A DNA stretch of 64,000 nt from Casimicrobiaceae bacterium. GTDB lineage: Bacteria; Pseudomonadota; Gammaproteobacteria; Burkholderiales; Casimicrobiaceae. Below the pieces are notes generated by a model. That model did not search any database and was not told where the DNA came from. It worked only from the letters and a program-made list of their open reading frames with translations. The DNA is taken from NCBI GenBank assembly GCA_025056355.1, contig JANWWI010000001.1, positions 1 to 64,000 of the forward strand, read 5' to 3'. Numbering within the stretch: position 1 is the stretch's first letter; each line of letters starts with the position of its first letter. Shown in pieces: positions 1 through 64,000 of the stretch. The position numbers and the translations under genes were made by a program.

Positions 1-979
1 CTAAGTGTAGTTTCTCAAGACGTTGTTTACGTCGAAGCCGAGTCTGGAGGCTGGTGGGAGGTGGTGTAGGGCGCGGTGGGGTCGTGTGAAGTTGTAGTGG
101 TTGAGCCAGAGGGGTAGTTGGGCGTTTCGGGCTTCGGAGTTTGGGTAGACGAAGGCGTAGGCCCATTCGCGCAGCAGCGTTTGGATGAAGCGTTCGACTT
201 TGCCGTTGGTTTGGGGGCTGTAGGGTCGGGTGGTGATATGTCGCAGGCCGTGTTGGCGCAGCACAAGTGTTTGAACTGCCAGGAGCGGTAGGCGCTGCCG
301 TTGTGGCTTCGCCGAAACTTCGCCTGCGGCTTGTTTTCGGTCATGACGGCGCGGATGGGAACACCGAGGCTGCGGTAGAAGTCGAGCGCGGCCAGCAGGA
401 AGCGGCAGGCGCTTCGAGTGGGTTTGATCGGGAAGCATGAGGCTTCAAGCCGACCCGGGAGTGATCATCGATGGCGGCGTGCAGGGTTTTGTCGCCAGCG
501 CGGGGCGTGTAGCGGGTGGGGTCAGCCGTGACGCGGTGTCCGGGTTGGCTGAAGCGTGCGAGGCGTTTCATGTCGATGTGCAGCAGTTCACCCGGTCGGT
601 CACGTTCGTAGCGCTGCGCTGGGCTGGGGAGGCTCAGGCGATTGAGGCCGCGAGCCTTCAAGGCGCGGGCTACGGTGCTGCGGCCCGAAGCCCACGGTGT
701 AGGCGATGTCATCGTAGGTGCGCCCTTCGAGTCGGCTCGAGCGCTCGAGGCGCGCTCGATCAGAGAGACATCGGCGCGCCGTGCGCTGCGCCTGGGGCGC
801 GAGGAGCGATCGGCAAGACCGGCAGTGCCTTCTGCGCGGTAGCGACGCAACCACTTTCTGGCCGTTGTCACGCTGACCCCTGCGGCAGAGGCTGCCTGTG
901 AGAGGCCAAAGCGTTGGATCAGCTCGATCAGATGCGCTCGACCTTTGGGCGTCAATCGGGCATTCTTATGGATGTTCAT
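1..979 (-). pseudogene. IS481-family transposase, multiple frameshifts
   Basis: The N-terminus from the ATG at 979 has the family's helix-turn-helix region (MNIHKNARLTPKGRAHLIEL, then GVSVTTARKWLRRY). It is followed by the link to the integrase core, RPGELLHIDMKRL and the first catalytic Asp region AIDDHSRVG. Continuity then needs at least three frame changes: RLEGRTYDDIAY, NGSAYRSWQF and the C-terminal YSPQTNGKVERFIQTLL each sit in a different frame from the preceding block. The second catalytic Asp motif (normally MTDNGSAYRS) is disrupted: MTEN is followed by about ten extra residues before NGSAYRS. The last Glu (KVERF) remains. It is a non-functional remnant. Confidence 0.88.
6..31 (+). 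repeat. IS481 left terminal inverted repeat
   Basis: It starts TGTAGTTTCTCAAGACG and pairs with 1036-1061 at 21 of 26 positions. The transposase frame runs through this end and stops just outside it, at 1-3. Confidence 0.8.
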
Positions 980-1035
980 CCGGGGCTCCTGAGGACAAGA
1001 GAGGACTGTCAACACCCCCATCTTGCCTCAACCCG

Positions 1036-1061
1036 GGTGAACAACGTCTTGGGAAATGACA
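1036..1061 (-). repeat. IS481 right terminal inverted repeat
   Basis: Read on the minus strand it starts TGTCATTTCCCAAGACG. It lies upstream of the transposase start and is followed on the plus strand by CCTAGA, which resembles an IS481 target. Confidence 0.8.
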
Positions 1062-1136
1062 CCTAGATACAAGGCGGTCGCGTGCTCTCAGTGCCGCTTC
1101 GGGCTTTCGCCCGACGCGCACCGACAGCGCAAATGA

Positions 1137-1313
1137 GGATCCAGCGATGACCCGATCACCCATTTTGCACAACTTGACGTACACAACAACCGCGGCCCCG
1201 AAGGCTTGATCGTCGTGCGCGCTTCCGAGTCGCCGAACGGCAAGCCGCTGCTCATCGTCGGTCACGAGACGAGCGGCACAACCGCGATCTACGAAATCCG
1301 CCTTGCGTACTGA
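1137..1313 (+). pseudogene. 3' fragment of a choice-of-anchor/phytase-like secreted protein gene
   Basis: An open frame of 58 codons ends at the TGA at 1311-1313. It encodes [27 protein letters not shown] and the final AIYEIRLAY. These match the conserved C-terminal end of the large extracellular beta-propeller proteins annotated as choice-of-anchor I or esterase-like phytase domain proteins. The frame is closed upstream by TGA at 1134-1136 and there is no start codon, so only the tail survives. The IS481 remnant ends 75 bp upstream, so insertion followed by loss of the 5' part is a likely history. The family assignment rests on motif recall only. Confidence 0.6.
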
Positions 1314-1418
1314 AGGCGCATGCCGCCGCGGGTTGCCGGCTCGTCCGCACCCATCCGCTGTCGCCTTCCAGCGTGCGAGGCTTGGCAGCCTGCGGCAAAT
1401 GGGGCAGACTCCAGGGGC

Positions 1419-2465
1419 ATGAGCCAGCCTGAGGCCTCTTTCTCCGAACTGCTTGCGGCAGCCGAGCTCGACTCGCTGATCCGACGTCTGCCGAAAGCCG
1501 AGTTGCACGTGCATCTCGAAGGCACGCTCGAGCCCGAGATGCTGATCGCGAAGGCGCGCAAGCATGGTATCCAGCTTCCCTATGCCGACGAAGCAGCCGT
1601 TCGCGCCGCGTATCGCTTCACGAATTTACAGTCCTTCCTCGATCTCTATTACGCGGCCACGGCCGTGCTCAGGGATCAAGACGACTTCTACGACCTCACC
1701 TGGGCCTATTTGCAGCGCGCGAAGGCTGATGGGGTTGTGCACGTCGAAGCCTTCATCGATCCGCAGGCGCACACGACGCGTGGCGTGGCGCTCGAGGCGG
1801 TCATGACCGGTGTGCTTGATGCCTTGAACGACGGCCATGCTGAACTCGGGATCAGCTATCGCCTGATTCCGAACGTCCTGCGGCATCTTTCGCAGGAAGC
1901 GGGTGAGGCGATGCTCGAGGCGCTTGAACCCTGGTTCACGGCGATTCACGGTTTTGGGCTCGATTCCTCGGAGCTCGGGCATCCGCCGTCGAAGTTCAAG
2001 CACCTTTTCGCGCGCGTTCGGGCGCTCGGCTTTCCGGTGGTCGCGCACGCGGGCGAAGAAGGTCCGCCCGAATACATCGTCGAAGCCCTGGATGCACTCG
2101 GAGCCGTGCGCATCGATCACGGCATCCGCGCCATCGAGGATCCGGCGCTTACGTCGCGGCTTGCACGGGCGCAGATACCGCTCACGGTGTGCCCATTGTC
2201 AAACGTTCGGCTATGCGTCGTGCCTGATCTTGCCGCTCATCCGTTACGCCGGTTGTTCGAGGCAGGGTGCCTGGTCACGATCAATTCCGATGACCCGGCT
2301 TACTTTGGCGGCTATGTTGCCGCGAACTACCGTGCGGTGGCCGAGGCGCTTGGCTTTACGCGTGAAGAGCTCAAGCGCCTGGCGGCGATGTCGATCCGTG
2401 CGAGCTGGCTCAACGACGCGGTCAAAGCGCGCCATCTTGCCGCGATCGACGCAATGGGTGCGTGA
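1419..2465 (+). CDS. Adenine deaminase (adenosine deaminase-fold)
   Basis: Predicted cytosolic, 348 residues, metal-dependent amidohydrolase for purine salvage. Visible motifs are the N-terminal metal-binding KAELHVHLEGTL, the catalytic VAHAGEEGP, RIDHGIRAIED, and the C-terminal metal Asp region INSDDPAYFGGY. The DDPAYFGGY form, together with VCPLSNVRLCVV, points to the adenine deaminase (Aah1-like) branch rather than adenosine deaminase, so conversion of adenine to hypoxanthine is the likely reaction. The ATG at 1419 starts just before the conserved region. In-frame sequence further upstream is low-complexity and not family-like. It stands alone, convergent with moeA across a 555-bp gap. Confidence 0.9.
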   Translation: MSQPEASFSELLAAAELDSLIRRLPKAELHVHLEGTLEPEMLIAKARKHGIQLPYADEAAVRAAYRFTNLQSFLDLYYAATAVLRDQDDFYDLTWAYLQRAKADGVVHVEAFIDPQAHTTRGVALEAVMTGVLDALNDGHAELGISYRLIPNVLRHLSQEAGEAMLEALEPWFTAIHGFGLDSSELGHPPSKFKHLFARVRALGFPVVAHAGEEGPPEYIVEALDALGAVRIDHGIRAIEDPALTSRLARAQIPLTVCPLSNVRLCVVPDLAAHPLRRLFEAGCLVTINSDDPAYFGGYVAANYRAVAEALGFTREELKRLAAMSIRASWLNDAVKARHLAAIDAMGA

Positions 2466-3020
2466 GGGCCGTTGTCGCAATCGCCCGAGCGGATCGTCAA
2501 ACAAGCGCTGCGGTGGGTTGCCGTTCCAGGCCTCGCGTGTTCGACTCGCTTTACGGGCCGGGCAAGGCGGACGACCCGGGTCGCAGACTCAAACGGCCAC
2601 GGCGCGCGATTGCCAGGCCGTCACAGCGGCAGCCGTCGTGCCGGGTGGTCGAGCGAGGAGCGCTAGCCTTCGACCCTCCGCGCTTTGCCCGATCGCCGCG
2701 ACCGGCCTGCCCTTTGCCAAGACAGGTGACGCCTAGGTATCGGCTGTGAGGCAATCGAGAGGCTAGTGAGCACGAATCCTCGTGTGCTGATCGCCTGCGG
2801 TGCTCTGCGGCATTGGCCAGTGGGAGGCAAGCCGCGGATATTCTTCCTCCCTCGCGAGCGATCGTCGGTTTTTTGGGACGCGTTCTTACCACACGCGTTC
2901 CAGCCTGCGGCGCGGGGGAGGATCTTGGGGTGTGCCCTCCCGTTCGTTCGCCATGGGGCGATTGGAGTGCGATTTCCACGGCGCACCGATCCTCGGCCGT
3001 GAGCCGCGGCAAGGCTCGAC
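2466..3020. other. 555-bp gap with no supported gene
   Basis: This lies between the convergent adenine deaminase and moeA genes. Short overlapping frames exist on both strands, the longest about 157 codons on the minus strand. None shows a recognisable domain, a convincing ribosome-binding site or a consistent coding pattern. The sequence is less regular than neighbouring genes and may be decayed coding DNA. I saw no tRNA and no clear terminator. Confidence 0.5.
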
Positions 3021-4277
3021 TCACGAAAACAGACCGTCGAACATCTGTACCTCGACCTTCGTCCCAGGCTCGACGTTGCCGACCTCAGCATCAAGCACGA
3101 TGAAACAGTTGGCTTGGGTCATCGAGGAAAGAATGCCAGAGCCCTGGTCGCCGGTGGTGCGTACTTCATAGCCATCGGCGCCCCTCGTGAGCACGCCGCG
3201 TTGGAATTCGGTGCGTCCCGGGAGTTTCTTGATGCGGTTCGTGAGCGTGGCTTGAACGGTTGGCGGTAAGGAGAAGTCCGTGCGGCCCTGCAAAATGGCC
3301 AAAGCGCCGCGCACGAATTGGCAAAAGGTGACCACCACGGCCACCGGATTGCCGGGCAGGCCAAAGAAGTGGGCACGTCCAATTCGTCCGTAGGCAAGCG
3401 GTCGGCCCGGTTTCATGGCGATCTTCCAGAAAAGGACCTCACCGAGCTCGTTGAGCATCGGTTTGATGAAATCGGCCTCGCCGACGCTGACACCGCCTGA
3501 GGTGATGATCACGTCGGCGCAACTGGCGGCCCGCTCAAAGGCAGCGCGAATCGCTTCGGGCGTGTCCACGAAATTGCCGAGATCGATCGGCTCGCAGCCT
3601 GCCTGTGTGATCAAGCCCCAAAGTGTGTAGCGGTTGGAGTCGTAAATCTCTCCCGGGCCGAGCGGTGAACCGATGGTCTTGAGCTCATCTCCCGTGGAGA
3701 AAAAGGCCACACGCAGTTTGCGGTAGACATCGATCTCGGCAATCCCCAAGCTGGCCATCAGACCGAGAGCTGAGGGCGTGATGAGCTTTCCACGCGCGAG
3801 CGCCACGGCTCCAGCCTTCAAATCCTCGCCGGCAAGCCGACGGTTCTGTCCGGGTTTGTAATCCGGGCCGATGACGACGCCTTGGTCAGTCTCTTGCACC
3901 TTTTCTTGCGGCGCAACGGTGTCACAGCCCGGCGGCATGACCGCTCCGGTGAAGATGCGAACGCACTCGCCGGGGCCGACCGGGCTTAGATAGGGTTTGC
4001 CCGCGAAACTCTTGCCAACGGGCTTGAACAGCGTCGTGTGGGCAAGGTCTGCGTGCCGGAAGGCCCAGCCGTCGAAACCGCTGTTGTCGTGTCCGGGCAC
4101 GTCGATGGGCGAGACGATGTCACGGGCAAGCACACGACCGAGCGCGCTTCGAATCGGCACGCGCTCAAAATCGGTGAGCGGTTCGAGCACGCGCGCGATG
4201 TAATCTCGCGCCCGCTCGACCGACATCGCGCTGGGGTCGTAGTCGCTGTCGCGGGAAAAGGCAGAAAGCGCACTCAT
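3021..4277 (-). CDS. moeA: Molybdopterin molybdenumtransferase MoeA
   Basis: Inserts molybdate into adenylated molybdopterin in the last step of molybdenum cofactor assembly. 418 residues, the usual length. Landmarks are DYIARVLEPL near the N-terminus, the DNSGFDGWAFRHAD segment (usually NSAMDGYA), the central TGDEL and IYDSNRYTLWGL, the MoaB-like VIITSGGVSVGEADF, and KPGRPLAYGRIGRAHFFGLPGNPVA split across the fold's active site. The variant NSGFDGWAF keeps the key Asp but is unusual. It lies 76 bp downstream of mobA on the same strand, so the two probably form a cofactor operon. No clear Shine-Dalgarno sequence was seen before the ATG at 4277. Confidence 0.95.
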   Translation of the reverse strand: MSALSAFSRDSDYDPSAMSVERARDYIARVLEPLTDFERVPIRSALGRVLARDIVSPIDVPGHDNSGFDGWAFRHADLAHTTLFKPVGKSFAGKPYLSPVGPGECVRIFTGAVMPPGCDTVAPQEKVQETDQGVVIGPDYKPGQNRRLAGEDLKAGAVALARGKLITPSALGLMASLGIAEIDVYRKLRVAFFSTGDELKTIGSPLGPGEIYDSNRYTLWGLITQAGCEPIDLGNFVDTPEAIRAAFERAASCADVIITSGGVSVGEADFIKPMLNELGEVLFWKIAMKPGRPLAYGRIGRAHFFGLPGNPVAVVVTFCQFVRGALAILQGRTDFSLPPTVQATLTNRIKKLPGRTEFQRGVLTRGADGYEVRTTGDQGSGILSSMTQANCFIVLDAEVGNVEPGTKVEVQMFDGLFS

Positions 4278-4353
4278 GGGATCGATGGGGAGTTGAGAGG
4301 CTATCGAAGCGTCTGGCTTGGCAGTGTACGCAGGCCGTGGTGCTCAGGGCGAA

Positions 4354-4947
4354 TCACGGTGAGCGGCGCCTGTTTTCATGTTGTGCCAGCTCCTCGAGCG
4401 TGTTCAAGTTGGTAAAGGAGCTCTCTTCCGGGAAGTCGACGGCCACTCCCCGGTGTTGAGCAAACCAGCGATCGATCTTGCGCTCGCCGTGAGCCAGAAA
4501 ATGCTCCAGCGACGGTGCGAGCGAAGCGCGTAGGGCGGCATAGACCGGATGGGCCTGGGCCCCGGTTTGCGCCCAGGCAAGATCGGCTTGGCCGCACAGC
4601 AACGGGGCGAGCAAGCGTGCAACAAGGTCGTCTGGCAAGAACGGGCCATCGCACGGAGCGGTCACCAGAAAAGGCGTGCGGCAAACCTGAAGCCCCGCAT
4701 GGACGCCGGCCAAGGGGCCCGCAAAACCTTTGATCCGATCGCTCACGACCGGCCAGCCGAAGGCAGCATATTCATCGAGATGGCGGTTGGCGTTGATCAG
4801 GACCGCCGCGACCTGAGGTGCAAGCCGTTCGAGCACGTGCGCGACGAGCGGCCGGCCACGAAAAAGGACAAGTCCCTTGTCGCGTTGCTGCATCCGGCGG
4901 CCCAGGCCGCCCGCAAGAATGAGTCCAGTCACCGTATCACGCATCAT
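4354..4947 (-). CDS. mobA: Molybdenum cofactor guanylyltransferase MobA
   Basis: Attaches GMP to the molybdenum cofactor to make the bis-MGD form used by DMSO reductase-family enzymes. The N-terminal nucleotidyltransferase signature GLILAGGLGRRMQQRDKGL is complete, followed by the substrate loop NANR and the metal-binding VTAPCDGPFLPDDLV. Two consecutive ATGs, at 4947 and 4944, are possible starts. GGAAGG upstream is better spaced for the second. The 43 further in-frame codons upstream lack conserved features. It precedes moeA on the minus strand with a 76-bp gap and probably shares a transcript. Confidence 0.92.
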   Translation of the reverse strand: MMRDTVTGLILAGGLGRRMQQRDKGLVLFRGRPLVAHVLERLAPQVAAVLINANRHLDEYAAFGWPVVSDRIKGFAGPLAGVHAGLQVCRTPFLVTAPCDGPFLPDDLVARLLAPLLCGQADLAWAQTGAQAHPVYAALRASLAPSLEHFLAHGERKIDRWFAQHRGVAVDFPEESSFTNLNTLEELAQHENRRRSP

Positions 4948-5111
4948 CCACCTTCCGCGAGGGAGGACCGCCGGGGCGAGGTCTCGAGGCGAGGGATCAT
5001 CCGAACACCCCTGCGCACGCTGGGGGAGGGGCCGCGGGCAAGCGGGCTTTGAGGCAGCGCTTTGCCTGTGTGACAATCCGCGGCCATATCCACAAGCGAT
5101 TCAGGTGACGT

Positions 5112-5684
5112 ATGCTGGATAAGGACGGATATCGGCCAAACGTCGCCATCGTACTTGCGAACCAGCGAAATCAGGTTTTCTGGGGCAAGCGCGTCAAGGA
5201 ACATTCTTGGCAGTTTCCGCAAGGCGGTATCCAACCGGGCGAGACGCCCGAGCAGGCCATGTACCGCGAACTGCGGGAGGAGATCGGACTCCGGCCCGAG
5301 CATGTGTTGATCCTTGGCCGCACGCGTGACTGGCTGCGCTACGAGGTACCGGCGGCCTGGGTTCGCCGGGAATGGCGCGGCTCCTATCGCGGCCAAAAGC
5401 AGATCTGGTTTCTGCTTCGGCTCATCGGTCGCGACAGCGATTTGAACCTTCGCGCCGACGCGCGACCTGAATTTGACGCATGGCGGTGGACCGACTATTG
5501 GGTCGATCTCGACAGCGTCATTGAGTTCAAGCGCGAGGTCTATCGCCGGGCGCTCACGGAGCTCGAACGCTACCTCTATGCGGGGCAGACGCCGACGCCT
5601 GAGCATTTGGCGCGCTCTTCCTCTGGGATGACGGTTGCGTGCGGTGGCGCCGCGCGGAGCGCGGTTTCGGCGAGCGAGTCGTAG
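5112..5684 (+). CDS. rppH: RNA pyrophosphohydrolase RppH
   Basis: A Nudix hydrolase that removes pyrophosphate from the 5' end of mRNA, starting RNase E-dependent decay. The N-terminus [15 protein letters not shown] and [15 protein letters not shown] are typical. The Nudix box [11 protein letters not shown]...RELREEIGL (residues about 38-60) has all the metal-binding glutamates. 190 residues, slightly longer than the enterobacterial enzyme. The last 131 bp overlap the 3' end of rimO on the opposite strand, so the C-terminal tail is constrained by two frames. A weak AGGTGA lies 4 nt before the ATG. Confidence 0.95.
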
Positions 5685-7047
5685 GGCTTGTGCTCGGTTC
5701 GCGCTCCGCAAGCGCGATGAGGTCGTGTTCGGTTGCCTCCACGACGCGTACGGTCAACCGCTGACCAGGTTTGAAGCAGGCGCCGTTTTGGACGTGGACG
5801 AGCCCATCGATTTCTGGGGCATCGGCCCAAGAGCGGGCAACAGCGATGCCGGATTGAACGTCATCGACGATCACTTCGATCGACTGGCCGATTTTTTCTC
5901 GTAGCCGTGCGGCGCTCAGCTCGGCTTGCAGGGCCATCAGACGAGCGCGCCGTTCTTGCTTGAGCTCCTCGGGCACGGCACCGGGGAGCGCGTTGGCGGC
6001 AGCTCCTTCGACCGGGGAATAGGCAAAGCATCCCACTCGGTCGAGCTTTGCTTCGCGCAAGAAATCGAGCAGCTCTTCGAACTCCGCCTCGGTTTCTCCG
6101 GGGAAGCCGACGATGAAGCTCGAGCGGATGGTCAGGCTCGGGCACTCACGCCGCCAGGCTCGAATTCGGTCGAGGTTGCGCTCAGCCGCCGCGGGACGCC
6201 TCATCAAGCGAAGGATGCGTGGGCTTGCGTGTTGAAATGGGACGTCGAGATAGGGCAACAGGCGCGAGGTCGAGTCGAGCCTGCATTCGGCCATGAGGGG
6301 GATCACCTCGTCGACCCAGGGGTAGGGGTAGACATAGTGCAGCCGCACCCAGACGCCGAGCCGCGCCAGCTCGCGCGCCAGTTCCGTAAAGCGTGTTCGG
6401 ACCGGCCGGCCGCCGACAAAGTCCATGCGGTGCCGCAAATCGATCCCGTAGGCCGAGGTGTCTTGCGAGATGATGAGCAGCTCTCTGACGCCCCCGGCGA
6501 CGAGCGCTTCGGCCTCACGCAAGACTTCACCGATCGGGCGCGAGAGGAGGTTTCCGCGCATCGATGGAATGATGCAGAAGCTGCAGCGATGGTTGCAGCC
6601 CTCGGAAATCTTGAGATAGGCATAATGGGGCGGGGTGAGTTTGACGCCGTGATCGGGTACGAGATCGAAGAAGGGCTCGTGCGGCCGCGGCAGATGCGTG
6701 TGAACGGCATCGACCACTTCGTGCGGACGATGGGGACCGGTGACCGCAAGCACTTTCGGGTGGCGCGCCCGTATGTATCCCCCCGCCTCGCGAGCGCCCA
6801 GGCAACCGGTCACGATGACGCGGCCGTTTTCCGCCAAGGCCTCGCCGATTGCCTCGAGCGATTCCTCGACGGCTTCATTGACGAAGCCGCAGGTGTTGAC
6901 GATGACCAAATCGGCCGCTGCGTAGTCGGAGACGGTCTCATACCCCTCGCTACGGAGGCGGGTGAGGATCAATTCGCTATCGACGAGGGCTTTCGGGCAG
7001 CCCAAGGAGACAAAGCCGATGCGTGGAGCGGCGGGTCGCTTTGCCAT
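5554..7047 (-). CDS. rimO: Ribosomal protein S12 methylthiotransferase RimO
   Basis: A radical-SAM enzyme that methylthiolates the conserved Asp of ribosomal protein S12. It has the N-terminal UPF0004 domain ([35 protein letters not shown]) whose three cysteines hold the auxiliary 4Fe-4S cluster. The radical SAM motif follows ([11 protein letters not shown]), then a C-terminal TRAM domain (IEVIVDD..). 497 residues, about 50 more than usual. The extra part is a Ser/Arg/Pro-rich tail encoded antisense to rppH, so it may be a by-product of a lost stop codon. The start [11 protein letters not shown] at 7047 is standard. Confidence 0.95.
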
Positions 7048-7059
7048 GGCCTGTTGCGC

Positions 7060-7650
7060 TCAAGTCCGGTCGCCGCGTGAGGAGGGCGCCGGCGCCCCTG
7101 GGAAGAGGGCCCGCGTGGTGGCCTGCATGCGTTCCTGCATCTCGGCAAACATCTTCGAGGACTGTTCGAGGAAGTTCACCATCATGCTTTGCATGGCCGG
7201 GGCCTGCAGTTGCATGAATTGCCGCCACAGCTCACTGCTCATACGCGCGGGATCCGACGCGACGCTGCCAAGCGCTACCCCTTGTTCTGCCATCCGGCGC
7301 TGGAAGTCGAGAAAGGCACGGACGTTCTGCTCAAACAGGCTGCCGACCACGGGCTGCATCGCGGCGTGATAGAAGCGGATCATCTGCGCGAGCATTTCGT
7401 TGGAAAACATCGGCACGCCGCCGGTCTCCTCTTCGAGAATGATCTGAAGCAGGATCGACCGCGTGAGGTCCTCGTGGGTTTTCGCGTCACGGACGACGAA
7501 CGGCGTGTGATCGAGCACCATTTGCCGGATATCGGCCAAGGTGATGTAGGCGCTTGTGGCCGTATCGTAGAGCCGCCGGTTGGGATATTTCTTGATGACG
7601 CGCGGCTGGCCGTCGCTGTGGCTGGAACTGCCGTGGGTCTTCAAAGCCAT
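7060..7650 (-). CDS. phaR: Polyhydroxyalkanoate synthesis repressor PhaR
   Basis: A DNA-binding protein that senses polyhydroxyalkanoate and represses phasin genes until granules form. The N-terminal DNA-binding domain reads VIKKYPNRRLYDTATSAYIT and LADIRQMV, typical of the family. The PHB-binding region includes GGVPMFSNEMLAQMIRFY. 196 residues, the usual length. The ATG at 7650 directly precedes the conserved region. An upstream in-frame extension to 7713 is possible but lacks family similarity, and no strong Shine-Dalgarno sequence is seen. It is divergent from the phasin gene, whose promoter region carries TTGCAA elements it might bind. Confidence 0.93.
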   Translation of the reverse strand: MALKTHGSSSHSDGQPRVIKKYPNRRLYDTATSAYITLADIRQMVLDHTPFVVRDAKTHEDLTRSILLQIILEEETGGVPMFSNEMLAQMIRFYHAAMQPVVGSLFEQNVRAFLDFQRRMAEQGVALGSVASDPARMSSELWRQFMQLQAPAMQSMMVNFLEQSSKMFAEMQERMQATTRALFPGAPAPSSRGDRT

Positions 7651-7777
7651 GAATCGTCGCCGGTTGTGCGCTGCGAAATTGTAGGCGGCTCGTTCCGGGC
7701 GAAGCAGCCTCATCGCGAGCGCTCGGCCTCGATCGCCGCCGGCAACCGGACTGGAGTGCCGACTCTAATGATGCTGC

Positions 7778-7823
7778 GTTGCAACAAAGACGCCTTGCAA
7801 TGTGTTTGAAATGCACCTAGCAT
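7778..7823 (+). promoter_or_regulatory. phaP promoter with possible PhaR sites
   Basis: A sigma-70-like promoter can be read as TTGCAA (7795-7800), a 17-bp spacer, then TAGCAT (7818-7823), 50 bp before the phasin start. A palindromic GTTGCAAC lies at 7778-7785, just upstream, within CTGCGTTGCAAC. TGC/GCA-rich dyads are the kind of site reported for PhaR, so repression by the adjacent phaR product is likely. This is inferred from sequence only. Confidence 0.55.
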
Positions 7824-7872
7824 TGAATTTGTGCACCGCAGCATCCGCGGGCTTTTAGTTAGGAGAACCCCC

Positions 7873-8412
7873 ATGTTACCCGTGTTTGAACAAGTCGCTG
7901 AACTCAACCGCGCTTACGTTGCCAACGTGCTCAAGTCGATGGATGTCGCGGTGGATTTCGTGACCAAGGCGTCGAACTTTACGGTGAAGGCTGGCAACGA
8001 GTTTGCCCAGGCGACCGTGGCCGATCTTCATGCCTTGGCGGCAGTCAAGGCGCCGCACGAATTCCTGCCGCTGCGAGCCAAGCAACTCGAAGAAAAGGCC
8101 GAGTGGGCCGTGTCCACGTCGCGTGAGGCGATCGAACTCGTCTCGAACGCTCAGGCTGAGGCTCTAGCGCTGGTCGAGGCGCAAGCGGCGGAGGCGGCGA
8201 AGCTCTTTGTGACGAGTCTCGACAAAGTGGCCAAGAGCGCTCCCCAGAACGTGCCGGGCGTTGACTATGCGATCTCTGCGCTCAAGGCTGGCGTGGAAAC
8301 CTCGCTTGCTGCGTTCGAAACGGTCGCTAAAGCGAGCAAGGAAAGCGTGGAGTTCGCGGGCCAGCAAGTCAAGGCGGCGGCTTCCAGCGCAGCAGCCAAG
8401 CGCAGCAAGTAA
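7873..8412 (+). CDS. phaP: Phasin (PHA granule-associated protein)
   Basis: An amphipathic coating protein for polyhydroxyalkanoate granules. 179 residues, Ala/Lys/Glu-rich and helical throughout, with the phasin_2 pattern: an N-terminal LPVFEQVAELNRAYVANVL, a central KAPHEFLPLRAKQLEEKAE, and an Ala-rich tail ending AAAKRSK. No membrane segment or signal peptide. The ATG at 7873 has an AGGAGA 6 nt upstream, which settles the start over an in-frame codon at 7831. A strong terminator follows, so it is monocistronic. Divergence from phaR suggests PHA-dependent derepression. Confidence 0.93.
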   Translation: MLPVFEQVAELNRAYVANVLKSMDVAVDFVTKASNFTVKAGNEFAQATVADLHALAAVKAPHEFLPLRAKQLEEKAEWAVSTSREAIELVSNAQAEALALVEAQAAEAAKLFVTSLDKVAKSAPQNVPGVDYAISALKAGVETSLAAFETVAKASKESVEFAGQQVKAAASSAAAKRSK

Positions 8413-8455
8413 CCGGCTTCGCGGCTCAACCAGAGCCCGCGATTCGCATCCCCGT

Positions 8456-8482
8456 AGCCCCACGCGCCGTGGGGCTTTTTTT
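8456..8482 (+). terminator. Rho-independent terminator of phaP
   Basis: Perfect 8-bp stem AGCCCCAC/GTGGGGCT (8456-8463 and 8469-8476) with a 5-nt loop, followed by a run of T, 44 bp after the phasin stop. Confidence 0.9.
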
Positions 8483-8506
8483 ATGCGTGAGCGGGGGCTC
8501 GCAAAT

Positions 8507-8530
8507 AAAAAAGGCCCGCCGAAGCGAGCC
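8507..8530 (-). terminator. Rho-independent terminator of the symporter operon
   Basis: On the minus strand, GGCTCGC and GCGGGCC pair around a UUCG tetraloop, followed by six T. It lies 59 bp past the symporter stop and back-to-back with the phaP terminator. Confidence 0.85.
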
Positions 8531-8588
8531 TTTCGCTCCCGGAGCGCGTTTCTTCGCGGTCGATGCTCCGGGACAGGACGAAGTTGTA

Positions 8589-10673
8589 TTAGTTGGCTTG
8601 CGTGTTGAGCGTGTCGCCCTTCAAGTTCGGGTAGCGCACGTGCTCGACCAAGTCCTGAACTTCTTGCTTCGGTGCCGGCGTGAGCAGGCTCACGATGATG
8701 ATGATCGCAAAACCGAGCGGCACGCCGAAGATACCGGCCGAGATCGGCTGGATGTCCCACCACATGTAGTCAGACACTGGCCCCGTGACGCCGAACACCG
8801 AACGCAGCCAGGGCTGGGTCGTGGCCATGTAATAGAAGGTCACGACCGTCCCGGCGATCATACCGAGGATTGCCGCGATGCCGGTCGTGCGCTTCCAGAA
8901 GATCCCTAGCACGAGGGCCGGGAAGAAGCCCGCCGCCGCAAGCGAGAACGCCGCCGAGACGAGGAACAGGATGTCGGCGACCTTGAGCGATGCCACGTAG
9001 GCGGCGAGAATCGCCACAATCAACAGAAGCATCTTCGAAACGGTCACCCGTGTGGAGGTCGAGGCGTTCGGGTTGATCATCTTGTAGTAGAGATCGTGCG
9101 ACAGGGCGTTCGCAATCGTGAGCAGGAGCCCGTCGGCCGTCGAGAGTGCCGCAGCCAAGCCACCCGCCGCCACCATGCCGGAAATCACATAGGGCAGACC
9201 AGCGATCTCGGGCGTCGCTAGGACAACGATGTCGCCGCCAATCGTAATTTCGGCCAGCTGCAAGATACCGTCCTTGTTGACATCGGTGACGGACAGCAGG
9301 GTTGGATCGACGCGATTCCATTGCGCAACCCAGGCCGGTAGCTTGGCAAACTCCGTGCCCACGACCAGGGTGTAGATGTCGTACTTGACCAGTACCGCGA
9401 GCGCCGGTGCGGTCCAGTAGAGCAGCAGGATGAAGAACAATGTCCAAAACACGCTCTTGCGCGCTTCTTTCACGCTCGGGGTGGTGTAGTAGCGCATCAA
9501 GATGTGCGGCAGTGCCGCCGTGCCGACCATGAGGCAGAACACGAGCGCAAGGAAGTTGCGTCGCGCGATCTCGCGCGCTTTTTCATCCTTCGCCGGGAAG
9601 GCTTCTGCGTGTCGTAGAGGCGGGTTGGCGCGTGGCTTGACCGCCGCGTCCTTCTTCCAGGCTGCTTCGGCCGCCTTGGCGTCCTTCGGGAAGGTATCGA
9701 CCGCCTTTTGCGCGGCAGCGATCACCTCGGGGGCTGCATTGTTGGCCTTGGCGTCTTCGAGCGCCTTGAGCACGGCGGCCTTTTCGGTCTCGTAAGAACC
9801 GGGAAGACCCTTGAGCTTCGCCTCGGCAGCGGCGGCGCGGTCCGCATAGATCTTGCGGACTTCGAGTTCCTTAGGATCCTTGAGTAGTTGCTCCTCGCGC
9901 GCTTCGACCTTCTGCAGGACGCTGCCGTAGACGAGTTGCGGGATCGGAATGCCGGTGTGTTTGACCGAGAGCCAAATCACCGGAATCATGTACGCAATGA
10001 TCAGGATGATGTACTGAGCAACCTGCGTCCAAGTGACCGCGCGCATGCCGCCCAAGAACGAGCAGACGAGAATGCCTGCAAGCCCGAGAAACACTCCGTA
10101 CTGGAAGTCGATTCCCGTCAAGCGCGTCGTGATGAGCCCGACACCGTAGATCTGCGCCACCACATAGACGAAAGAAACCAGGATCGCGATCAAGATCCCC
10201 ACGAAGCGGGCAGCGTTACCCCCATAGCGGGCCCCGAGGAAGTCCGGGATCGTGAACTGGCCGAATTTGCGCAGGAATGGCGCAAGAAAGAGCGCGACGA
10301 GCACGTAGCCGCCCGTCCAGCCCATGATGAACGCAAGCCCGCCGTAGCCGGTGAGGTAGAGCGTTCCGGCCATGCCGATGAAGCTGGCTGCCGACATCCA
10401 GTCGGCCGCTGTGGCCATGCCGTTGAACACGGCCGGCACGCGCCGCCCGGCAACGTAATACTCCGCAGTCTCGGAGGTGCGGCTCATGATGCCGATACCG
10501 GCGTAGAGCAGCACGGTAGCCAACAAGAAGATGTAGCCGATCCAGGCCTTGGGTAGACCAAGCTGCTCGAGGATGGCCAGCGCGACGATGAAGATCAGGA
10601 AGCCGCCCGTATACCAGCCATAGACCTTACGCAGCTGGGCCCGGAAAGCTTTTTGCGATGCGGCAGCAAACAT
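8589..10673 (-). CDS. Sodium:solute symporter large subunit (VC_2705-like)
   Basis: An inner-membrane SSS-family transporter, probably for acetate or a related short carboxylate, driven by Na+. 694 residues with about 13 hydrophobic segments. Conserved parts include SRTSETAEYYVAGRRVP (about 65-80), ATAADWMSAASFIG and the late ALSTADGLLLTIANALSHDLYY. Two oddities are visible. Residues about 252-368 form a long charged Ala/Lys/Glu-rich insertion between membrane segments. Residues 464-475 (DVNKDGILQLAE) match a canonical EF-hand calcium loop. The partner small subunit is just upstream with a 1-nt overlap. Proximity to acs suggests an acetate role, but the substrate is not proven. Confidence 0.85.
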   Translation of the reverse strand: MFAAASQKAFRAQLRKVYGWYTGGFLIFIVALAILEQLGLPKAWIGYIFLLATVLLYAGIGIMSRTSETAEYYVAGRRVPAVFNGMATAADWMSAASFIGMAGTLYLTGYGGLAFIMGWTGGYVLVALFLAPFLRKFGQFTIPDFLGARYGGNAARFVGILIAILVSFVYVVAQIYGVGLITTRLTGIDFQYGVFLGLAGILVCSFLGGMRAVTWTQVAQYIILIIAYMIPVIWLSVKHTGIPIPQLVYGSVLQKVEAREEQLLKDPKELEVRKIYADRAAAAEAKLKGLPGSYETEKAAVLKALEDAKANNAAPEVIAAAQKAVDTFPKDAKAAEAAWKKDAAVKPRANPPLRHAEAFPAKDEKAREIARRNFLALVFCLMVGTAALPHILMRYYTTPSVKEARKSVFWTLFFILLLYWTAPALAVLVKYDIYTLVVGTEFAKLPAWVAQWNRVDPTLLSVTDVNKDGILQLAEITIGGDIVVLATPEIAGLPYVISGMVAAGGLAAALSTADGLLLTIANALSHDLYYKMINPNASTSTRVTVSKMLLLIVAILAAYVASLKVADILFLVSAAFSLAAAGFFPALVLGIFWKRTTGIAAILGMIAGTVVTFYYMATTQPWLRSVFGVTGPVSDYMWWDIQPISAGIFGVPLGFAIIIIVSLLTPAPKQEVQDLVEHVRYPNLKGDTLNTQAN

Positions 10674-10939
10674 TACTCTTCCTCCCCTTCGGCAACGCCG
10701 TACTCTTCATCGAGTGCATTCATGCGGCTCTGATAGACCCAAATCAGGATCAAATAGACGATTAACGCGCCTTGCGCGCCCATCCACCACGCAAACGGCC
10801 ATCCGAAGAACCGGAAGCTCAGGTCACGCGCGAAGTACGCGACGACGAACGTGACCACGAACCAGATGGCCAAGAGCACCAGCGTGAGTCGGAGCTTGCG
10901 CGACCAGTACTCACGGTGCCGTTCGGTGATTTGTTGCAT
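10673..10939 (-). CDS. DUF4212 sodium:solute symporter small subunit
   Basis: 88 residues with two membrane helices (about 17-37 and 50-70), a basic N-terminus (RHREYWSRKLRL) and an acidic tail. This is the small subunit that accompanies VC_2705-type symporters and is presumed to help assembly or stability. Its TAA overlaps the large subunit's ATG by one base (TAATG), so the two are translationally coupled. Before its ATG the minus strand carries GGAGG. A direct repeat of AAAGGATTC lies upstream, around 11070-11092, in an otherwise unremarkable 291-bp leader. Confidence 0.85.
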   Translation of the reverse strand: MQQITERHREYWSRKLRLTLVLLAIWFVVTFVVAYFARDLSFRFFGWPFAWWMGAQGALIVYLILIWVYQSRMNALDEEYGVAEGEEE

Positions 10940-11230
10940 CGATAGTCCTCCTTCGAAGAAACCCGGTTCGCGCGCCCGATGCAGGCATTTTTAGGATTGT
11001 TTCCTGCGAGGGACGCACTGACGCTAAAGATAATCCAGAACCTGGCATGCGCAAAGCACACTTGAACAAACGAAAGGATTCGTAAAGGATTCTTGTGCGC
11101 TCGTCAGCGCCTTGTAAGCGCGATGCGTCAGCGCGATGTAAGTTTCCTGTGCGTGCGCCCACTGCCGTGCGAAGTACTCGCGGCGTGCTGCGAGCATGTT
11201 TTTGTGGGCGTCAGCGACCGGTCAGTCACT

Positions 11231-11821
11231 TCAGCGTTGCCACCAACGCTCGACCCCGACGCGAATGCCCGTCTCGTCTTCAAGGCGGGCGGCATTGCGC
11301 GGATCGAACTCGCTGAGCTGGCGAATCGCTCGCGCGGCGCGTTCCCGGTCGCCGAGGCGCGCGTACACCCGTGCCAGTTCCATGTGCCCGAAGGGCGAGA
11401 GGGGCTGCAGTTTGATGTTCTCGCGCAGGGGTTCGATGGCTTGATCGAGGCGTCCGAGGCGGATCAAGCTCATGGCAAGTCCAAACCAAGCGCGGTCTTG
11501 CTTCGGGTTGAGTTCGAGCGAGCGTCGAAACGCGGCGATAGCTTCTTCGTGCGCCGCGTTTTCCTGACGCAGAAAACCGAGGTTGAACCAGTGATCCGAA
11601 TTGGCCGGGTCAAGCTCAACCGCCCGCTCAAAGCCGGCCAATGCATCCTGACGTCGGCCGAGCTCGTGCAACACGAACGCCAGCCGCGCGTGGGTGAGCG
11701 CGTCGTCGGGACGAAGGGCGATCACACGGCGATAGTGCTCAACCGCTGTGGTGCGGCGGTTGAACACAAGTGCCCAGGTCGCAATTTGCGTGTAGTACCA
11801 GACCAGAAGTCGTTCGAGCAC
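11231..11821 (-). CDS. Tetratricopeptide repeat protein
   Basis: 196 residues with at least four TPR units from about residue 25 to 165. Examples are AVEHYRRVIALRPDDALTHA, ALAGFERAVELDPANSDHW and AIAAFRRSLELNPKQDRAW. The first 20 residues are hydrophobic (YYTQIATWALVF) and may anchor the protein at the membrane. It starts at a GTG three bases after the stop of the upstream YggT-like gene, so the two are coupled. It is a protein-interaction scaffold, and no specific partner can be named. Confidence 0.75.
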   Translation of the reverse strand: MLERLLVWYYTQIATWALVFNRRTTAVEHYRRVIALRPDDALTHARLAFVLHELGRRQDALAGFERAVELDPANSDHWFNLGFLRQENAAHEEAIAAFRRSLELNPKQDRAWFGLAMSLIRLGRLDQAIEPLRENIKLQPLSPFGHMELARVYARLGDRERAARAIRQLSEFDPRNAARLEDETGIRVGVERWWQR

Positions 11822-11824
11822 GCG

Positions 11825-12124
11825 CTAGCCTCCGGCGCACAAGGGCACGTGCGGAAATTTCAAGCACAGGCGCGCGAAAAACAGCACAACGTAGAGCCAG
11901 AAGCACAGCGAAAAGGCGACGAAGGGGATGAAGCGGTCTTCGATCGCCGCGGGGGTGATCCGGCGCACCAGCGTGGTGAACGGAGAAGCGAGAAAGCGAA
12001 ACAGCCGATAGATCGGATTGCGTTCGCGCGCCGGCCAGTTGAAGATGCCCACAACGAACTGCGCGATGTAGAAGATGCCAACCAACATCACGAGGTTGTG
12101 GGCAATGGCAAGCAGGGTCTCCAT
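11825..12124 (-). CDS. Small YggT-like membrane protein
   Basis: 99 residues from the ATG at 12124, with an N-terminal hydrophobic helix (LLAIAHNLVMLVGIFYIAQFVVGIF) and a C-terminal helix, separated by RNPIYRLFRFLASPFTTLVRR. The RLFRFLASP..LVRRI arrangement resembles YggT-family proteins, which lack a firm function. It is coupled to the following TPR gene. The similarity is by eye and weak. Confidence 0.6.
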   Translation of the reverse strand: METLLAIAHNLVMLVGIFYIAQFVVGIFNWPARERNPIYRLFRFLASPFTTLVRRITPAAIEDRFIPFVAFSLCFWLYVVLFFARLCLKFPHVPLCAGG

Positions 12125-12247
12125 GGGGTGGGGCAAAAAAAGCCGCTTGTGGCTGAGCGCGCCGGCCTCGGGCGCTCAGAGATTGTAGGAATGCTGGACA
12201 GGGCGCTTCGGATTTGCGAGGCGGCTTCAGCGCGCGCGGTGCCCTTG

Positions 12248-12281
12248 ACCCGGCCGCGCCGGGTTTCTGAGGCGGCCGGGT
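12248..12281. repeat. Strong hairpin downstream of acs
   Basis: A perfect 10-bp stem ACCCGGCCGC/GCGGCCGGGT with a 14-nt loop, about 70 bp past the acs stop. There is no T-run on the minus strand, so it is not a classic terminator. It could stabilise the acs 3' end or assist Rho-dependent termination. Confidence 0.5.
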
Positions 12282-12350
12282 GTTGCGTTTTGGATCGAGG
12301 GGGCACGCGCGCGACAGCGCAAAGGCCCACCGCGCTCACGCTCGAGCTGC

Positions 12351-14333
12351 TCAGAGGCTTTGCTTGAGCTGCTCGAGGATGGCCGGATTCTCAAGCGTCG
12401 AGACGTCTTGCTTGATCTCCTCGCCGCGAGCGATCGCACGCAAGAGCCGGCGCATGATTTTCCCCGAGCGCGTCTTGGGCAGATTGTCGCCAAAGCGGAT
12501 GTCTTTCGGCTTGGCGATGGGGCCGATTTCCTTGGCTACCCAGTCGCGCAATTCCTTCGCGATGGCAGCGGCCTTTTCCGGATCGGTCGGGCGCTGCCCT
12601 TTGAGCACGACGAAGGCCACGATCGCCTCGCCCGTGACCGGGTCCGGACGCCCAACCACGGCGGCCTCGGCCACAAGGGCGCTGTGGGCGACCAGCGCCG
12701 ATTCAATCTCCATTGTGCCCAAGCGGTGCCCGGAGACATTGAGCACATCATCGATGCGACCGGTGATGCGAAAGTAGCCGCGCTCGGGGTCGCGCACCGC
12801 CCCGTCCCCGGCGAGGTAGTAGCCCTTGAGCTCGGCCGGGAAGTAGGTTTTCTTGAAACGTTCGGGGTCGCCCCAAATCGTTCGCAGCATCGAGGGCCAG
12901 GGCTTTTTGATCACCAGCAGGCCTCCCGAACCGTGGGGTACATCGGCACCGGTTTCATCAACGATTGCGGCCTCGATACCGGGCAGGGGCAGGGTGCATG
13001 AGCCCGGCACGAGCGGCGTGACCCCAGGCAGCGGGGTGATCATGTGACCGCCGGTTTCGGTCTGCCAGAAGGTATCGACGATCGGGCAGCGCTCTCGACC
13101 CACGTTTTTGTAGTACCACATCCAGGCCTCGGGGTTGATTGGCTCACCCACCGAGCCAAGCAGCCGCAGGCTGGAGAGGTCATACTTGCTCGGCGCATGT
13201 TCGGGCGAGGTCTCGGCAGCCTTGATGAGCGAGCGAATCGCCGTCGGTGCGGTGTAGAAGATCGTGACCCGATGTCGCGCGATCATTTCCCAGAAGCGCC
13301 CGGGGTTCGGCCACGTCGGCACGCCTTCGAAGACGACCTCGGTGGCGCCGGTGGCCAGCGGCCCGTAGCAGACATAGGTGTGGCCGGTCACCCAGCCCAC
13401 ATCGGCTGTGCACCAAAACACATCGCTTGGCTTGATGTCGAAGGTCCAGCGCATCGTGAGCATGGCGTGCAGAAGATAGCCGCCGGTTGAATGCTGCACC
13501 CCCTTGGGCTTTCCGGTTGAGCCGGAGGTGTAGAGGATGAAAAGCGGGTGTTCGGCATCGACCCAAACCGGCGGGCAATCCTCCGACTGACCGCCTTCGA
13601 CCTGGGCCCAGTCGATGTCTTTCGGGCCGTAGGCGACGTTGCCGCCGGTGCGCTTGTAGACGATCACATGGCGCACCGCCTCGCAGCCGCCCATGGAGAA
13701 GGCCTCATCCACTGCGGGCTTGAGCGGCAGGGCTTTGCCGCCCCGCAGCTGCTCATCGGCGCAGATCACAAGCACTGCCCCGGCATCGACGATGCGCTCT
13801 TGCAAGCTCTTGGCTGAAAAGCCCCCAAAGACCACCGAGTGGGTGATTCCCAGCCGCGCGCAGGCCTGCATCGCGACAATGGCCTCGATCGACATCGGCA
13901 GATAAATGATGGCGCGGTCGCCCTTTTGGTAGCCGAGCGCCTTGAGACCGTTGGCAAAGCGGCACACCCGGCGGTAGAGCTCGCGGTAGGTGATCGTGGT
14001 GACCTTGCCGTCGTCGGCTTCGAAGATGATGGCGGTCTTGTGTTCAACCGGCGTGCCGAGATGGCGGTCGAGGCAGTTGTAGGAGGCGTTCAACTCCCCG
14101 TCTTCAAACCACTTGTAGAAGGGCGGGTTCGAGTCGTTGAGCGTCTTGGTAAAGGGTTTGGACCAGATCAGCGTCTCTCGCGCGAGATCCGCCCAAAACC
14201 CGGCATGGTCTGCAGCGGCCTTCGCCCGCATCGCTTCCACGTCGGCCGGCTTCACATTGGCCTGCGCCGTGAAGGCGGCCGGTGGCGGAAAGACCCGGTT
14301 TTCAACGAGGATAGACTCGATGGCGGCAGACAT
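12351..14333 (-). CDS. acs: Acetyl-CoA synthetase
   Basis: Activates acetate to acetyl-CoA through acetyl-AMP. 660 residues, the normal size. The ACS N-terminal motif ([20 protein letters not shown]) is followed by the AMP-binding signature [38 protein letters not shown], and the C-terminal [14 protein letters not shown] with the Lys that is acetylated in regulated family members. The ATG at 14333 has AAAGGAG nine bases upstream. It follows the symporter cluster on the same strand and would supply acetyl-CoA for central metabolism or PHA synthesis. Confidence 0.97.
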
Positions 14334-14597
14334 GGTGGGTTCGCTCCTTTATTTGTTGATGGGCCGGCGCGGGCGGGCTTGGCCCTGTGGTTGGGGTGCG
14401 CCGCTCGGGCCGAGCGGTTACCTCAAAATGTAGCGACTGAGCCTAGCGCTCGCTCATGACGCCGGGCTTACGCGCACGCCGTGCGCACCGCCGCGGCAGC
14501 CGGAGCGAGGCTCGGATATAACGTCAAATTTCACCCCGACCGGCAAAGGCCGGCAAGTTTTGGTTCGTTTTAGCTCGTCAGTAGGTGGGAGCGCCCG

Positions 14598-15254
14598 GTG
14601 CTTGCCGGGCATGTGGCGTCAGCGATGGCAGCAGATCGTAGCGACTCGACCCGGGAGCCCCAGGCGCGCCTGCGGCCGCTTCCCTTTTTCATTTTCGGCA
14701 GCCGTTGGTTGCAACTGCCCCTCTATGTGGGGCTGATTGTTGCGCAGTGCGTCTACGTCTTTCATTTCTGGGTGGAACTCCTCCACTTGGTGGAGGCCGC
14801 CTTCGGCTCTCAGAGCGCGCTTCAGACCCTCGTGACCAGCATCGGCTACAAGGCCGAAACCGCCTTGAGCGGGCTCAACGAGACCGTGATCATGCTGGTG
14901 GTACTTGCGCTCATCGATGTGGTGATGATTTCGAACCTGCTCATCATGGTGATCGTGGGCGGCTACGAGACCTTCGTCTCACGCATGCATTTGGAGAATC
15001 ACCCGGATCAGCCGGAGTGGCTCTCCCATGTCAATGCCACGGTCCTCAAGGTGAAACTGGCCACGGCCATCATCGGAATCTCATCGATCCACCTGCTCAA
15101 AACCTTCATCAACGCGGCCAACTACAGCGAAAAGGTGTTGCTCTGGCAGACGGTCATTCATGTGGTCTTTTTGCTCTCGGCGATGGCCATTGCCGCCACC
15201 GACCGGCTCATGAACGTCAGCCCCGCCGCCGAGCGTCGAGCTGCCGCACACTGA
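14598..15254 (+). CDS. UPF0114/YqhA-family membrane protein
   Basis: 218 residues with four hydrophobic helices. The family pattern is clear: SRWLQLPLYVGLIVAQCVYVF, VMISNLLIMVIVGGYETFVS, ATAIIGISSIHLLKTFINA and WQTVIHVVFLLSAMAIAATD. No molecular function is established for the family. The GTG at 14598 has a GGGAG 6 nt upstream. An ATG at 14625 is the alternative start. It lies 21 bp upstream of the fumarase gene and is probably cotranscribed with it. Confidence 0.85.
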   Translation: MLAGHVASAMAADRSDSTREPQARLRPLPFFIFGSRWLQLPLYVGLIVAQCVYVFHFWVELLHLVEAAFGSQSALQTLVTSIGYKAETALSGLNETVIMLVVLALIDVVMISNLLIMVIVGGYETFVSRMHLENHPDQPEWLSHVNATVLKVKLATAIIGISSIHLLKTFINAANYSEKVLLWQTVIHVVFLLSAMAIAATDRLMNVSPAAERRAAAH

Positions 15255-15275
15255 GGCGTTCGCCCAGGAGCCCAC

Positions 15276-16802
15276 ATGAGCACACGCATCCTTGCGACCG
15301 ATCTGATCGAATCGATCGCCGCGGCCTTGCAGTTCATCAGCTACTACCACCCGGAGGACTACATCCGGCATCTCGCGCAGGCCTATGAACGCGAACAATC
15401 GCCCGCGGCCAAGGATGCCATCGCGCAAATCCTGACCAATTCCCGCCTGTGCGCCCTGGGCCGTCGGCCGATTTGCCAGGACACCGGCATCGTCAATGTG
15501 TTCATGAAAATCGGCATGGAGGTTCGCTTCGAGGGCTTTACCGGAGGGCTCGCCGAGGCGGTCGATGAGGGTGTGCGCCGCGCCTACCACCATCCGGATA
15601 ACAAACTGCGCGCCTCGATCGTGGCCGATCCGCTCTTCGAGCGCAAAAACACCCGTGATAACACGCCAGCGGTGCTCCATGTGGAGCTTGTCCCGGGCAA
15701 TACGGTGGAGGTCACCGTGGCGGCCAAAGGCGGCGGAAGCGAAAACAAGTCGAAGTTCGTCATGATGAACCCCAGCGACTCTCTCGTCGATTGGGTGCTT
15801 GAAACCGTGCCCAAAATGGGTGCGGGATGGTGCCCGCCCGGGATGCTCGGGATCGGCGTCGGCGGCACCGCGGAAAAAGCGATGTTGCTTGCCAAGCAAG
15901 CGCTCATGGAGCCGATCGATATGTCCGATCTGCTCGCCCGAGGCCCCAGGAACAAAGTCGAGGAGCTTCGCATCGAGCTCTACCACAAAGTCAATGCCCT
16001 GGGCATTGGGGCCCAGGGGCTCGGGGGGCTGACCACCGTGCTCGATGTCAAGATCGCGATGGCGCCGACCCACGCGGCCTCGAAGCCGGTGGCGATGATC
16101 CCAAACTGTGCGGCCACGCGGCATGCGCACTTCGTGCTCGATGGCTCGGGCCCGGCTTACTGCGAGCCGCCGTCGCTCGAGCTGTGGCCGAAGATCGAGT
16201 GGGTGCCTGACATCGAGCGCAGCGAGCGGGTCGATCTGGATCGACTCACCCGCGAGCAAGTGGCCCGCTGGAAGCCCGGTCAGACCCTGCTTCTTACGGG
16301 CAAGCTGCTCACCGGGCGTGACGCCGCGCACAAGCGCATCGAAGAGATGCTTTCGCGCGGAGAGCCGCTGCCGGTCGATTTCCGCAACCGGGTGATCTAT
16401 TACGTGGGGCCGGTCGATCCGGTGCGAGACGAGGTCGTGGGGCCCGCGGGTCCCACCACCGCCACGCGCATGGACAAGTTCACCGAGATGATGCTTGCGC
16501 AGACCGGCCTGATTGCGATGATCGGCAAGGCCGAACGCGGCCCGGCGGCGATCGAGGCGATCCGCAAACACCGCGCGGCTTATCTGATCGCCGTGGGGGG
16601 GGCGGCTTATCTGGTATCGAAGGCGATCAAGGCCGCGCGCGTTGTGGCGTTCGAAGATCTCGGCATGGAGGCGATCTACGAATTCGAGGTGCGCGACATG
16701 CCGGTGACGGTTGCCGTGGATGCTCAGGGTCGCAGCGTTCACGAAATGGGACCCGCCGAGTGGCGAAACCGCCTCGCGGGCATTCCCGTCGTGACCCGCT
16801 GA
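15276..16802 (+). CDS. fumA: Class I fumarate hydratase
   Basis: An oxygen-sensitive 4Fe-4S fumarase interconverting fumarate and malate in the TCA cycle. 508 residues. The N-terminal alpha domain has GRRPICQDTGIVNVF with one cluster cysteine, then KGGGSENKSKF and the GIGVGGTAEKAM block. A further cysteine is at IPNCAATRHAHF. The C-terminal beta domain has GRDAAHKR and GPTTATRMDKF. CAGGAG lies 5 nt before the ATG. The stop TGA overlaps the next gene's ATG by one base. Confidence 0.95.
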   Translation: MSTRILATDLIESIAAALQFISYYHPEDYIRHLAQAYEREQSPAAKDAIAQILTNSRLCALGRRPICQDTGIVNVFMKIGMEVRFEGFTGGLAEAVDEGVRRAYHHPDNKLRASIVADPLFERKNTRDNTPAVLHVELVPGNTVEVTVAAKGGGSENKSKFVMMNPSDSLVDWVLETVPKMGAGWCPPGMLGIGVGGTAEKAMLLAKQALMEPIDMSDLLARGPRNKVEELRIELYHKVNALGIGAQGLGGLTTVLDVKIAMAPTHAASKPVAMIPNCAATRHAHFVLDGSGPAYCEPPSLELWPKIEWVPDIERSERVDLDRLTREQVARWKPGQTLLLTGKLLTGRDAAHKRIEEMLSRGEPLPVDFRNRVIYYVGPVDPVRDEVVGPAGPTTATRMDKFTEMMLAQTGLIAMIGKAERGPAAIEAIRKHRAAYLIAVGGAAYLVSKAIKAARVVAFEDLGMEAIYEFEVRDMPVTVAVDAQGRSVHEMGPAEWRNRLAGIPVVTR

Positions 16803-18484
16803 TGGCCTCCTCGCGCATGTGGGCGACCTTTTCCTTTGAGATGGCGCTCTTGTCGGGCGCATTGTTGTTGACGCTGCTCGTGCTGTTCGTCGTTTGGGCG
16901 CGTCTGCGCGCGCTCGGCAAAACGGTGCAGGCCGCCAGTGTGGCACTCGCGGCGGTCGGACGCGGCGATCTGGAAGTCGAGTTGCCAGCGCATGGCAAGG
17001 GCGTGGCCGCAGAACTTGGGCGGTCGTTCAACGATGCCGTCCAGCGTCTTCACGAAACGCACAAACAACTGGCGGCGTACCAGCGCACGCTCGAAGAGCG
17101 TGTCAAAGAGCGAACTCGCGAACTCAATGAGGCAACCGCGCGAGCCGTTCAGATGGCGCAGACGGATCCGCTTACGCATCTGCCTAATCGCCTGCTGTTT
17201 TCGCGCGCGCTCGAAGAGGCGCTCAGAAAGGCGGCCAGTCGAGTCGGGAAGCTGGCGGTGCTGTTTGTCGATCTGGACCACTTCAAAGTGTTCAACGACA
17301 CGTATGGTCACGAGCGCGGCGATCGGCTTCTACGGACGGTGGCAACACGCCTGGTCGAATCGGTACGAAGCGATGACATGGTGGCCCGCTTGGGAGGGGA
17401 TGAATTCGTCATCCTCCTGCGTCATCTCGAAGGGCCAGGCGCCGAAGCGATGGCCGAGCGTATCGCGGCCAAAGTGCTCGCGGCGATTCGAGAGCCAATT
17501 GATTTGGGCATGCCGCCCTTCGAGGCGCAGGCATCGATTGGTCTGGCCGTCTATCCCCGCGACGGGCGCACTGCCGCGGAACTGCTCAGAAACGCCGACG
17601 CCGCGATGTATGCCGCGAAGCAGTCTGGACGTGGGCGCATCGAGACGTATTCCTCCGATCTAGCCCAGCGGCAGGCCGAGCGTGCCAAGCGCGAAGCGGC
17701 GATCCGAGAAGGACTTGATCGCTCCGAGTTCTTTCTGGTTTTTCAGCCGCAGTTGGACTGCGTCACGGGCTTGCCGTCGGGTGTTGAGGCGCTCTTGCGC
17801 TGGAATCAGCTCGGTCGCGGCGTGGTGCCCCCGAGCGAGTTCATCGCCACCGCCGAAGCCATCGGGTTGATTGGGGCGCTCGGTCAGCGTGCGCTCGAGC
17901 TCGCGTGCGCGCAAGTGCGTGAGTGGCAGCGATGCGATCTCTACGCGCGGATCGCGGTGAATGTATCGGTCAAGCAGATGGAAGATCCCGACTGGTTCGA
18001 CAGTGTGCAAAGCACGATCGAAGAGTTCGGTGTCTCGCCGCGCTACATCGATCTCGAAATCACGGAGTCGACTCTCGTGGGCAACCCGCAACGCGTCATC
18101 GATGTGCTCAATCGGCTCAGTCGGCTCGGTGTCACATTGACGCTCGACGATTTCGGGACGGGCTATTCGAGCCTGTCCTACCTGGCGCAATTGCCGTTCA
18201 ATACCGTCAAGATCGACCGATCCTTTACCGGTGCCCTGGATCGGCGCGAGCAGCGCAGCGTGGCTCAGGCCATTGTGGCGCTCGCGCATTCGCTCGGGAT
18301 GCGCGTGATTGCCGAGGGCGTGGAAACGCCGCAACAGATGGCCATCGTGCGCGAGCTGGGGGTCGAGGAGATGCAGGGTTTCTACCTGGCGCAACCGATG
18401 CCTGCCGAGCAGATCCCTCAGTGGTGGCAACAGCAGATGGCCAACGCCCGTGTTTTGCTTGAAGCGCGCGGTCTGGCCCCCTAG
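16802..18484 (+). CDS. Membrane GGDEF-EAL cyclic-di-GMP protein
   Basis: 560 residues. One N-terminal transmembrane helix (about 7-35) is followed by a HAMP-like stretch and a coiled coil (about 95-120). The GGDEF domain has an intact active site (RLGGDEFVIL) and an RSDD inhibitory I-site five residues before it. The EAL domain has EALLRW, NVSVKQME, EITEST, DDFGTGYSSLSYL, KIDRSF and EGVET, so the phosphodiesterase residues are present. It could make and degrade c-di-GMP. Its ATG overlaps the fumarase stop (TGATG), an unusual coupling to a metabolic enzyme. Confidence 0.92.
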   Translation: MASSRMWATFSFEMALLSGALLLTLLVLFVVWARLRALGKTVQAASVALAAVGRGDLEVELPAHGKGVAAELGRSFNDAVQRLHETHKQLAAYQRTLEERVKERTRELNEATARAVQMAQTDPLTHLPNRLLFSRALEEALRKAASRVGKLAVLFVDLDHFKVFNDTYGHERGDRLLRTVATRLVESVRSDDMVARLGGDEFVILLRHLEGPGAEAMAERIAAKVLAAIREPIDLGMPPFEAQASIGLAVYPRDGRTAAELLRNADAAMYAAKQSGRGRIETYSSDLAQRQAERAKREAAIREGLDRSEFFLVFQPQLDCVTGLPSGVEALLRWNQLGRGVVPPSEFIATAEAIGLIGALGQRALELACAQVREWQRCDLYARIAVNVSVKQMEDPDWFDSVQSTIEEFGVSPRYIDLEITESTLVGNPQRVIDVLNRLSRLGVTLTLDDFGTGYSSLSYLAQLPFNTVKIDRSFTGALDRREQRSVAQAIVALAHSLGMRVIAEGVETPQQMAIVRELGVEEMQGFYLAQPMPAEQIPQWWQQQMANARVLLEARGLAP

Positions 18485-18567
18485 GCGCATTGCGTCGCGC
18501 GTTATTCTCTTGGGCTGAATATCGCCTCTCGCGCCAGAGGGGTCTCTTGGGGTTGCCTTGTTAGGTC

Positions 18568-20520
18568 ATGATTGCTCCTGAGTTCATTGCTCAGCTGCTT
18601 GCGCGGGTCGACATCGTTGAGGTCATCGAACGTCGGGTGCCGCTCAAGAAAGCCGGGCAGAACTACGTGGCGTGCTGCCCGTTCCATAAGGAAAAAACCC
18701 CCTCCTTCACGGTCAGCCCGACCAAGCAGTTCTTTCACTGTTTCGGCTGCGGTGCGCATGGCTCGGCAATTGGGTTCCTCATGGACTACGCCGGCATGAG
18801 CTTTCGCGATGCCGTGGCCGAGCTTGCCCAGTCCGTAGGCCTGCGTGTGCCCGCCGGGGGGGCGCCGCAACAGAGCGCCTCGCCCTCGCCACTGCTTGCA
18901 GTGTTGGCGCGCGCGCAACGCTTCTACGCCGAGCGCTTGCGCGAATCGCCTGCGGCCATCGACTATCTCAAACGGCGTGGCGTGAGCGCTGACATGGCGC
19001 GGCGATTCCAGCTCGGCTGGGCGCCTGAGGGATGGCAGCCGCTTGCCGCGGTGTTCGAGAACTACGCGGCAGACCCCTTGCTCGAACGTGCTGGGCTGGT
19101 CAGCGTTTCGGAGGGTGGACGCCGCTATGACCGTTTTCGCGCACGCTTGATGTTTCCGATCCTGAACGCCCGCGGGGCCGTTATCGGCTTTGGTGGGCGG
19201 CTGTTGGGCGACGCTGAGGAAGGAGGGCCCAAGTATCTCAACTCCCCTGAGACGGCCGTTTTTTCCAAGGGGCGCGAGCTCTACGGCTTGTTTCAGGCGC
19301 AGGCCGAGATCCGGCGCACGGGGCGCGTGATTGTCGTCGAGGGCTACCTCGACGTGATCGCGCTTGCCGAGCACGGTCTTGGCAACGTCGTGGCTACCCT
19401 TGGCACCGCCACCACGGGCGCGCATGCGGAACGCCTTTTGCGCCTGGCCGACGATGTTGTGTTTGCTTTCGATGGCGATGCGGCGGGCGAGCGCGCAGCC
19501 TGGCGTGCGTTCATGAACGTGTTGCCTGTGCTCAGTGACGGCAAGCAAGTGCGGTTTCTGTTCCTGCCGCCCGAGCACGATCCCGACAGCTACGTGCGCG
19601 CGAACGGGCGCGAAGCCTTCGAGCGCCTGGTCGAGCAAGCGGTGCCGCTGTCGGCTTACTGGCTCGAACGACTCCGGGCCGAGCGTCCGGGCGATACGGC
19701 CGAAGCGCGCGCGGCGCGCGCCGCGCTCGGGCGAAGGCATCTGGACGAAGTCGCGGCACCGCTCCTGCGCGCATCGCTGGCTCGGGCGCTTGCCGCCGAC
19801 ACGCACCTGCCCGTGGAGACAGTGCTTGGCGCTATCCCGCAGTCGGGGACGAATGCCCCCGGAAGCGCGCAGAAAACGGTTGCGGGTCCGCGTGGCCAGA
19901 CGCCGCACTTCGGAGAGATGCCAAGCGAAGCGCCGGCGCGTGAAGGCTGGCGTGAGCCGCGCCCGGTGCTTCCCCGCTTCGACCCGGTCGAGCAGCGCTT
20001 GCGTTTGGCGGCTCGACGGCTCCTGTTTCGCCCGATGCTTGCGAGGCATCTCGAAGGGTTACGGATCCCTTCCGGCACGGGCGGCGGCGCGCTCGCCTTG
20101 CTTTTCGCCATCGTCGAAGCGGCTGGCCGGCTCGGCCCACAAGCCACGGCCGGCGCGGTGGCGGAATTGCTGCGCGAAAGCGAGTTTGCCGAGGAGATGC
20201 GCCGCTTGCTCACCGATCGGGATAATGCCCTCGATGAACAGATGAGCGAGGCCGAGATTGCCGCGGAATTGGGAGCCCTGCGTGAACGGATCGAGTCGGG
20301 CTTGCTCACAGCCCGACCGCAACCGGTCGTTGGCCCGGCGGGCCGTGTGGCTGGCGGGATCGTGAGCACGCTCGTACCGCAGCGTCGAGTCGAGGCGGCC
20401 CCGCCGGTCGTCGAGGGCAAAGCGCCGGAGGTCAAACCGCTGCGGTCCGCCGCGGCCGTGTTCGAGCGCGATCAAGATCCTGCGGCGCGTTCGCCGGCCG
20501 GGCTGGAACCTCCGTTTTGA
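18568..20520 (+). CDS. dnaG: DNA primase DnaG
   Basis: Makes RNA primers for chromosomal replication. 650 residues. The zinc-binding domain has CPFHKEKTPSF and FFHCFGCGAHG. The TOPRIM core has the EGYLDVIAL and FDGDAAGERAA metal-binding motifs, and a C-terminal helicase-binding region follows with a less conserved linker at about 420-470. The usual neighbours rpsU, gatB and rpoD are absent. A sulfurtransferase gene follows 42 bp downstream instead. The ATG at 18568 is placed 21 codons before the zinc-finger block. Confidence 0.96.
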   Translation: MIAPEFIAQLLARVDIVEVIERRVPLKKAGQNYVACCPFHKEKTPSFTVSPTKQFFHCFGCGAHGSAIGFLMDYAGMSFRDAVAELAQSVGLRVPAGGAPQQSASPSPLLAVLARAQRFYAERLRESPAAIDYLKRRGVSADMARRFQLGWAPEGWQPLAAVFENYAADPLLERAGLVSVSEGGRRYDRFRARLMFPILNARGAVIGFGGRLLGDAEEGGPKYLNSPETAVFSKGRELYGLFQAQAEIRRTGRVIVVEGYLDVIALAEHGLGNVVATLGTATTGAHAERLLRLADDVVFAFDGDAAGERAAWRAFMNVLPVLSDGKQVRFLFLPPEHDPDSYVRANGREAFERLVEQAVPLSAYWLERLRAERPGDTAEARAARAALGRRHLDEVAAPLLRASLARALAADTHLPVETVLGAIPQSGTNAPGSAQKTVAGPRGQTPHFGEMPSEAPAREGWREPRPVLPRFDPVEQRLRLAARRLLFRPMLARHLEGLRIPSGTGGGALALLFAIVEAAGRLGPQATAGAVAELLRESEFAEEMRRLLTDRDNALDEQMSEAEIAAELGALRERIESGLLTARPQPVVGPAGRVAGGIVSTLVPQRRVEAAPPVVEGKAPEVKPLRSAAAVFERDQDPAARSPAGLEPPF

Positions 20521-20562
20521 TGGGCCATTTTCTTCTGCGCCGCCGATGAAATTTTTTCCGCG

Positions 20563-21438
20563 ATGCACGATCTTGAGCACAAATCACCGCTGATCGCGCC
20601 GGAGCGTTTGGCCGCCTATCTTGGGGATGAGGCGTGGCGGATCGTCGACACGCGGCACGATCTCGGCGATCCGGGGCGCGGTCGCGCGCTTTTCGAGGCC
20701 GCCCGGCTGCCAGGCGCCACGTTTTTGTCGATTGAGGCTGATTTGTCGGCCCGACCCAACGGACGCAACGGGCGCCATCCCTGGCCAACGGCCGAAGCCC
20801 TGGCCGCCACCCTGGGTCGTGCGGGCATTTGCCGCGAACACATCGTGGTCGTCTACGACCAGGGGAACGCGATGTTTGCAGGGCGGCTCTGGGGGTTGTT
20901 GCGCTGGCTGGGCCACGAGACGGTCTACGTGCTCGATGGCGGATTCGAGGCCTGGCTGGCCGCCGCGCTGCCGCTCGAGACCGGGCCGGTGCGGCAGCTC
21001 GCAGCGGGGCAGCGCTACCGCTACCCCGACGATCCCGAGCGCGACCGTCGGTTTCTCGCGACCGCCGAGGAGATCCTCGCGCGGCTCGGCGATCCAAACA
21101 TGCTCATCGTCGATGCCCGGGCGCCCGAGCGCTATCGCGGCGAACAGGAGCCGATCGATCCTGTGGCGGGCCATATCCCGGGCGCCGTCAACTGGCCCTT
21201 TAGCGCGAATCTGCGCAACGGGCGCTTCAAGCCGGCGGCGGAGCTGGCCGCGCAGTGGCGCAGCGTGCTGGCCGGACGCGACCCGACAGCGGTTGTCCAT
21301 CAATGCGGCAGCGGCGTCTCCGCGCTTGCGAACATGCTTGCCATGGAACACGCGGGACTGACCGGCAGTCGTCTGTACCCGGGCAGCTGGAGCGAATGGT
21401 GCGCCGACCCACGTCGGCCGATCGCGTGCGGCGGCTAA
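20563..21438 (+). CDS. Rhodanese-like sulfurtransferase (SseA type)
   Basis: A two-domain sulfurtransferase of 291 residues, thiosulfate or 3-mercaptopyruvate to an acceptor. The inactive N-terminal rhodanese domain has IVDTRHDL, HIPGA-like RLPGATFLSIE and VVVYDQGNAMFAGRLWGLL. The C-terminal domain has VDARAPERYRGEQEPIDPVA, GHIPGAVNWP and the catalytic cysteine loop HQCGSGVSA (residue about 247). CGSGVxA favours 3-mercaptopyruvate sulfurtransferase, but substrate cannot be assigned. It lies 42 bp downstream of dnaG. Confidence 0.88.
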   Translation: MHDLEHKSPLIAPERLAAYLGDEAWRIVDTRHDLGDPGRGRALFEAARLPGATFLSIEADLSARPNGRNGRHPWPTAEALAATLGRAGICREHIVVVYDQGNAMFAGRLWGLLRWLGHETVYVLDGGFEAWLAAALPLETGPVRQLAAGQRYRYPDDPERDRRFLATAEEILARLGDPNMLIVDARAPERYRGEQEPIDPVAGHIPGAVNWPFSANLRNGRFKPAAELAAQWRSVLAGRDPTAVVHQCGSGVSALANMLAMEHAGLTGSRLYPGSWSEWCADPRRPIACGG

Positions 21439-21575
21439 CCCCGCGGCTGGGAACGATTCGGGGTTTCCGGGGTCAACGCTTCGAGCAGAGCGCACGTTGA
21501 TGCGCTGGCTGCCGATGCGGGCCCCACGGGCCCGATCGGCACCGTGTATGGCACTCGGCTTTGGAGGAACCCTTC

Positions 21576-22193
21576 ATGAACGCGACGCCCCATTTTCTGC
21601 TTCGTGCGCTCGCCCTGTCGCTTGCGGGCGCATTGGCTGCGGCCGCGGCGGCCCAATCGTTCACCGACGTCGCGCAGGTGGTCTCGGCCACACCTGTCTA
21701 TGAGCGGGTACGCGGTGCGCCGCAGCAGGAGTGTTGGAACGAAACGATTTCGACCGGGCGCCGGGCGTATCGCGGCGAGGGCGGCTATGTCGAGGCGAGC
21801 GTACCGGGCGCAGCGAGCGGCGGGGGGGTCGGTGGTGGCACCGTGCTCGGTGCGATCCTCGGTGGCATCACCGGCTATCAGTTCGGAAATTCGCAGGCGG
21901 GGCGGAACACCGGTGCCGCGATCGGGGCCGTTCTGGGTGGCCTGGTCGGGCACTCGATCGAGAACTCGGCGTATGCCGAGTCGCGTGATGACCGTGCGTC
22001 GGGGCGAGTCGACTATGTTCCCGAGACGCGAACGGTGCAGCGTTGCCGCTCCGTGCCAGGACCTCTTACGGAGCGCATCGCCGGTTACGATGTGGTCTAT
22101 CGCTACCAAGGACGCGAATACAGCACGCGGACGAGGGAACATCCGGGCTCCACGATCAACGTGCGCGTCACGCTCGTGCCTGAGCTGCGCTGA
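21576..22193 (+). CDS. Exported glycine-zipper 2TM protein
   Basis: 205 residues with a signal peptide (about 1-26, ending AAAAAQS). The glycine-zipper segment GGGTVLGAILGGITGYQFGN and GAAIGAVLGGLVGH (about 88-130) is typical of the rickettsial 17-kDa antigen/SlyB-like envelope proteins. Two cysteines (QECWNE and VQRCRS) could form a disulfide. The function is unknown; an outer-membrane or periplasmic role is likely. GGAGGAA lies 6 nt before the ATG at 21576. Confidence 0.82.
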   Translation: MNATPHFLLRALALSLAGALAAAAAAQSFTDVAQVVSATPVYERVRGAPQQECWNETISTGRRAYRGEGGYVEASVPGAASGGGVGGGTVLGAILGGITGYQFGNSQAGRNTGAAIGAVLGGLVGHSIENSAYAESRDDRASGRVDYVPETRTVQRCRSVPGPLTERIAGYDVVYRYQGREYSTRTREHPGSTINVRVTLVPELR

Positions 22194-22385
22194 AGCGGCC
22201 AAGGCGCGCCGCGGAACTTCCCGCTCGGCGCCTGGTCTAAACGTTCGCAATAAACACGAGAAATGCCTCGCCGACGGGCTGCGACGTCACGCTCCTCCTC
22301 CTCCTCCCCTCGATTGAAGTCGCAGTCTTGTAGCCGACCTGCCGTCGTCCCCCGGACGTGGTCGAGCGGTTCGAGCAAGGATCCC

Positions 22386-22424
22386 GTTGTGATTGTCACA
22401 TTCCTCCCCTTGATGTGACACAAC
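22386..22424. repeat. Imperfect inverted repeat in the 22194-22557 gap
   Basis: GTTGTG-att-GTCACAT is mirrored by ATGTGACACAAC, leaving an 11-nt centre. The 364-bp gap around it has no supported gene. It holds this dyad, then a terminator and the leader of the RidA-like gene. The dyad could be a regulator site or an RNA hairpin. Confidence 0.5.
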
Positions 22425-22429
22425 CCCTC

Positions 22430-22461
22430 GGGCTGCGCGCAACGTGCAGCCCTTTTCTTTT
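22430..22461 (+). terminator. Rho-independent terminator
   Basis: Stem GGGCTGC/GCAGCCC (22430-22436 and 22446-22452) followed by TTTTCTTTT. It closes the glycine-zipper transcript about 240 bp past its stop. Confidence 0.8.
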
Positions 22462-22557
22462 CTGGGCGGGCATCGATCTGCCGTGTGGCTCACTGCCGCA
22501 TCAGCGATGCCCCGTAGAATCCAGCCAGTTCGTTTTTTGTCGTCACGGGGGCTTTTG

Positions 22558-22941
22558 ATGATTCGTCGCTATGGCGTGGGTAAGCGCCTCTCGGAACTGG
22601 TCACCTACCACGGGTTTCTCTTTCTTGCTGGGCAGGTCGCCAAGGACCCAAAGGCCGACATTCGCGAGCAGACCCGCCAGGTGCTCGAGCAGATCGACGA
22701 GCTCTTGGAGGAGGGGGGCGCCAATCGCAAGGGCATCCTTTCGGCCACCATCTACCTCAAAGACATGGCCGACTTTGCGGCGATGAATGAGGTTTGGGAA
22801 GCTTGGATTCCCGAAGGCCACGCCCCGGCCCGGGCGACCGTGCAGGCGGTCATGGCGCATCCGGACTACAAGGTCGAAATCCAAGTGATCGCCTGCAACG
22901 GCCTGAGCGCACACGATCACGGGCACAAGCACGACCACTAA
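22558..22941 (+). CDS. RidA-family protein with His-rich tail
   Basis: 127 residues. RidA proteins hydrolyse reactive enamine/imine intermediates released by PLP enzymes. The conserved HAPARATVQAVM carries the substrate-binding Arg, and YHGFLFLAGQVAKDP is the usual N-terminal strand. Odd feature: the C-terminus ends SAHDHGHKHDH, a histidine/aspartate cluster suggesting metal binding. The gene is 18 bp upstream of a PLP aminotransferase, a functional fit. The ATG at 22558 is preferred to an upstream in-frame codon at 22444 that has no family similarity. Confidence 0.88.
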   Translation: MIRRYGVGKRLSELVTYHGFLFLAGQVAKDPKADIREQTRQVLEQIDELLEEGGANRKGILSATIYLKDMADFAAMNEVWEAWIPEGHAPARATVQAVMAHPDYKVEIQVIACNGLSAHDHGHKHDH

Positions 22942-22959
22942 CCGAGGAGCCGAAAGCGC

Positions 22960-24243
22960 ATGTCCAACCCGAGCCGCCATGCCTCGGCGGTGGCCGCCTG
23001 CACGCTGGCGGAGCAGGCGCCGGCGGCAACCCCCAGGGTCTCGCGCGAGACCTTCGAGCGAGTCATGTTTCCGACTTACGCGCCGGCGCAGTTCGTGCCG
23101 GTTCGCGGCGAAGGCTCGCGCGTGTGGGATCGCAAGGGCCGTGACTACATCGATCTGGCAGGCGGCGTGGCGGTGCTTTCGCTCGGGCACTGTCACCCCG
23201 CGCTCGTGGCCGCCCTCAAGGCACAGGCCGAGCGGCTCTGGCATGTCTCGAACTACATGGTCAATGAGCCCGCGCTCGAACTTGCGGCCAAGCTGGTCGA
23301 AAAAACCTTCGCCGACCGCGTGTTCCTCTGCAACAGCGGTGCCGAGGCCAACGAAGGCGCACTCAAGACCGCGCGCAAGTGGGCTATCACCCACTTCGGC
23401 GAGCGCAAGCATCGGATCGTCTCGACACTCAATTCCTTCCACGGGCGCACCTGGCTTGCCGTGGCAACCGGCGGCCAGGCCAAGTACGTCAAGGACATGG
23501 GCCCGGTGCCTCCGGGCATCACCCACGTGCCCTACAACGATGTCGACGCGCTTGCGCGCGCGATGGATGATGAGGTCGCCTGCGTGATCCTTGAGCCGAT
23601 GCAGGGCGAGGGCGGCATGTATCCGGGCACGCCGGAGTTTCTTGGCGCAGCGCGCGAGCTCTGCGATCGGCATCGGGCGCTGCTCATCTTCGATGAAATC
23701 CAGTCCGGCGTCGGACGTACCGGTGCGCTCTATAGCTACATGCGGAAGGGCGTGACGCCCGACCTCCTGACCTCGGCCAAAGGACTGGGCGGCGGTTTTC
23801 CGATCGGCTGTTTCATGGCCCGGGCCGAGGTCGCCGAGGTCATGCAACCCGGCAGTCACGGCACCACCTACGGGGGTAATCCGCTTGGGGCTGCTGTGGC
23901 CAACGCGGTGCTCGATATCGTCGATGATCCGGCTTTTCTCGCCCGAGTGCTGGAGGCCGAGGCGCGGCTTCGCGCGGGCTTTGCCGCGATTAATGAGCGC
24001 TACCGAGTCTTTTCCGAGGTGCGTGGGGAAGGGCTTTGGCTCGGCTGCGAGCTCGTGCCGGCGTTCAAAAACCGAGCAGGTGACTTCATGAAAGCCGGGC
24101 ACGAGCACGGCGTCATTTTCCTGACGGCCGGCAACAACGATGTGCTGCGCTTCGCCCCCGCGCTCAACATCACCGATGCCGAAATCGACGAGGGCCTTGC
24201 GCGGCTTGAGCGAGCCGTTGCGGCACTCAGCACACCGAGCTAG
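22960..24243 (+). CDS. ArgD/AstC-like class III aminotransferase
   Basis: 427 residues, a PLP-dependent class III aminotransferase. The N-terminal substrate region is followed by NSGAEANEGALKTAR, SFHGRTW, EPMQGEGGMYP, IFDEIQSGVGRTG and the PLP lysine in SAKGLGGGFPIG. The closest matches by eye are acetylornithine or succinylornithine aminotransferases (arginine synthesis or catabolism). The exact amino donor is not determined. GAGGAG lies 9 nt before the ATG. The upstream RidA-like protein probably scavenges its reactive intermediates. Confidence 0.88.
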   Translation: MSNPSRHASAVAACTLAEQAPAATPRVSRETFERVMFPTYAPAQFVPVRGEGSRVWDRKGRDYIDLAGGVAVLSLGHCHPALVAALKAQAERLWHVSNYMVNEPALELAAKLVEKTFADRVFLCNSGAEANEGALKTARKWAITHFGERKHRIVSTLNSFHGRTWLAVATGGQAKYVKDMGPVPPGITHVPYNDVDALARAMDDEVACVILEPMQGEGGMYPGTPEFLGAARELCDRHRALLIFDEIQSGVGRTGALYSYMRKGVTPDLLTSAKGLGGGFPIGCFMARAEVAEVMQPGSHGTTYGGNPLGAAVANAVLDIVDDPAFLARVLEAEARLRAGFAAINERYRVFSEVRGEGLWLGCELVPAFKNRAGDFMKAGHEHGVIFLTAGNNDVLRFAPALNITDAEIDEGLARLERAVAALSTPS

Positions 24244-24504
24244 CGAGTCCCTTCGCTTGAGACCTCGCCTTTGCTGCCGCTCACCGGTTTTTAGCCAAAC
24301 AGCCCGCGCGTGCCGGCCCTCTCGTCGGCGGCGCGTGAGGCTACCAAGCTAAACCGGACGTTCCTGCGGGCGCGCGAGCGGTTGACGCAAGCGCTCAAGC
24401 TACGCCCCTGACCAAGTAACCAAATCTCTCGGGCAGAGGCATGTGCGCGGCTCATTGGGCCTCGTCGTTGAGCCTCGCATCCAGGCTTGAGTGTTTGGCC
24501 GAGC

Positions 24505-25419
24505 TTACCGCCTGAGCGCAGCGCAAGGGTCTGCGCGCTCGACCGCGGGGATGCGTTCGACGAGATCGTAGGCCGGCCCAAGCGTCGGGTCGGCTGGCGG
24601 CGGATCGACTTCGATCACGCCAACGGCTAGGCAGCGCGCGCGTTCAGGCAACCAGCGCGCAACCCCAAGGTCGCGGCGGGTGTGGCCGCTTCCGGCGATG
24701 AGCACGGCTGGGCGGCCGGCCGATGAGAGGGCGCGGGCCATCGTGGCATCGCGCGCCATTTGTAGGATGGCCAAACGCCGCGCCTGGGCGCGATCGATGA
24801 GTTTGCAGTGGCCCTCGTAGACGGCTTGGGTTTGTCCATCGAGGACACGCTCATCGATGCTCGGGGGTAGCGCTGCGCCGTACCAGCGGGCCAAGTGCGC
24901 AAGCCCATCCGTACCCTCGGCAGGCATCATCGAGCGCAGCGCCGCGCGCGAGAGGTTGCCTGCCACGATCGGCAGTTCATGCCGCAGCGCGAGCGCAATG
25001 AGCGGCTCATAGTGCGGCCACGGCCAGCGGGAAGCCGGCTGCACGGCCTCAAGCCAGCGCTTGGCATCGGGCACGGCACGCGCGCGAGCCTCGGCACTGG
25101 CCCGGTCGATGGCCGCTTGCTCTTCGAGGTGGAACTGCTCGAACACGAAGGCGGGACGTGCGCCAGCTTCGAGCACACGCTCGATCCAGCCCAGCCGCAG
25201 CCGATGCCCGTGGGCGTTGTCGTGGATTTCGCCCAAGAGCAGATACGCTCCGGCCAGGGCGGCTTGCGTAAGCGATACGGCGTGTTGCACCGACTGGGTG
25301 TCCTGTAGAGCCATTCGGGCCCTTGCCGAGGACGCGAGCAGCGACGCAAGCGCAAACCCGCCGAAGCTCTTGAGGAGCCCTCGGCGGCATGATGGGTCGA
25401 GCCGCTTAGCTGACAGCAT
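24505..25419 (-). CDS. ChaN-like haem-binding lipoprotein or exported protein
   Basis: 304 residues. The ChaN/DUF399 family binds haem and is iron-regulated. The N-terminus (CRRGLLKSFGGFALASLLASSARA) looks like an export signal. The family core has YLLLGEIHDNAHGHRLR with the putative haem ligand His, FVFEQFH, and LIAGSGHTRRDLGV near the C-terminus. The ATG at 25419 overlaps the end of hmuV by 14 nt. It is the last gene of the haem operon, and a gap of about 260 bp with no visible gene follows. Confidence 0.82.
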   Translation of the reverse strand: MLSAKRLDPSCRRGLLKSFGGFALASLLASSARARMALQDTQSVQHAVSLTQAALAGAYLLLGEIHDNAHGHRLRLGWIERVLEAGARPAFVFEQFHLEEQAAIDRASAEARARAVPDAKRWLEAVQPASRWPWPHYEPLIALALRHELPIVAGNLSRAALRSMMPAEGTDGLAHLARWYGAALPPSIDERVLDGQTQAVYEGHCKLIDRAQARRLAILQMARDATMARALSSAGRPAVLIAGSGHTRRDLGVARWLPERARCLAVGVIEVDPPPADPTLGPAYDLVERIPAVERADPCAALRR

Positions 25420-26227
25420 CAAGAACGATGATATGGGGCCGGCCTCCTTCGTGAGCGCAGACAAGCTGCACCTCCACATCGTAGACCGCCACAAGCCAGT
25501 GCCGGTTCACCATTGCCTCGACCGATCCCGCAGCAAGCAGCCGCCCGTCGCGCATCCAGGCGATTCGGTCGGCCCAGGCCGCAGCAAGGTTCACATCATG
25601 CAAGACGGCAAGCACCGCGATGCCGCGCTGGGCGGCGAAGCGGCGCACGCTGGCCAGCAGTTGCCGTTGATGCTTGAGATCGAGCGCTGCGGTTGGTTCA
25701 TCGAGAAACAGCGCGCATGGGCGCTCAGGCACCGCATCCCAAAGCTGCGCGAGCACCCGTGCCGCGTGCAGGCGCGCGCGCTCGCCGCCGGAGAGTGTGG
25801 TCACGCTGCGGTGCGCAAAGTCAAGAGTCTGGGTCTCGCGCAGTGCGGCTTCGACGATCGCGCAGTCGCGCTTACCTAGCACACCAGCGCCGAAGGGAAA
25901 GCGTCCCAGTGCGACGATCTCGGCGCCACGATAGGCGAAGGGGACCTCGATGCTCTGCGAGAGCACGGCGCGGCGTTGCGCAAGCTCGAGCGCGGGCCAC
26001 GCGGCCAGCGGCCGGTTGGCAAAGAGGATGCTGCCGGCATCGGGGGCGAGCTCCCCAGCGAGCGTGCGAAGAAGCGTGGATTTACCGGCCCCGTTCGGAC
26101 CGAGCAGCGCGAGGCACTCCCCGGGGGCAAGCCGCAGATCGACGTCTTGGATCAGCGCACGCCCGCCCCGGCGTACCGTAACGCCGTGGGCCTCGATCAG
26201 CGGATCGGCTTGCCTGTCAGACACCAT
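25406..26227 (-). CDS. hmuV: Haem ABC transporter ATP-binding protein HmuV
   Basis: 273 residues, the ATPase energising haem import. Walker A is LLGPNGAGKSTLLRTLAGEL, the signature is LSGGERARLHAARV, Walker B is CALFLDEPTAALD, and the H-loop is VLHDVNLAA. The ATG at 26227 is preferred; in-frame sequence upstream is antisense-like. It overlaps hmuU by 11 nt and chaN by 14 nt. Confidence 0.93.
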   Translation of the reverse strand: MVSDRQADPLIEAHGVTVRRGGRALIQDVDLRLAPGECLALLGPNGAGKSTLLRTLAGELAPDAGSILFANRPLAAWPALELAQRRAVLSQSIEVPFAYRGAEIVALGRFPFGAGVLGKRDCAIVEAALRETQTLDFAHRSVTTLSGGERARLHAARVLAQLWDAVPERPCALFLDEPTAALDLKHQRQLLASVRRFAAQRGIAVLAVLHDVNLAAAWADRIAWMRDGRLLAAGSVEAMVNRHWLVAVYDVEVQLVCAHEGGRPHIIVLDAVS

Positions 26228-27473
26228 GCAGCCCTCGCAGACCGCGTCGCAACAGCATGACGAAGAAGGGCACCCCAAGCAGCGCCGTCAGGATGCCGAT
26301 CGGTAGCTCCGCCGGCGCGGCGATTACACGGGCGACCGTGTCGGCGAGCACGAGCAGGATCGCCCCCAAGAGCGCCGAAGCCGGGATCAAGAGGCCGTGC
26401 GCCGGCCCGACGGCGAGCCGCACCATGTGCGGAGCCACGAGGCCGACGAAGCCGATGGCACCGGTGAAGGCGACTGCCGCGCCGGTGGCCATGAGTGCAA
26501 GCACGGTCACTTGCCGCTTGAGCCGTTCGACGTCCACGCCGAGCTGGAGCGCCTCGCGCTCCCCGAGCGCAAGGGCATCGAGCGCGCGCGCGAGCCGTGT
26601 GGCGAAGAGCGTGCAGGCGACCGCCACCGCCGCCATGCCCAGGGCAATGCCGGCATCGGCGCGCGCGAGCGAGCCGAGCGACCAGAAGGTCCATTCGCGG
26701 TTCTGGCTGTCGCTTGCGAGGTACAGCAATAGGCCAATGCCCGCGCCTGCGAGCGCGGTCATCGCAACACCTGCGAGCAGCATGCCAGTGATCGAGGTCT
26801 GGCCCTCATGACTTGCGAGGCGGCGGATCGCGAAAAGCACAAGCGCTCCGCCGACGAAGCCGGCAACCGGCAGGAGCCATGGCATGAACCCTGGGGCAAT
26901 GCGGTTCGCGATCGGTCCGCCGAGCACGATGACCGCGGCCGCGGCCAGTGCTGCACCCGAGGAGACACCAATCAGGCCGGCATCGGCGAGCGGGTTGCGA
27001 AAAAGGCCCTGGAGCAGCGCCCCCGATACCCCGAGCGCTGCGCCGACAGCGATGGCCATGAGCACACGAGGCAGCCGGATCGACCAGAGCACAGCCGCGT
27101 GCTGCGGCTCGACGAGGCTCGGCGTGTACTGCGTGAACAGCCCAAGCACCTGCGCGACCAGCGCTTCGAGCACCGCGAGCGCGGGGATGGCGTAGGCGCC
27201 GGTCATCGCGGCAAAGACAGCCGAGGCCGCAAGCGCGCAGGCAAGCGTCGGCAAGATGAGCCGGGCGTGACGCGGGGAAAGGTGAGCGGCCTCGGACACG
27301 CGCGCCTCGGGTGCAGCCACCTCCGACCGCGCGATCGGTCGGTTGAGCAAGCCCCGCCAGCCGACCGTGCGCAAGCGACGGGCGAGCGAAGCCGCTGGCG
27401 ATGCTTGTCCGGCGTGAGCATCCGGCCTGGGCAGGGTGTCGGCGCGTGGGGACATCAGCGGGCTTGCGGTCAT
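26217..27473 (-). CDS. hmuU: Haem ABC transporter permease HmuU
   Basis: 418 residues of the FecCD permease family, with about ten membrane helices from residue 70 on. Landmarks are SIRLPRVLMAIAVGAALGVSG, GVSSGAALAAA, WSLGSLARAD and GFVGLVAPHMVRLAVGP. The first 70 residues are a polar extension (about 70 longer than typical), so the true start may be an internal codon. It begins 5 bp after hmuT. Confidence 0.92.
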   Translation of the reverse strand: MTASPLMSPRADTLPRPDAHAGQASPAASLARRLRTVGWRGLLNRPIARSEVAAPEARVSEAAHLSPRHARLILPTLACALAASAVFAAMTGAYAIPALAVLEALVAQVLGLFTQYTPSLVEPQHAAVLWSIRLPRVLMAIAVGAALGVSGALLQGLFRNPLADAGLIGVSSGAALAAAAVIVLGGPIANRIAPGFMPWLLPVAGFVGGALVLFAIRRLASHEGQTSITGMLLAGVAMTALAGAGIGLLLYLASDSQNREWTFWSLGSLARADAGIALGMAAVAVACTLFATRLARALDALALGEREALQLGVDVERLKRQVTVLALMATGAAVAFTGAIGFVGLVAPHMVRLAVGPAHGLLIPASALLGAILLVLADTVARVIAAPAELPIGILTALLGVPFFVMLLRRGLRGLHGV

Positions 27474-27478
27474 GGGGG

Positions 27479-28354
27479 TTAGCTGGACGTGCGACGTGAC
27501 GGGTCACGAAGCGCCAGAGCTAGGTCGCGCGCGGCCTGTGGCGTGCGTGGCCCGAAGCCGAGCAGCAGCAGCGCATCGAGCGCGACCACATGCCGGGCGC
27601 GACCGGCGGGCGTGAGCCCGAGACCGGGCAGCGCAAGGAGCTTGTCGAGCCCGCCGAGGGCTGTCACGCCCTGGGTCGTGGTGAGAATCACATCGGGCGC
27701 GGCCGCAGCGGCGGCTTCCGGCGTGAGGGGGCGGTAGCCAGTGAAGCCGCCGGTGGCGAGGCGCCCGCCTGCGAGCTCGATCATCGCGGCGGCGGCCGTG
27801 TCCTGCCCCGCGATTTGCGGCGAGCCGCCATGCGAGAGGATGAAGAGCACACGCGGGGAGGGGCCTTTCGCCTCTGCGAGCGTGCGGCGCAACGCCTCGA
27901 GCTCGCTGGCGATGCGCTCATCGAGGAGGCGGCCTTCGCGTTCGCGTCCGAGGAGTGCTGCCACTCGGCGCACCCGCTCGCGCAGGGCCTCGATCGTGTG
28001 CCCCGCCGGCAAGGTCTCCACGCGCACGCCCGCCGCAGTGAGCTGTTTCATGACGGTCGGCGGGCCGGCTTCGACCGTGGCCAGCACCAGGTCGGGTTTG
28101 AGCGCGAGGATGCCCTCGGCTGAAAGCGCACGCAGGTAGCCGACCTTTGGCAGGCGGGTGGCTGCCTCCGGATAAAGGCTGGTCGTATCCACGGCCACAA
28201 GCGAGCGCTCCGCGCCAAGCGCATAGACGATCTCGGTGATCGAACCGGCTACGCTCACCACACGCGCCGGGGCGGGCTGGGCCCGCACGGCCTTTGCGAA
28301 CCACGTAGCCCCAAGCGCAAGGCTCAACCGCCCGAGCGCAGCCCGACGGTTCAT
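27479..28354 (-). CDS. hmuT: Periplasmic haem-binding protein HmuT
   Basis: 291 residues, the cluster A-2-type substrate-binding protein that carries haem to HmuUV. Signal peptide: RAALGRLSLALGATWFAKAVRAQP. Core: RVVSVAGSITEIVYALGAE, SLYPEAATRLPKVGYLRALS and the haem-binding Tyr region GGFTGYRPLTPEA. The ATG overlaps the hmuS stop by 4 nt (ATGA). Confidence 0.93.
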   Translation of the reverse strand: MNRRAALGRLSLALGATWFAKAVRAQPAPARVVSVAGSITEIVYALGAERSLVAVDTTSLYPEAATRLPKVGYLRALSAEGILALKPDLVLATVEAGPPTVMKQLTAAGVRVETLPAGHTIEALRERVRRVAALLGREREGRLLDERIASELEALRRTLAEAKGPSPRVLFILSHGGSPQIAGQDTAAAAMIELAGGRLATGGFTGYRPLTPEAAAAAAPDVILTTTQGVTALGGLDKLLALPGLGLTPAGRARHVVALDALLLLGFGPRTPQAARDLALALRDPSRRTSS

Positions 28355-29484
28355 GCCGAAAGCCTCCCTTCCCGTTCGATATCGGCGGCAAGCGTGCGCC
28401 AGTCTTCCCGCTCCGGCACGCCCGGTTTGCGCTTACCGAAGAACAGCGCGATCGTTTCGCCGGCCAGATCGAAAAGTTCGAGCGAGGTGACGACACCGTC
28501 GGCCGTGGGCTTGCGGACGATCCAGGCCTGATTGATCAAATCCTCACGTAGATGCAGGTTGAAGAGCGGGTCCATGACGTTGACCCACGGCCCGAGGCGC
28601 TGGATGTTTGCGACCGCTCCGGTGTGGATCTGGATGCAGCCGGGGTTGCCGACAAAGACCATGATCTCGAGCCCGCGCCGCGCGGCCTCCTCGAGCAGGC
28701 GACCGGCGCTGCCGGGCGCGACCGGTGTCGTGAACTGCCCTTGCGCGACCGCCATCGCGCGCGTGCGCGAAAGCCCGAAGCGTTTGAGCAGCCCAAAGAA
28801 CTCGTGCGTATCCTGAAGATTTGACCAGGCGCGGAGAAATTCTTTGAGGTCCGCACTGTCGGGCTCTGAATCCTCCTGCGCCGGTTCGTACTCCGGCAGT
28901 TCGGCTACCCAGGTGGGGCGCTGATCCTCAGCGGTGTAGAGCTCGGCGAGTTCGAGCAGTGCCGCGCGGTCGGTCGCCGGGCGCTCGAAGACCTTGTGCA
29001 CCGCCGTGCCGTCGGCGTCGTAGAACTGTAGCGACAGCCGTTCGCCGTCAGCTTGCGCCTCGCGTACGAGGAAGGCTTCTTTCCAGTGCTTGTAGAAGAT
29101 GCGCAGATCGATGTCGGGCCCGAGCACGAGGCCAACATGGGCTTTCTCGCTCGCCTCCTCGTAGACACCGATGCGCTCGTGCACAGCCGCCTCGTTGCGG
29201 GTAAGGGCCATGAGCGGCCCGCAGGCCTTGAGCCCCTCGATAAGCCGCGGCGCATCGGCGGCGCGCAGGCGCGTGGCGCGAAGCGGAGCTTCGGCACCCA
29301 CGTGCAAGGCGACCGCTTCGCCCTCAGAGAGGCCGATGGCGGCGGCGGCTTCGCGCTGCCGCAGCTTGCGTTCGGCCTTGATGCGCGCGTAGTCGCGGCG
29401 CAGGCTGGCGATGTCGCGCCCCGCGCGCGGCTGCGGGACCTCAGGGGCGCTTGTCGGATTCGGTTCAACGGTGATCGTGCTCAT
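28351..29484 (-). CDS. hmuS: Haem-degrading or chaperone protein HmuS
   Basis: 377 residues, a cytoplasmic haem-handling protein of the HemS/HmuS/PhuS family. It is made of two related repeats: residues about 25-185 (first half: LRRDYARIKAERKLRQREAA) and residues about 200-370 (second half: DTHEFFGLLKRFGLSRTRAM). The His of DTHEF is the expected proximal haem ligand. GGAGA lies 5 nt before the ATG at 29484. It is the first enzyme-like gene after the receptor and small protein. Confidence 0.93.
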   Translation of the reverse strand: MSTITVEPNPTSAPEVPQPRAGRDIASLRRDYARIKAERKLRQREAAAAIGLSEGEAVALHVGAEAPLRATRLRAADAPRLIEGLKACGPLMALTRNEAAVHERIGVYEEASEKAHVGLVLGPDIDLRIFYKHWKEAFLVREAQADGERLSLQFYDADGTAVHKVFERPATDRAALLELAELYTAEDQRPTWVAELPEYEPAQEDSEPDSADLKEFLRAWSNLQDTHEFFGLLKRFGLSRTRAMAVAQGQFTTPVAPGSAGRLLEEAARRGLEIMVFVGNPGCIQIHTGAVANIQRLGPWVNVMDPLFNLHLREDLINQAWIVRKPTADGVVTSLELFDLAGETIALFFGKRKPGVPEREDWRTLAADIEREGRLSA

Positions 29485-29535
29485 GCGGTCTCCTTCGTGG
29501 CATCGCAAGTCGGATTGAGGCAAGGACGGCAGCGC

Positions 29536-29853
29536 TCAATGCAGCGTCGAATGCGGCGTTCTGGCTGGCACCGCATCTGTTTCGGGGTTCGGGTCGGCGG
29601 GCGCGGTCTTTTCGCCCGGGGCGCTGAGCCGTAGTCGCCGGGCATCCCAAACCCGAGCGAGGTTCGAGCACAGCAACCGGAACGGCGGCGACAGATGCGG
29701 ACAGCTTGCAAGCCGATTCAGATTGCTGGTGATCCTGGCGGCAACGAGCGGGCAGCTGCACTCACTTGCATGCGTAAGCAGCGCAAGCGTGCCGGCGAGC
29801 ACCGGCTCCACTTGGCCGGGATCGAGCTCCGGGGACAGATCGTCTTGCTTCAT
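29536..29853 (-). CDS. Small Cys-Pro-containing protein in the haem operon
   Basis: 105 residues. Its ATG overlaps the receptor's stop (ATGA). I do not recognise a named family, though an unannotated small gene at this place is known to me from related haem loci. Visible features: a helical N-terminal half (VEPVLAGTLALLTHASE), four cysteines in ECSCP, SCPHL and LLCSN, and a disordered Pro-rich tail. Two Cys-Pro dipeptides, CSCPL and SCPHL, resemble haem-regulatory motifs. Placement between the TonB receptor and HmuS suggests a role in haem sensing or delivery. No signal peptide. Confidence 0.6.
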   Translation of the reverse strand: MKQDDLSPELDPGQVEPVLAGTLALLTHASECSCPLVAARITSNLNRLASCPHLSPPFRLLCSNLARVWDARRLRLSAPGEKTAPADPNPETDAVPARTPHSTLH

Positions 29854-32138
29854 CACTTGAACTCCCAGCGAAGCGTGGCTGCAACGGCGCGGCGCGACTG
29901 TGTGTAGGCATCGAGGATCGGCGAGTTGGCCGCAACCCCGCGCACATCGGTCCACTCCCAGTACTTTTTGTCGGTCAGGTTGCGCACCCCGACGACGAGT
30001 CGGCCCTGCGGATGAAACTGCCAGTAGGCGTCGAGGTCGAGATGGGTGGATGCCGGCGGGAGAAACTGGCTTGCTGTGGGCGCAAGCGTGTCGGTGACAT
30101 CTGCGGCGCGCTTGCGCGCTGAGTGCACCGCGCGCAGCGTGGCGCCGTAGGCTTCACTCGGCGCGCGCCACTCGAGCGAGGCGATTGCCCGCAGCGGGTT
30201 CACGCTGTTGAGCGGCGAGCGCGTGCTGCCGGTGATCTGATCGCCCTTGGTGTAGGCGATGCCGAAACGCGAGCGAAAGCCCATGCCCCAGTCGACCCGG
30301 GCGCTTGCCTCGGCGCCGCGGAGGCGCACACCCGAGAGGTTGACGAACTGAAACGTGGTCGGGTTGGCGCGCGTGCCGTTGCCGCTCACGACGACCTGTT
30401 CGATAAAGTCGCGATAGCGGCCATAAAACGCGGCCAGGTCGAAAGCCACCGGTGTGGCCGAGGACTTGATGCCGACTTCGACCGTGCGGTTGGTCTCGGG
30501 CTTGAGGTTGGGGTTGGCGATCGTCTGGTAGGGTGCGGCGCTTGTGAGGTTCGTGAAGCCCTGGTTGACCTGGTGCGGCTGCGGCGCACGAAAACCCTGC
30601 GCGAAGTTTGCATACGCCGTGTGGCGTGGCGCGAACTTCCAGACGAGCCCGAGCTTGGGCGACACGCGATCACCCGAGGTGCCCTTTGGGTTGGCGCCCT
30701 GGTAGAGCGGGCTCGCCTCCGGCGCGAGCCGGTAGCGGTCGTAGCGCAGGGCCGGGATCACGAGCAGGCGGCCGTCGCGGTCGAGCGCGATCTCATCCTG
30801 GACGAAGGCGCCGAAGGTGCGAAACGACGTGTCCGGGAAGCGCTTGAGCGGAAAGGTCTCGCCGGTCGGCGGAAAGTTGCCGTCGGTGAGTGCCACGTAG
30901 TCGGCATCGATCGCGTCGAAGCCGTAGACCACGCGGTGCGTGAGCCCGCCCGCGGTGAAGGTTTTCTCGGCATCGGCGGAGATGCCGATGAAGCGCTCGT
31001 CGTAGTGCTGGTCGCGCAGGCGGATGGTGCCATTCGAGCGGAACTCGTAGGTCACCTGCCGGTTGCCGCCGCTTTGCGCGTAGAGCCCGGCGGTCAGGCG
31101 ATCGGCCCAAGGTGAACCGAGGTCGGTGTCGACAAAGCGCAGCATGCCGCGATCGCGTCGCACCGTGTCGTAGCCGACCGCGCGGTCGATCGTGAGTGTG
31201 GCCGGGTTGGTGCTGCGCGGCTGAATCGAGGTGAGGAGCTCCACATCGAAATCGGTACGCGTGGTCTCGAAGGTCGCTTCCAGCCGACGGGCCGGACTCA
31301 CCGCGTAGTGCCACTTGAAGAGCCCTGAGCTCGTCTGTTGGTCGGTCGGGTTCGCGGCGGTACGGTTCGCACCCACAGCAGTGTTGGTGCCGAAGTTCTC
31401 CGCCTCGTGACCGCGTCGATGCGCCGCGACCGCGAGCAGGCGGCTCTCGTCGAAGCGAGACGCCACGGTCGCGGTCACCGTGTAGCTGTCGTCCTCGCTG
31501 TCGTAGCCGCCCGAGAGCGCCGCGTAGAACGGCCCGCGCGTGCGCCGGAGCAGCTCCTCCGGCGTGCGGGTGAAGAAGCTCACCGCGCCAGCCAACCCGT
31601 CGCTGCCGTAGAGCGCCGAGGCCGGTCCGCGCAGGATTTCCACGCGCGAGATCGTGGCCAGGTCGATGTAGTCGCCCCGGCCCATGTTGGTGGCGCCGAA
31701 GGAGTAGGCATTCGGGACTCGCAAGCCGTCCACTTGGATCAGCACGCGGTTGCCTTCGATGCCGCGGATGTTGAAGCCCGCGTCGCGATCGCGCCCGAGC
31801 CCGCTGCCGGCGGCGGAAAAACGCGCCGGCGCTCGACGTACGGTGACGCCCGGCTCGTCGGCGACCAGATCCTTGATCGACTGCACCTGGCGCTTTTCGA
31901 TCTCCTCGGCATCGATCAGGCGCACCTGGGCTGGCGTTTCCTCATCGCTTCGCTCGCTGCGCGCCCCGGAGACCACGACCGGCTGCACACGCTGGGCGAG
32001 CTGGGCCTGTTCGAGCGCGAGATCGGCCTGAGCAACGCTCGGCGCTGAGCCGGCGAGCGTGGCTACGGCGAGCGATACAGCGCAAGCCACGCGGCGCGGG
32101 GAGGAAGCAGGAGAAGGGCAGACGACAAAAGTCAACAT
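29853..32138 (-). CDS. hmuR: TonB-dependent haem receptor HmuR
   Basis: About 761 residues. It is an outer-membrane 22-strand barrel for haem or haemoprotein. Signal peptide: PRRVACAVSLAVATLAGSAPSVAQA. Plug domain: ETPAQVRLIDAEEIEKRQV, NIRGIEGNRVLIQVDGLRVP and VEILRGPASALYGSDGLAGA. The FRAP/NPNL signature of haem receptors is visible as GFRAPQPHQVNQGF and IANPNLKPETN. The start is uncertain: ATGs at 32138 and 32159 come from a tandem 21-bp duplication, and neither has a good Shine-Dalgarno sequence. It is the first gene of the operon after a Fur-controlled promoter. Confidence 0.9.
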   Translation of the reverse strand: MLTFVVCPSPASSPRRVACAVSLAVATLAGSAPSVAQADLALEQAQLAQRVQPVVVSGARSERSDEETPAQVRLIDAEEIEKRQVQSIKDLVADEPGVTVRRAPARFSAAGSGLGRDRDAGFNIRGIEGNRVLIQVDGLRVPNAYSFGATNMGRGDYIDLATISRVEILRGPASALYGSDGLAGAVSFFTRTPEELLRRTRGPFYAALSGGYDSEDDSYTVTATVASRFDESRLLAVAAHRRGHEAENFGTNTAVGANRTAANPTDQQTSSGLFKWHYAVSPARRLEATFETTRTDFDVELLTSIQPRSTNPATLTIDRAVGYDTVRRDRGMLRFVDTDLGSPWADRLTAGLYAQSGGNRQVTYEFRSNGTIRLRDQHYDERFIGISADAEKTFTAGGLTHRVVYGFDAIDADYVALTDGNFPPTGETFPLKRFPDTSFRTFGAFVQDEIALDRDGRLLVIPALRYDRYRLAPEASPLYQGANPKGTSGDRVSPKLGLVWKFAPRHTAYANFAQGFRAPQPHQVNQGFTNLTSAAPYQTIANPNLKPETNRTVEVGIKSSATPVAFDLAAFYGRYRDFIEQVVVSGNGTRANPTTFQFVNLSGVRLRGAEASARVDWGMGFRSRFGIAYTKGDQITGSTRSPLNSVNPLRAIASLEWRAPSEAYGATLRAVHSARKRAADVTDTLAPTASQFLPPASTHLDLDAYWQFHPQGRLVVGVRNLTDKKYWEWTDVRGVAANSPILDAYTQSRRAVAATLRWEFK

Positions 32139-32172
32139 GAAGCAGCGAGCAGTCAACATGAAGCAGCGAACA
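32131..32172. repeat. Tandem 21-bp duplication of the hmuR start region
   Basis: Two adjacent 21-bp units (32131-32151 and 32152-32172) differ at one base. Each contains a CAT, so each supplies an ATG and the coding start MLT on the minus strand, in the same frame. The duplication adds seven residues and creates two equivalent start sites. Confidence 0.85.
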
Positions 32173-32182
32173 AAAAGCAGGT

Positions 32183-32198
32183 CCAAAGGGCCCTTTGG
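32183..32198. promoter_or_regulatory. Perfect 16-bp palindrome in the hmuR leader
   Basis: CCAAAGGGCCCTTTGG lies between the Fur-box promoter and the hmuR start. It could be a dimeric regulator's operator or a short RNA hairpin. No known factor was matched. Confidence 0.45.
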
Positions 32199-32327
32199 GG
32201 GGAGACAAAGACCGCCTCGCTGGCTAGCGTCAAGGAGTAACCGCATCGCTTGCGGGCAGCGCAGACCTCACGCCCCGGCAGCGATGCCGAGGCGTCAGGC
32301 GGTGGGTGCCGAGCGCCCACAAAGCGA

Positions 32328-32356
32328 AGCATAATACGAATGATTCGCAATTGCAA
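32328..32356 (-). promoter_or_regulatory. Fur-box promoter of the haem operon
   Basis: On the minus strand TTGCAA (32356-32351), a 17-bp spacer and TATGCT (32333-32328) form a sigma-70-type promoter. The spacer contains CGAATCATTCG, a near-perfect dyad resembling a Fur box (extended site about 32333-32351). Fur with iron would block the promoter, so expression when iron is scarce is expected. The hemP gene lies on the other side and may share control. Confidence 0.7.
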
Positions 32357-32487
32357 CAGCTCGATGCCCGTCGGCGCCTTGCGCCCGCTCACCCCGCGCT
32401 GCGAAGGCCTACCCCGACGCGGATCGGATTAAGCCCGCTTCCCCAAAGTGCGGGCACAGGGATGTTTTGAACGTTGGAGTCCAAGGC

Positions 32488-32766
32488 ATGAATTCGAACC
32501 ACAAGGGGTACGCTCACACCGCGAAGCAGCTTCGCGGTACGAAGCCAAATGCAAAGCGCTCGCCGAGCCCCGTTCGGTGGGGTTTGTCTGCGGGCGAGTC
32601 CGCGCAGGCTTTGCCCGCCTCGCCGGTTGCGCTTGCGCTCGAGCGGTGCGTAAGAAGCGAAGAATTGCTCGGCTCTGCCAAGCGTCTCACCATCGAGCAT
32701 GACGGCAAGCGCTACGTGCTGCGGCTGACGAAGCGCAAACGGCTGCTGCTGACGGCGGCGGAATAG
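32488..32766 (+). CDS. hemP: HemP/HmuP family haem-uptake regulator
   Basis: 92 residues. The last third (ELLGSAKRLTIEHDGKRY and LRLTKRKRLLLT) matches HemP/HmuP, a small protein needed for full expression of haem receptor genes in related bacteria. The first 55 residues are a basic, Ser/Pro-rich extension beyond the usual 40-60 aa family size. The ATG at 32488 is chosen; GGAG lies 10-13 bases upstream. The gene is divergent from hmuR across the Fur-box region. Confidence 0.75.
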   Translation: MNSNHKGYAHTAKQLRGTKPNAKRSPSPVRWGLSAGESAQALPASPVALALERCVRSEELLGSAKRLTIEHDGKRYVLRLTKRKRLLLTAAE

Positions 32767-32925
32767 CTGGCGGGCCTCCTGCGGTTGTGTGGCGCGACTT
32801 GGCGCATCCGCCGGCATAGCCCGGGGCGGGAAGCGCTCGAGCGCTCGGGCGCAACGCGCTGGCCGCGTGTGCGCCGCGCGGCCGCCGCGCCCCCGATGCT
32901 CCGACTTGCCGTAGCATCCAGGCAC

Positions 32926-34203
32926 ATGCCGTTGTCCCGTGATCCCGAGGCCGCCTCGAACCGCCAAGACCGACACCTGCCCTCATCGCAGCAGCCGTCC
33001 TCGGCTGTGTGCGAACCGGCCAGTGCCTCGGCGACTGATCCGCGCTACATCGTCCTGCTTGCGCTCTTACTGGGTGCGCAGCCGGTGGCGACCGACCTCT
33101 ATCTGCCTGCGCTGCCCGCGCTCAAGGCTGAGCTCGGCAACCCGGCGCTCACGCTCACGGCGATGATGCTGGCCTTTGGCCTTGCGCAGATTGTCTGGGG
33201 ACCCATCTCCGATCGGCACGGCCGAAAGCCCGTCTTGATCGGCGGCGCGCTTGGCTACACGCTTGCTTCGTTGGTGGGCGCGCTTGCGCCGAACATGGCG
33301 CTACTGGTGATTGCGCGCATCGTGCAGGGCATCGCGATGGCCGCGCTCATCGTCTGCGCGCGGGCCACCGTGCGCGACCTCTACGCGCCGGTTGAGGGCA
33401 TGCGGGTGCTTTCGAAGGGCCTCACGGGCTTGGGCTTTATCGCGCTTGCCTCGCCGCTTGTGGGGGCGGCGGTTGCAACGCTCACTCCCTGGCGCGGCTC
33501 GCTTGTCGCGATCGGTGTGTTCGGCTTGGTGGCGCTTGCCTGGATCGCGCTCTACTACCGCGAGAGCCTCTCGGAGGCGGCGCGAGTGCAGGCGCGCGCT
33601 GCGCCGAAGGGGGCGCTCCGAAAAGTGCTTTCGGGGCCGAAGTTTCGCGCCTGGACCGCGCTTGCAACCGCGAGCTACTGCACGCTCTTCGGTTTTCTGC
33701 TCGGCTCCTCGTTCGTCTACATGAACGTGTTCGGCTTCTCGGCCCTGGGCTGCGGCCTCGTGCTCGCCGCCAACTGCGTGGCCTACATCGCGGGCACGTG
33801 GTATTGCCGATGGCTGCTTGCGCGCCATGCGCCGGATCGTTCGGTCAGGATCGCCTCGCTTTGGTCGGTGGGCGGCGGGCTTGCGGTGCTCATCGTGAGC
33901 CTGCTCTGGCAGCCGCACCCGGCGGTCATGATCGCGGGCCAGTGCTTGTTTGCGATCGGACATGGGGTCAACCAGCCCTGCTCGCAGGCGGGTGCGATTG
34001 GCGACTATCCCGAGCATGCCGGCCGTGCCGCTTCGCTCTCTGGCGCCGCGATGATGATCGGCGCTTTTCTGACCGGGCAGGCCATGGCGCCGTTTCTTGG
34101 CGCAAGCGCGTGGCCGCTGATTGTGTCGAACGCCCTGGGTGGGGTGATGGTCTTTGCGATCGCTTGGACGGTCGTGCCGCGCGCGTATCGTCAAGCGCCC
34201 TGA
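32926..34203 (+). CDS. MFS drug-resistance transporter, Bcr/CflA type
   Basis: 425 residues, 12 membrane helices. Family motifs: VATDLYLPALPALKAELG in the first helix, LAFGLAQIVWGPISDRHGRKPV between helices 2 and 3, and RIVQGIAMAALIVCARATVRDLY. It probably exports a small toxic compound, but substrate is unknown. The start is a choice between ATGs at 32926 and 32896; the first residues are polar. It stands alone between hemP and the convergent urease cluster. Confidence 0.85.
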   Translation: MPLSRDPEAASNRQDRHLPSSQQPSSAVCEPASASATDPRYIVLLALLLGAQPVATDLYLPALPALKAELGNPALTLTAMMLAFGLAQIVWGPISDRHGRKPVLIGGALGYTLASLVGALAPNMALLVIARIVQGIAMAALIVCARATVRDLYAPVEGMRVLSKGLTGLGFIALASPLVGAAVATLTPWRGSLVAIGVFGLVALAWIALYYRESLSEAARVQARAAPKGALRKVLSGPKFRAWTALATASYCTLFGFLLGSSFVYMNVFGFSALGCGLVLAANCVAYIAGTWYCRWLLARHAPDRSVRIASLWSVGGGLAVLIVSLLWQPHPAVMIAGQCLFAIGHGVNQPCSQAGAIGDYPEHAGRAASLSGAAMMIGAFLTGQAMAPFLGASAWPLIVSNALGGVMVFAIAWTVVPRAYRQAP

Positions 34204-34205
34204 GC

Positions 34206-34844
34206 TCAGGCGCCCCCGAGCATCCCTTCGCGTTCGATGAAAGCAATCACCTGGTCGAGGCCCTGACCGGTCTTCAGGTTCGTGAAGACAAACGGCCGCT
34301 GCCCCCGCATGCGGCGGGCATCACGCTCCATGACCTCAAGCGAGGCGCCCACATAGGGGGCCAAATCAATCTTGTTGATCACGAGGAGGTCGCTTTTGAT
34401 AATCCCCGGACCGCCCTTGCGCGGGATCTTGTCACCGGCGGCCACGTCGATGACATAGATCGTGAGATCCGATAGCTCGGGGGAAAAGGTCGCCGCGAGG
34501 TTGTCGCCGCCCGACTCCACGAACACGAGTTCGAGCCCCGGAAAGCGGCGTACCAGCCGATCCACTGCCTCGAGGTTGATCGAAGCATCCTCACGAATGG
34601 CGGTGTGCGGACAGCCCCCGGTTTCAACACCGAGAATGCGCTCCGGGGGAAGTGCGCCGTGATCGACCAGAAACTGCGCATCCTCTTTGGTGTAGATGTC
34701 GTTGGTCACAGCCGCGATCTCGTAGCGTTCGCGAAAGTGACGGCAAAGCAAAAGCGTGAGGGCCGTTTTTCCCGAACCGACCGGCCCGCCGATACCGACC
34801 CGAAGCGGACCATGCGCATGCGTGCGCTGTGAGAAAGCGTTCAT
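34206..34844 (-). CDS. ureG: Urease accessory GTPase UreG
   Basis: 212 residues, a SIMIBI-class GTPase that drives nickel insertion. P-loop [11 protein letters not shown], switch-I region [10 protein letters not shown], the metal-binding CPH in [15 protein letters not shown], and the guanine-specificity NKID. ATG overlaps the ureF stop by 4 nt. It is the last gene of the urt-ure operon and is convergent with the MFS gene, only 2 bp apart. Confidence 0.96.
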
Positions 34845-35542
34845 GAGCGAAAAAGACGCGAGTACTGGGTTTCGTGCTGCATCGAAAGGATCGCAAGCAT
34901 CGGTGCGGCGGTGGCTTGCTCCTCTTCGGGAAGGGCGAGCACACGATCCACAACACGGTTGAGCTTGGAGGCAAGCCTGAGCAGAAGCCGCTGCCCGGCG
35001 ATCTGTCCGAGCGGCAGGGCCTTGGCGAGCACCATGACCTGATTTTCGAGGAAGCCGAAGAGATAGCCGGTAAGCCCGGCACGCACATCAAGCCTGAGGC
35101 TCGCCGCGGCGATGGCTGCGGCCACCGGCGCACTGAGCTGCGTGTTGCCCAACAAATCATCAAGACGCGCGCGCTCGCTCTCGCTGAGTTCAGGCACTTG
35201 CCTGATCCAGGCGGTGTAGGCATACCCGACCTGAAGCGTCTCGGCGCGGGGCTCGCTCGATTCCCTGGTCGCGACAAAGGTCGTGTTGAGGGCAGTAAGT
35301 TGCGCCACATCTTTCGCGTGCCAGAGCGCATGCGCCTGGGCATAGACCGGCGCCTCGTACCGCGCAAGCACGAGCTCGAGATGATCCGCGATCCAGCGCT
35401 GCGCGCTTAGGCTGTCGTGCACGCTGCCCGCATCGATTGCGGACTCGAGACCTTGGGAATAACTGAAAGCGCCTACGGGCAGCGCAGGCGAGGCGAGCTG
35501 CAAGAGCCGCGCGAGCGCCGCTGGCCCAAGGTCGGTGTTCAT
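34841..35542 (-). CDS. ureF: Urease accessory protein UreF
   Basis: 233 residues, helical. UreF bridges UreD and UreG and gates GTP hydrolysis in the activation complex. Family motifs: [18 protein letters not shown] at the N-terminus and [17 protein letters not shown] in the middle. Junctions with ureE and ureG are both 4-nt ATGA overlaps. Confidence 0.95.
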
Positions 35543-36057
35543 CGATCCTGTGTGCGGGGCGAGAGCCCGTCATGGATACGCCCGCCGTGGCCGAGGTCAT
35601 CGTGCGCATGATGCACATGCGAGTGTCCGTAGGCGCCGGTTTCCGGCTGAAACGCTCGGGTGACTTCGCTGACCGTGCCGCCCAAACTTTCGACCATTGC
35701 GCGAAGCACATGGTCGGGCAGGATCAACAAATGATCCGCGGCGACCGCGAGCGGCACATGCCGATTGCCGATGTGGTAGGCAATCCGAAGCAGGGTGACC
35801 GGGTCGGGGGCGCGCACCTCGAGCAAGCTCTCCGGTAGGGCTTCCACGCGAACCACCCGCCCGTCGTCTAGGCGCAGGCAATCACCGTCGGCAAGCACCG
35901 TTCCCGGTTTGAGCATGAGGCCGATTTCCTCGCCCGAGGCGAGCCGTGTGCGCAGGCGGCTCTTTTCACGCTGGGCAAAGCTAAGCCGCACAACCGCATC
36001 GACCGCAGGTGGGTGAGCCGCAGGCGGCAAGCGTTCGGTAGCCACTGGCATGCTCAT
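35539..36057 (-). CDS. ureE: Urease nickel metallochaperone UreE
   Basis: 172 residues. It supplies Ni2+ to UreG. The peptide-binding N-domain (SRLRTRLASGEEIGLML) is followed by the nickel domain with AYHIGNRHVPL. The C-terminus carries a His-rich tail (GHSHVHHAHDD), expected for nickel storage. It follows ureC after an 8-bp gap and overlaps ureF by 4 nt. Confidence 0.95.
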   Translation of the reverse strand: MSMPVATERLPPAAHPPAVDAVVRLSFAQREKSRLRTRLASGEEIGLMLKPGTVLADGDCLRLDDGRVVRVEALPESLLEVRAPDPVTLLRIAYHIGNRHVPLAVAADHLLILPDHVLRAMVESLGGTVSEVTRAFQPETGAYGHSHVHHAHDDLGHGGRIHDGLSPRTQDR

Positions 36058-36065
36058 GGGGGGCC

Positions 36066-37792
<1,727 letters not shown>

Positions 37793-37796
<4 letters not shown>

Positions 37797-38287
37797 GGCT
37801 GATCCCGGATCGTGTTCATGAGACCGGTGGCCTGACTGACCGCAATCTGCCACCCCTTGGCGGTACGCACAAGCGTTTGCGTCCAGCGCACGTCGAACCA
37901 CTTGCCGTCGCTCATGCGCTTGATCGGGCTCACAGCGCGGATGATGCAGACCGACTCGCCGAAGCACGACAGTCGGAATTCAGGCGTCGGCGCCATCTCG
38001 ACCGTGGGTTCGCCAGCCAGAAGCGAGACGATGCGCGCATCGCGCCCGTCGACTTTGCCGCTCGTGTGGGTATGCGTGAAATCCTCGCTGTAGAAGTCGC
38101 GCAGGCGCACGGCGTCTTTGGCCACAACCGCGCTTCGCAGAGCGGATCGCATCTGATCGATCTCCTCCACGAGTCGGCGTGGCGGCGTTGCCGACGCCTC
38201 CAGAGGGTGTGCCAACGAGGTCGAGCTTGAAAGCGACCAGAGCGAGAAAAACAGTGGGCAGAGCAGAGTAATGTGCAAGCGTTTCAT
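37793..38287 (-). CDS. Exported NTF2/SnoaL-like protein inside the urease operon
   Basis: 164 residues. Signal peptide about 1-27 ([21 protein letters not shown]). The mature part is an NTF2-like DUF4440 fold: [35 protein letters not shown], and C-terminal [21 protein letters not shown]. Such proteins are periplasmic binding or stress factors without a fixed role. It is odd here because urease is cytosolic. Its stop overlaps the ureC start, and it lies 41 bp after ureB, so it is expressed with the urease subunits. Confidence 0.75.
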
Positions 38288-38328
38288 GATCTGTTTTGGG
38301 CGAATGAGAAAAGGTTGCGTTGAGACAG

Positions 38329-38643
38329 TCACGAGGCATCGAGCGGGCCCATCACTTCGCCGCGAAAGCCGACCACCCGCCGTGCACCCGCGAAGGGGAC
38401 GAGCGTCACGGTTCGCGTCTGCCCGGGCTCGAAGCGCACCGCAGTCCCCGGCGCGATGTCGAGTCGCTGGCCGCGTGCGGCCGCACGGTCGAAGTCGAGC
38501 GCCGGGTTGGTTTCGGCAAAGTGATAGTGCGAGCCGACCTGGATCGGTCGGTCGCCCCGATTGGCCACGGTGAGCGTGGTGCGCGGACGGCCCACGTTGA
38601 GCTCGAGTTCGCCCTCAAGGGGCAAGATTTCCCCAGGAATCAT
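38329..38643 (-). CDS. ureB: Urease beta subunit UreB
   Basis: 104 residues. Structural subunit. Standard features: [39 protein letters not shown] and [19 protein letters not shown] at 38643 overlaps the ureJ stop (ATGA). The NTF2-like gene follows instead of ureC. Confidence 0.95.
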
Positions 38644-39257
38644 GCAAGCCACCCCGAAGCCATGAGCCCAAGCCCGAACGCGGCAACGAAGGCGCCCAGC
38701 GCACGCGCAAGTCGGAGACCGCGTTCGGCGGCCTGTCGTGCTGTGAGTAGGCGCCCGGCTGCGTAGCCGAGCAGATGCAAGCCGAGCGTCGCGAGGAGCA
38801 TGCCGAGAAGCGCCGCATCGCCCACGAGCTCCTGACCATGCGCTGCCCCGTGAAAGAGGGCAAACGCCGCCACGAGCGCAGCCATCAGGGCGACTGGGAT
38901 ATGCATCGCGGTTGCGACGACAAGCCCGAGCACAAGAAGCGAGGCGGCGATGATCGGCTCAACCGCAGGCAGGGTGAGCCCGGCACGCGCGGCCAGGGCA
39001 CCCACCGCAAGGAGCAGCAAAAAGGCGAGCGGCACGAGCCAGCGCCGTCGATCATGAGCGCCACCGAGTGCGCTCCAAAAGCCCACGGTCAGCATAGCGA
39101 GCAGATGGTCGAGACCGGTGAGCGGGTGGAGAAAGCCCGCGGCAAAACCCTCATGGGCATGATCTCCGGGCGCTCCGTGAGCGAGCGCAAGCGCCGGAAA
39201 AACCGCAAGGAGCAGGGTCAGCGGAGTCATTCGCAAGCGGTGCATGGTGATGGTCAT
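38640..39257 (-). CDS. ureJ: HupE/UreJ nickel or cobalt transport family protein
   Basis: 205 residues, about six membrane helices after a signal-like N-terminus. The HupE/UreJ motif [12 protein letters not shown] (about 44-55) and the later [10 protein letters not shown] carry likely metal-binding histidines. It probably moves nickel for urease. It sits between ureA and ureB with 4-nt overlaps on each side. The first codons include three Met; 39257 and 39243 are both usable. Confidence 0.88.
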
Positions 39258-39556
39258 GGAATGGGATGGTGAACGGTGACGAGTTTGGTGCCATCAGGAA
39301 AGGTGGCCTCCACTTGGATCTCGGTGATCATCTCAGGCACACCTTCCATCACATCGTCGCGGGTGAGGATCGTGGTGCCGTAGTGCATGAGATCGGCCAC
39401 GGTGCGGCCTTCGCGGGCGCCCTCTAAAACGGCCGCCGTGATGAGCGCCACCGCTTCCGGGTAGTTGAGCTTGAGCCCGCGAGAGCGTCGTCGTTCGGCC
39501 ACGAGCGCCGCGGTGAAGATGAGTAGCTTGTCTTTTTCGCGTGGGGAGAGGTCCAC
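39254..39556 (-). CDS. ureA: Urease gamma subunit UreA
   Basis: 100 residues. Family sequence: [63 protein letters not shown]. It starts with GTG at 39556, one base after the ureD stop, so the two are coupled. Confidence 0.96.
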
Positions 39557-39557
39557 G

Positions 39558-40430
39558 TTAGGTGCTCCAAAGCCTCAAGGGTAGTGCCTGGCGGTCGAGT
39601 ATGACAGGGCGCACGACCTCGCGGAAGCTCACGAGCAAATGGTGTGCCGCTTCGATCGTCTCGGCCAGGAGTTTGAGCACAATGAGGCCACTTGCTGGTG
39701 CGGAGACGCCCCAGAGTGTGCGGGGCGTGCTTGCGCTTGGGTGTGAGTCGAGGGCGCTGCGCAGGGTGCTCAAAAGCGCATCGGTCTCGTTCGCGTCGTG
39801 CGCGGGCCAGATCGCCCAAGCCGTTGCGCTGTGCGCCCGTCCAGCCATACCCACGGGAGAGTCGAGCCATCCGTCTCCGCCGGCGGCGCGGAGCAGTTCG
39901 CGCCAAAGCGGGGCACCATCGCGAATGATTTCGGTGCGTTGCCGAAAGAGTCCGTGTGAGAAGCGCTCCTGCCGTGCGGCACGGCCGAGCGAGAGCGCCT
40001 CCCAGCCGAGGAAACGGCCCTCGGCGCTTGTCTCGATGCGGAGACACTGCTCGGCCTGTGCTCCATCAAACACAATCGTCTCCTGCGGTAGCCATTCGAG
40101 TGCACCCCCGGCGGCAATTTGTAGCCGTGTGCTGGCGTTGGCGCGCAGACCGAGCGAGCGATACCACTTTTGCGCGCCGGGGGTGGTGGCTACCAAATGG
40201 GCCCCCGCCTCGACTTCGACTTCCACGCGCAGTTGATCGCCACCCACGATGCCCCCCGGCGGATGGACGAGCACCGCATGGCAGATCCCGTCGCCTTCGG
40301 GGTAGAGCGGTTTGAGCAGGCGAAGCGGACCGTCATGCACACGCTCGCAAAGCACGGTGCCTCGCCCGGCCCGTGACTGGGCGCGAAGCCGTAGCGCGGC
40401 TTGCCAACCGCGCGAGGAGGGGTCGTACAA
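39558..40430 (-). CDS. ureD: Urease accessory protein UreD
   Basis: 290 residues. UreD forms the scaffold that docks UreF/UreG onto urease. Motifs: [43 protein letters not shown] and [12 protein letters not shown]. The only plausible start is a TTG at 40430, five bases after the urtE stop; no ATG is close in frame, and no Shine-Dalgarno sequence is apparent. It links the transporter part of the operon to the urease part. Confidence 0.9.
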
Positions 40431-40435
40431 AGCGT

Positions 40436-41179
40436 TCAGATCGAAAGCAGTTCACGAATGCCGTCGGCGGCCATCTCTGCACCGCGCCCTGAACGCAGGA
40501 CCTCCCCGCGCTCCATGACCACATACCGATCGGCCAATTCGGCCGCGAAATCGTAATACTGTTCCACCAGGACGATGGCCATGCGACCTTCGGCCGCGAG
40601 CGCGCGCAGAACGCGACCGATGTCCTTGATGATGCTGGGCTGGATGCCCTCGGTCGGTTCATCCAAGATGAGCAGACGCGGGTCGCTGGCAAGCGCTCGC
40701 GCAATGGCGAGCTGCTGTTGCTGTCCACCGGAGAGATCGCCGCCGCGGCGCTTGAGCATTTGTTTGAGCACCGGAAAGAGTTCGAACAGTCGCGGCGGGA
40801 TCGGGGTTCGCGCCGGTGCTGCTGCCAGGCCCATGAGGAGGTTTTCCTCCACCGTCAAGCGGCCGAAGATTTCTCGCCCCTGCGGCACATAGCCAATGCC
40901 CAGACGCACCCGATCGAACGGCTTGAGCGTGTGGATCGGGCGGCCGTTGAAGTCAATCGAGCCGCGCCGGATCGGCACCAGACCCATGATGCTTTTGAGC
41001 AGGGTGGTCTTGCCGACACCGTTACGGCCAAGCACCACGGTGATTTCTCCCGGTCGCGCCGAGAGGGAGACGCGGCGAAGGATGTGCGAGCCGCCGTAGT
41101 ACTGGTCGATCTCGCGCACCTCCAGCAGGGCTTCCGAGGATGGAGTGTGCTCAGCGGCCAAGATAAACCTCGATGACAC
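40436..41179 (-). CDS. urtE: Urea ABC transporter ATPase UrtE
   Basis: 247 residues, LivF-like. Walker A LGRNGVGKTTLLKSI, signature LSGGQQQQLAIARAL, Walker B LLILDEPTEGIQP (GIQPS is typical of UrtE). The start is a GTG at 41179, giving a 29-nt overlap with urtD. A shorter start is possible because the family normally begins near LLEVREIDQYYGGSHIL. Confidence 0.93.
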   Translation of the reverse strand: MSSRFILAAEHTPSSEALLEVREIDQYYGGSHILRRVSLSARPGEITVVLGRNGVGKTTLLKSIMGLVPIRRGSIDFNGRPIHTLKPFDRVRLGIGYVPQGREIFGRLTVEENLLMGLAAAPARTPIPPRLFELFPVLKQMLKRRGGDLSGGQQQQLAIARALASDPRLLILDEPTEGIQPSIIKDIGRVLRALAAEGRMAIVLVEQYYDFAAELADRYVVMERGEVLRSGRGAEMAADGIRELLSI

Positions 41180-42044
41180 GTGGATCGTTTTGAACGGTCG
41201 ACAGGGGGCCCTCCGCCAGCACGCGTCCCTCGTGCAACACGGTCACGCGCTTCGGACGTGCCTGTTGCCCGGCCTCGACCAGGGTCTTGATGAAACGCAT
41301 GTCATGCTCGACCACCATGAGCGAGTGGCTACCCTCGAGGGAGAGGATCAGCTCGGCCGTCCGGTCGGTCTCCTCATCGGTCATGCCAGCCACCGGTTCA
41401 TCAAGCAGCAAGAGCTTGGGCTCTTGGATGAGCAGCATGCCGATTTCGAGCCATTGTTTTTGCCCGTGCGACAAGGCCCCTGCGCGTTCTTTTTGCAGCG
41501 GCGCCAGGCGAATGGTCTCAAGCGTGGAGGCGATACGGTCGCGCGCCTCGCTCGTGAGGCGCTGACGAAAGGAGGCTCTGACCCGGCGGTCGCCCTTGAG
41601 CGCGAGCTCGAGGTTTTCGCCGACGGTGAGGGTTTCGAAAACCGTTGGCTTTTGAAACTTGCGGCCGATCCCATACCGAGCGATCTGACTTTCGCTCAGT
41701 CGCAGCAAGTCGATGTTGGAGCCGAAAAACACCCGGCCCTCGTCGGGACGGGTCTTGCCGGTGATCACATCCATCAGCGTGGTTTTGCCAGCACCGTTGG
41801 GGCCGATCACACAGCGCAACTCCCCGACTCCGATTTCGAGGCTCAAGCCGTTGAGGGCGCGAAAGCCATCGAAGCTCACCGTGACCTCCTCGATGTAGAG
41901 CACCACGCCATGCGAGGTGTCGACCTCACCAGCGGCCACGGCGCGTCCGTAACTCGCCCCAGATCGGGGACCCACCGCGGTGGACCGCCGCTGCTTCCAT
42001 TCGGCAAGCCGCCGGGCCCCATCTTCCATGAGCTCGGGCGTCAT
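41151..42044 (-). CDS. urtD: Urea ABC transporter ATPase UrtD
   Basis: 297 residues, LivG-like. Walker A IGPNGAGKTTLMDVITG, the UrtD-type signature LSHGQKQWLEIGMLL in place of LSGGQ, Walker B LLLLDEPVAGM, and VVEHDM. About 50 residues precede the ABC domain. The ATG overlaps the urtC stop by 4 nt. Confidence 0.94.
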   Translation of the reverse strand: MTPELMEDGARRLAEWKQRRSTAVGPRSGASYGRAVAAGEVDTSHGVVLYIEEVTVSFDGFRALNGLSLEIGVGELRCVIGPNGAGKTTLMDVITGKTRPDEGRVFFGSNIDLLRLSESQIARYGIGRKFQKPTVFETLTVGENLELALKGDRRVRASFRQRLTSEARDRIASTLETIRLAPLQKERAGALSHGQKQWLEIGMLLIQEPKLLLLDEPVAGMTDEETDRTAELILSLEGSHSLMVVEHDMRFIKTLVEAGQQARPKRVTVLHEGRVLAEGPLSTVQNDPRVIEVYLGR

Positions 42045-43183
42045 GGTGCGTGACTCCCCGTTGAGGTCGAGGGCGCGCGGCGCATTCGCGCCCACAGGGT
42101 GCGCAACCATCCGATCAAGCCTTGCGGCAGGAAGAGCGTCACCGCCACAAAAAGCGCACCGAGGAAGAACAGCCAGTACTCGGGGAAGGCCACAGTGAAC
42201 CAACTTTTGGCGCCGTTGACGGCAAAGGCCCCGAGAATCGGCCCGACCAGCGTGCCGCGTCCGCCCACGGCGGTCCAGATCGCCATTTCGATACTGGCCG
42301 CGGGACTCATCTCGCTCGGATTGATGATGCCCACCTGCGGGACATAGAGCGCGCCGGCAAGGCCGCACATCACCGCAGAGAGGGTCCAGACCGTGAGCTT
42401 GTACCAGAGCGTGTCATAGCCGGTGAAACGCACGCGAGGCTCGGCGTCGCGGATTGCCTGCAGCACACGCCCGAAGCGACTGTTGACGAGCCAGTGCGAG
42501 AGGATGAACATGGCCGCGAGGGCCAGTGCACTCAACACACAGAGCGTGACCCGCATCTCAGAGGTTGCGATCGGATAGCCCAGGATGCGTTTGAAGTCGG
42601 TAAATCCGTTGTTGCCGCCAAAGCCGGTTTCGTTGCGGAAGAAAAGCAACATGGCGGCAAAGGTGAGCGCCTGGGTGATGATCGAGAAGTAAACCCCCTG
42701 GATGCGCGAACGAAACGCGAAATAACCGAAGACAAACGCCAGCAGTCCCGGCACGGCCACCACGAGCAAGAGCTGAAGCAGGAAGGAATCGCTCCACGCC
42801 CAGTGCCACGGCAGGCTCTTCCAATCGAGAAAGACCATGAAGTCGGGCAAATCGCTTTGGTAGACCCCATCGCGGCCGATTTGTCGCATGAGATACATGC
42901 CCATCGCATAACCGCCGAGCGAAAAAAAGAGCCCGTGTCCAAGCGAGAGGATGCCGGCGTAGCCCCAAATGAGATCGAGGGCCAAGGCGCACATGGCGTA
43001 GCAGAGGATCTTGCCGATCAGGCTGACCGCGTAATCAGACAAATGAAAGGGGCTGTCGCTCGGCAGCCAGAGGTTGGCCAGCGGAACAAGCACCGCGAAC
43101 AGCCCGACCGCGGCAGCTGCAATTAGGCGGGGGCGAAGGGGTGTCGCGGTAGCCAGCGCGGGTGGAAGAGTTGGCTGCCTCAT
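42041..43183 (-). CDS. urtC: Urea ABC transporter permease UrtC
   Basis: 380 residues, LivM-like, about ten membrane helices. Typical segments: WGYAGILSLGHGLFFSLGGYAMGMY, SRIQGVYFSIITQALTFA, NNGFTDFK and the EAA-like loop AIRDAEPRVRFTGYDTLWYK. It lies 3 bp downstream of urtB. Confidence 0.95.
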   Translation of the reverse strand: MRQPTLPPALATATPLRPRLIAAAAVGLFAVLVPLANLWLPSDSPFHLSDYAVSLIGKILCYAMCALALDLIWGYAGILSLGHGLFFSLGGYAMGMYLMRQIGRDGVYQSDLPDFMVFLDWKSLPWHWAWSDSFLLQLLLVVAVPGLLAFVFGYFAFRSRIQGVYFSIITQALTFAAMLLFFRNETGFGGNNGFTDFKRILGYPIATSEMRVTLCVLSALALAAMFILSHWLVNSRFGRVLQAIRDAEPRVRFTGYDTLWYKLTVWTLSAVMCGLAGALYVPQVGIINPSEMSPAASIEMAIWTAVGGRGTLVGPILGAFAVNGAKSWFTVAFPEYWLFFLGALFVAVTLFLPQGLIGWLRTLWARMRRAPSTSTGSHAP

Positions 43184-43186
43184 CTT

Positions 43187-44881
43187 TTAGCCCTCCGCCG
43201 CGCGGCCTTTGAGCGCGAACAATCCTTGCGGCCGCCGTTGGATGAAGAGCACGATGATCACAAGCACCGTGATCTTGGCCAGAACGGCGCCGGTCCAGCC
43301 CTCAAGCAGTTTGTTGACGAGACCGAGCCCGGCTGCGGCGTACACGGTGCCCAGCAGTTGGCCCACACCACCCAGCACCACCACCATGAACGAATCGATG
43401 ATGTAGGTCTGGCCAAGATCGGGCCCCACGTTGCCGATTTGCGAAAGCGCACAGCCGCCCAGTCCGGCAATGCCTGAGCCGAGCGCAAACGCTGCGGTGT
43501 CAATACGCGCCGTGTTGACGCCCATGCAGGCTGCGATGGGCCGGTTTTGGGTGACCCCCCGGATGAAAAGCCCAAGCCGGCTGCGGGTGAGGATCAGGTA
43601 GACAAGCGCAAGGACGATTAGGGCAAAAACGATCAGCGCCACGCGGTTGTAGGGCAGGGTGAGGTTACTCAGCACAGGCAAGCCGCCCGACAGCCATGAC
43701 GGATTTTCAACTTGCACGTTCTGCGCGCCGAAGATCGAGCGCACCGCTTGGATCAAGATGAGCGAAATCCCCCAGGTGGCAAGCAGCGTCTCAAGCGGCC
43801 GACCGTAGAGGTAGCGCAGCACGCTGCGCTCAAGCACCGCGCCCACGCCTGCAGCCGCCAGAAACGAGACGGGAATGGCGGCCAGGATGTAGAAGTCGAA
43901 CGCCTCGGGTAGCCAACTGCGAAACAAGTTTTGTGTGAGGTAGGTGGCGTAGGCGCCGATCATTAGCAACTCGCCGTGGGCCATGTTGATCACGCCCATT
44001 TGTCCGTAAGTGATCGCAAGCCCCAGCGCGGCAAGCAGCAAGATCGACCCCAAACTCAGACCGGAGAAGAGCACCCCGAGCCACTCACCCCAGGCCAGAC
44101 GTGTCTCGACCGCTTTGAGCGCCTGGGCGAGCGCCCGCCGAACCTCGGGGTCTTCTTCGCCATCGGCGGCAAGCCGCGCCTGTAGAAGCGAGCGCACCTT
44201 CGGATCAGCGCGATCGGCAAGCGCTGCTACGGCCTGAAGCCTGAGCGCACGATCCTCGGCGCTAATCTGGAGCGTGGCGCGCAGCTCTTCGAGCCGCTCC
44301 CGCAGCGATCCATCGGTCTCTTGCGCCAAGGCCCGCTCGATCAGCGGCAGGTAGCTGCGATCGGAGGCCGTGGCCAATTCGGAAAGTGCCTGTCGACGTG
44401 TGTTTGCATCGGGGCTAAGAAGCCCCAGTGCCGCAAGCGCTTCTTGGAAGGCGCGTCGAAGGCGGTTATTGATCACCGGCTCCTCCGCGTTGGGCGAAAG
44501 CTTGACGGCTGTGCCGGTCAGGGCATCGTTTGCGGTGTCACCGCTCACGATGACAACTTGCGCACCTTCGAGCCGGACCTGCCCCTCGAGGAGCGCCCGG
44601 ATCAAGCGCTCGAGTTCTGGGCTGGGACGAGCCATCGCGCTGCGTAGCGCTTCGATGCGCTCCTCACTTTCACCGGTTGCCAGCTTGCGAGCAAGCTCTG
44701 CGCTCAGTCCCTGCGCGAAAACCAGCGTTGGCAGACACAACGACGCGAGGAGCAAAAAGATCGCGCGGCGGGTGAACTGTCCGAGCGTTCCAAGTAACCC
44801 TCGACCCAATCGTGGGGCAACCCTCTCGCTGGGCTTGCCCTTGGTTTTCCCGTGCGATCCAAAAGCGGAGATTGGCAACAT
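43187..44881 (-). CDS. urtB: Urea ABC transporter permease UrtB
   Basis: 564 residues, LivH-like. Unlike LivH it has a signal peptide (about 24-57, ending VFAQG) and an extra periplasmic helical domain (about 60-250) before the membrane part, normal for UrtB. Membrane core: NMAHGELLMIGAYATYL, WGISLILIQAVRSIFGAQN, TQNRPIAACMGVNT, GSGIAGLGGCALSQIGNVGP. The ATG at 44881 is chosen over a TTG at 44896. It is separated from urtA by a 352-bp gap with a strong hairpin. Confidence 0.94.
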   Translation of the reverse strand: MLPISAFGSHGKTKGKPSERVAPRLGRGLLGTLGQFTRRAIFLLLASLCLPTLVFAQGLSAELARKLATGESEERIEALRSAMARPSPELERLIRALLEGQVRLEGAQVVIVSGDTANDALTGTAVKLSPNAEEPVINNRLRRAFQEALAALGLLSPDANTRRQALSELATASDRSYLPLIERALAQETDGSLRERLEELRATLQISAEDRALRLQAVAALADRADPKVRSLLQARLAADGEEDPEVRRALAQALKAVETRLAWGEWLGVLFSGLSLGSILLLAALGLAITYGQMGVINMAHGELLMIGAYATYLTQNLFRSWLPEAFDFYILAAIPVSFLAAAGVGAVLERSVLRYLYGRPLETLLATWGISLILIQAVRSIFGAQNVQVENPSWLSGGLPVLSNLTLPYNRVALIVFALIVLALVYLILTRSRLGLFIRGVTQNRPIAACMGVNTARIDTAAFALGSGIAGLGGCALSQIGNVGPDLGQTYIIDSFMVVVLGGVGQLLGTVYAAAGLGLVNKLLEGWTGAVLAKITVLVIIVLFIQRRPQGLFALKGRAAEG

Positions 44882-45233
44882 GATGATGCGTGTCAAGCAA
44901 GCGGTGTTTCAACCCTCAGGCGCGATGAGTCAAGCAAGTGTCCCGGCGCCCCAAACGAAGCGTGCGCATCGCAAACCTGCCTTGCGTTCGGCCAGGGTTT
45001 CGGTGCGAGCATGCCGATGCCTCGGGCTTCATCCTCGGGCAGAGGGCGCCTGAAGCGGTGCGCACATGGCCGAATTGAAGGTGCCGCGCTTCGGCGCGAG
45101 ATGAAGCCAGAAGGGAGGCTCCTCCACCGCGAACGGTGCGATGGAGCCAGGCGACGCCCTTTGCTTGCTTGCCAGGCCTGCGTACGCTCCCAGGCGAAGC
45201 ACCTGGGAGCGCACCCACCAACGGGATTCAAGC
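44882..45233. other. urtA-urtB gap, 352 bp
   Basis: No supported gene on either strand. It contains the hairpin at 45185-45211 just after urtA, then GC-rich sequence without recognisable promoter. The gap is unusual because all other junctions in the operon are short or overlapping. Confidence 0.6.
45185..45211 (-). repeat. Hairpin 22 bp after urtA
   Basis: A perfect 10-bp stem, CGCTCCCAGG/CCTGGGAGCG, around the loop CGAAGCA. There is no T-run, so it is more likely an mRNA-stability or partial attenuation hairpin that raises the binding protein relative to the transporter genes. Confidence 0.7.
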
Positions 45234-46520
45234 CTAGACCTTGGTGCGACCCTCCGGCACGTCCTTTTTCTTCTCGTTGCCTGGAATGAAGGGGCTCCAC
45301 GGCTGCGCGCGAACGAGACCCGGTGTGCGCCACACGACATTGAACTGACCATCGGCCCGCACCTCCCCGATGAAGACCGGTTTGTGCAAGTGGTGGTTAC
45401 GCTCGTCCATCTTGACGGTGAAGCCGCTGGGCGCCTTGAAGGTCTGGCCTGCCATTGCCGCAATGACTTTGTCGGTGTCGGTGGATTTGGCTTTCTCAAC
45501 CGCCTGTTTCCACATGTGAATGCCGATGTAGGTGGCCTCCATCGGATCGTTGGTCAACGGGCGGTCTTTGTGACCCGGAAGGTTTTTGGCCTTCGCATAG
45601 GCGCTCCACTTCTTGATGAAGTCCTCGTTCGCCGGGTTTTTCAGACTCATGAAATAGTTCCAGGCGGCCAAGTGACCCACAAGCGGTTTGGTGTCCACGC
45701 CGCGAAGCTCTTCCTCGCCGACCGAAAAGGCCACCACCGGAACATCGGTTGCCTTCAGGCCCTGGTTGCCGAGCTCCTTGTAGAAGGGCACGTTCGAATC
45801 GCCGTTGATGGTGGATACCACCGCGGTCTTTTTGCCTTCAGAGGCGAACTTCTTGATCTTGGCGATGATCGTTTGATAGTCGCTGTGGCCGAAGGGGGTG
45901 TACTCCTCCATGATGTCGGCCTCGGCGACGCCTTTGCTCTTGAGAAAGGCGCGCAGGATCTTGTTGGTGGTACGCGGGTAGACATAGTCGGTGCCGAGAA
46001 GCACCCAGCGCTTGACGGAGCCACCGTCCTTGCTCATCAAATACTCGACCGCGGGGATCGCCTGCTGGTTGGGGGCGGCACCGGTATAGAACACATTCTT
46101 CGACAGCTCCTCGCCTTCGTACTGCACAGGGTAGAAAAGCAAGCTGTTGAGCTCCTCGAACACCGGCAAGACGGATTTGCGTGACACCGAGGTCCAGCAG
46201 CCGAAGGTCACCACACACTTATCCTGCGTGATGAGCTGCCTGGCTTTCTCCGCGAAGAGTGGCCAGTTGGAGGCCGGGTCCACTACGACCGGCTGAATGG
46301 GACGTCCCATGACACCGCCTTTGGCGTTGATCTCATCGATGGTCATCAAGGCCACATCCTTGAGCACCGTCTCTGAGATCGCCATCGTGCCCGACAATGA
46401 GTGCAGGATCCCAACTTTGATGGGGTTGCGCGGTTGCGCAAACACCCCCGCGGGCAGCAGTGACCCGGCGGCGGTGGCGGACATCCACTTAAGCGTTTCC
46501 CGACGTGTGAACTTGCGCAT
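45234..46520 (-). CDS. urtA: Urea-binding protein UrtA
   Basis: 428 residues, periplasmic. The signal peptide is of Tat type: RKFTRRETLKWMSATAAGS, cut near VFAQ. Family core: KVGILHSLSGTMAISE, FGCWTSVSRKSVLPVFEE, YPVQYEGEELSKNVFYTG, and WNYFMSL. GGAGAAATCA lies directly before the ATG. It is the first gene of the operon, about 90 nt downstream of the inferred sigma-54 start site. Confidence 0.96.
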   Translation of the reverse strand: MRKFTRRETLKWMSATAAGSLLPAGVFAQPRNPIKVGILHSLSGTMAISETVLKDVALMTIDEINAKGGVMGRPIQPVVVDPASNWPLFAEKARQLITQDKCVVTFGCWTSVSRKSVLPVFEELNSLLFYPVQYEGEELSKNVFYTGAAPNQQAIPAVEYLMSKDGGSVKRWVLLGTDYVYPRTTNKILRAFLKSKGVAEADIMEEYTPFGHSDYQTIIAKIKKFASEGKKTAVVSTINGDSNVPFYKELGNQGLKATDVPVVAFSVGEEELRGVDTKPLVGHLAAWNYFMSLKNPANEDFIKKWSAYAKAKNLPGHKDRPLTNDPMEATYIGIHMWKQAVEKAKSTDTDKVIAAMAGQTFKAPSGFTVKMDERNHHLHKPVFIGEVRADGQFNVVWRTPGLVRAQPWSPFIPGNEKKKDVPEGRTKV

Positions 46521-46620
46521 TGATTTCTCCTAGAGGGCAGCAATCGAAGTGAAAAGGAAGATGTGAGGTGAAGGAGCTCCTCGTGGAGGCGCCTTCTTTT
46601 CCCAACCCGGAGTGCTTATC

Positions 46621-46636
46621 AGCAACGCGCGTGCCA
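46621..46636 (-). promoter_or_regulatory. Sigma-54 promoter for the urt-ure operon
   Basis: The minus strand reads TGGCACGCGCGTTGCT, an exact match to the sigma-54 consensus TGGCACRNNNNTTGCW. The -24 element is at 46636-46631 and the -12 element at 46625-46622, which would start transcription near 46611. The UTR to urtA is about 90 nt. Such a promoter needs an activator, most likely NtrC. Confidence 0.88.
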
Positions 46637-46698
46637 GCCCACCGCACGGGCTTTTTCTTGCGGTATCGCCGCTACACACCTTGTGCAGGCGCCAAAGC

Positions 46699-46755
46699 GG
46701 TGCAGGGATGGAGCTTTGTGCACCGCAACATCATCCTAGGCTCGAGGATGGTGCA
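46699..46755 (-). promoter_or_regulatory. NtrC-like half-sites upstream of the sigma-54 promoter
   Basis: Half-sites GGTGCA (46699-46704), TGCACC (46719-46724) and GGTGCA (46750-46755) lie about 88-145 bp upstream of the inferred start, the usual enhancer distance. They resemble halves of TGCACC-N5-GGTGCA, but no complete 17-bp site is present, so the call is tentative. Confidence 0.5.
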
Positions 46756-46985
46756 TCGGTTGCGCCGATTCCGCGAAAATTCCTGGGGTAAAGCAGAGCG
46801 GCTAGTGGCAAGCGGCTCGTTGCCATTTGCGCGCTGCAACAGGCTGGGGGTGCACGCGGCGGCGGCAGCGACCTCGGAGTGTCCTCAGGCCGCGCGCCAA
46901 CGCGGCCAACCGGATGCACGTGTCACGACGCGCTATCTCAGACGATGAAAGCGGGGACGCAAGCGTTGAGAATCAAGAAAAGCTT

Positions 46986-48041
46986 ATGAGCCTTGCATCA
47001 CGCGAAGTCAGCCCGTGGCGCCTCTGCACCGCGCCGATGATGGACTGGAGCGACCGGCATTGCCGGTACTTTTTTCGCTTGCTGGCACCGCATGCGCGGC
47101 TCTATACCGAGATGGTGGCCACCGGCGCGCTCGTTTACGGAGGCCGCGCAACCATCCTCGAGCATCTGCGCTATCACCCGGCCGAGCATCCGCTTGCGCT
47201 TCAGCTGGGCGGCAGCGACCCGGCGGAGCTTGCCCAGGCCGCACGGCTAGCCGCTGAGTGGGGCTACGACGAGGTCAATCTGAACTGCGGCTGCCCCTCG
47301 GAGCGGGTGCAAAAAGGCGCCTTCGGGGCGTGCCTGATGCGTGAGCCGAAACTCGTGGCCACCTGTGTGCGCGCGATGCGGGATGTGCTGCCCGAGACGA
47401 TCCCAGTCACGGTCAAGCATCGGCTTGGCCTCGATGACGAGCAAGACTACGGCTTCGTGCGCGACTTCGTCGGCACCGTGGCCGAGGCGGGTTGTCGCAT
47501 CTTCATCGTGCATGCGCGAAACGCGGTCCTCAAGGGCCTCTCGCCGAAAGAAAACCGCACCGTGCCGCCGCTTCGCTATGAGGTGGCGGCGCATCTGGTG
47601 CGCGACTTTCCCGAGCTCACCTTTGTCGTCAACGGCGGGATCGCCGATCTGGCGCAAGCGAAGGCACGGCTTGCCGAGACGCAAGCGCACGGCGTCATGC
47701 TCGGCCGTGCGGCCTACCACGACAGCTATCGTTTGGCGGAGCTCGACGCGGCGTTTTTTGGTGGGGTGCCCATCGCGCGTGCGACAGTCGTTGAGGCGAT
47801 GCGTGCCTACCTCGAGCGCGAGATCGAAGCCACCCGCGATGCGCCTCACCCGGTGCGGGTGCGCGATGTGGCGCGGCACCTGCTTGGCCTCTATGCGGGT
47901 CTGCCGGGCGGCAAACGGTGGCGGCGGATGCTCTCCGATCCCGCGGCGCTTGCCCGAAACGATCCGGGGCTGCTCACCGAGGCGGCGCGCGCCGCCCATG
48001 CGGCCGCCGAAGAGGCCCGCAACGCTTGGGCCGCGCTATAA
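46986..48041 (+). CDS. dusA: tRNA-dihydrouridine(20/20a) synthase DusA
   Basis: 351 residues, an FMN enzyme reducing uridine in the tRNA D-loop. Motifs: LCTAPMMDWSDRHCRYFFRL, the active Cys in LNCGCPSERVQKGAFGACLM, VTVKHRLGLDD, FIVHARNAVLKGLSPKENR, and NGGI. MMDWSDRH and RAAYHDSYRLAELD favour the DusA group. Start ATG at 46986 with only a weak AAGAAAAG before it. Confidence 0.93.
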   Translation: MSLASREVSPWRLCTAPMMDWSDRHCRYFFRLLAPHARLYTEMVATGALVYGGRATILEHLRYHPAEHPLALQLGGSDPAELAQAARLAAEWGYDEVNLNCGCPSERVQKGAFGACLMREPKLVATCVRAMRDVLPETIPVTVKHRLGLDDEQDYGFVRDFVGTVAEAGCRIFIVHARNAVLKGLSPKENRTVPPLRYEVAAHLVRDFPELTFVVNGGIADLAQAKARLAETQAHGVMLGRAAYHDSYRLAELDAAFFGGVPIARATVVEAMRAYLEREIEATRDAPHPVRVRDVARHLLGLYAGLPGGKRWRRMLSDPAALARNDPGLLTEAARAAHAAAEEARNAWAAL

Positions 48042-48050
48042 GCGAATAAA

Positions 48051-48085
48051 TCGATCAAAAACAAGAAAAAGATTTGCTTGATCGA
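48051..48085. repeat. 8-bp inverted repeat in an A/T-rich spacer
   Basis: TCGATCAA and TTGATCGA, perfect, separated by 19 nt of A-rich sequence between dusA and the DUF2061 gene. Possible operator or weak hairpin. Confidence 0.4.
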
Positions 48086-48148
48086 ACGGGGATCGACGCC
48101 CACACTTCGGGTTCACCGAACCTGTGCAAACCAACCAAGGAGCCGAAC

Positions 48149-48367
48149 ATGCGCGAAAGTCTCTGCAAGACCGCAAGCTTTGCCGTGGTGCACCTGAGTG
48201 TGGCCTTCGGTGTGACCTACGCGCTCACGGGCAGTGCGCCGGTGGCTGCGGCCGTGGCGCTGATCGAGCCGCTTGCCAACACGGCCGCCTATTTCGTGCA
48301 CGAGCGGCTTTGGGCGGCCCGTGGTGCGCGACGGGCGGCTCCCGCCCCCGCCGCCGCAGCGGTTTAG
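48149..48367 (+). CDS. DUF2061 small membrane protein
   Basis: 72 residues with two hydrophobic segments. The DUF2061 pattern is visible: LCKTASFAVVHLSVAFGVTY, ALTGS and NTAAYFVHERLW. Function unknown. AAGGAG lies 6 nt before the ATG. Its stop overlaps the end of a Bug-like remnant on the other strand. Confidence 0.8.
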   Translation: MRESLCKTASFAVVHLSVAFGVTYALTGSAPVAAAVALIEPLANTAAYFVHERLWAARGARRAAPAPAAAAV

Positions 48368-48450
48368 TCGAGCTTGAGCCCGATCTTTTGGATCACCCGT
48401 TCCCAGGTGGCCTGTTCGCGGCGCACGAAAGCGGCGAACGGCGCGAGGCG
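48364..48450 (-). pseudogene. C-terminal remnant of a Bug/TctC substrate-binding protein
   Basis: About 28 codons ending at 48364, with RLAPFAAFVRREQATWERV and IQKIGLKLD, match the extreme C-terminus of Bug (TctC-like) tricarboxylate-binding proteins. Upstream in the same frame there is no further similarity and no start. A gene of about 320 codons has been reduced to its tail, trapped between DUF2061 and the EF-hand gene. Confidence 0.6.
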
Positions 48451-48530
48451 CATCTCGACCGAGGAGCTTGTCAGCGGCGTGGGCCGCCTGAGCGTTGTCT
48501 CGGCAGCTGAACGCTTTGGGGAGCCACCAG

Positions 48531-48908
48531 ATGGGGATGCACGGGAAGTTCCGAATCGCAATGATGGCGGCCGCAGTGGTTTTGCTTGCGAGCCCTGCTG
48601 AAGCTGGGCGCGGGCCAGGCGGGCAGTTTCAAAAAGCCGACTTCGACCGCGACGGGCTCTTGAGCCCAATGGAAGCCTGTCGCGGCCTGAGCCCGGCGCT
48701 ATGCCAGCACTTCGATCAGATTGATCTCAACCGCGACCGGGCTCTCTCGCGCGAAGAGGTGCAGGACTGGCACCTGCGGACCAAGGCCGCGAAGAAATCG
48801 AGCAAGAAGGCCAGCAAGAAAGCGGCGAAAAAATCGAAAAAGGCCAAGGCCGACAAAACCGTGCGCGAGCCACGGCGCGACCCCGTCTATCGTCCGCCGC
48901 GGTCGTAG
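48531..48908 (+). CDS. Exported EF-hand protein with Lys-rich tail
   Basis: 125 residues. Signal peptide about 1-26 (RIAMMAAAVVLLASPAEAG). Two EF-hand calcium loops: DFDRDGLLSPMEA and DLNRDRALSREEV. The tail (about 80-112) is strongly basic, with repeated KKAxKK units. Probably a periplasmic calcium-binding protein whose tail could contact anionic surfaces. GGGGAG lies before the ATG at 48531. Confidence 0.75.
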   Translation: MGMHGKFRIAMMAAAVVLLASPAEAGRGPGGQFQKADFDRDGLLSPMEACRGLSPALCQHFDQIDLNRDRALSREEVQDWHLRTKAAKKSSKKASKKAAKKSKKAKADKTVREPRRDPVYRPPRS

Positions 48909-48933
48909 CGAATCGATGCGCCGCCGCAACGGA

Positions 48934-49581
48934 TCAGACGGCGGCTTGACGCCGCGCTGTGGCAAGCCACGCCGCCAGTACGAGCATCGTGCCGCCGGAG
49001 ATGCGCTGCAGCAGCCGCGTGCGACGTGCGTGCGCGGAGCCAAGCGCCACGAACCGATCCGCAGCCAGCACCGCGATCACGTCCGCCGTCGTGTTGAGGG
49101 TAACCACAATCGTGCCAAGCAGGACGAGCTGAGGTAGGAGCGCACTTTCGGCCGAGACGAACTGCGGCAGGAAGGCGAGGAAGAAAAGCGCCGTCTTCAC
49201 GTTGAGCGCTTCGACCAAGATCCCCTCGCGGAACGCGCGGCGCGCGCCTTGCGCCGCGACCGCCGGCAGCGCGAGCGCGGCACCGCCTTCGCGCGCCTGT
49301 CGCAGCAGGCGCACACCCAGGTAGACGAGGTAAGCTACCCCGAGCCATTTGAGCGTGTTGAACACGGCGGCCGACTGCGCGATCACGACCGAGAGCCCAA
49401 GCGCCGCCGCGATCACGTGAAGGAGGCCACCGAAGGCCGTCCCCAGGCAGGAGGCAAGCCCCTCGGCCCGTCCACCTGCAACTGTGCGCGCCACCACGTA
49501 GGTGATGCCCGGCCCGGGCGTAAAGGCGAGCACGAGCGCGGCGAGCAGGAAGGCGGAGAAGGTGGCAAGCGTCAAAGGCAA
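48934..49581 (-). CDS. LysE/RhtB family amino-acid exporter
   Basis: 215 residues, six membrane helices. Conserved: LAFTPGPGITYVVARTVAGG, LGVAYLVYLGVRLLRQA, EGILVEALNVKTALFFLAFLPQF. It likely exports a small amino acid or related compound. The start is TTG at 49581, four bases after glyA, so it is coupled to a serine/glycine enzyme. Confidence 0.85.
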   Translation of the reverse strand: MPLTLATFSAFLLAALVLAFTPGPGITYVVARTVAGGRAEGLASCLGTAFGGLLHVIAAALGLSVVIAQSAAVFNTLKWLGVAYLVYLGVRLLRQAREGGAALALPAVAAQGARRAFREGILVEALNVKTALFFLAFLPQFVSAESALLPQLVLLGTIVVTLNTTADVIAVLAADRFVALGSAHARRTRLLQRISGGTMLVLAAWLATARRQAAV

Positions 49582-49585
49582 GTCC

Positions 49586-50845
49586 TCAGCGATACACCGG
49601 AAACCTCGCGCACAGGTCGATCACCTCGCGCCGCACGCGTTCGATCGTGGCCTCATCCTCGGGCGCATCGAGCACATCGGCGATCCAGTGCCCGACCTGG
49701 CGCGCCTCGGCCTCGCCGAAGCCGCGGGTGGTCATGGCCGGGGTGCCCAGGCGGATGCCGGAGGTGACCATTGGCTTTTCCGGGTCGTTCGGGATCGCGT
49801 TCTTGTTGCAGGTGATGTGCGCGCGGTGCAAGACGGCCTCAGCCATCTTGCCGGTGATCTTTTTCGCACGCAGGTCGACCAGCATCAGGTGGCTTTCGGT
49901 GCCGCCGGAGACGATGCGCAGGCCGCGCTCGGTGAGCGTGGCCGCAAGCGCCTTGGCGTTGGCAAGCACTTGCGCCTGATAGGCCTTGAACTCGGGCTTG
50001 AGCGCCTCGCCGAAAGCGACCGCCTTGGCCGCAATCACATGCATGAGCGGCCCGCCCTGAAGGCCGGGGAAGACGGCGCTGTTGAGTTTCTTGGCGAGTT
50101 CCTCGTCGTTGGTGAGGATGATGCCGCCGCGCGGGCCACGCAGGGTCTTGTGGGTGGTGGAGGTGACCACATGCGCGTGCGGCACGGGGTTCGGGTAAAG
50201 CCCGGCGGCGATCAAACCCGCGTAGTGCGCCATGTCGACCCAAAGGTAGGCGCCGACCTCATCGGCGATTTGCCGCATGCGCGCCCAGTCCCAGGCAAGC
50301 GAATAGGCCGAGCCGCCGCCCACGATCATCTTGGGCCGCGTCTCAAGCGCAAGCCGCCGCATCTGCTCGTAGTCGATGCGCTCTTCCGCGGTGAGCCCGT
50401 AGGCGGTGGGCTTGAACCACTTGCCGCTCATGTTGAGGGCCATGCCGTGGGTGAGGTGTCCGCCTTCGGCGAGCGACAGGCCCAGAAAGCCGTCGCCCGG
50501 TTGCATGAGCACGAAGTAGACCGCGGCGTTGGCCTGCGCCCCGGAGTGCGGCTGAACATTGGCGAACTTGGCGCCGAAGAGTTGCTTCACGCGCTCGATG
50601 GCAAGCGTCTCGGCCTCATCGACATACTCGCAGCCGCCGTAGTAGCGTCGGCCCGGGTAGCCCTCGGCGTATTTGTTCGTAAGCACCGAGCCCTGCGCCT
50701 CCATGACGGCGCGGCTCGTGTAGTTTTCGCTTGCGATCAGTTCGATGTGGTCTTCCTGGCGTTGGACTTCACGCTGAACAGCGGCGAAGACCTCGGGGTC
50801 GACGAGTGCCAATTCACTCGTGAAGAACGCGGGGCGGGCATTCAT
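49586..50845 (-). CDS. glyA: Serine hydroxymethyltransferase
   Basis: 419 residues. PLP enzyme converting serine and tetrahydrofolate to glycine and methylene-THF. Motifs: [51 protein letters not shown], and the PLP lysine in [19 protein letters not shown] lies 9 nt before the ATG at 50845. A 225-bp leader upstream shows no clear riboswitch. Confidence 0.97.
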
Positions 50846-51070
50846 GAGGATGGGCTCCTGTGGGGTTGCAGGTTGGAGGGGCGCGCCTTGTGGGAAAGGC
50901 ACGGTCGCATCGATCAGGTTGCCCAGGCGGACGGCAAAAACGGACGCAGGGGCAGCTTGCACGGTTGCCTGTTGCGGCCGGGCGTGCTCCCCGAGGGTCG
51001 ACTCCCTCGCGCGCCTCGCCGCTCGGGCGCGGCTTGCGCGCTCAACGCCAGTTGCACGCTGAGGCGGATT

Positions 51071-51757
51071 TTACGGCCCGCCTTCGCGGTTCGCTTCGCT
51101 TGGAAAGAGCAGGCGCGCGGCCAGAAGCGCGGCGGCCAGACCAATCAACTGTGAGACGATGAAGCCGGGCACATCGACCGGCCGGATGCCGGAGAAGGTC
51201 TCCGTCAAGGATCGTGCAACGGTGACTGCGGGGTTGGCAAAGGAGGTCGAAGAGGTAAACCAGTAGGCGGCAACGATGTAGGCGGCCACGAGCGCAGGCA
51301 CGGCCCGCGGCGCATGGCGCACTCCGCCGAAGATGGTGAGCACCAGTCCAAAGGTTGCCAGGCCTTCAGCAAGCCACTGGCTCGCCCCGCCGCGAATCTT
51401 GGCGCCGGTCATGAAGGCGGGCAGTTCAAACATCAGGTGCGCAAGCGCCACCCCCACCAGTGCACCAGCCAGCTGTGCGAGCACATAAGCGCCCCAGTCC
51501 GGCCATGGCATCTCACCGCGAAGCGCCATCGCAAGCGATACGGCCGGATTGAAGTGTGCGCCCGAGATGGGCCCGAGGATCGTGATGAGCACATAAAGCG
51601 TGCCGCCGGTGGCAAGCGCGTTGGCAAGCAGCGCAACGGCTTCGTTTCCGGCGGCAAGCCGCTCGGCCATGATGCCCGAGCCGACAACGGTCGCAAGCAA
51701 CAGCGCGGTGCCAAGCGCCTCGGCCGTGAGGCGCTGGGCGGCAAGCGACCCTTTCAT
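51071..51757 (-). CDS. Aquaporin/glyceroporin coupled to arsC (AqpS-like)
   Basis: 228 residues, six helices and two NPA boxes (HFNPAVSLAMAL and SFANPAVTVARSL). The ATG overlaps the arsC stop by 4 nt. In some bacteria an aquaglyceroporin replaces the ArsB pump and lets arsenite made by ArsC leave the cell, which the arrangement here suggests. The identity of the permeating solute is inferred from context only. Confidence 0.82.
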   Translation of the reverse strand: MKGSLAAQRLTAEALGTALLLATVVGSGIMAERLAAGNEAVALLANALATGGTLYVLITILGPISGAHFNPAVSLAMALRGEMPWPDWGAYVLAQLAGALVGVALAHLMFELPAFMTGAKIRGGASQWLAEGLATFGLVLTIFGGVRHAPRAVPALVAAYIVAAYWFTSSTSFANPAVTVARSLTETFSGIRPVDVPGFIVSQLIGLAAALLAARLLFPSEANREGGP

Positions 51758-52272
51758 GCGCTCAGGGTCTCTGGCCGCCCGATTGCTTGAACTTCGCGCT
51801 GGATCGCCAGCCGATCGAGCGATTCGAGCGGCAGCGACACAAACAGCTGCACCCGATGGCGGATCTGGTTGAAAGCGATCGTGAAGGCATGGCGCTTGGC
51901 GGCTTCGTCGCCTTCGACGGCAGCCGGGTCGGAGAAGCCCCAGTGCGCAGTGACCGGGTTGCCCGGCCATACCGGGCAGACTTCGCCCGCGGCGTTGTCA
52001 CAGACGGTGAAGACGAAGTCCATCACCGGAGCATCCGGGCGCGCGAACTCATCCCAGGACTTCGAGCGTAGCGGCGGATCGCCCGGCCGCGGGTAGCCGA
52101 TCGTGGCGAGCTGTTCAATCGCAAAAGGGTTGACCACGCCAGTTGGGCGGCTGCCCGCACTCCAGGCGCGAAAGCGCCCTCGGCCGAGAACATTGATCAG
52201 CCCTTCGGCCATGATCGATCGGGCCGAGTTGCCGGTGCAAAGGATCAAAACGTTGTAGGGAGGGGCAGCCAT
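51754..52272 (-). CDS. arsC: Arsenate reductase ArsC (low-molecular-weight phosphatase fold)
   Basis: 172 residues. The P-loop LILCTGNSARSIMAEG has the catalytic CTGNSAR motif of thioredoxin- or glutaredoxin-linked arsenate reductases. Further conserved are WSAGSRPTG, SKSWDEF, VFTVCDNAAGEVCPVWPG with two more cysteines, and HWGFSDPAAVEG. Expected to reduce arsenate to arsenite. No ArsR gene lies alongside. A perfect dyad upstream (52316-52333) may be the operator. Confidence 0.9.
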   Translation of the reverse strand: MAAPPYNVLILCTGNSARSIMAEGLINVLGRGRFRAWSAGSRPTGVVNPFAIEQLATIGYPRPGDPPLRSKSWDEFARPDAPVMDFVFTVCDNAAGEVCPVWPGNPVTAHWGFSDPAAVEGDEAAKRHAFTIAFNQIRHRVQLFVSLPLESLDRLAIQREVQAIGRPETLSA

Positions 52273-52315
52273 GTGCGCGAAAAAGGGCCGTTGGGAGGGT
52301 TTGGAATGTGACGCA

Positions 52316-52333
52316 ATGATGACAGCTCATCAT
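52316..52333. promoter_or_regulatory. Dyad ATGATGA-CAGC-TCATCAT between arsC and the stress gene
   Basis: A perfect 7+7-bp inverted repeat in the 185-bp divergent region, 44 bp before arsC. It has the size of a dimer operator, possibly for an ArsR-type repressor or for the divergent universal stress gene. Confidence 0.5.
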
Positions 52334-52457
52334 GACAAGCCGGTTGCAGCAGGGGTGCGGAGGTGCCGATTCCGACGATCGCATCGCTTGCGCTTGCGGG
52401 GCGCGGCCGTGTGCGAGAAGATGCGCTCGTCGAGATGGAGGCGACGGAGGCAAGACC

Positions 52458-53339
52458 ATGACGACTAGTTATCGACGTTTCCTCGTCACCGTGGGCGGCG
52501 GCGCGGCCGATCCGGCCGTGCTGGCCACCGCGCTTTCGCTTGCGCGGCAGTTCGAAGCCGCGCTTACGGCCATCCATGTGCGTGAGGCGATGCATGCCCA
52601 TGCGATGCTTTCGCCAGAGGCGGCCGGGATCGCGATGGCGCAGATTCGCGAGCTTGAAGAGGAGCTCGTCGAACGGGCCAAGGCGAGGGTTCAGGAGGCC
52701 GCTCAGGCGCTCGGGCGCGAGATTGCCCTGTGGGTCAAAAGCGGTGACTTCGCCTCGGAGGTGGCGCGCGCTGCACTCACCGCCGATCTGGTGATCACCG
52801 GACAGCACAACCCCGACACCGGTTCGCAGCGCACGCTCGTGGGGCAAGAGCGTCTGGTGCTGGCCTCCTCGGCGCCGATTTACTTCGTGCCCTTCGTGGC
52901 GCGTGCCGAACCCTCGAGCGTTCGTCCATGGCGTCGGGTGCTCGTGGCGTGGCAGTCCACGCGCGAGGCGGCGCTTGCGTTGCGCTGCGCGCTGCCCCTC
53001 CTGCAAAACGCGAGCGAGGTCGAGGTCGTGCAGATCGGCTCGCCCGAGAGCGGGCTTGAGGCGGCGCTCACGGAGGTGGCGCGCTACCTTGAGGCGCATC
53101 GGGTTGCCGCACGCACGCGTGTGATCCCGCATCGTGGCCGTTCGGCGCTGCGCTGGCTGGCCGGCGATCCGGTGGATGCTTCGGCTGGCGAGCTTCTTCT
53201 GTCGCACGCGGCGGAGATCGACGCCGACGGACTGGTCATGGGGGGCTACAGCCACCCGCGCATTTGGGAAGTCGCGCTCGGCGGGGTGACGCAGACGGTG
53301 CTGGGCTCGATGACCTTGCCCGTGCTCATGATGCACTGA
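52458..53339 (+). CDS. Tandem universal stress protein
   Basis: 293 residues with two Usp-like domains. The first (about 6-145) has FLVTVGGGAADPAVLATALS and DLVITGQHNPDTG. The second (about 155-293) has RRVLVAWQSTREAALALRCA, and ends DADGLVMGGYSHPRIWEVAL, GGVTQTVL. The ATP-binding G-x2-G-x9-G(S/T) pattern is only partly present, so it may not bind ATP. GGAGG lies 7 nt before the ATG. It is divergent from arsC. Confidence 0.85.
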   Translation: MTTSYRRFLVTVGGGAADPAVLATALSLARQFEAALTAIHVREAMHAHAMLSPEAAGIAMAQIRELEEELVERAKARVQEAAQALGREIALWVKSGDFASEVARAALTADLVITGQHNPDTGSQRTLVGQERLVLASSAPIYFVPFVARAEPSSVRPWRRVLVAWQSTREAALALRCALPLLQNASEVEVVQIGSPESGLEAALTEVARYLEAHRVAARTRVIPHRGRSALRWLAGDPVDASAGELLLSHAAEIDADGLVMGGYSHPRIWEVALGGVTQTVLGSMTLPVLMMH

Positions 53340-53372
53340 GCGCGACTTGGCGGCAGGCCGAGAGGAAGTCCC

Positions 53373-53756
53373 TCAGTGCGACCGTTCGCTCGGCGGCTCG
53401 CCGGCGGTGCCTTCGGGCGGCGGCGGAGGAGCCTCCTGCGGGAGGTGCCGCGCCACGGTCTGCGCGAGCACGAAGGCCGACACGGGTGCGGTCATGAACA
53501 AAAAGAGGGTGATCAGCAATTCTCGGCCGCTGAGCGTGCCCTGAGCGGCCGAAAGCACGAGCGAGACGGTTAGCACGCTGCCCACACCAAGCGTGGTGGC
53601 TTTGGTCGGACCGTGAATGCGCAGCATGAAGCGGCTCAGCTTGGCCAGTCCCCACGAACCCACGAGTGCGAAGAAGGCGCCGGCCACAAGCAACGCCGCG
53701 GCGAGCAGATCGAGCGCGAGTGGGAGCTCGGGCAGGCGGGCGGCCGCGGGCGTCAT
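53373..53756 (-). CDS. mrpG: Mrp antiporter subunit MrpG
   Basis: 127 residues, three membrane helices with FFALVGSWGLAKLSRFMLRIHGPTKATTLGVG, the family signature, and a Pro-rich tail. Last gene of the Mrp operon. It overlaps mrpF by 4 nt. Confidence 0.92.
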   Translation of the reverse strand: MTPAAARLPELPLALDLLAAALLVAGAFFALVGSWGLAKLSRFMLRIHGPTKATTLGVGSVLTVSLVLSAAQGTLSGRELLITLFLFMTAPVSAFVLAQTVARHLPQEAPPPPPEGTAGEPPSERSH

Positions 53757-54025
53757 CGAAACACCTCGCCGCGCAACAGGAACTTGGCCGCAACCACCGT
53801 GCTCACGAACCCGAGCATCGCGATGAGCAGCGCGGCTTCGAAGTACAGCGACAGACCGAATTGCAGTCCCATCAGCACCACCAACGCGAGCGCGTTCACG
53901 TAGAGCGTGTCGAGCGCGAGAATGCGGTCGGGCAGACTAGGTCCGCGCAGGAGTCGGTAGAGGTTCAGAAGCATCGCAAGGGCGAACAGCCCGATCGCGT
54001 AGGGCAGAAGCTGAGCGGTGATCAT
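53753..54025 (-). CDS. mrpF: Mrp antiporter subunit MrpF
   Basis: 90 residues, three helices with the family segment LYRLLRGPSLPDRILALDTL. ATGA overlaps with mrpE and mrpG. Confidence 0.93.
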   Translation of the reverse strand: MITAQLLPYAIGLFALAMLLNLYRLLRGPSLPDRILALDTLYVNALALVVLMGLQFGLSLYFEAALLIAMLGFVSTVVAAKFLLRGEVFR

Positions 54026-54516
54026 TCGAAGATCGCCTGTAAGCGGGTTTCGTAACGTGCCTTGATGCCCGCGGCAAGCGCCGCGGCATCTTCGGTGCTG
54101 AAGCTGTGCACGAGCAAATGGCGTCGATCGTCGCTCACATCGCAGGAGAGCGTACCGGGAGTCATCGTGATGATGCCAGCAAGCGTGATGATTGCGTGTT
54201 CGTCTTTGAGCGCAAGCGGAATCCAGACGAACTGCGGCCTGAGGCGCGCCTCGCGGCCGAGGATGAGCCGCGCCAGTTGAATGTTTGACAGCACGATGTC
54301 CCAGAGCACGATCACGGCAAGCTCAAGCGCCACGGAGAGCCGGCGAAAGCGTGCGCGCGTGGGCCGGAAGGCAAGCGTCAGGGGCGGCACGATCAGCGCC
54401 AGCGCAACTGCGATCAGCACGTGTCCAACCGCGAGGGACTGATTGGCCGCAAGCCAGAGCGCAAACACAAGCGCCGAAAGCCACGGGGCAGGCAGCAAGC
54501 GATGCATGGCGGTCAT
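54022..54516 (-). CDS. mrpE: Mrp antiporter subunit MrpE
   Basis: 164 residues; two or three N-terminal helices then a cytosolic part with LKDEHAIITLAGIITMTPGT, characteristic of MrpE, then a compact domain DDRRHLLVHSFSTED. Overlaps mrpD and mrpF by 4 nt. Confidence 0.93.
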   Translation of the reverse strand: MTAMHRLLPAPWLSALVFALWLAANQSLAVGHVLIAVALALIVPPLTLAFRPTRARFRRLSVALELAVIVLWDIVLSNIQLARLILGREARLRPQFVWIPLALKDEHAIITLAGIITMTPGTLSCDVSDDRRHLLVHSFSTEDAAALAAGIKARYETRLQAIFE

Positions 54517-56102
54517 TTGCCTCCGCGTTCGCGCATTTCGCGACGTACATCAAAGGCCGGCGGCGCGGGCGTTTGTTGGCGAACCGATTCGAGGTAGGCC
54601 GTGCGCGTCGTAAGCTGCTCGGCAAGCGCCTGCGTGTACTCAGCCAGCCGTCCGGCAAAGAGCGCAGCGGCGAGTGCGCTCACAACCAGTACGGCAAATC
54701 CGGCGCGCTCAAGCGAAGGGACGTTGAAGCGCACAGCCCGGGCCGCGGCTGCGCTTTCCGCCACCTGAGGCGCGTGATATTCCCAAAACAGCGTGATGCC
54801 GACGCGCGCGAAGGCGACCACGAGCAGCAGGCTTGCCGTCAGCACCACGGCAAACACCCAGGCTCCAAGCGGTAGCGGCCAAGCCCCTTGCAGCACAAGC
54901 ACCTTGCCGAGAAAGCCGGCCAGCGGCGGAAGCCCCGCGGCTCCGATTGCGACCCCGAAAAACAGTGCGCCGAGCCCGAGTCGCCCGGGGTAGTCGCGCT
55001 GCGCCGTGACGCGATCGCCCGCCTCGGCGCGAGCACGCTGGACCCAATCGGCGAGCATAAACAGCGCCGCCGTGACCAGCGTCGTGTTGACCAGGTAGAA
55101 GGCACCGCCCGCGATGGTGGCTTGCGAGCCAAGCCCGAAGGCGATGAGCAGCGTGCCCGCCGAGGCGATGATTGCGTAGGAGGCAAGCAAGCGCAGCCGT
55201 TTGACCCCCAGTGCGGCAAGCGCCGCGAAGGCGAGTGTGGCCATGGCGGCCATCGGCAGGATCGGATCGGCAAGCTGGGCGGCTTCTCCCGCGCCCGGGC
55301 CGAAGAGGAGGGTGCTCACGCGCAGGCTCGCGTAAATGCCGACCTTGGTCATCACGGCGAACAGCGCGGCCACTGGCGCCGGAGCGGACCCATAGGTCTG
55401 CGGGAGCCAAAACGAAAGCGGCAACAGGGCCGCCTTGAGGGTGAAGACCACAAAGAGCAGCGCTCCGGCCGTTTGCGCAAGCCACGCCGCCGTGCCGGTG
55501 AGGGCCGCGACTTTGCTTGCGAGATCGGCCATGTTGAGTGTGCCGGTGACCGCGTAGAGCAGCGACACGGCGACCAAAAAAAGCGCCGAGCCCGCCAAGT
55601 TCAAGGCCACGTAGTGCACCGCAGCGCGAAGGCGCGCTCGCCCCCCACCGTGCAGGAGCAGGCCGTAGGAGGAAATGAGCAGCACCTCGAAGAACACGAA
55701 CAGGTTGAACAGGTCACCGGTCAGAAAGGCGCCGTGCAGACCCGCAAGCTGGAATTGAAAGAGGGCGTGAAAGTGCGCGCCGCGCCGATCCTCGCCGGCG
55801 AGCGCCCAAAGCAGCGCGGCGAGCGCAAGGATCGCGGTCAAGACGAGCATGAGTGCGGAAAGCCGGTCGAGCACGAACACGATGCCAAACGGCGCCGGCC
55901 AGTTGCCCAGCAAGTAGGTCTGCACGATCCCCGCGTCGGCCTGAGACAAAAGCAGCAGTGCAACGCCGAATCCGGCCAGCGTGGCAGCGACGGAGACGGG
56001 CCGCACCGCGCGCTCGGCCGTGCGCTCGATCACCACGAGGACGGCGCCCGCAAGCAGGGGCAACACCACGGGCACGACGATCCAGTGGGGCCAGGCGTTC
56101 AT
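54513..56102 (-). CDS. mrpD: Mrp antiporter subunit MrpD
   Basis: 529 residues, NuoN-like proton channel with about 14 helices. Conserved: FNLFVFFEVLLISSYGLLLHG (the ion-path Glu), HYVALNLAGSALF and TLKAALLPLSFWLPQTYGSAP (the Lys). 4-nt overlaps on both ends. Confidence 0.94.
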   Translation of the reverse strand: MNAWPHWIVVPVVLPLLAGAVLVVIERTAERAVRPVSVAATLAGFGVALLLLSQADAGIVQTYLLGNWPAPFGIVFVLDRLSALMLVLTAILALAALLWALAGEDRRGAHFHALFQFQLAGLHGAFLTGDLFNLFVFFEVLLISSYGLLLHGGGRARLRAAVHYVALNLAGSALFLVAVSLLYAVTGTLNMADLASKVAALTGTAAWLAQTAGALLFVVFTLKAALLPLSFWLPQTYGSAPAPVAALFAVMTKVGIYASLRVSTLLFGPGAGEAAQLADPILPMAAMATLAFAALAALGVKRLRLLASYAIIASAGTLLIAFGLGSQATIAGGAFYLVNTTLVTAALFMLADWVQRARAEAGDRVTAQRDYPGRLGLGALFFGVAIGAAGLPPLAGFLGKVLVLQGAWPLPLGAWVFAVVLTASLLLVVAFARVGITLFWEYHAPQVAESAAAARAVRFNVPSLERAGFAVLVVSALAAALFAGRLAEYTQALAEQLTTRTAYLESVRQQTPAPPAFDVRREMRERGGK

Positions 56103-56458
56103 GCGGCTTGATCGTCGTCGGGGGTGCCGCCGCCGTCGACGTGGTCCGAATGCGTTTTGCGGAAGGCGGCCACGGCGATCACGATGATGAGCGCGGTCAT
56201 CGCAAAGCCGATCACAATTGCCGTGAGCACGAGCGCTTGCGGTAAGGGATCGGCGTAGTGCGCGAGCGTGGGCGCTTTGCTTGCGTCGATGATCGGCGGT
56301 GCACCGATCTTGATGCGTCCCATGAGCACGATGAACAGATTGACCGCGTGGGACAGGAGCGAAAGTCCGACAATGACGTCAAAAGTTCGCGGTCGCAGCA
56401 GCAAATACACTCCGCCGCCCGCAAGCAGCCCGACGGCAAGCGCATAGAGCAGGATCAT
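56099..56458 (-). CDS. mrpC: Mrp antiporter subunit MrpC
   Basis: 119 residues, NuoK-like, three helices, with VYLLLRPRTFDVIVGLSLLSHAVN and the terminal VLTAIVIGFAMTALIIV. Acidic tail DHVDGGGTPDDD. 4-nt overlaps on both sides. Confidence 0.94.
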   Translation of the reverse strand: MILLYALAVGLLAGGGVYLLLRPRTFDVIVGLSLLSHAVNLFIVLMGRIKIGAPPIIDASKAPTLAHYADPLPQALVLTAIVIGFAMTALIIVIAVAAFRKTHSDHVDGGGTPDDDQAA

Positions 56459-59277
56459 GCCGATTCTCCTCGGTCCGGGGGGGCTAAGCGGAGGCTGGCC
56501 TGACGCAGGCGCGCAATCGCAAGCAGCGCCACCATCGTGGCCCCAACCACGACGAAAAACACGCCGAGATCGAAAAGCGCCGCACTCGCAAGCGGTACTG
56601 CGCCAACACCCGGCAGCCAGGGGTAGTCATAGGTGCTTGTGAGAAAGGGCGAGCCGAACAACCACGCCGCCAGACCGGTTGCTCCGGCCGTCAACAGCCC
56701 GGCCGCGATCCACGGCCGGAAGTCGGTGCCCATGCGCGCTTCGACCCAGCGCTGCCCATTGGCAATGAACTGCAAGGTGAGCGCAAGCGCAAAGATGAGC
56801 CCCGCAATGAAGCCGCCGCCGGGCTCGTTGTGACCGCGCAGGAAGATGTAGAAGGTGATCACGACCGCCAGCGGCAGCAGCAGCCGCGCGACGAGGGCCA
56901 GCGGCAGCAGCAGCCGCCCGTCCGGTTTCGACTCGATCGAGCGCGCCGGCAAGCGACCCTCGAGGCTTGCCACGAGGGCAAAGATGATGATGCCCGCAAT
57001 GCCGAGCACACTGATCTCGCCGAGCGTGTCGAAGCCGCGGTAGTCGACGAGAATCACGTTGACGGCATTCGAGCCGCCGCCGAGCGGCACGGTGGTCTCC
57101 AGAAAATACGGCGAGATCGAATCAAATGGCACGAACTGCACCAGAAACACGAGTGCAGCCACGCCGAGCCCGACCGCGCTTGCCAGAAGCGCATCGCGTA
57201 GCCGTCGACCGGGGCGCCGTTCCGGTGGACTCTCGGCCGGCAGATGCGCAAGGGCGAGCATGAACAGCACGAGTGTGACCACCTCGACCATGAGCTGCGT
57301 GAGCGCGAGATCCGGGGCCGAGAGGTGCAAGAACGCCAGACTCACGGCAAGCCCGACAGCACCAAGCGCCATGAGCGCAACGAGCCGGCTGCGATAGGCG
57401 AGCACGGTCATGAGCGTGCCGAGAGCTGCGATCGCGAAGACCGCAAGCGTTGCGAAGTTGAGCCCATCGAACACGCGGGATGCCCGAATCGGCACCGCTG
57501 GCTCGCCCGAAGCGTCGAGCCAGGGGAGAAGCCCCGCCAGCAGCGCCGTCAAGGCAAAAAGGAACAAGTAGCGCTGAAGGCTGCCGTTGACGAGCCGTGC
57601 CGTGAGCCGCTCGGCCCAGTCGATGCTTGCACGATAGCCATGCTGAAACAGCACGCGTCCGGCGAGCGGGAAGGGGTTGAGCGCGTGCAGGTTCAAGCCG
57701 CGGTACATCGCCGCGTAGAGCGCCAGCCCTCCTACGAGGGCGACCGCGCTCATCGCCAGAGGAAGATTCAGGCCGTGCCAGAGCGAAAGCGTGAACGGTG
57801 GCAGCGCTCCGTGCGGGCCGCCAAAGACGGCCGCCTGGGCGGCCACCGCCAAGGTCGGTCCGACCACCGCTTGGGGAAACACCCCCACCAGCAGACAAAG
57901 CACGGTGAGCACCTCCACCGGCACGCGCATGAGTCGCGGCGGCTCGTGCGGTGTGGCCTCAAGCCCCCGCGGGGCGCCCGAAAACCACACCTCGTAGATG
58001 AAGCGAGCGCTGTAGGCCACCGAAAGCACCCCAGCCACGGTCGCGCCGAGCGGCAGCCATGCGTGGGTTGAAAGCGTCGCTGCCGCCTCAGCGAAAAACA
58101 TCTCCTTGGAGAGAAAGCCGTTTGCGAGCGGCACCCCGGCCATCGCGGCCGTTGCGATGATGGCCAGCGTGCCGGTGATCGGCATCAAGCGGTAGAGCCC
58201 GCCGAGCTTGCGGATGTCGCGGGTGTGGGCCTCATGGTCAATGATGCCCGCGGCCATGAAGAGCCCGGCCTTGAACGTGGCGTGGTTGATGATGTGAAAA
58301 ACGCCGGCCACCACCGCCATCGGCGTGTTGAGCCCGAACAGCAGGGTGATGAGTCCGAGGTGAGAGACGGTCGAATAGGCCAGCAGCCCTTTGAGGTCAT
58401 GCTGGAAGATGGCGAAATACGCCCCGACGAGCAGGGTGGCAAGCCCGACGATCGAGACGGCCCAGAACCACTCGGGAGAGCCGCCAAGCGCAGGCCAAAG
58501 GCGTGCGAGCAGGAACACGCCCGCCTTGACCATGGTGGCCGAGTGCAGGTAGGCCGACACCGGTGTGGGCGCGGCCATCGCTTGCGGGAGCCAGAAGTGA
58601 AACGGAAATTGCGCGCTCTTCGTGAAAACGCCCAAGAGCACAAGCGCAAGGGCGGGCACATAAAGCGGGTGGGCGCGGATGATTGGCCCTGAGGCGAGCA
58701 CGCGGTCAAGCTCATAGCTGCCCACGATCGAGCCGAGGATCACCACACCACCGAGCAGCGCGAGCCCGCCCGCGCCCGTCAGCGTCAGTGCAAGCCGTGC
58801 GCCTTCGCGCGCATCGCCCCGATGGTGCCAGTAGCCGATGAGCAGGAAGGATGAGAGGCTGGTCAACTCCCAAAAGACCACGAGCACGATGAGGTTTGCG
58901 CTCATGACCACGCCGAGCATCGCGCCCATGAAGGCGAGCAGGAAGGCGAAAAAGCGCGGCGCCGGGTCTTCTGGCCCGAGGTAATAGGCCGCGTAGAGGA
59001 CGATGAGCAGCCCGATGGCGTAGATCAAAAACATGAAGAGCCACGCCAGAGCGTCGATGCGCACGGCAAGCGCAAGGCCGAGCGCAGGCAGCCAGTCGAG
59101 GCCCGCACGCAAGATTTCGCCCGAAAACACGGCCGGGGCAAAGCCAAGCGTGAGCACAAGCCCGGCTACGGCGGTGGCAATCCCGAGCGCGACGGCAGCC
59201 GCGCGACGCTGTGTCGGCAATGCGGCCACGATGACCGCAGTCAGGAAAGGCAGCAGCGCTGCAAGCAGGGGAAGCAT
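56455..59277 (-). CDS. mrpA: Fused Mrp antiporter subunits MrpA and MrpB
   Basis: 940 residues. The first 500 are a NuoL-like proton channel (NLIVLVVFWELTSLSSFLLIGYWHH, TKSAQFPFHFWLPQAMAAPT with the channel Lys). Residues about 590-760 are the MrpA C-terminal section. The last 150 are a fused MrpB domain with GHNEPGGGFIAGLIFALAL. The Mrp complex is expected to exchange Na+ for H+ for salt and alkali tolerance. First gene of a six-gene operon. Confidence 0.93.
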   Translation of the reverse strand: MLPLLAALLPFLTAVIVAALPTQRRAAAVALGIATAVAGLVLTLGFAPAVFSGEILRAGLDWLPALGLALAVRIDALAWLFMFLIYAIGLLIVLYAAYYLGPEDPAPRFFAFLLAFMGAMLGVVMSANLIVLVVFWELTSLSSFLLIGYWHHRGDAREGARLALTLTGAGGLALLGGVVILGSIVGSYELDRVLASGPIIRAHPLYVPALALVLLGVFTKSAQFPFHFWLPQAMAAPTPVSAYLHSATMVKAGVFLLARLWPALGGSPEWFWAVSIVGLATLLVGAYFAIFQHDLKGLLAYSTVSHLGLITLLFGLNTPMAVVAGVFHIINHATFKAGLFMAAGIIDHEAHTRDIRKLGGLYRLMPITGTLAIIATAAMAGVPLANGFLSKEMFFAEAAATLSTHAWLPLGATVAGVLSVAYSARFIYEVWFSGAPRGLEATPHEPPRLMRVPVEVLTVLCLLVGVFPQAVVGPTLAVAAQAAVFGGPHGALPPFTLSLWHGLNLPLAMSAVALVGGLALYAAMYRGLNLHALNPFPLAGRVLFQHGYRASIDWAERLTARLVNGSLQRYLFLFALTALLAGLLPWLDASGEPAVPIRASRVFDGLNFATLAVFAIAALGTLMTVLAYRSRLVALMALGAVGLAVSLAFLHLSAPDLALTQLMVEVVTLVLFMLALAHLPAESPPERRPGRRLRDALLASAVGLGVAALVFLVQFVPFDSISPYFLETTVPLGGGSNAVNVILVDYRGFDTLGEISVLGIAGIIIFALVASLEGRLPARSIESKPDGRLLLPLALVARLLLPLAVVITFYIFLRGHNEPGGGFIAGLIFALALTLQFIANGQRWVEARMGTDFRPWIAAGLLTAGATGLAAWLFGSPFLTSTYDYPWLPGVGAVPLASAALFDLGVFFVVVGATMVALLAIARLRQASLRLAPPDRGESA

Positions 59278-59361
59278 GGCTCAGAACGCAGAGGCGGGTG
59301 TCGCTGTCCGCAAAGCCCAGTTCGAGCAGACTGCGGCGTGGCTGCGGCCCAGCGATGCCCG

Positions 59362-59442
59362 CGATTCTAGGCAGGCCGTCCAACCGAGGCCGCGATGGCG
59401 GGAAATCCTGAGGCATGCCGCGAAGCGGCCTGCCTAGAATCG
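59362..59442. repeat. Perfect 17-bp inverted repeat between mrpA and dctP
   Basis: CGATTCTAGGCAGGCCG (59362-59378) and its exact complement (59426-59442) flank a 47-nt centre. Each arm contains TAGAAT reading outward. The arms may hold divergent -10 elements or a regulator site; no good -35 partner is seen. Confidence 0.65.
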
Positions 59443-59564
59443 TTTGATGCAGCAAGGGGGAGTTGCGCATCCGCGGCAGCAAGGGCGTTCGAGGGTGCGC
59501 GCAGGCTCACTCGGGCCAGTCATGCTGGCTTCTCGTTTTCCTCAACGATCAAAGGAGAGTGTTT

Positions 59565-60653
59565 ATGCAACGTCGTGATTTCCTCGCCAAAACCGCCGCC
59601 GGCGCCGCGGCGGGGGGCGCGATTCTCGGTGCGCCGTACGTGATCGGTCAGTCCCCTGCGGTTCGTTGGCGTCTTTCGTCGGCCTTCCCGAAGGCGCTCG
59701 ACACCATCTACGGTGCTGCGGAAGAATTTGCCAAGATCGTCAACCGGATGAGCGGCGGCAAGTTCCAGATCTCGGTGCATGCTGCCGGTGAGCTTGTGCC
59801 GATGCCGGGCTTGGCCGACGCCGTGCAAAACGGCACGGTGGAGTGCGGCCATACCGCCTCGTACTACTACTTCGGCAAAAACGACGCCTTTGCGCTCGGG
59901 ACCGCGATTCCGTTCGGCCTCAACAGCCGCCAAATGACCGCGTGGTTCTACGAAGGCAACGGCTTGAAGCTGATGCGCGAGTTCTTCGACGGCTACAACA
60001 TCATCAACTTCCCGATGGGCAACACCGGGGCCCAGATGGGGGGCTGGTACAGGAAGGAGATCAAAAGCGCCAAAGACTTCGAGGGCCTGAAGTTCCGCGT
60101 CGGGGGCTTTGCCGGCCGGGTCTGCCAGCGCCTTGGCGCGGTCCCGCAGAACATTCCGGGCGGTGAGATCTACCAAGCACTCGAGAAAGGCACGATCGAT
60201 GCCTGCGAGTGGGTCGGGCCCTACGACGACATGAAGCTTGGCTTCCACAAAGTCGCGCCACACTACTACTACCCCGGTTGGTGGGAAGGCGGTGCAGGCC
60301 TTGACCTCTACGTGAATAAGAAAGCCTGGGAAGCGCTTCCCGCGGAATACAAAGCGATGGTCGAGGCAGCCGCCTCGCATGCGCATGTGGAGATGCAGGC
60401 CCGCTACGACGCGCGAAACCCGGGTGCGCTCAAGCAGTTGGTCGCCCAGGGCACTAAACTGCACCGCTTCCCGAAAGACCTTATGGACAAGGCCTTCAAG
60501 GAGGCGATGGATCTCTACTCCGAGCTCTCGGCGAAGAATCCGCAGTGGAAGAAGATCTACGAGGACTACGCAAACTTCCGGCGCGATGCCAACATGTGGT
60601 TCCGCTTTACCGAGATGAGCTTCGACACCTACATGCAGTCGGCCAAGCTCTGA
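59565..60653 (+). CDS. TRAP transporter solute-binding protein DctP
   Basis: 362 residues. Tat-type signal QRRDFLAKTAAGAAAGG. Binding-protein core: SSAFPKALDTIYGAAEEFA, ECGHTASYYYFGKNDAFALG, GLKFRVGGFAGRVCQRLGA, and EKGTIDACEWVGPYDDMKLG, which includes the substrate-binding Arg. The subfamily resembles binders of keto or other carboxylic acids. It is an orphan: no dctQ or dctM lies beside it and a terminator follows. AAAGGAG precedes the ATG. Confidence 0.9.
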   Translation: MQRRDFLAKTAAGAAAGGAILGAPYVIGQSPAVRWRLSSAFPKALDTIYGAAEEFAKIVNRMSGGKFQISVHAAGELVPMPGLADAVQNGTVECGHTASYYYFGKNDAFALGTAIPFGLNSRQMTAWFYEGNGLKLMREFFDGYNIINFPMGNTGAQMGGWYRKEIKSAKDFEGLKFRVGGFAGRVCQRLGAVPQNIPGGEIYQALEKGTIDACEWVGPYDDMKLGFHKVAPHYYYPGWWEGGAGLDLYVNKKAWEALPAEYKAMVEAAASHAHVEMQARYDARNPGALKQLVAQGTKLHRFPKDLMDKAFKEAMDLYSELSAKNPQWKKIYEDYANFRRDANMWFRFTEMSFDTYMQSAKL

Positions 60654-60676
60654 AGCGCTCGTCGGCTGCTTGGCCA

Positions 60677-60713
60677 AAGCCCCGTTCGGTCCAGGCCGGC
60701 GGGGCTTTTTTGT
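60677..60713 (+). terminator. Rho-independent terminator of dctP
   Basis: Stem AAGCCCCG/CGGGGCTT with a 15-nt loop followed by a T-run, 24 bp after the stop. Confidence 0.9.
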
Positions 60714-60780
60714 TTGGACGGCTAAGGGCAGCACATCAAGTCGCGCCCGGCCGATCGGTGTTGTCACTACACTCGCGCCC

Positions 60781-61983
60781 ATGCAGGCCCGTCCCACCCA
60801 GCGTGTGCTTCTCGGCGTGACCGGTGGCATTGCCGCCTACAAGAGCGCGGAACTTGTGCGCCTCTTGGTCAAGTCGGGCCGGATGGTCACGGTCGTGATG
60901 ACCCGTGCCGCAAGCGAATTCGTGGGTGCTGCAACCTTTCAGGCGCTTTCGGGCCGGCCCGTCTATAGCGACCTTTGGGACAGCCGTCCGCCCAGCGGGA
61001 TGGCGCACATCGAGCTTACCCGTGAGGCCGACGTGATGCTTGTGGCCCCGGCCTCGGCCGATTTCCTGGCGCGGTTGGTGCATGGCCGATGCGACGACCT
61101 GCTTACCGCGGCATGCCTTGCACGTTCGATCCCGCTCATCGTATGTCCGGCCATGAACCGGCAGATGTGGGAACACCCGGCTACCCAGCGCAACGTTGCA
61201 CAGCTCAAGGCCGATGGCGTTGTCCTCTTCGGTCCCGGCACCGGCGAGCAGGCCTGCGGCGAGGTTGGCGATGGACGCATGTGGGAGCCCGAGCAAATTC
61301 TGGAAGCACTGGAGGCATGGGCACAACCGAAGCGGCTCGCCGGCCGGCGTGTGCTTGTGACCGCGGGCCCCACGCAGGAGCCGATCGATCCGGTGCGTGT
61401 GATCACCAATCACTCCTCGGGGAAGATGGGCTTTGCCCTGGCCCGGGCCGCTGCCGAGGCGGGCGCCGAGGTCACCCTCGTGGCGGGGCCGGTGACGCTT
61501 TCCACGCCGCTCGGCGTGCGGCGGATCGACGTGACCAGCGCGCGCGAGATGTATGAAGCCGTGTTTGCCGAGCTTGACGCCTTAGACCTCTTTATCGCCG
61601 TGGCCGCGGTTGCCGATTACCGGCCGCGACAGCGTGCGGCGCAGAAGATCAAAAAGGGTGGAGAGCCGCTCACGCTCACCCTCGAGCCGACCGAGGACAT
61701 CCTCGCAGCCGTGGCCGAACGGGCGCGCGCTCGCGGCGGGAAGCCCTACTGCGTGGGCTTTGCGGCAGAAAGCGAGCAGATTGAGGACTACGCCGAAGAA
61801 AAACGCCGACGCAAAGGCATCCCGCTGATTGTGGCCAATTGCGCACAAGAAATGTTCGGCGCTGATCTCGGCGAGCTCACACTGCTCGATGAGCGCGGCG
61901 CGCGACGCTTGCCGCGCCAGGACAAACTCGCGCTTGCGCGCGCGGTTGTGACCGAGATCGCCGCTCGCCTGCCGAATCCTTGA
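60781..61983 (+). CDS. coaBC: Bifunctional CoaBC
   Basis: 400 residues. Phosphopantothenate-cysteine ligase plus decarboxylase in CoA synthesis. CoaC half: GVTGGIAAYKSAELVRLL, the catalytic His in SGMAHIELTREAD, VCPAMNRQMW and GEQACGEVGDGRM (catalytic Cys). CoaB half: VTAGPTQEPIDPVRVITNHS and SGKMGFALARA. The ATG at 60781 is used; in-frame sequence from 60670 is not conserved. Confidence 0.95.
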   Translation: MQARPTQRVLLGVTGGIAAYKSAELVRLLVKSGRMVTVVMTRAASEFVGAATFQALSGRPVYSDLWDSRPPSGMAHIELTREADVMLVAPASADFLARLVHGRCDDLLTAACLARSIPLIVCPAMNRQMWEHPATQRNVAQLKADGVVLFGPGTGEQACGEVGDGRMWEPEQILEALEAWAQPKRLAGRRVLVTAGPTQEPIDPVRVITNHSSGKMGFALARAAAEAGAEVTLVAGPVTLSTPLGVRRIDVTSAREMYEAVFAELDALDLFIAVAAVADYRPRQRAAQKIKKGGEPLTLTLEPTEDILAAVAERARARGGKPYCVGFAAESEQIEDYAEEKRRRKGIPLIVANCAQEMFGADLGELTLLDERGARRLPRQDKLALARAVVTEIAARLPNP

Positions 61984-61984
61984 G

Positions 61985-62009
61985 CGCAATGCTGCGATGC
62001 AGCATTGCG
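61985..62009 (+). repeat. Perfect hairpin directly after coaBC
   Basis: An 11-bp stem CGCAATGCTGC/GCAGCATTGCG with a GAT loop begins one base after the stop. There is no T-run. It could protect the coaBC 3' end or serve as an operator for the next gene. Confidence 0.65.
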
Positions 62010-62083
62010 GATCGGTATGCGAATGGGGCGATTTGCATCGACTCGACAGCCACACGAGCGTTCGGATCGCCTATAAATCGGGT

Positions 62084-62116
62084 TCGAGTCAACTCGATGA
62101 CGGTTCGATGACGGTT
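62084..62116 (+). promoter_or_regulatory. Dyad plus tandem 11-bp repeat before pmtA
   Basis: TCGAGT-CA-ACTCGA (62084-62097) overlaps two tandem copies of CGATGACGGTT (62095-62105 and 62106-62116), 45-77 bp before the methyltransferase start. Such clustering suggests a regulator binding region; no named factor was matched. Confidence 0.45.
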
Positions 62117-62160
62117 CGGCTGCACGGATCGTTTGGACCGTTATCCGCCTGGAGTTCCCC

Positions 62161-62922
62161 GTGTCGAGCAAAGTGAGCGGCCCCATGGCTACCGTCACCG
62201 CGAGCACGACCGCCGTGGGCAAGGTCTCGGCCCCTTCGGTCGGTGGTGCCGAGTCAAAGTGCCTTTGCGCAAGCGCCCGCGTCGTTGACGTGACGCCGCA
62301 GGATGTGAAGGCCAGCTATCGTCGTTGGGCGCCAATCTACGACTGGATGTTTGGCCGGCCGTTACAAGACGGTCGCGACAAGCTGATCGCGCATGTTGAG
62401 CGCTTGCAGCCCAAGCGGCTTCTCGAAATTGGCGTTGGCACGGGGCTCTTGCTGCCGAGGTATCCAAAAAGCACGCAGGTGGTTGGCATCGACATCTCGG
62501 ACGAGATGCTCGCAATTGCCCGGCGGCGGGTCGAGCGCGCTGGCCTGACGAACGTGGACCTGCGCGCAGGCGACTGTGAACACATGAACTTCGCTGACGG
62601 CGAGTTCGACTGCGTGGTCATCCCCTATGTGCTTTCGGTGACCCCGGACCCGGCGCGCCTGGTTCACGAAGCGATCCGTGTGTGTGCGCCGGAGGGCCGC
62701 ATCATCGTGGCCAACCACTTCAACGGCAGCAAGGCCTGGGCGCTGCTTGAGCGGCTTTATGCACCGCTTGCGGCCAAGATCGGTTTTCGTTCGGATTTCA
62801 GCTACGAGGAGCACATCCTCGCCCACCCCTGGACCGTCGAGTCGGTGGAGACGGCAAATTGGCTTGGCTTATCGAAGGTGGTGGTGCTGATTCCGCCGCC
62901 GGCAGGCGCGGCCCTCACCTGA
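62161..62922 (+). CDS. PmtA-like SAM-dependent methyltransferase
   Basis: 253 residues. Class I methyltransferase: motif I LLEIGVGTGLLLPRYPKS, motif II VVGIDISDEMLAIARRRVE, acidic loop RAGDCEHMNF, and post-motif VIPYVLSVTPDPARLVHE. YRRWAPIYDWMFGRPLQDGR at the start and IIVANHFNGS near the end match bacterial phosphatidylethanolamine N-methyltransferases (PmtA). The first 45 residues are a variable Ser/Thr-rich leader. GTG at 62161 has GGAG 7 nt upstream; ATG at 62185 is an alternative. Confidence 0.78.
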   Translation: MSSKVSGPMATVTASTTAVGKVSAPSVGGAESKCLCASARVVDVTPQDVKASYRRWAPIYDWMFGRPLQDGRDKLIAHVERLQPKRLLEIGVGTGLLLPRYPKSTQVVGIDISDEMLAIARRRVERAGLTNVDLRAGDCEHMNFADGEFDCVVIPYVLSVTPDPARLVHEAIRVCAPEGRIIVANHFNGSKAWALLERLYAPLAAKIGFRSDFSYEEHILAHPWTVESVETANWLGLSKVVVLIPPPAGAALT

Positions 62923-63009
62923 CCTGACGAGTGACAAATCGTTCTTTGCCTGGGAGAGCCAAGGATGGCTTGCCCGGCCATCGCGAGGCACGGACTCGAA
63001 AACAGCAAC

Positions 63010-63028
63010 ACCCCTGGCCGCCAGGGGT
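63010..63028. repeat. Hairpin between convergent genes
   Basis: ACCCCTGG-CCG-CCAGGGGT, perfect stem of 8 bp in the gap between pmtA and the sulfatase-like gene. There is no T-run on either side, so only a weak terminator at best. Confidence 0.45.
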
Positions 63029-63074
63029 CAGGGCACGTTTCTCAGAGGTCCGCTTTGGCGTCTCGGGCCGGTGA

Positions 63075-64000
63075 CTAACGGCGATGGGCTTTTGCAATGG
63101 CCTCGGCGCCTGGCGGTCCAGAACTCGGGACCAAATCGTCGAGACGCAAACTAGAGAAGTGTGCGCGCAAGGCAGCGGCTTGTGGGTGTTCCAAGGCGAG
63201 AGGCTGCCGTTCTTCTGGATCGGCGCGCAGATCGAATAGCGCCTCCTTCATCGTTGAAAAGTCGCGGATCAACTTGAGGCAACGTCGGGCATCGCATTGA
63301 AGGATCGCCACGTGGGGCGGTTGAACGTGCACGCTGATGCGATCGGGCGGCGGGGAGTCCTGCAACGGATGGCCGGACCAATGCGATGGGATGGGCAGGC
63401 CGAGTGCACGCGCGATGGTGGGGGCGATGTCGGCCTGGATGGCCGGCCGGTCCCGAAGGCCGGCCGGCGCGCCGTTGAGCCAAACGAACGGAATGCGCAG
63501 AAGCGGCTCGTAGAGGGTATAGCCATGAGCACGCACGCCGTGCTGGCCGAGCGCTTCGCCGTGATCGGCGGTCAGAAGCACGAGGCTGTCGTCACGAAGA
63601 TATCCAAGCCGGGAGAGCGCGCTCCAGAGACGCTCGATCACCGCGTCAGCCGTGCGGATGCCATCGTCGTAGAAATGAAGCGCCGCCGTTTCGATCGGAT
63701 AGCGCTGCCATAGCGCCGGAGGGACCTCGTCAGCCGCGCGGTTGAGCTTGACCGCCCGGGGGCCGAAGCGGTGTGTCGACATCAAGTGAATCAGAACGAA
63801 ATAGGCCTCGCCGGAGGCTGCAGGAGGAAGCTGCTCGACAAAACGGACAAGGGTCTCATCATCGTTTGGATAACCGCCTCGTGTGTACCCGTCGCTGTAG
63901 AGCTCGGCTTCCCCCAGCGCGTGGCGAAGCCCGTAGAAGTTGGTGTGGTCGCCAGAGAGCAGAAACAGGCGTCGGTAACCATGGCGCGCGAGTATTTCGG
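63075..64000 (-). CDS. Sulfatase/phosphoethanolamine-transferase-fold protein, partial
   Basis: The reading frame has no stop from 63075 to the window end, so only the C-terminal 308 residues are visible. Alkaline-phosphatase superfamily features: GYRRLFLLSGDHTNFYGLRH, AYFVLIHLMSTHRFGPR, and the metal-binding LVLLTADHGEALGQHGVRAH. YDDGIRTADAVIERLWSAL between these is typical of sulfatases and membrane phosphoglycerol or phosphoethanolamine transferases. The N-terminus, which would tell these apart, lies outside. Confidence 0.82.
   Translation of the reverse strand, partial: EILARHGYRRLFLLSGDHTNFYGLRHALGEAELYSDGYTRGGYPNDDETLVRFVEQLPPAASGEAYFVLIHLMSTHRFGPRAVKLNRAADEVPPALWQRYPIETAALHFYDDGIRTADAVIERLWSALSRLGYLRDDSLVLLTADHGEALGQHGVRAHGYTLYEPLLRIPFVWLNGAPAGLRDRPAIQADIAPTIARALGLPIPSHWSGHPLQDSPPPDRISVHVQPPHVAILQCDARRCLKLIRDFSTMKEALFDLRADPEERQPLALEHPQAAALRAHFSSLRLDDLVPSSGPPGAEAIAKAHRR

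Follow-up and report, generated by a model that had tools for sequence, protein, structure and literature searches.

Recurrent linkage of a previously undescribed small-protein family, probably helical, to haem-uptake genes and hemP in Burkholderiales

The haem-uptake locus and its small protein

The window analysed here is a 64,000-nucleotide stretch of a Casimicrobiaceae bacterium contig (JANWWI010000001.1) and contains a haem-uptake locus. The receptor gene of this locus (nt. 29853–32246, reverse strand) encodes a haem/haemoglobin TonB-dependent receptor, HmuR-like, which scored above cut-off with both TIGR01786 (377.5 bits) and TIGR01785 (363.0 bits) and also displayed the Pfam domains PF00593 and PF07715. 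It is followed on the same strand by a gene with an ATG start encoding a small protein of 105 a.a. (nt. 29536–29853), referred to here as X, which was recognised from its ORF call, translation, homologues, and conservation. Further along this strand lie the genes for the haem-degrading, HemS/ChuX-like protein HmuS (nt. 28351–29484; PF05171, 4.7e-81, and PF06228, 2.5e-52), the periplasmic binding protein HmuT (nt. 27479–28354; PF01497), the FecCD-type permease HmuU (nt. 26217–27473; PF01032), and the haem ABC ATPase HmuV (nt. 25406–26278; NF010068, above cut-off). As read from the sequence, the likely start of hmuS is the ATG at nt. 29484, which is preceded by AAGGAG and lies 51 nt past the X stop codon. 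A HemP/HmuP domain (nt. 32647–32754, forward strand; PF10636, 2.0e-11, above cut-off) is encoded divergently from the receptor operon and 2.8 kb from X, which itself sits between the receptor gene and hmuS.

Between the receptor gene and hemP we noted a Fur-box-like palindrome (nt. ~32332–32354), recognised by its similarity to strings that we take to be representative of Fur boxes. Three of the four strings presumed to be such boxes find their best match in the window at this palindrome (13–15 of 19 bases), while the fourth matches it at 12 of 19 bases, which is not its best in the window. Iron (Fur) control of the receptor-X operon is inferred from this site.

The start of X overlaps the stop codon of the receptor gene (TGATG, where the A of the ATG is the final base of the TGA), and the two products are very likely translated together. 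Homologues of X occupy the same genomic place in two genomes of the same genus (52% and 58% identity), which puts the status of X as a real gene beyond chance. The original prediction of a 105-residue reading frame at the receptor stop, with hmuS downstream, is thus confirmed, as are the two Cys-Pro pairs that it described (C34-P35-L36 and C51-P52-H53) and the two further cysteines (C32 and C62). Its proposal that X has no signal peptide agrees with our own inspection by eye, in which no N-terminal hydrophobic stretch was visible. The protein is laid out as a conserved core (residues ~14–72), a lineage-specific tail (residues 73–103), and a C-terminal Leu-His, and both W69 and the final His, hallmarks of the family described below, are present in the window protein.

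Extent of the family and relation to known families

Profile searches show that X belongs to a family of small and probably helical proteins that is as yet undescribed. A single-sequence search of 60 genomes returned matches in five, one of which is the genome of the window itself; among 16 other genomes of the genus, two gave matches (E = 1.7e-17 and 2.4e-17), and X was not found in the remaining 14 searched. A five-row profile matched 11 of 64 genomes of the bacterial family (two of these weakly, one of which was a false frame) and detected X in at least 45 of 399 genomes of the order. Using a 49-row profile, which includes members from the sampled genomes picked by sequence and not by neighbourhood, X was found in at least 59 of 399 genomes of the order (at least 45 of them at E < 1e-9) and in at least 27 of 369 genomes of the class, one of the latter being a RecN frame. 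The counts for order and class are lower bounds, given that a maximum of 12 or 13 first-look candidates were scored per genome. In its own genome, the window protein scored 3.7e-32 against profile A1 and 4.9e-21 against profile A2, both of which contain it as a row. The same genome encodes another, weakly matching X-like protein (G000:C66:27982-28176; L151, E = 5.5e-5), with a DCPRLAAAILLHLKAL segment and no iron gene detected nearby. From named genome contigs, 99 relatives were found and the best 80 of the 99 were kept, among which are many Comamonadaceae (Hydrogenophaga, Acidovorax, Paracidovorax, Polaromonas, and Ramlibacter), Thiomonas, and others.

The homologue set (n = 161) comprised the window protein, 54 and 26 loci around the genome-search matches, and the 80 named loci, and an 18-bit score cut removed none of the 161. 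Secondary copies in G392, G158, G017, and G111 were left out, as were several order matches (such as G051, G226, and G045) and a lipoprotein frame (L016) that is one of the 11 family matches. Reduction at 85% core identity gave 119 non-redundant members, a step that also drops copies of genomes fetched twice (e.g., L044/L154, L045/L155, and L070/L231). One of the 119 (L153) is the RecN reading frame (G600), and it was excluded from the tree and the ligand-combination set (118 members). We also noted a separate X lineage of the window's bacterial family (L046–L051, L165, and L188), in which a ClpB gene and a LysR-type regulator lie near several of the loci (by eye) and where L050 carries another X-like ORF immediately behind X.

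No family of weight was recovered when the window protein and 49 members were compared to Pfam, NCBIfam, and PHROGs, the best of the scattered single matches being PF04343 (2.6e-3, one member) and phrog_29929 (3.8e-4, two members). A Pfam scan of the window protein gave nothing at E ≤ 1, PF10636 included, and PF10636 was likewise absent from the 24 families listed for the 49 members; together with the separate HemP in the window, the lack of a PF10636 match rules out X as HemP/HmuP. Assignment as a HmuS/ChuX-type haem-handling protein was also rejected, given that X carries neither PF05171 nor PF06228, both of which are found in the next gene. A profile search of the PDB gave 25 weak matches (best E = 0.0016), mostly to helical proteins, many of them designed by name but also HMG boxes. 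The window protein and five further members gave no match when used as tblastn queries against plasmids, and the window protein also gave none in viral contigs. Similarly, no description of an X-like protein was found among the matches listed in the open-licence literature.

Gene neighbourhoods of X

Neighbouring genes were identified by tblastn with seeds for the window receptor, HmuS, HmuT, HmuU, and HmuV, as well as HemP, TonB, ExbB, ExbD, Bfr, Bfd, and others; seeds beyond the window genes came from the X loci themselves, and some loci end at contig ends. X lies between a haem receptor gene and hmuS in 17 of the 119 members and beside only one of these two in a further 8. It is found just after hemP in 18, near other iron genes in 19, and near a peroxiredoxin or small CxxC protein only in 5, while none of these genes was detected near the remaining 52. 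Some Acidovorax, Polaromonas, Hydrogenophaga, and Paracidovorax genomes repeat the receptor-X-hmuS order, which supports the coupling to haem genes; as X is also unnamed in Pfam, NCBIfam, and PHROGs, the original description of an unnamed small protein coupled to haem-uptake genes is borne out. Other members of the same genera carry X elsewhere, such as beside Bfd/Bfr in several Hydrogenophaga. With many members found beside hemP, tonB-exbB-exbD, Bfr/Bfd, or no detected iron gene, the X family is not haem-specific, and by eye some members adjoin a cytochrome c peroxidase-like gene, ClpB/LysR, or ordinary metabolic genes.

Whole-genome counts, which are independent of gene calling, agree with this sorting of loci. 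Among the 399 genomes of the order, HmuS was found in 62, X in at least 59, and both in 15, and in 11 of these 15 the two lie within 1.5 kb of each other. HemP was detected in 51 of the 59 X genomes versus 26 of 80 genomes from that order in which X was not matched (raw counts, in which kinship is ignored). The hemP gene is no more than 4 kb from X in 33 of the 59 (25 of 45 where the X match has E < 1e-9) and no more than 500 bp away in 22 of the 59, and several weak X matches (E = 1e-5 to 1e-3) also adjoin hemP. Given that 8 of the 59 X genomes have no detectable HemP and that no X was detected beside hmuS in 51 of the 62 HmuS genomes, neither partner is obligatory for X. ExbD was left out of the linkage counts as uninformative, being present in all 59 X genomes and in several copies per genome.

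On the family tree (118 rows and 66 columns; poorly resolved, with the bootstrap not settled), the receptor-X-hmuS place requires 10 changes, at least 5 of which are forced by strongly supported branches. These 10 changes indicate that several lineages acquired or retained the linkage to haem genes, rather than all inheriting a single accident.

Two further small proteins were seen after X. The first is a Cys-x-x-Cys protein (GVVADVEHCPSCNLFHLNVG-like) encoded close after X in several loci, at places relative to the X match of 282–551 (L085), 267–536 (L071), 211–483 (L073), 196–465 (L084), and 327–461 (L131). Of six such proteins read, five share the terminal His of X (L073 and L084 being near relatives), and those of L135 and L146 end in Asn. 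The second is a short, coiled-coil-like protein (EHxxLxRHxGxLQ...RLRAxLxxxRTxxLW), noted by eye after X in L156, L162, L167, L172, L190, L199, and L203, which are loci of several Comamonadaceae and relatives; a cytochrome c peroxidase-like gene precedes X in two of these (L162 and L167, by eye).

Conserved residues and the possible role of X

The family shares a conserved hydrophobic core, with W69 present in 117 of the 119 members, L25 in 116, and L45 in 114. Unexpectedly, 90 of the 119 members, including all 17 receptor-X-hmuS members, have His or Gln as the final residue, as against 22 of 491 longer coding-like ORFs from loci L044–L097 and L128–L153, where the comparison ORFs are longer than X. 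The trend is weaker among X proteins adjacent to hemP (10/18). Both the final codon (CAC, CAT, CAA, or CAG) and the stop codon (TGA, TAA, or TAG) vary, so an overlap with the next start codon does not by itself explain the His/Gln end.

Aside from the core, a Cys in the loop at residues 30–37 is found in 15 of the 17 receptor-X-hmuS members and all eight members at partial haem loci. Because most haem loci have kept it, some lineages may use the loop Cys for haem, metal, or redox input, and a weaker ligand or redox role is possible for it. More specifically, the loop Cys and the recurrent Cys/His residues at positions 34, 44, 51, and 62 may bind iron, zinc, or an Fe-S cluster, or form a thiol redox switch, by which X would sense the iron or oxidant state. 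Such a role would suit neighbours such as peroxiredoxin, Bfr, and Bfd, and the loop Cys, His44, His51, and Cys62 do occur together in 10 of 118 members; however, the loop Cys is missing in 40 of the 119 and there is no fixed ligand set, with 23 combinations of Cys or His/Asn/other at the four sites among the 118 members, and we consider this explanation unlikely. The same 23 combinations led us to reject a fixed metal site as a trait of the family.

The original prediction also suggested haem sensing via the two Cys-Pro pairs, whereby X of this lineage would bind haem and report cytoplasmic haem to HmuS or a regulator. Cys-Pro is described as the first haem-regulatory motif to be recognised (PMC11442138), and the window protein, coupled to a haem receptor, has two such pairs, the first followed by Leu. 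The site 1 pair recurs in L060 and in three Hydrogenophaga receptor-X-hmuS loci, as well as in L064, L067, L080, L085, and L091, which have one of the two neighbours. Against this, shuffling the window protein (105 residues with 4 Cys and 13 Pro) gave two or more Cys-Pro pairs in 7.4% of 100,000 trials, so two pairs as such are not beyond chance and would carry meaning only if conserved. Conservation among homologues at the same locus, which had been named beforehand as the check able to refute a haem sensor, came out against it. Among the 17 receptor-X-hmuS members, the site 1 Cys-Pro is present in 5, Cys51-Pro52 in 3, and Cys62 in 4; Cys51-Pro52 at haem loci is confined to the window protein and two same-genus relatives, the same-genus relatives L044 and L045 lack the site 1 pair, and the window protein alone has both pairs. 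In the 119 members as a whole, a Cys-Pro in the 30–37 loop occurs in 28, any loop Cys in 79, and Cys62 in 39, while Cys51-Pro52 is seen in 5 compared to His51-Pro52 in 47. The loop itself reads, for example, ACCDSH in Acidovorax facilis (L208) and DCPHR or DCPNR in two of three Hydrogenophaga members. Haem ligation by Cys-Pro is not required in the X family as a whole. Haem sensing by two pairs could exist only as an addition specific to one lineage, and we regard it as improbable even for the lineage of the window.

Least probable of all is that X is a general helper with no role in iron, its place at iron loci being incidental, which would account for the 52 members without a detected iron gene nearby but not for the proximity to HmuS (11/15) and hemP (22/59), which on informal grounds is unlike random placement in megabase genomes, nor for the weak X matches that adjoin hemP too.

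What has been kept across the family is the core and tail rather than a haem or metal site, and this, together with the hemP linkage, favours a partner-contacting accessory factor. We therefore put forward, at roughly even chances, that X is an accessory cytosolic factor of HemP/Fur-type iron acquisition that acts by protein contact. X would be a soluble, cytoplasmic, helical protein, often encoded with haem or iron acquisition genes (above all at hemP and the receptor-hmuS junction) and made alongside the receptor under iron limitation. It may bind a partner protein via the conserved hydrophobic helical core and the C-terminal Leu/Val-His/Gln tail, with candidate partners being HemP, HmuS, or a tail-reading protein, and this binding could tune the output of the receptor or of iron handling. 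The mostly helical PDB matches and the Fur-box-like site upstream speak for such an accessory factor, whereas the 52 members without a detected iron gene, and the fact that HemP and HmuS are not obligatory, speak against it.

A more specific form of the accessory-factor reading, which we offer tentatively and hold to be doubtful, is that in Burkholderiales and their relatives X represents an undescribed partner of the HemP/Fur switch for iron acquisition. The Leu/Val-His/Gln tail would be read by a common partner, and the variable Cys loop could provide haem, metal, or redox input as an option. The unrelated small CxxC protein beside some X genes likewise has a tail ending in His.

As a small protein that many Burkholderiales encode either between the receptor gene and hmuS or immediately behind hemP, X would be an overlooked part of iron control. 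The definition of the family, its C-terminal motif, and the culturable named genera that carry it make X directly testable.

Several known systems bear comparison with the X locus. Proteins with Cys-Pro haem-regulatory motifs (such as Irr) are similar in that the window protein has two Cys-Pro pairs, but in X these are not conserved across the family and no named family is matched. The chuPRSTUV operon of C. violaceum shares receptor, HmuS-type, ABC transporter, and HemP-type genes with the window, but differs in that it is described with six genes and no X (PMC9131926). The hemP region of B. cenocepacia likewise has hemP followed by iron-related genes, although there the sRNA BrrF comes next, with either the ftr cluster or a heme-binding protein behind it (PMC7377471). 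In the S. maltophilia operon hemP-hemA-smlt0796-smlt0797, an unnamed gene also lies directly after the haem receptor gene, a likeness of gene order; Smlt0796 has no predicted signal peptide, and deleting either smlt0796 or smlt0797 singly had no significant effect on hemin acquisition (PMC9241770). Should Smlt0796 be an X protein, X would be dispensable for hemin use under the conditions of that study, which would count against a direct role in transport.

Loci of this kind already have a known small haem-binding regulator, HemP/HmuP, which is distinct from X. Its members are described as small, haem-binding proteins that regulate the expression of the haem receptor or haem-uptake genes (PMC9131926, PMC11442138). 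X resembles HemP/HmuP (PF10636) in being a small protein of haem-uptake loci, often with hemP directly upstream, but it differs in sequence, has no PF10636 match, and in the window is accompanied by a separate HemP. The mode of action of HemP is presented in the same sources as disputed, being transcriptional in some species and post-transcriptional in others (PMC9131926, PMC11442138), and a linked partner such as X could help explain this.
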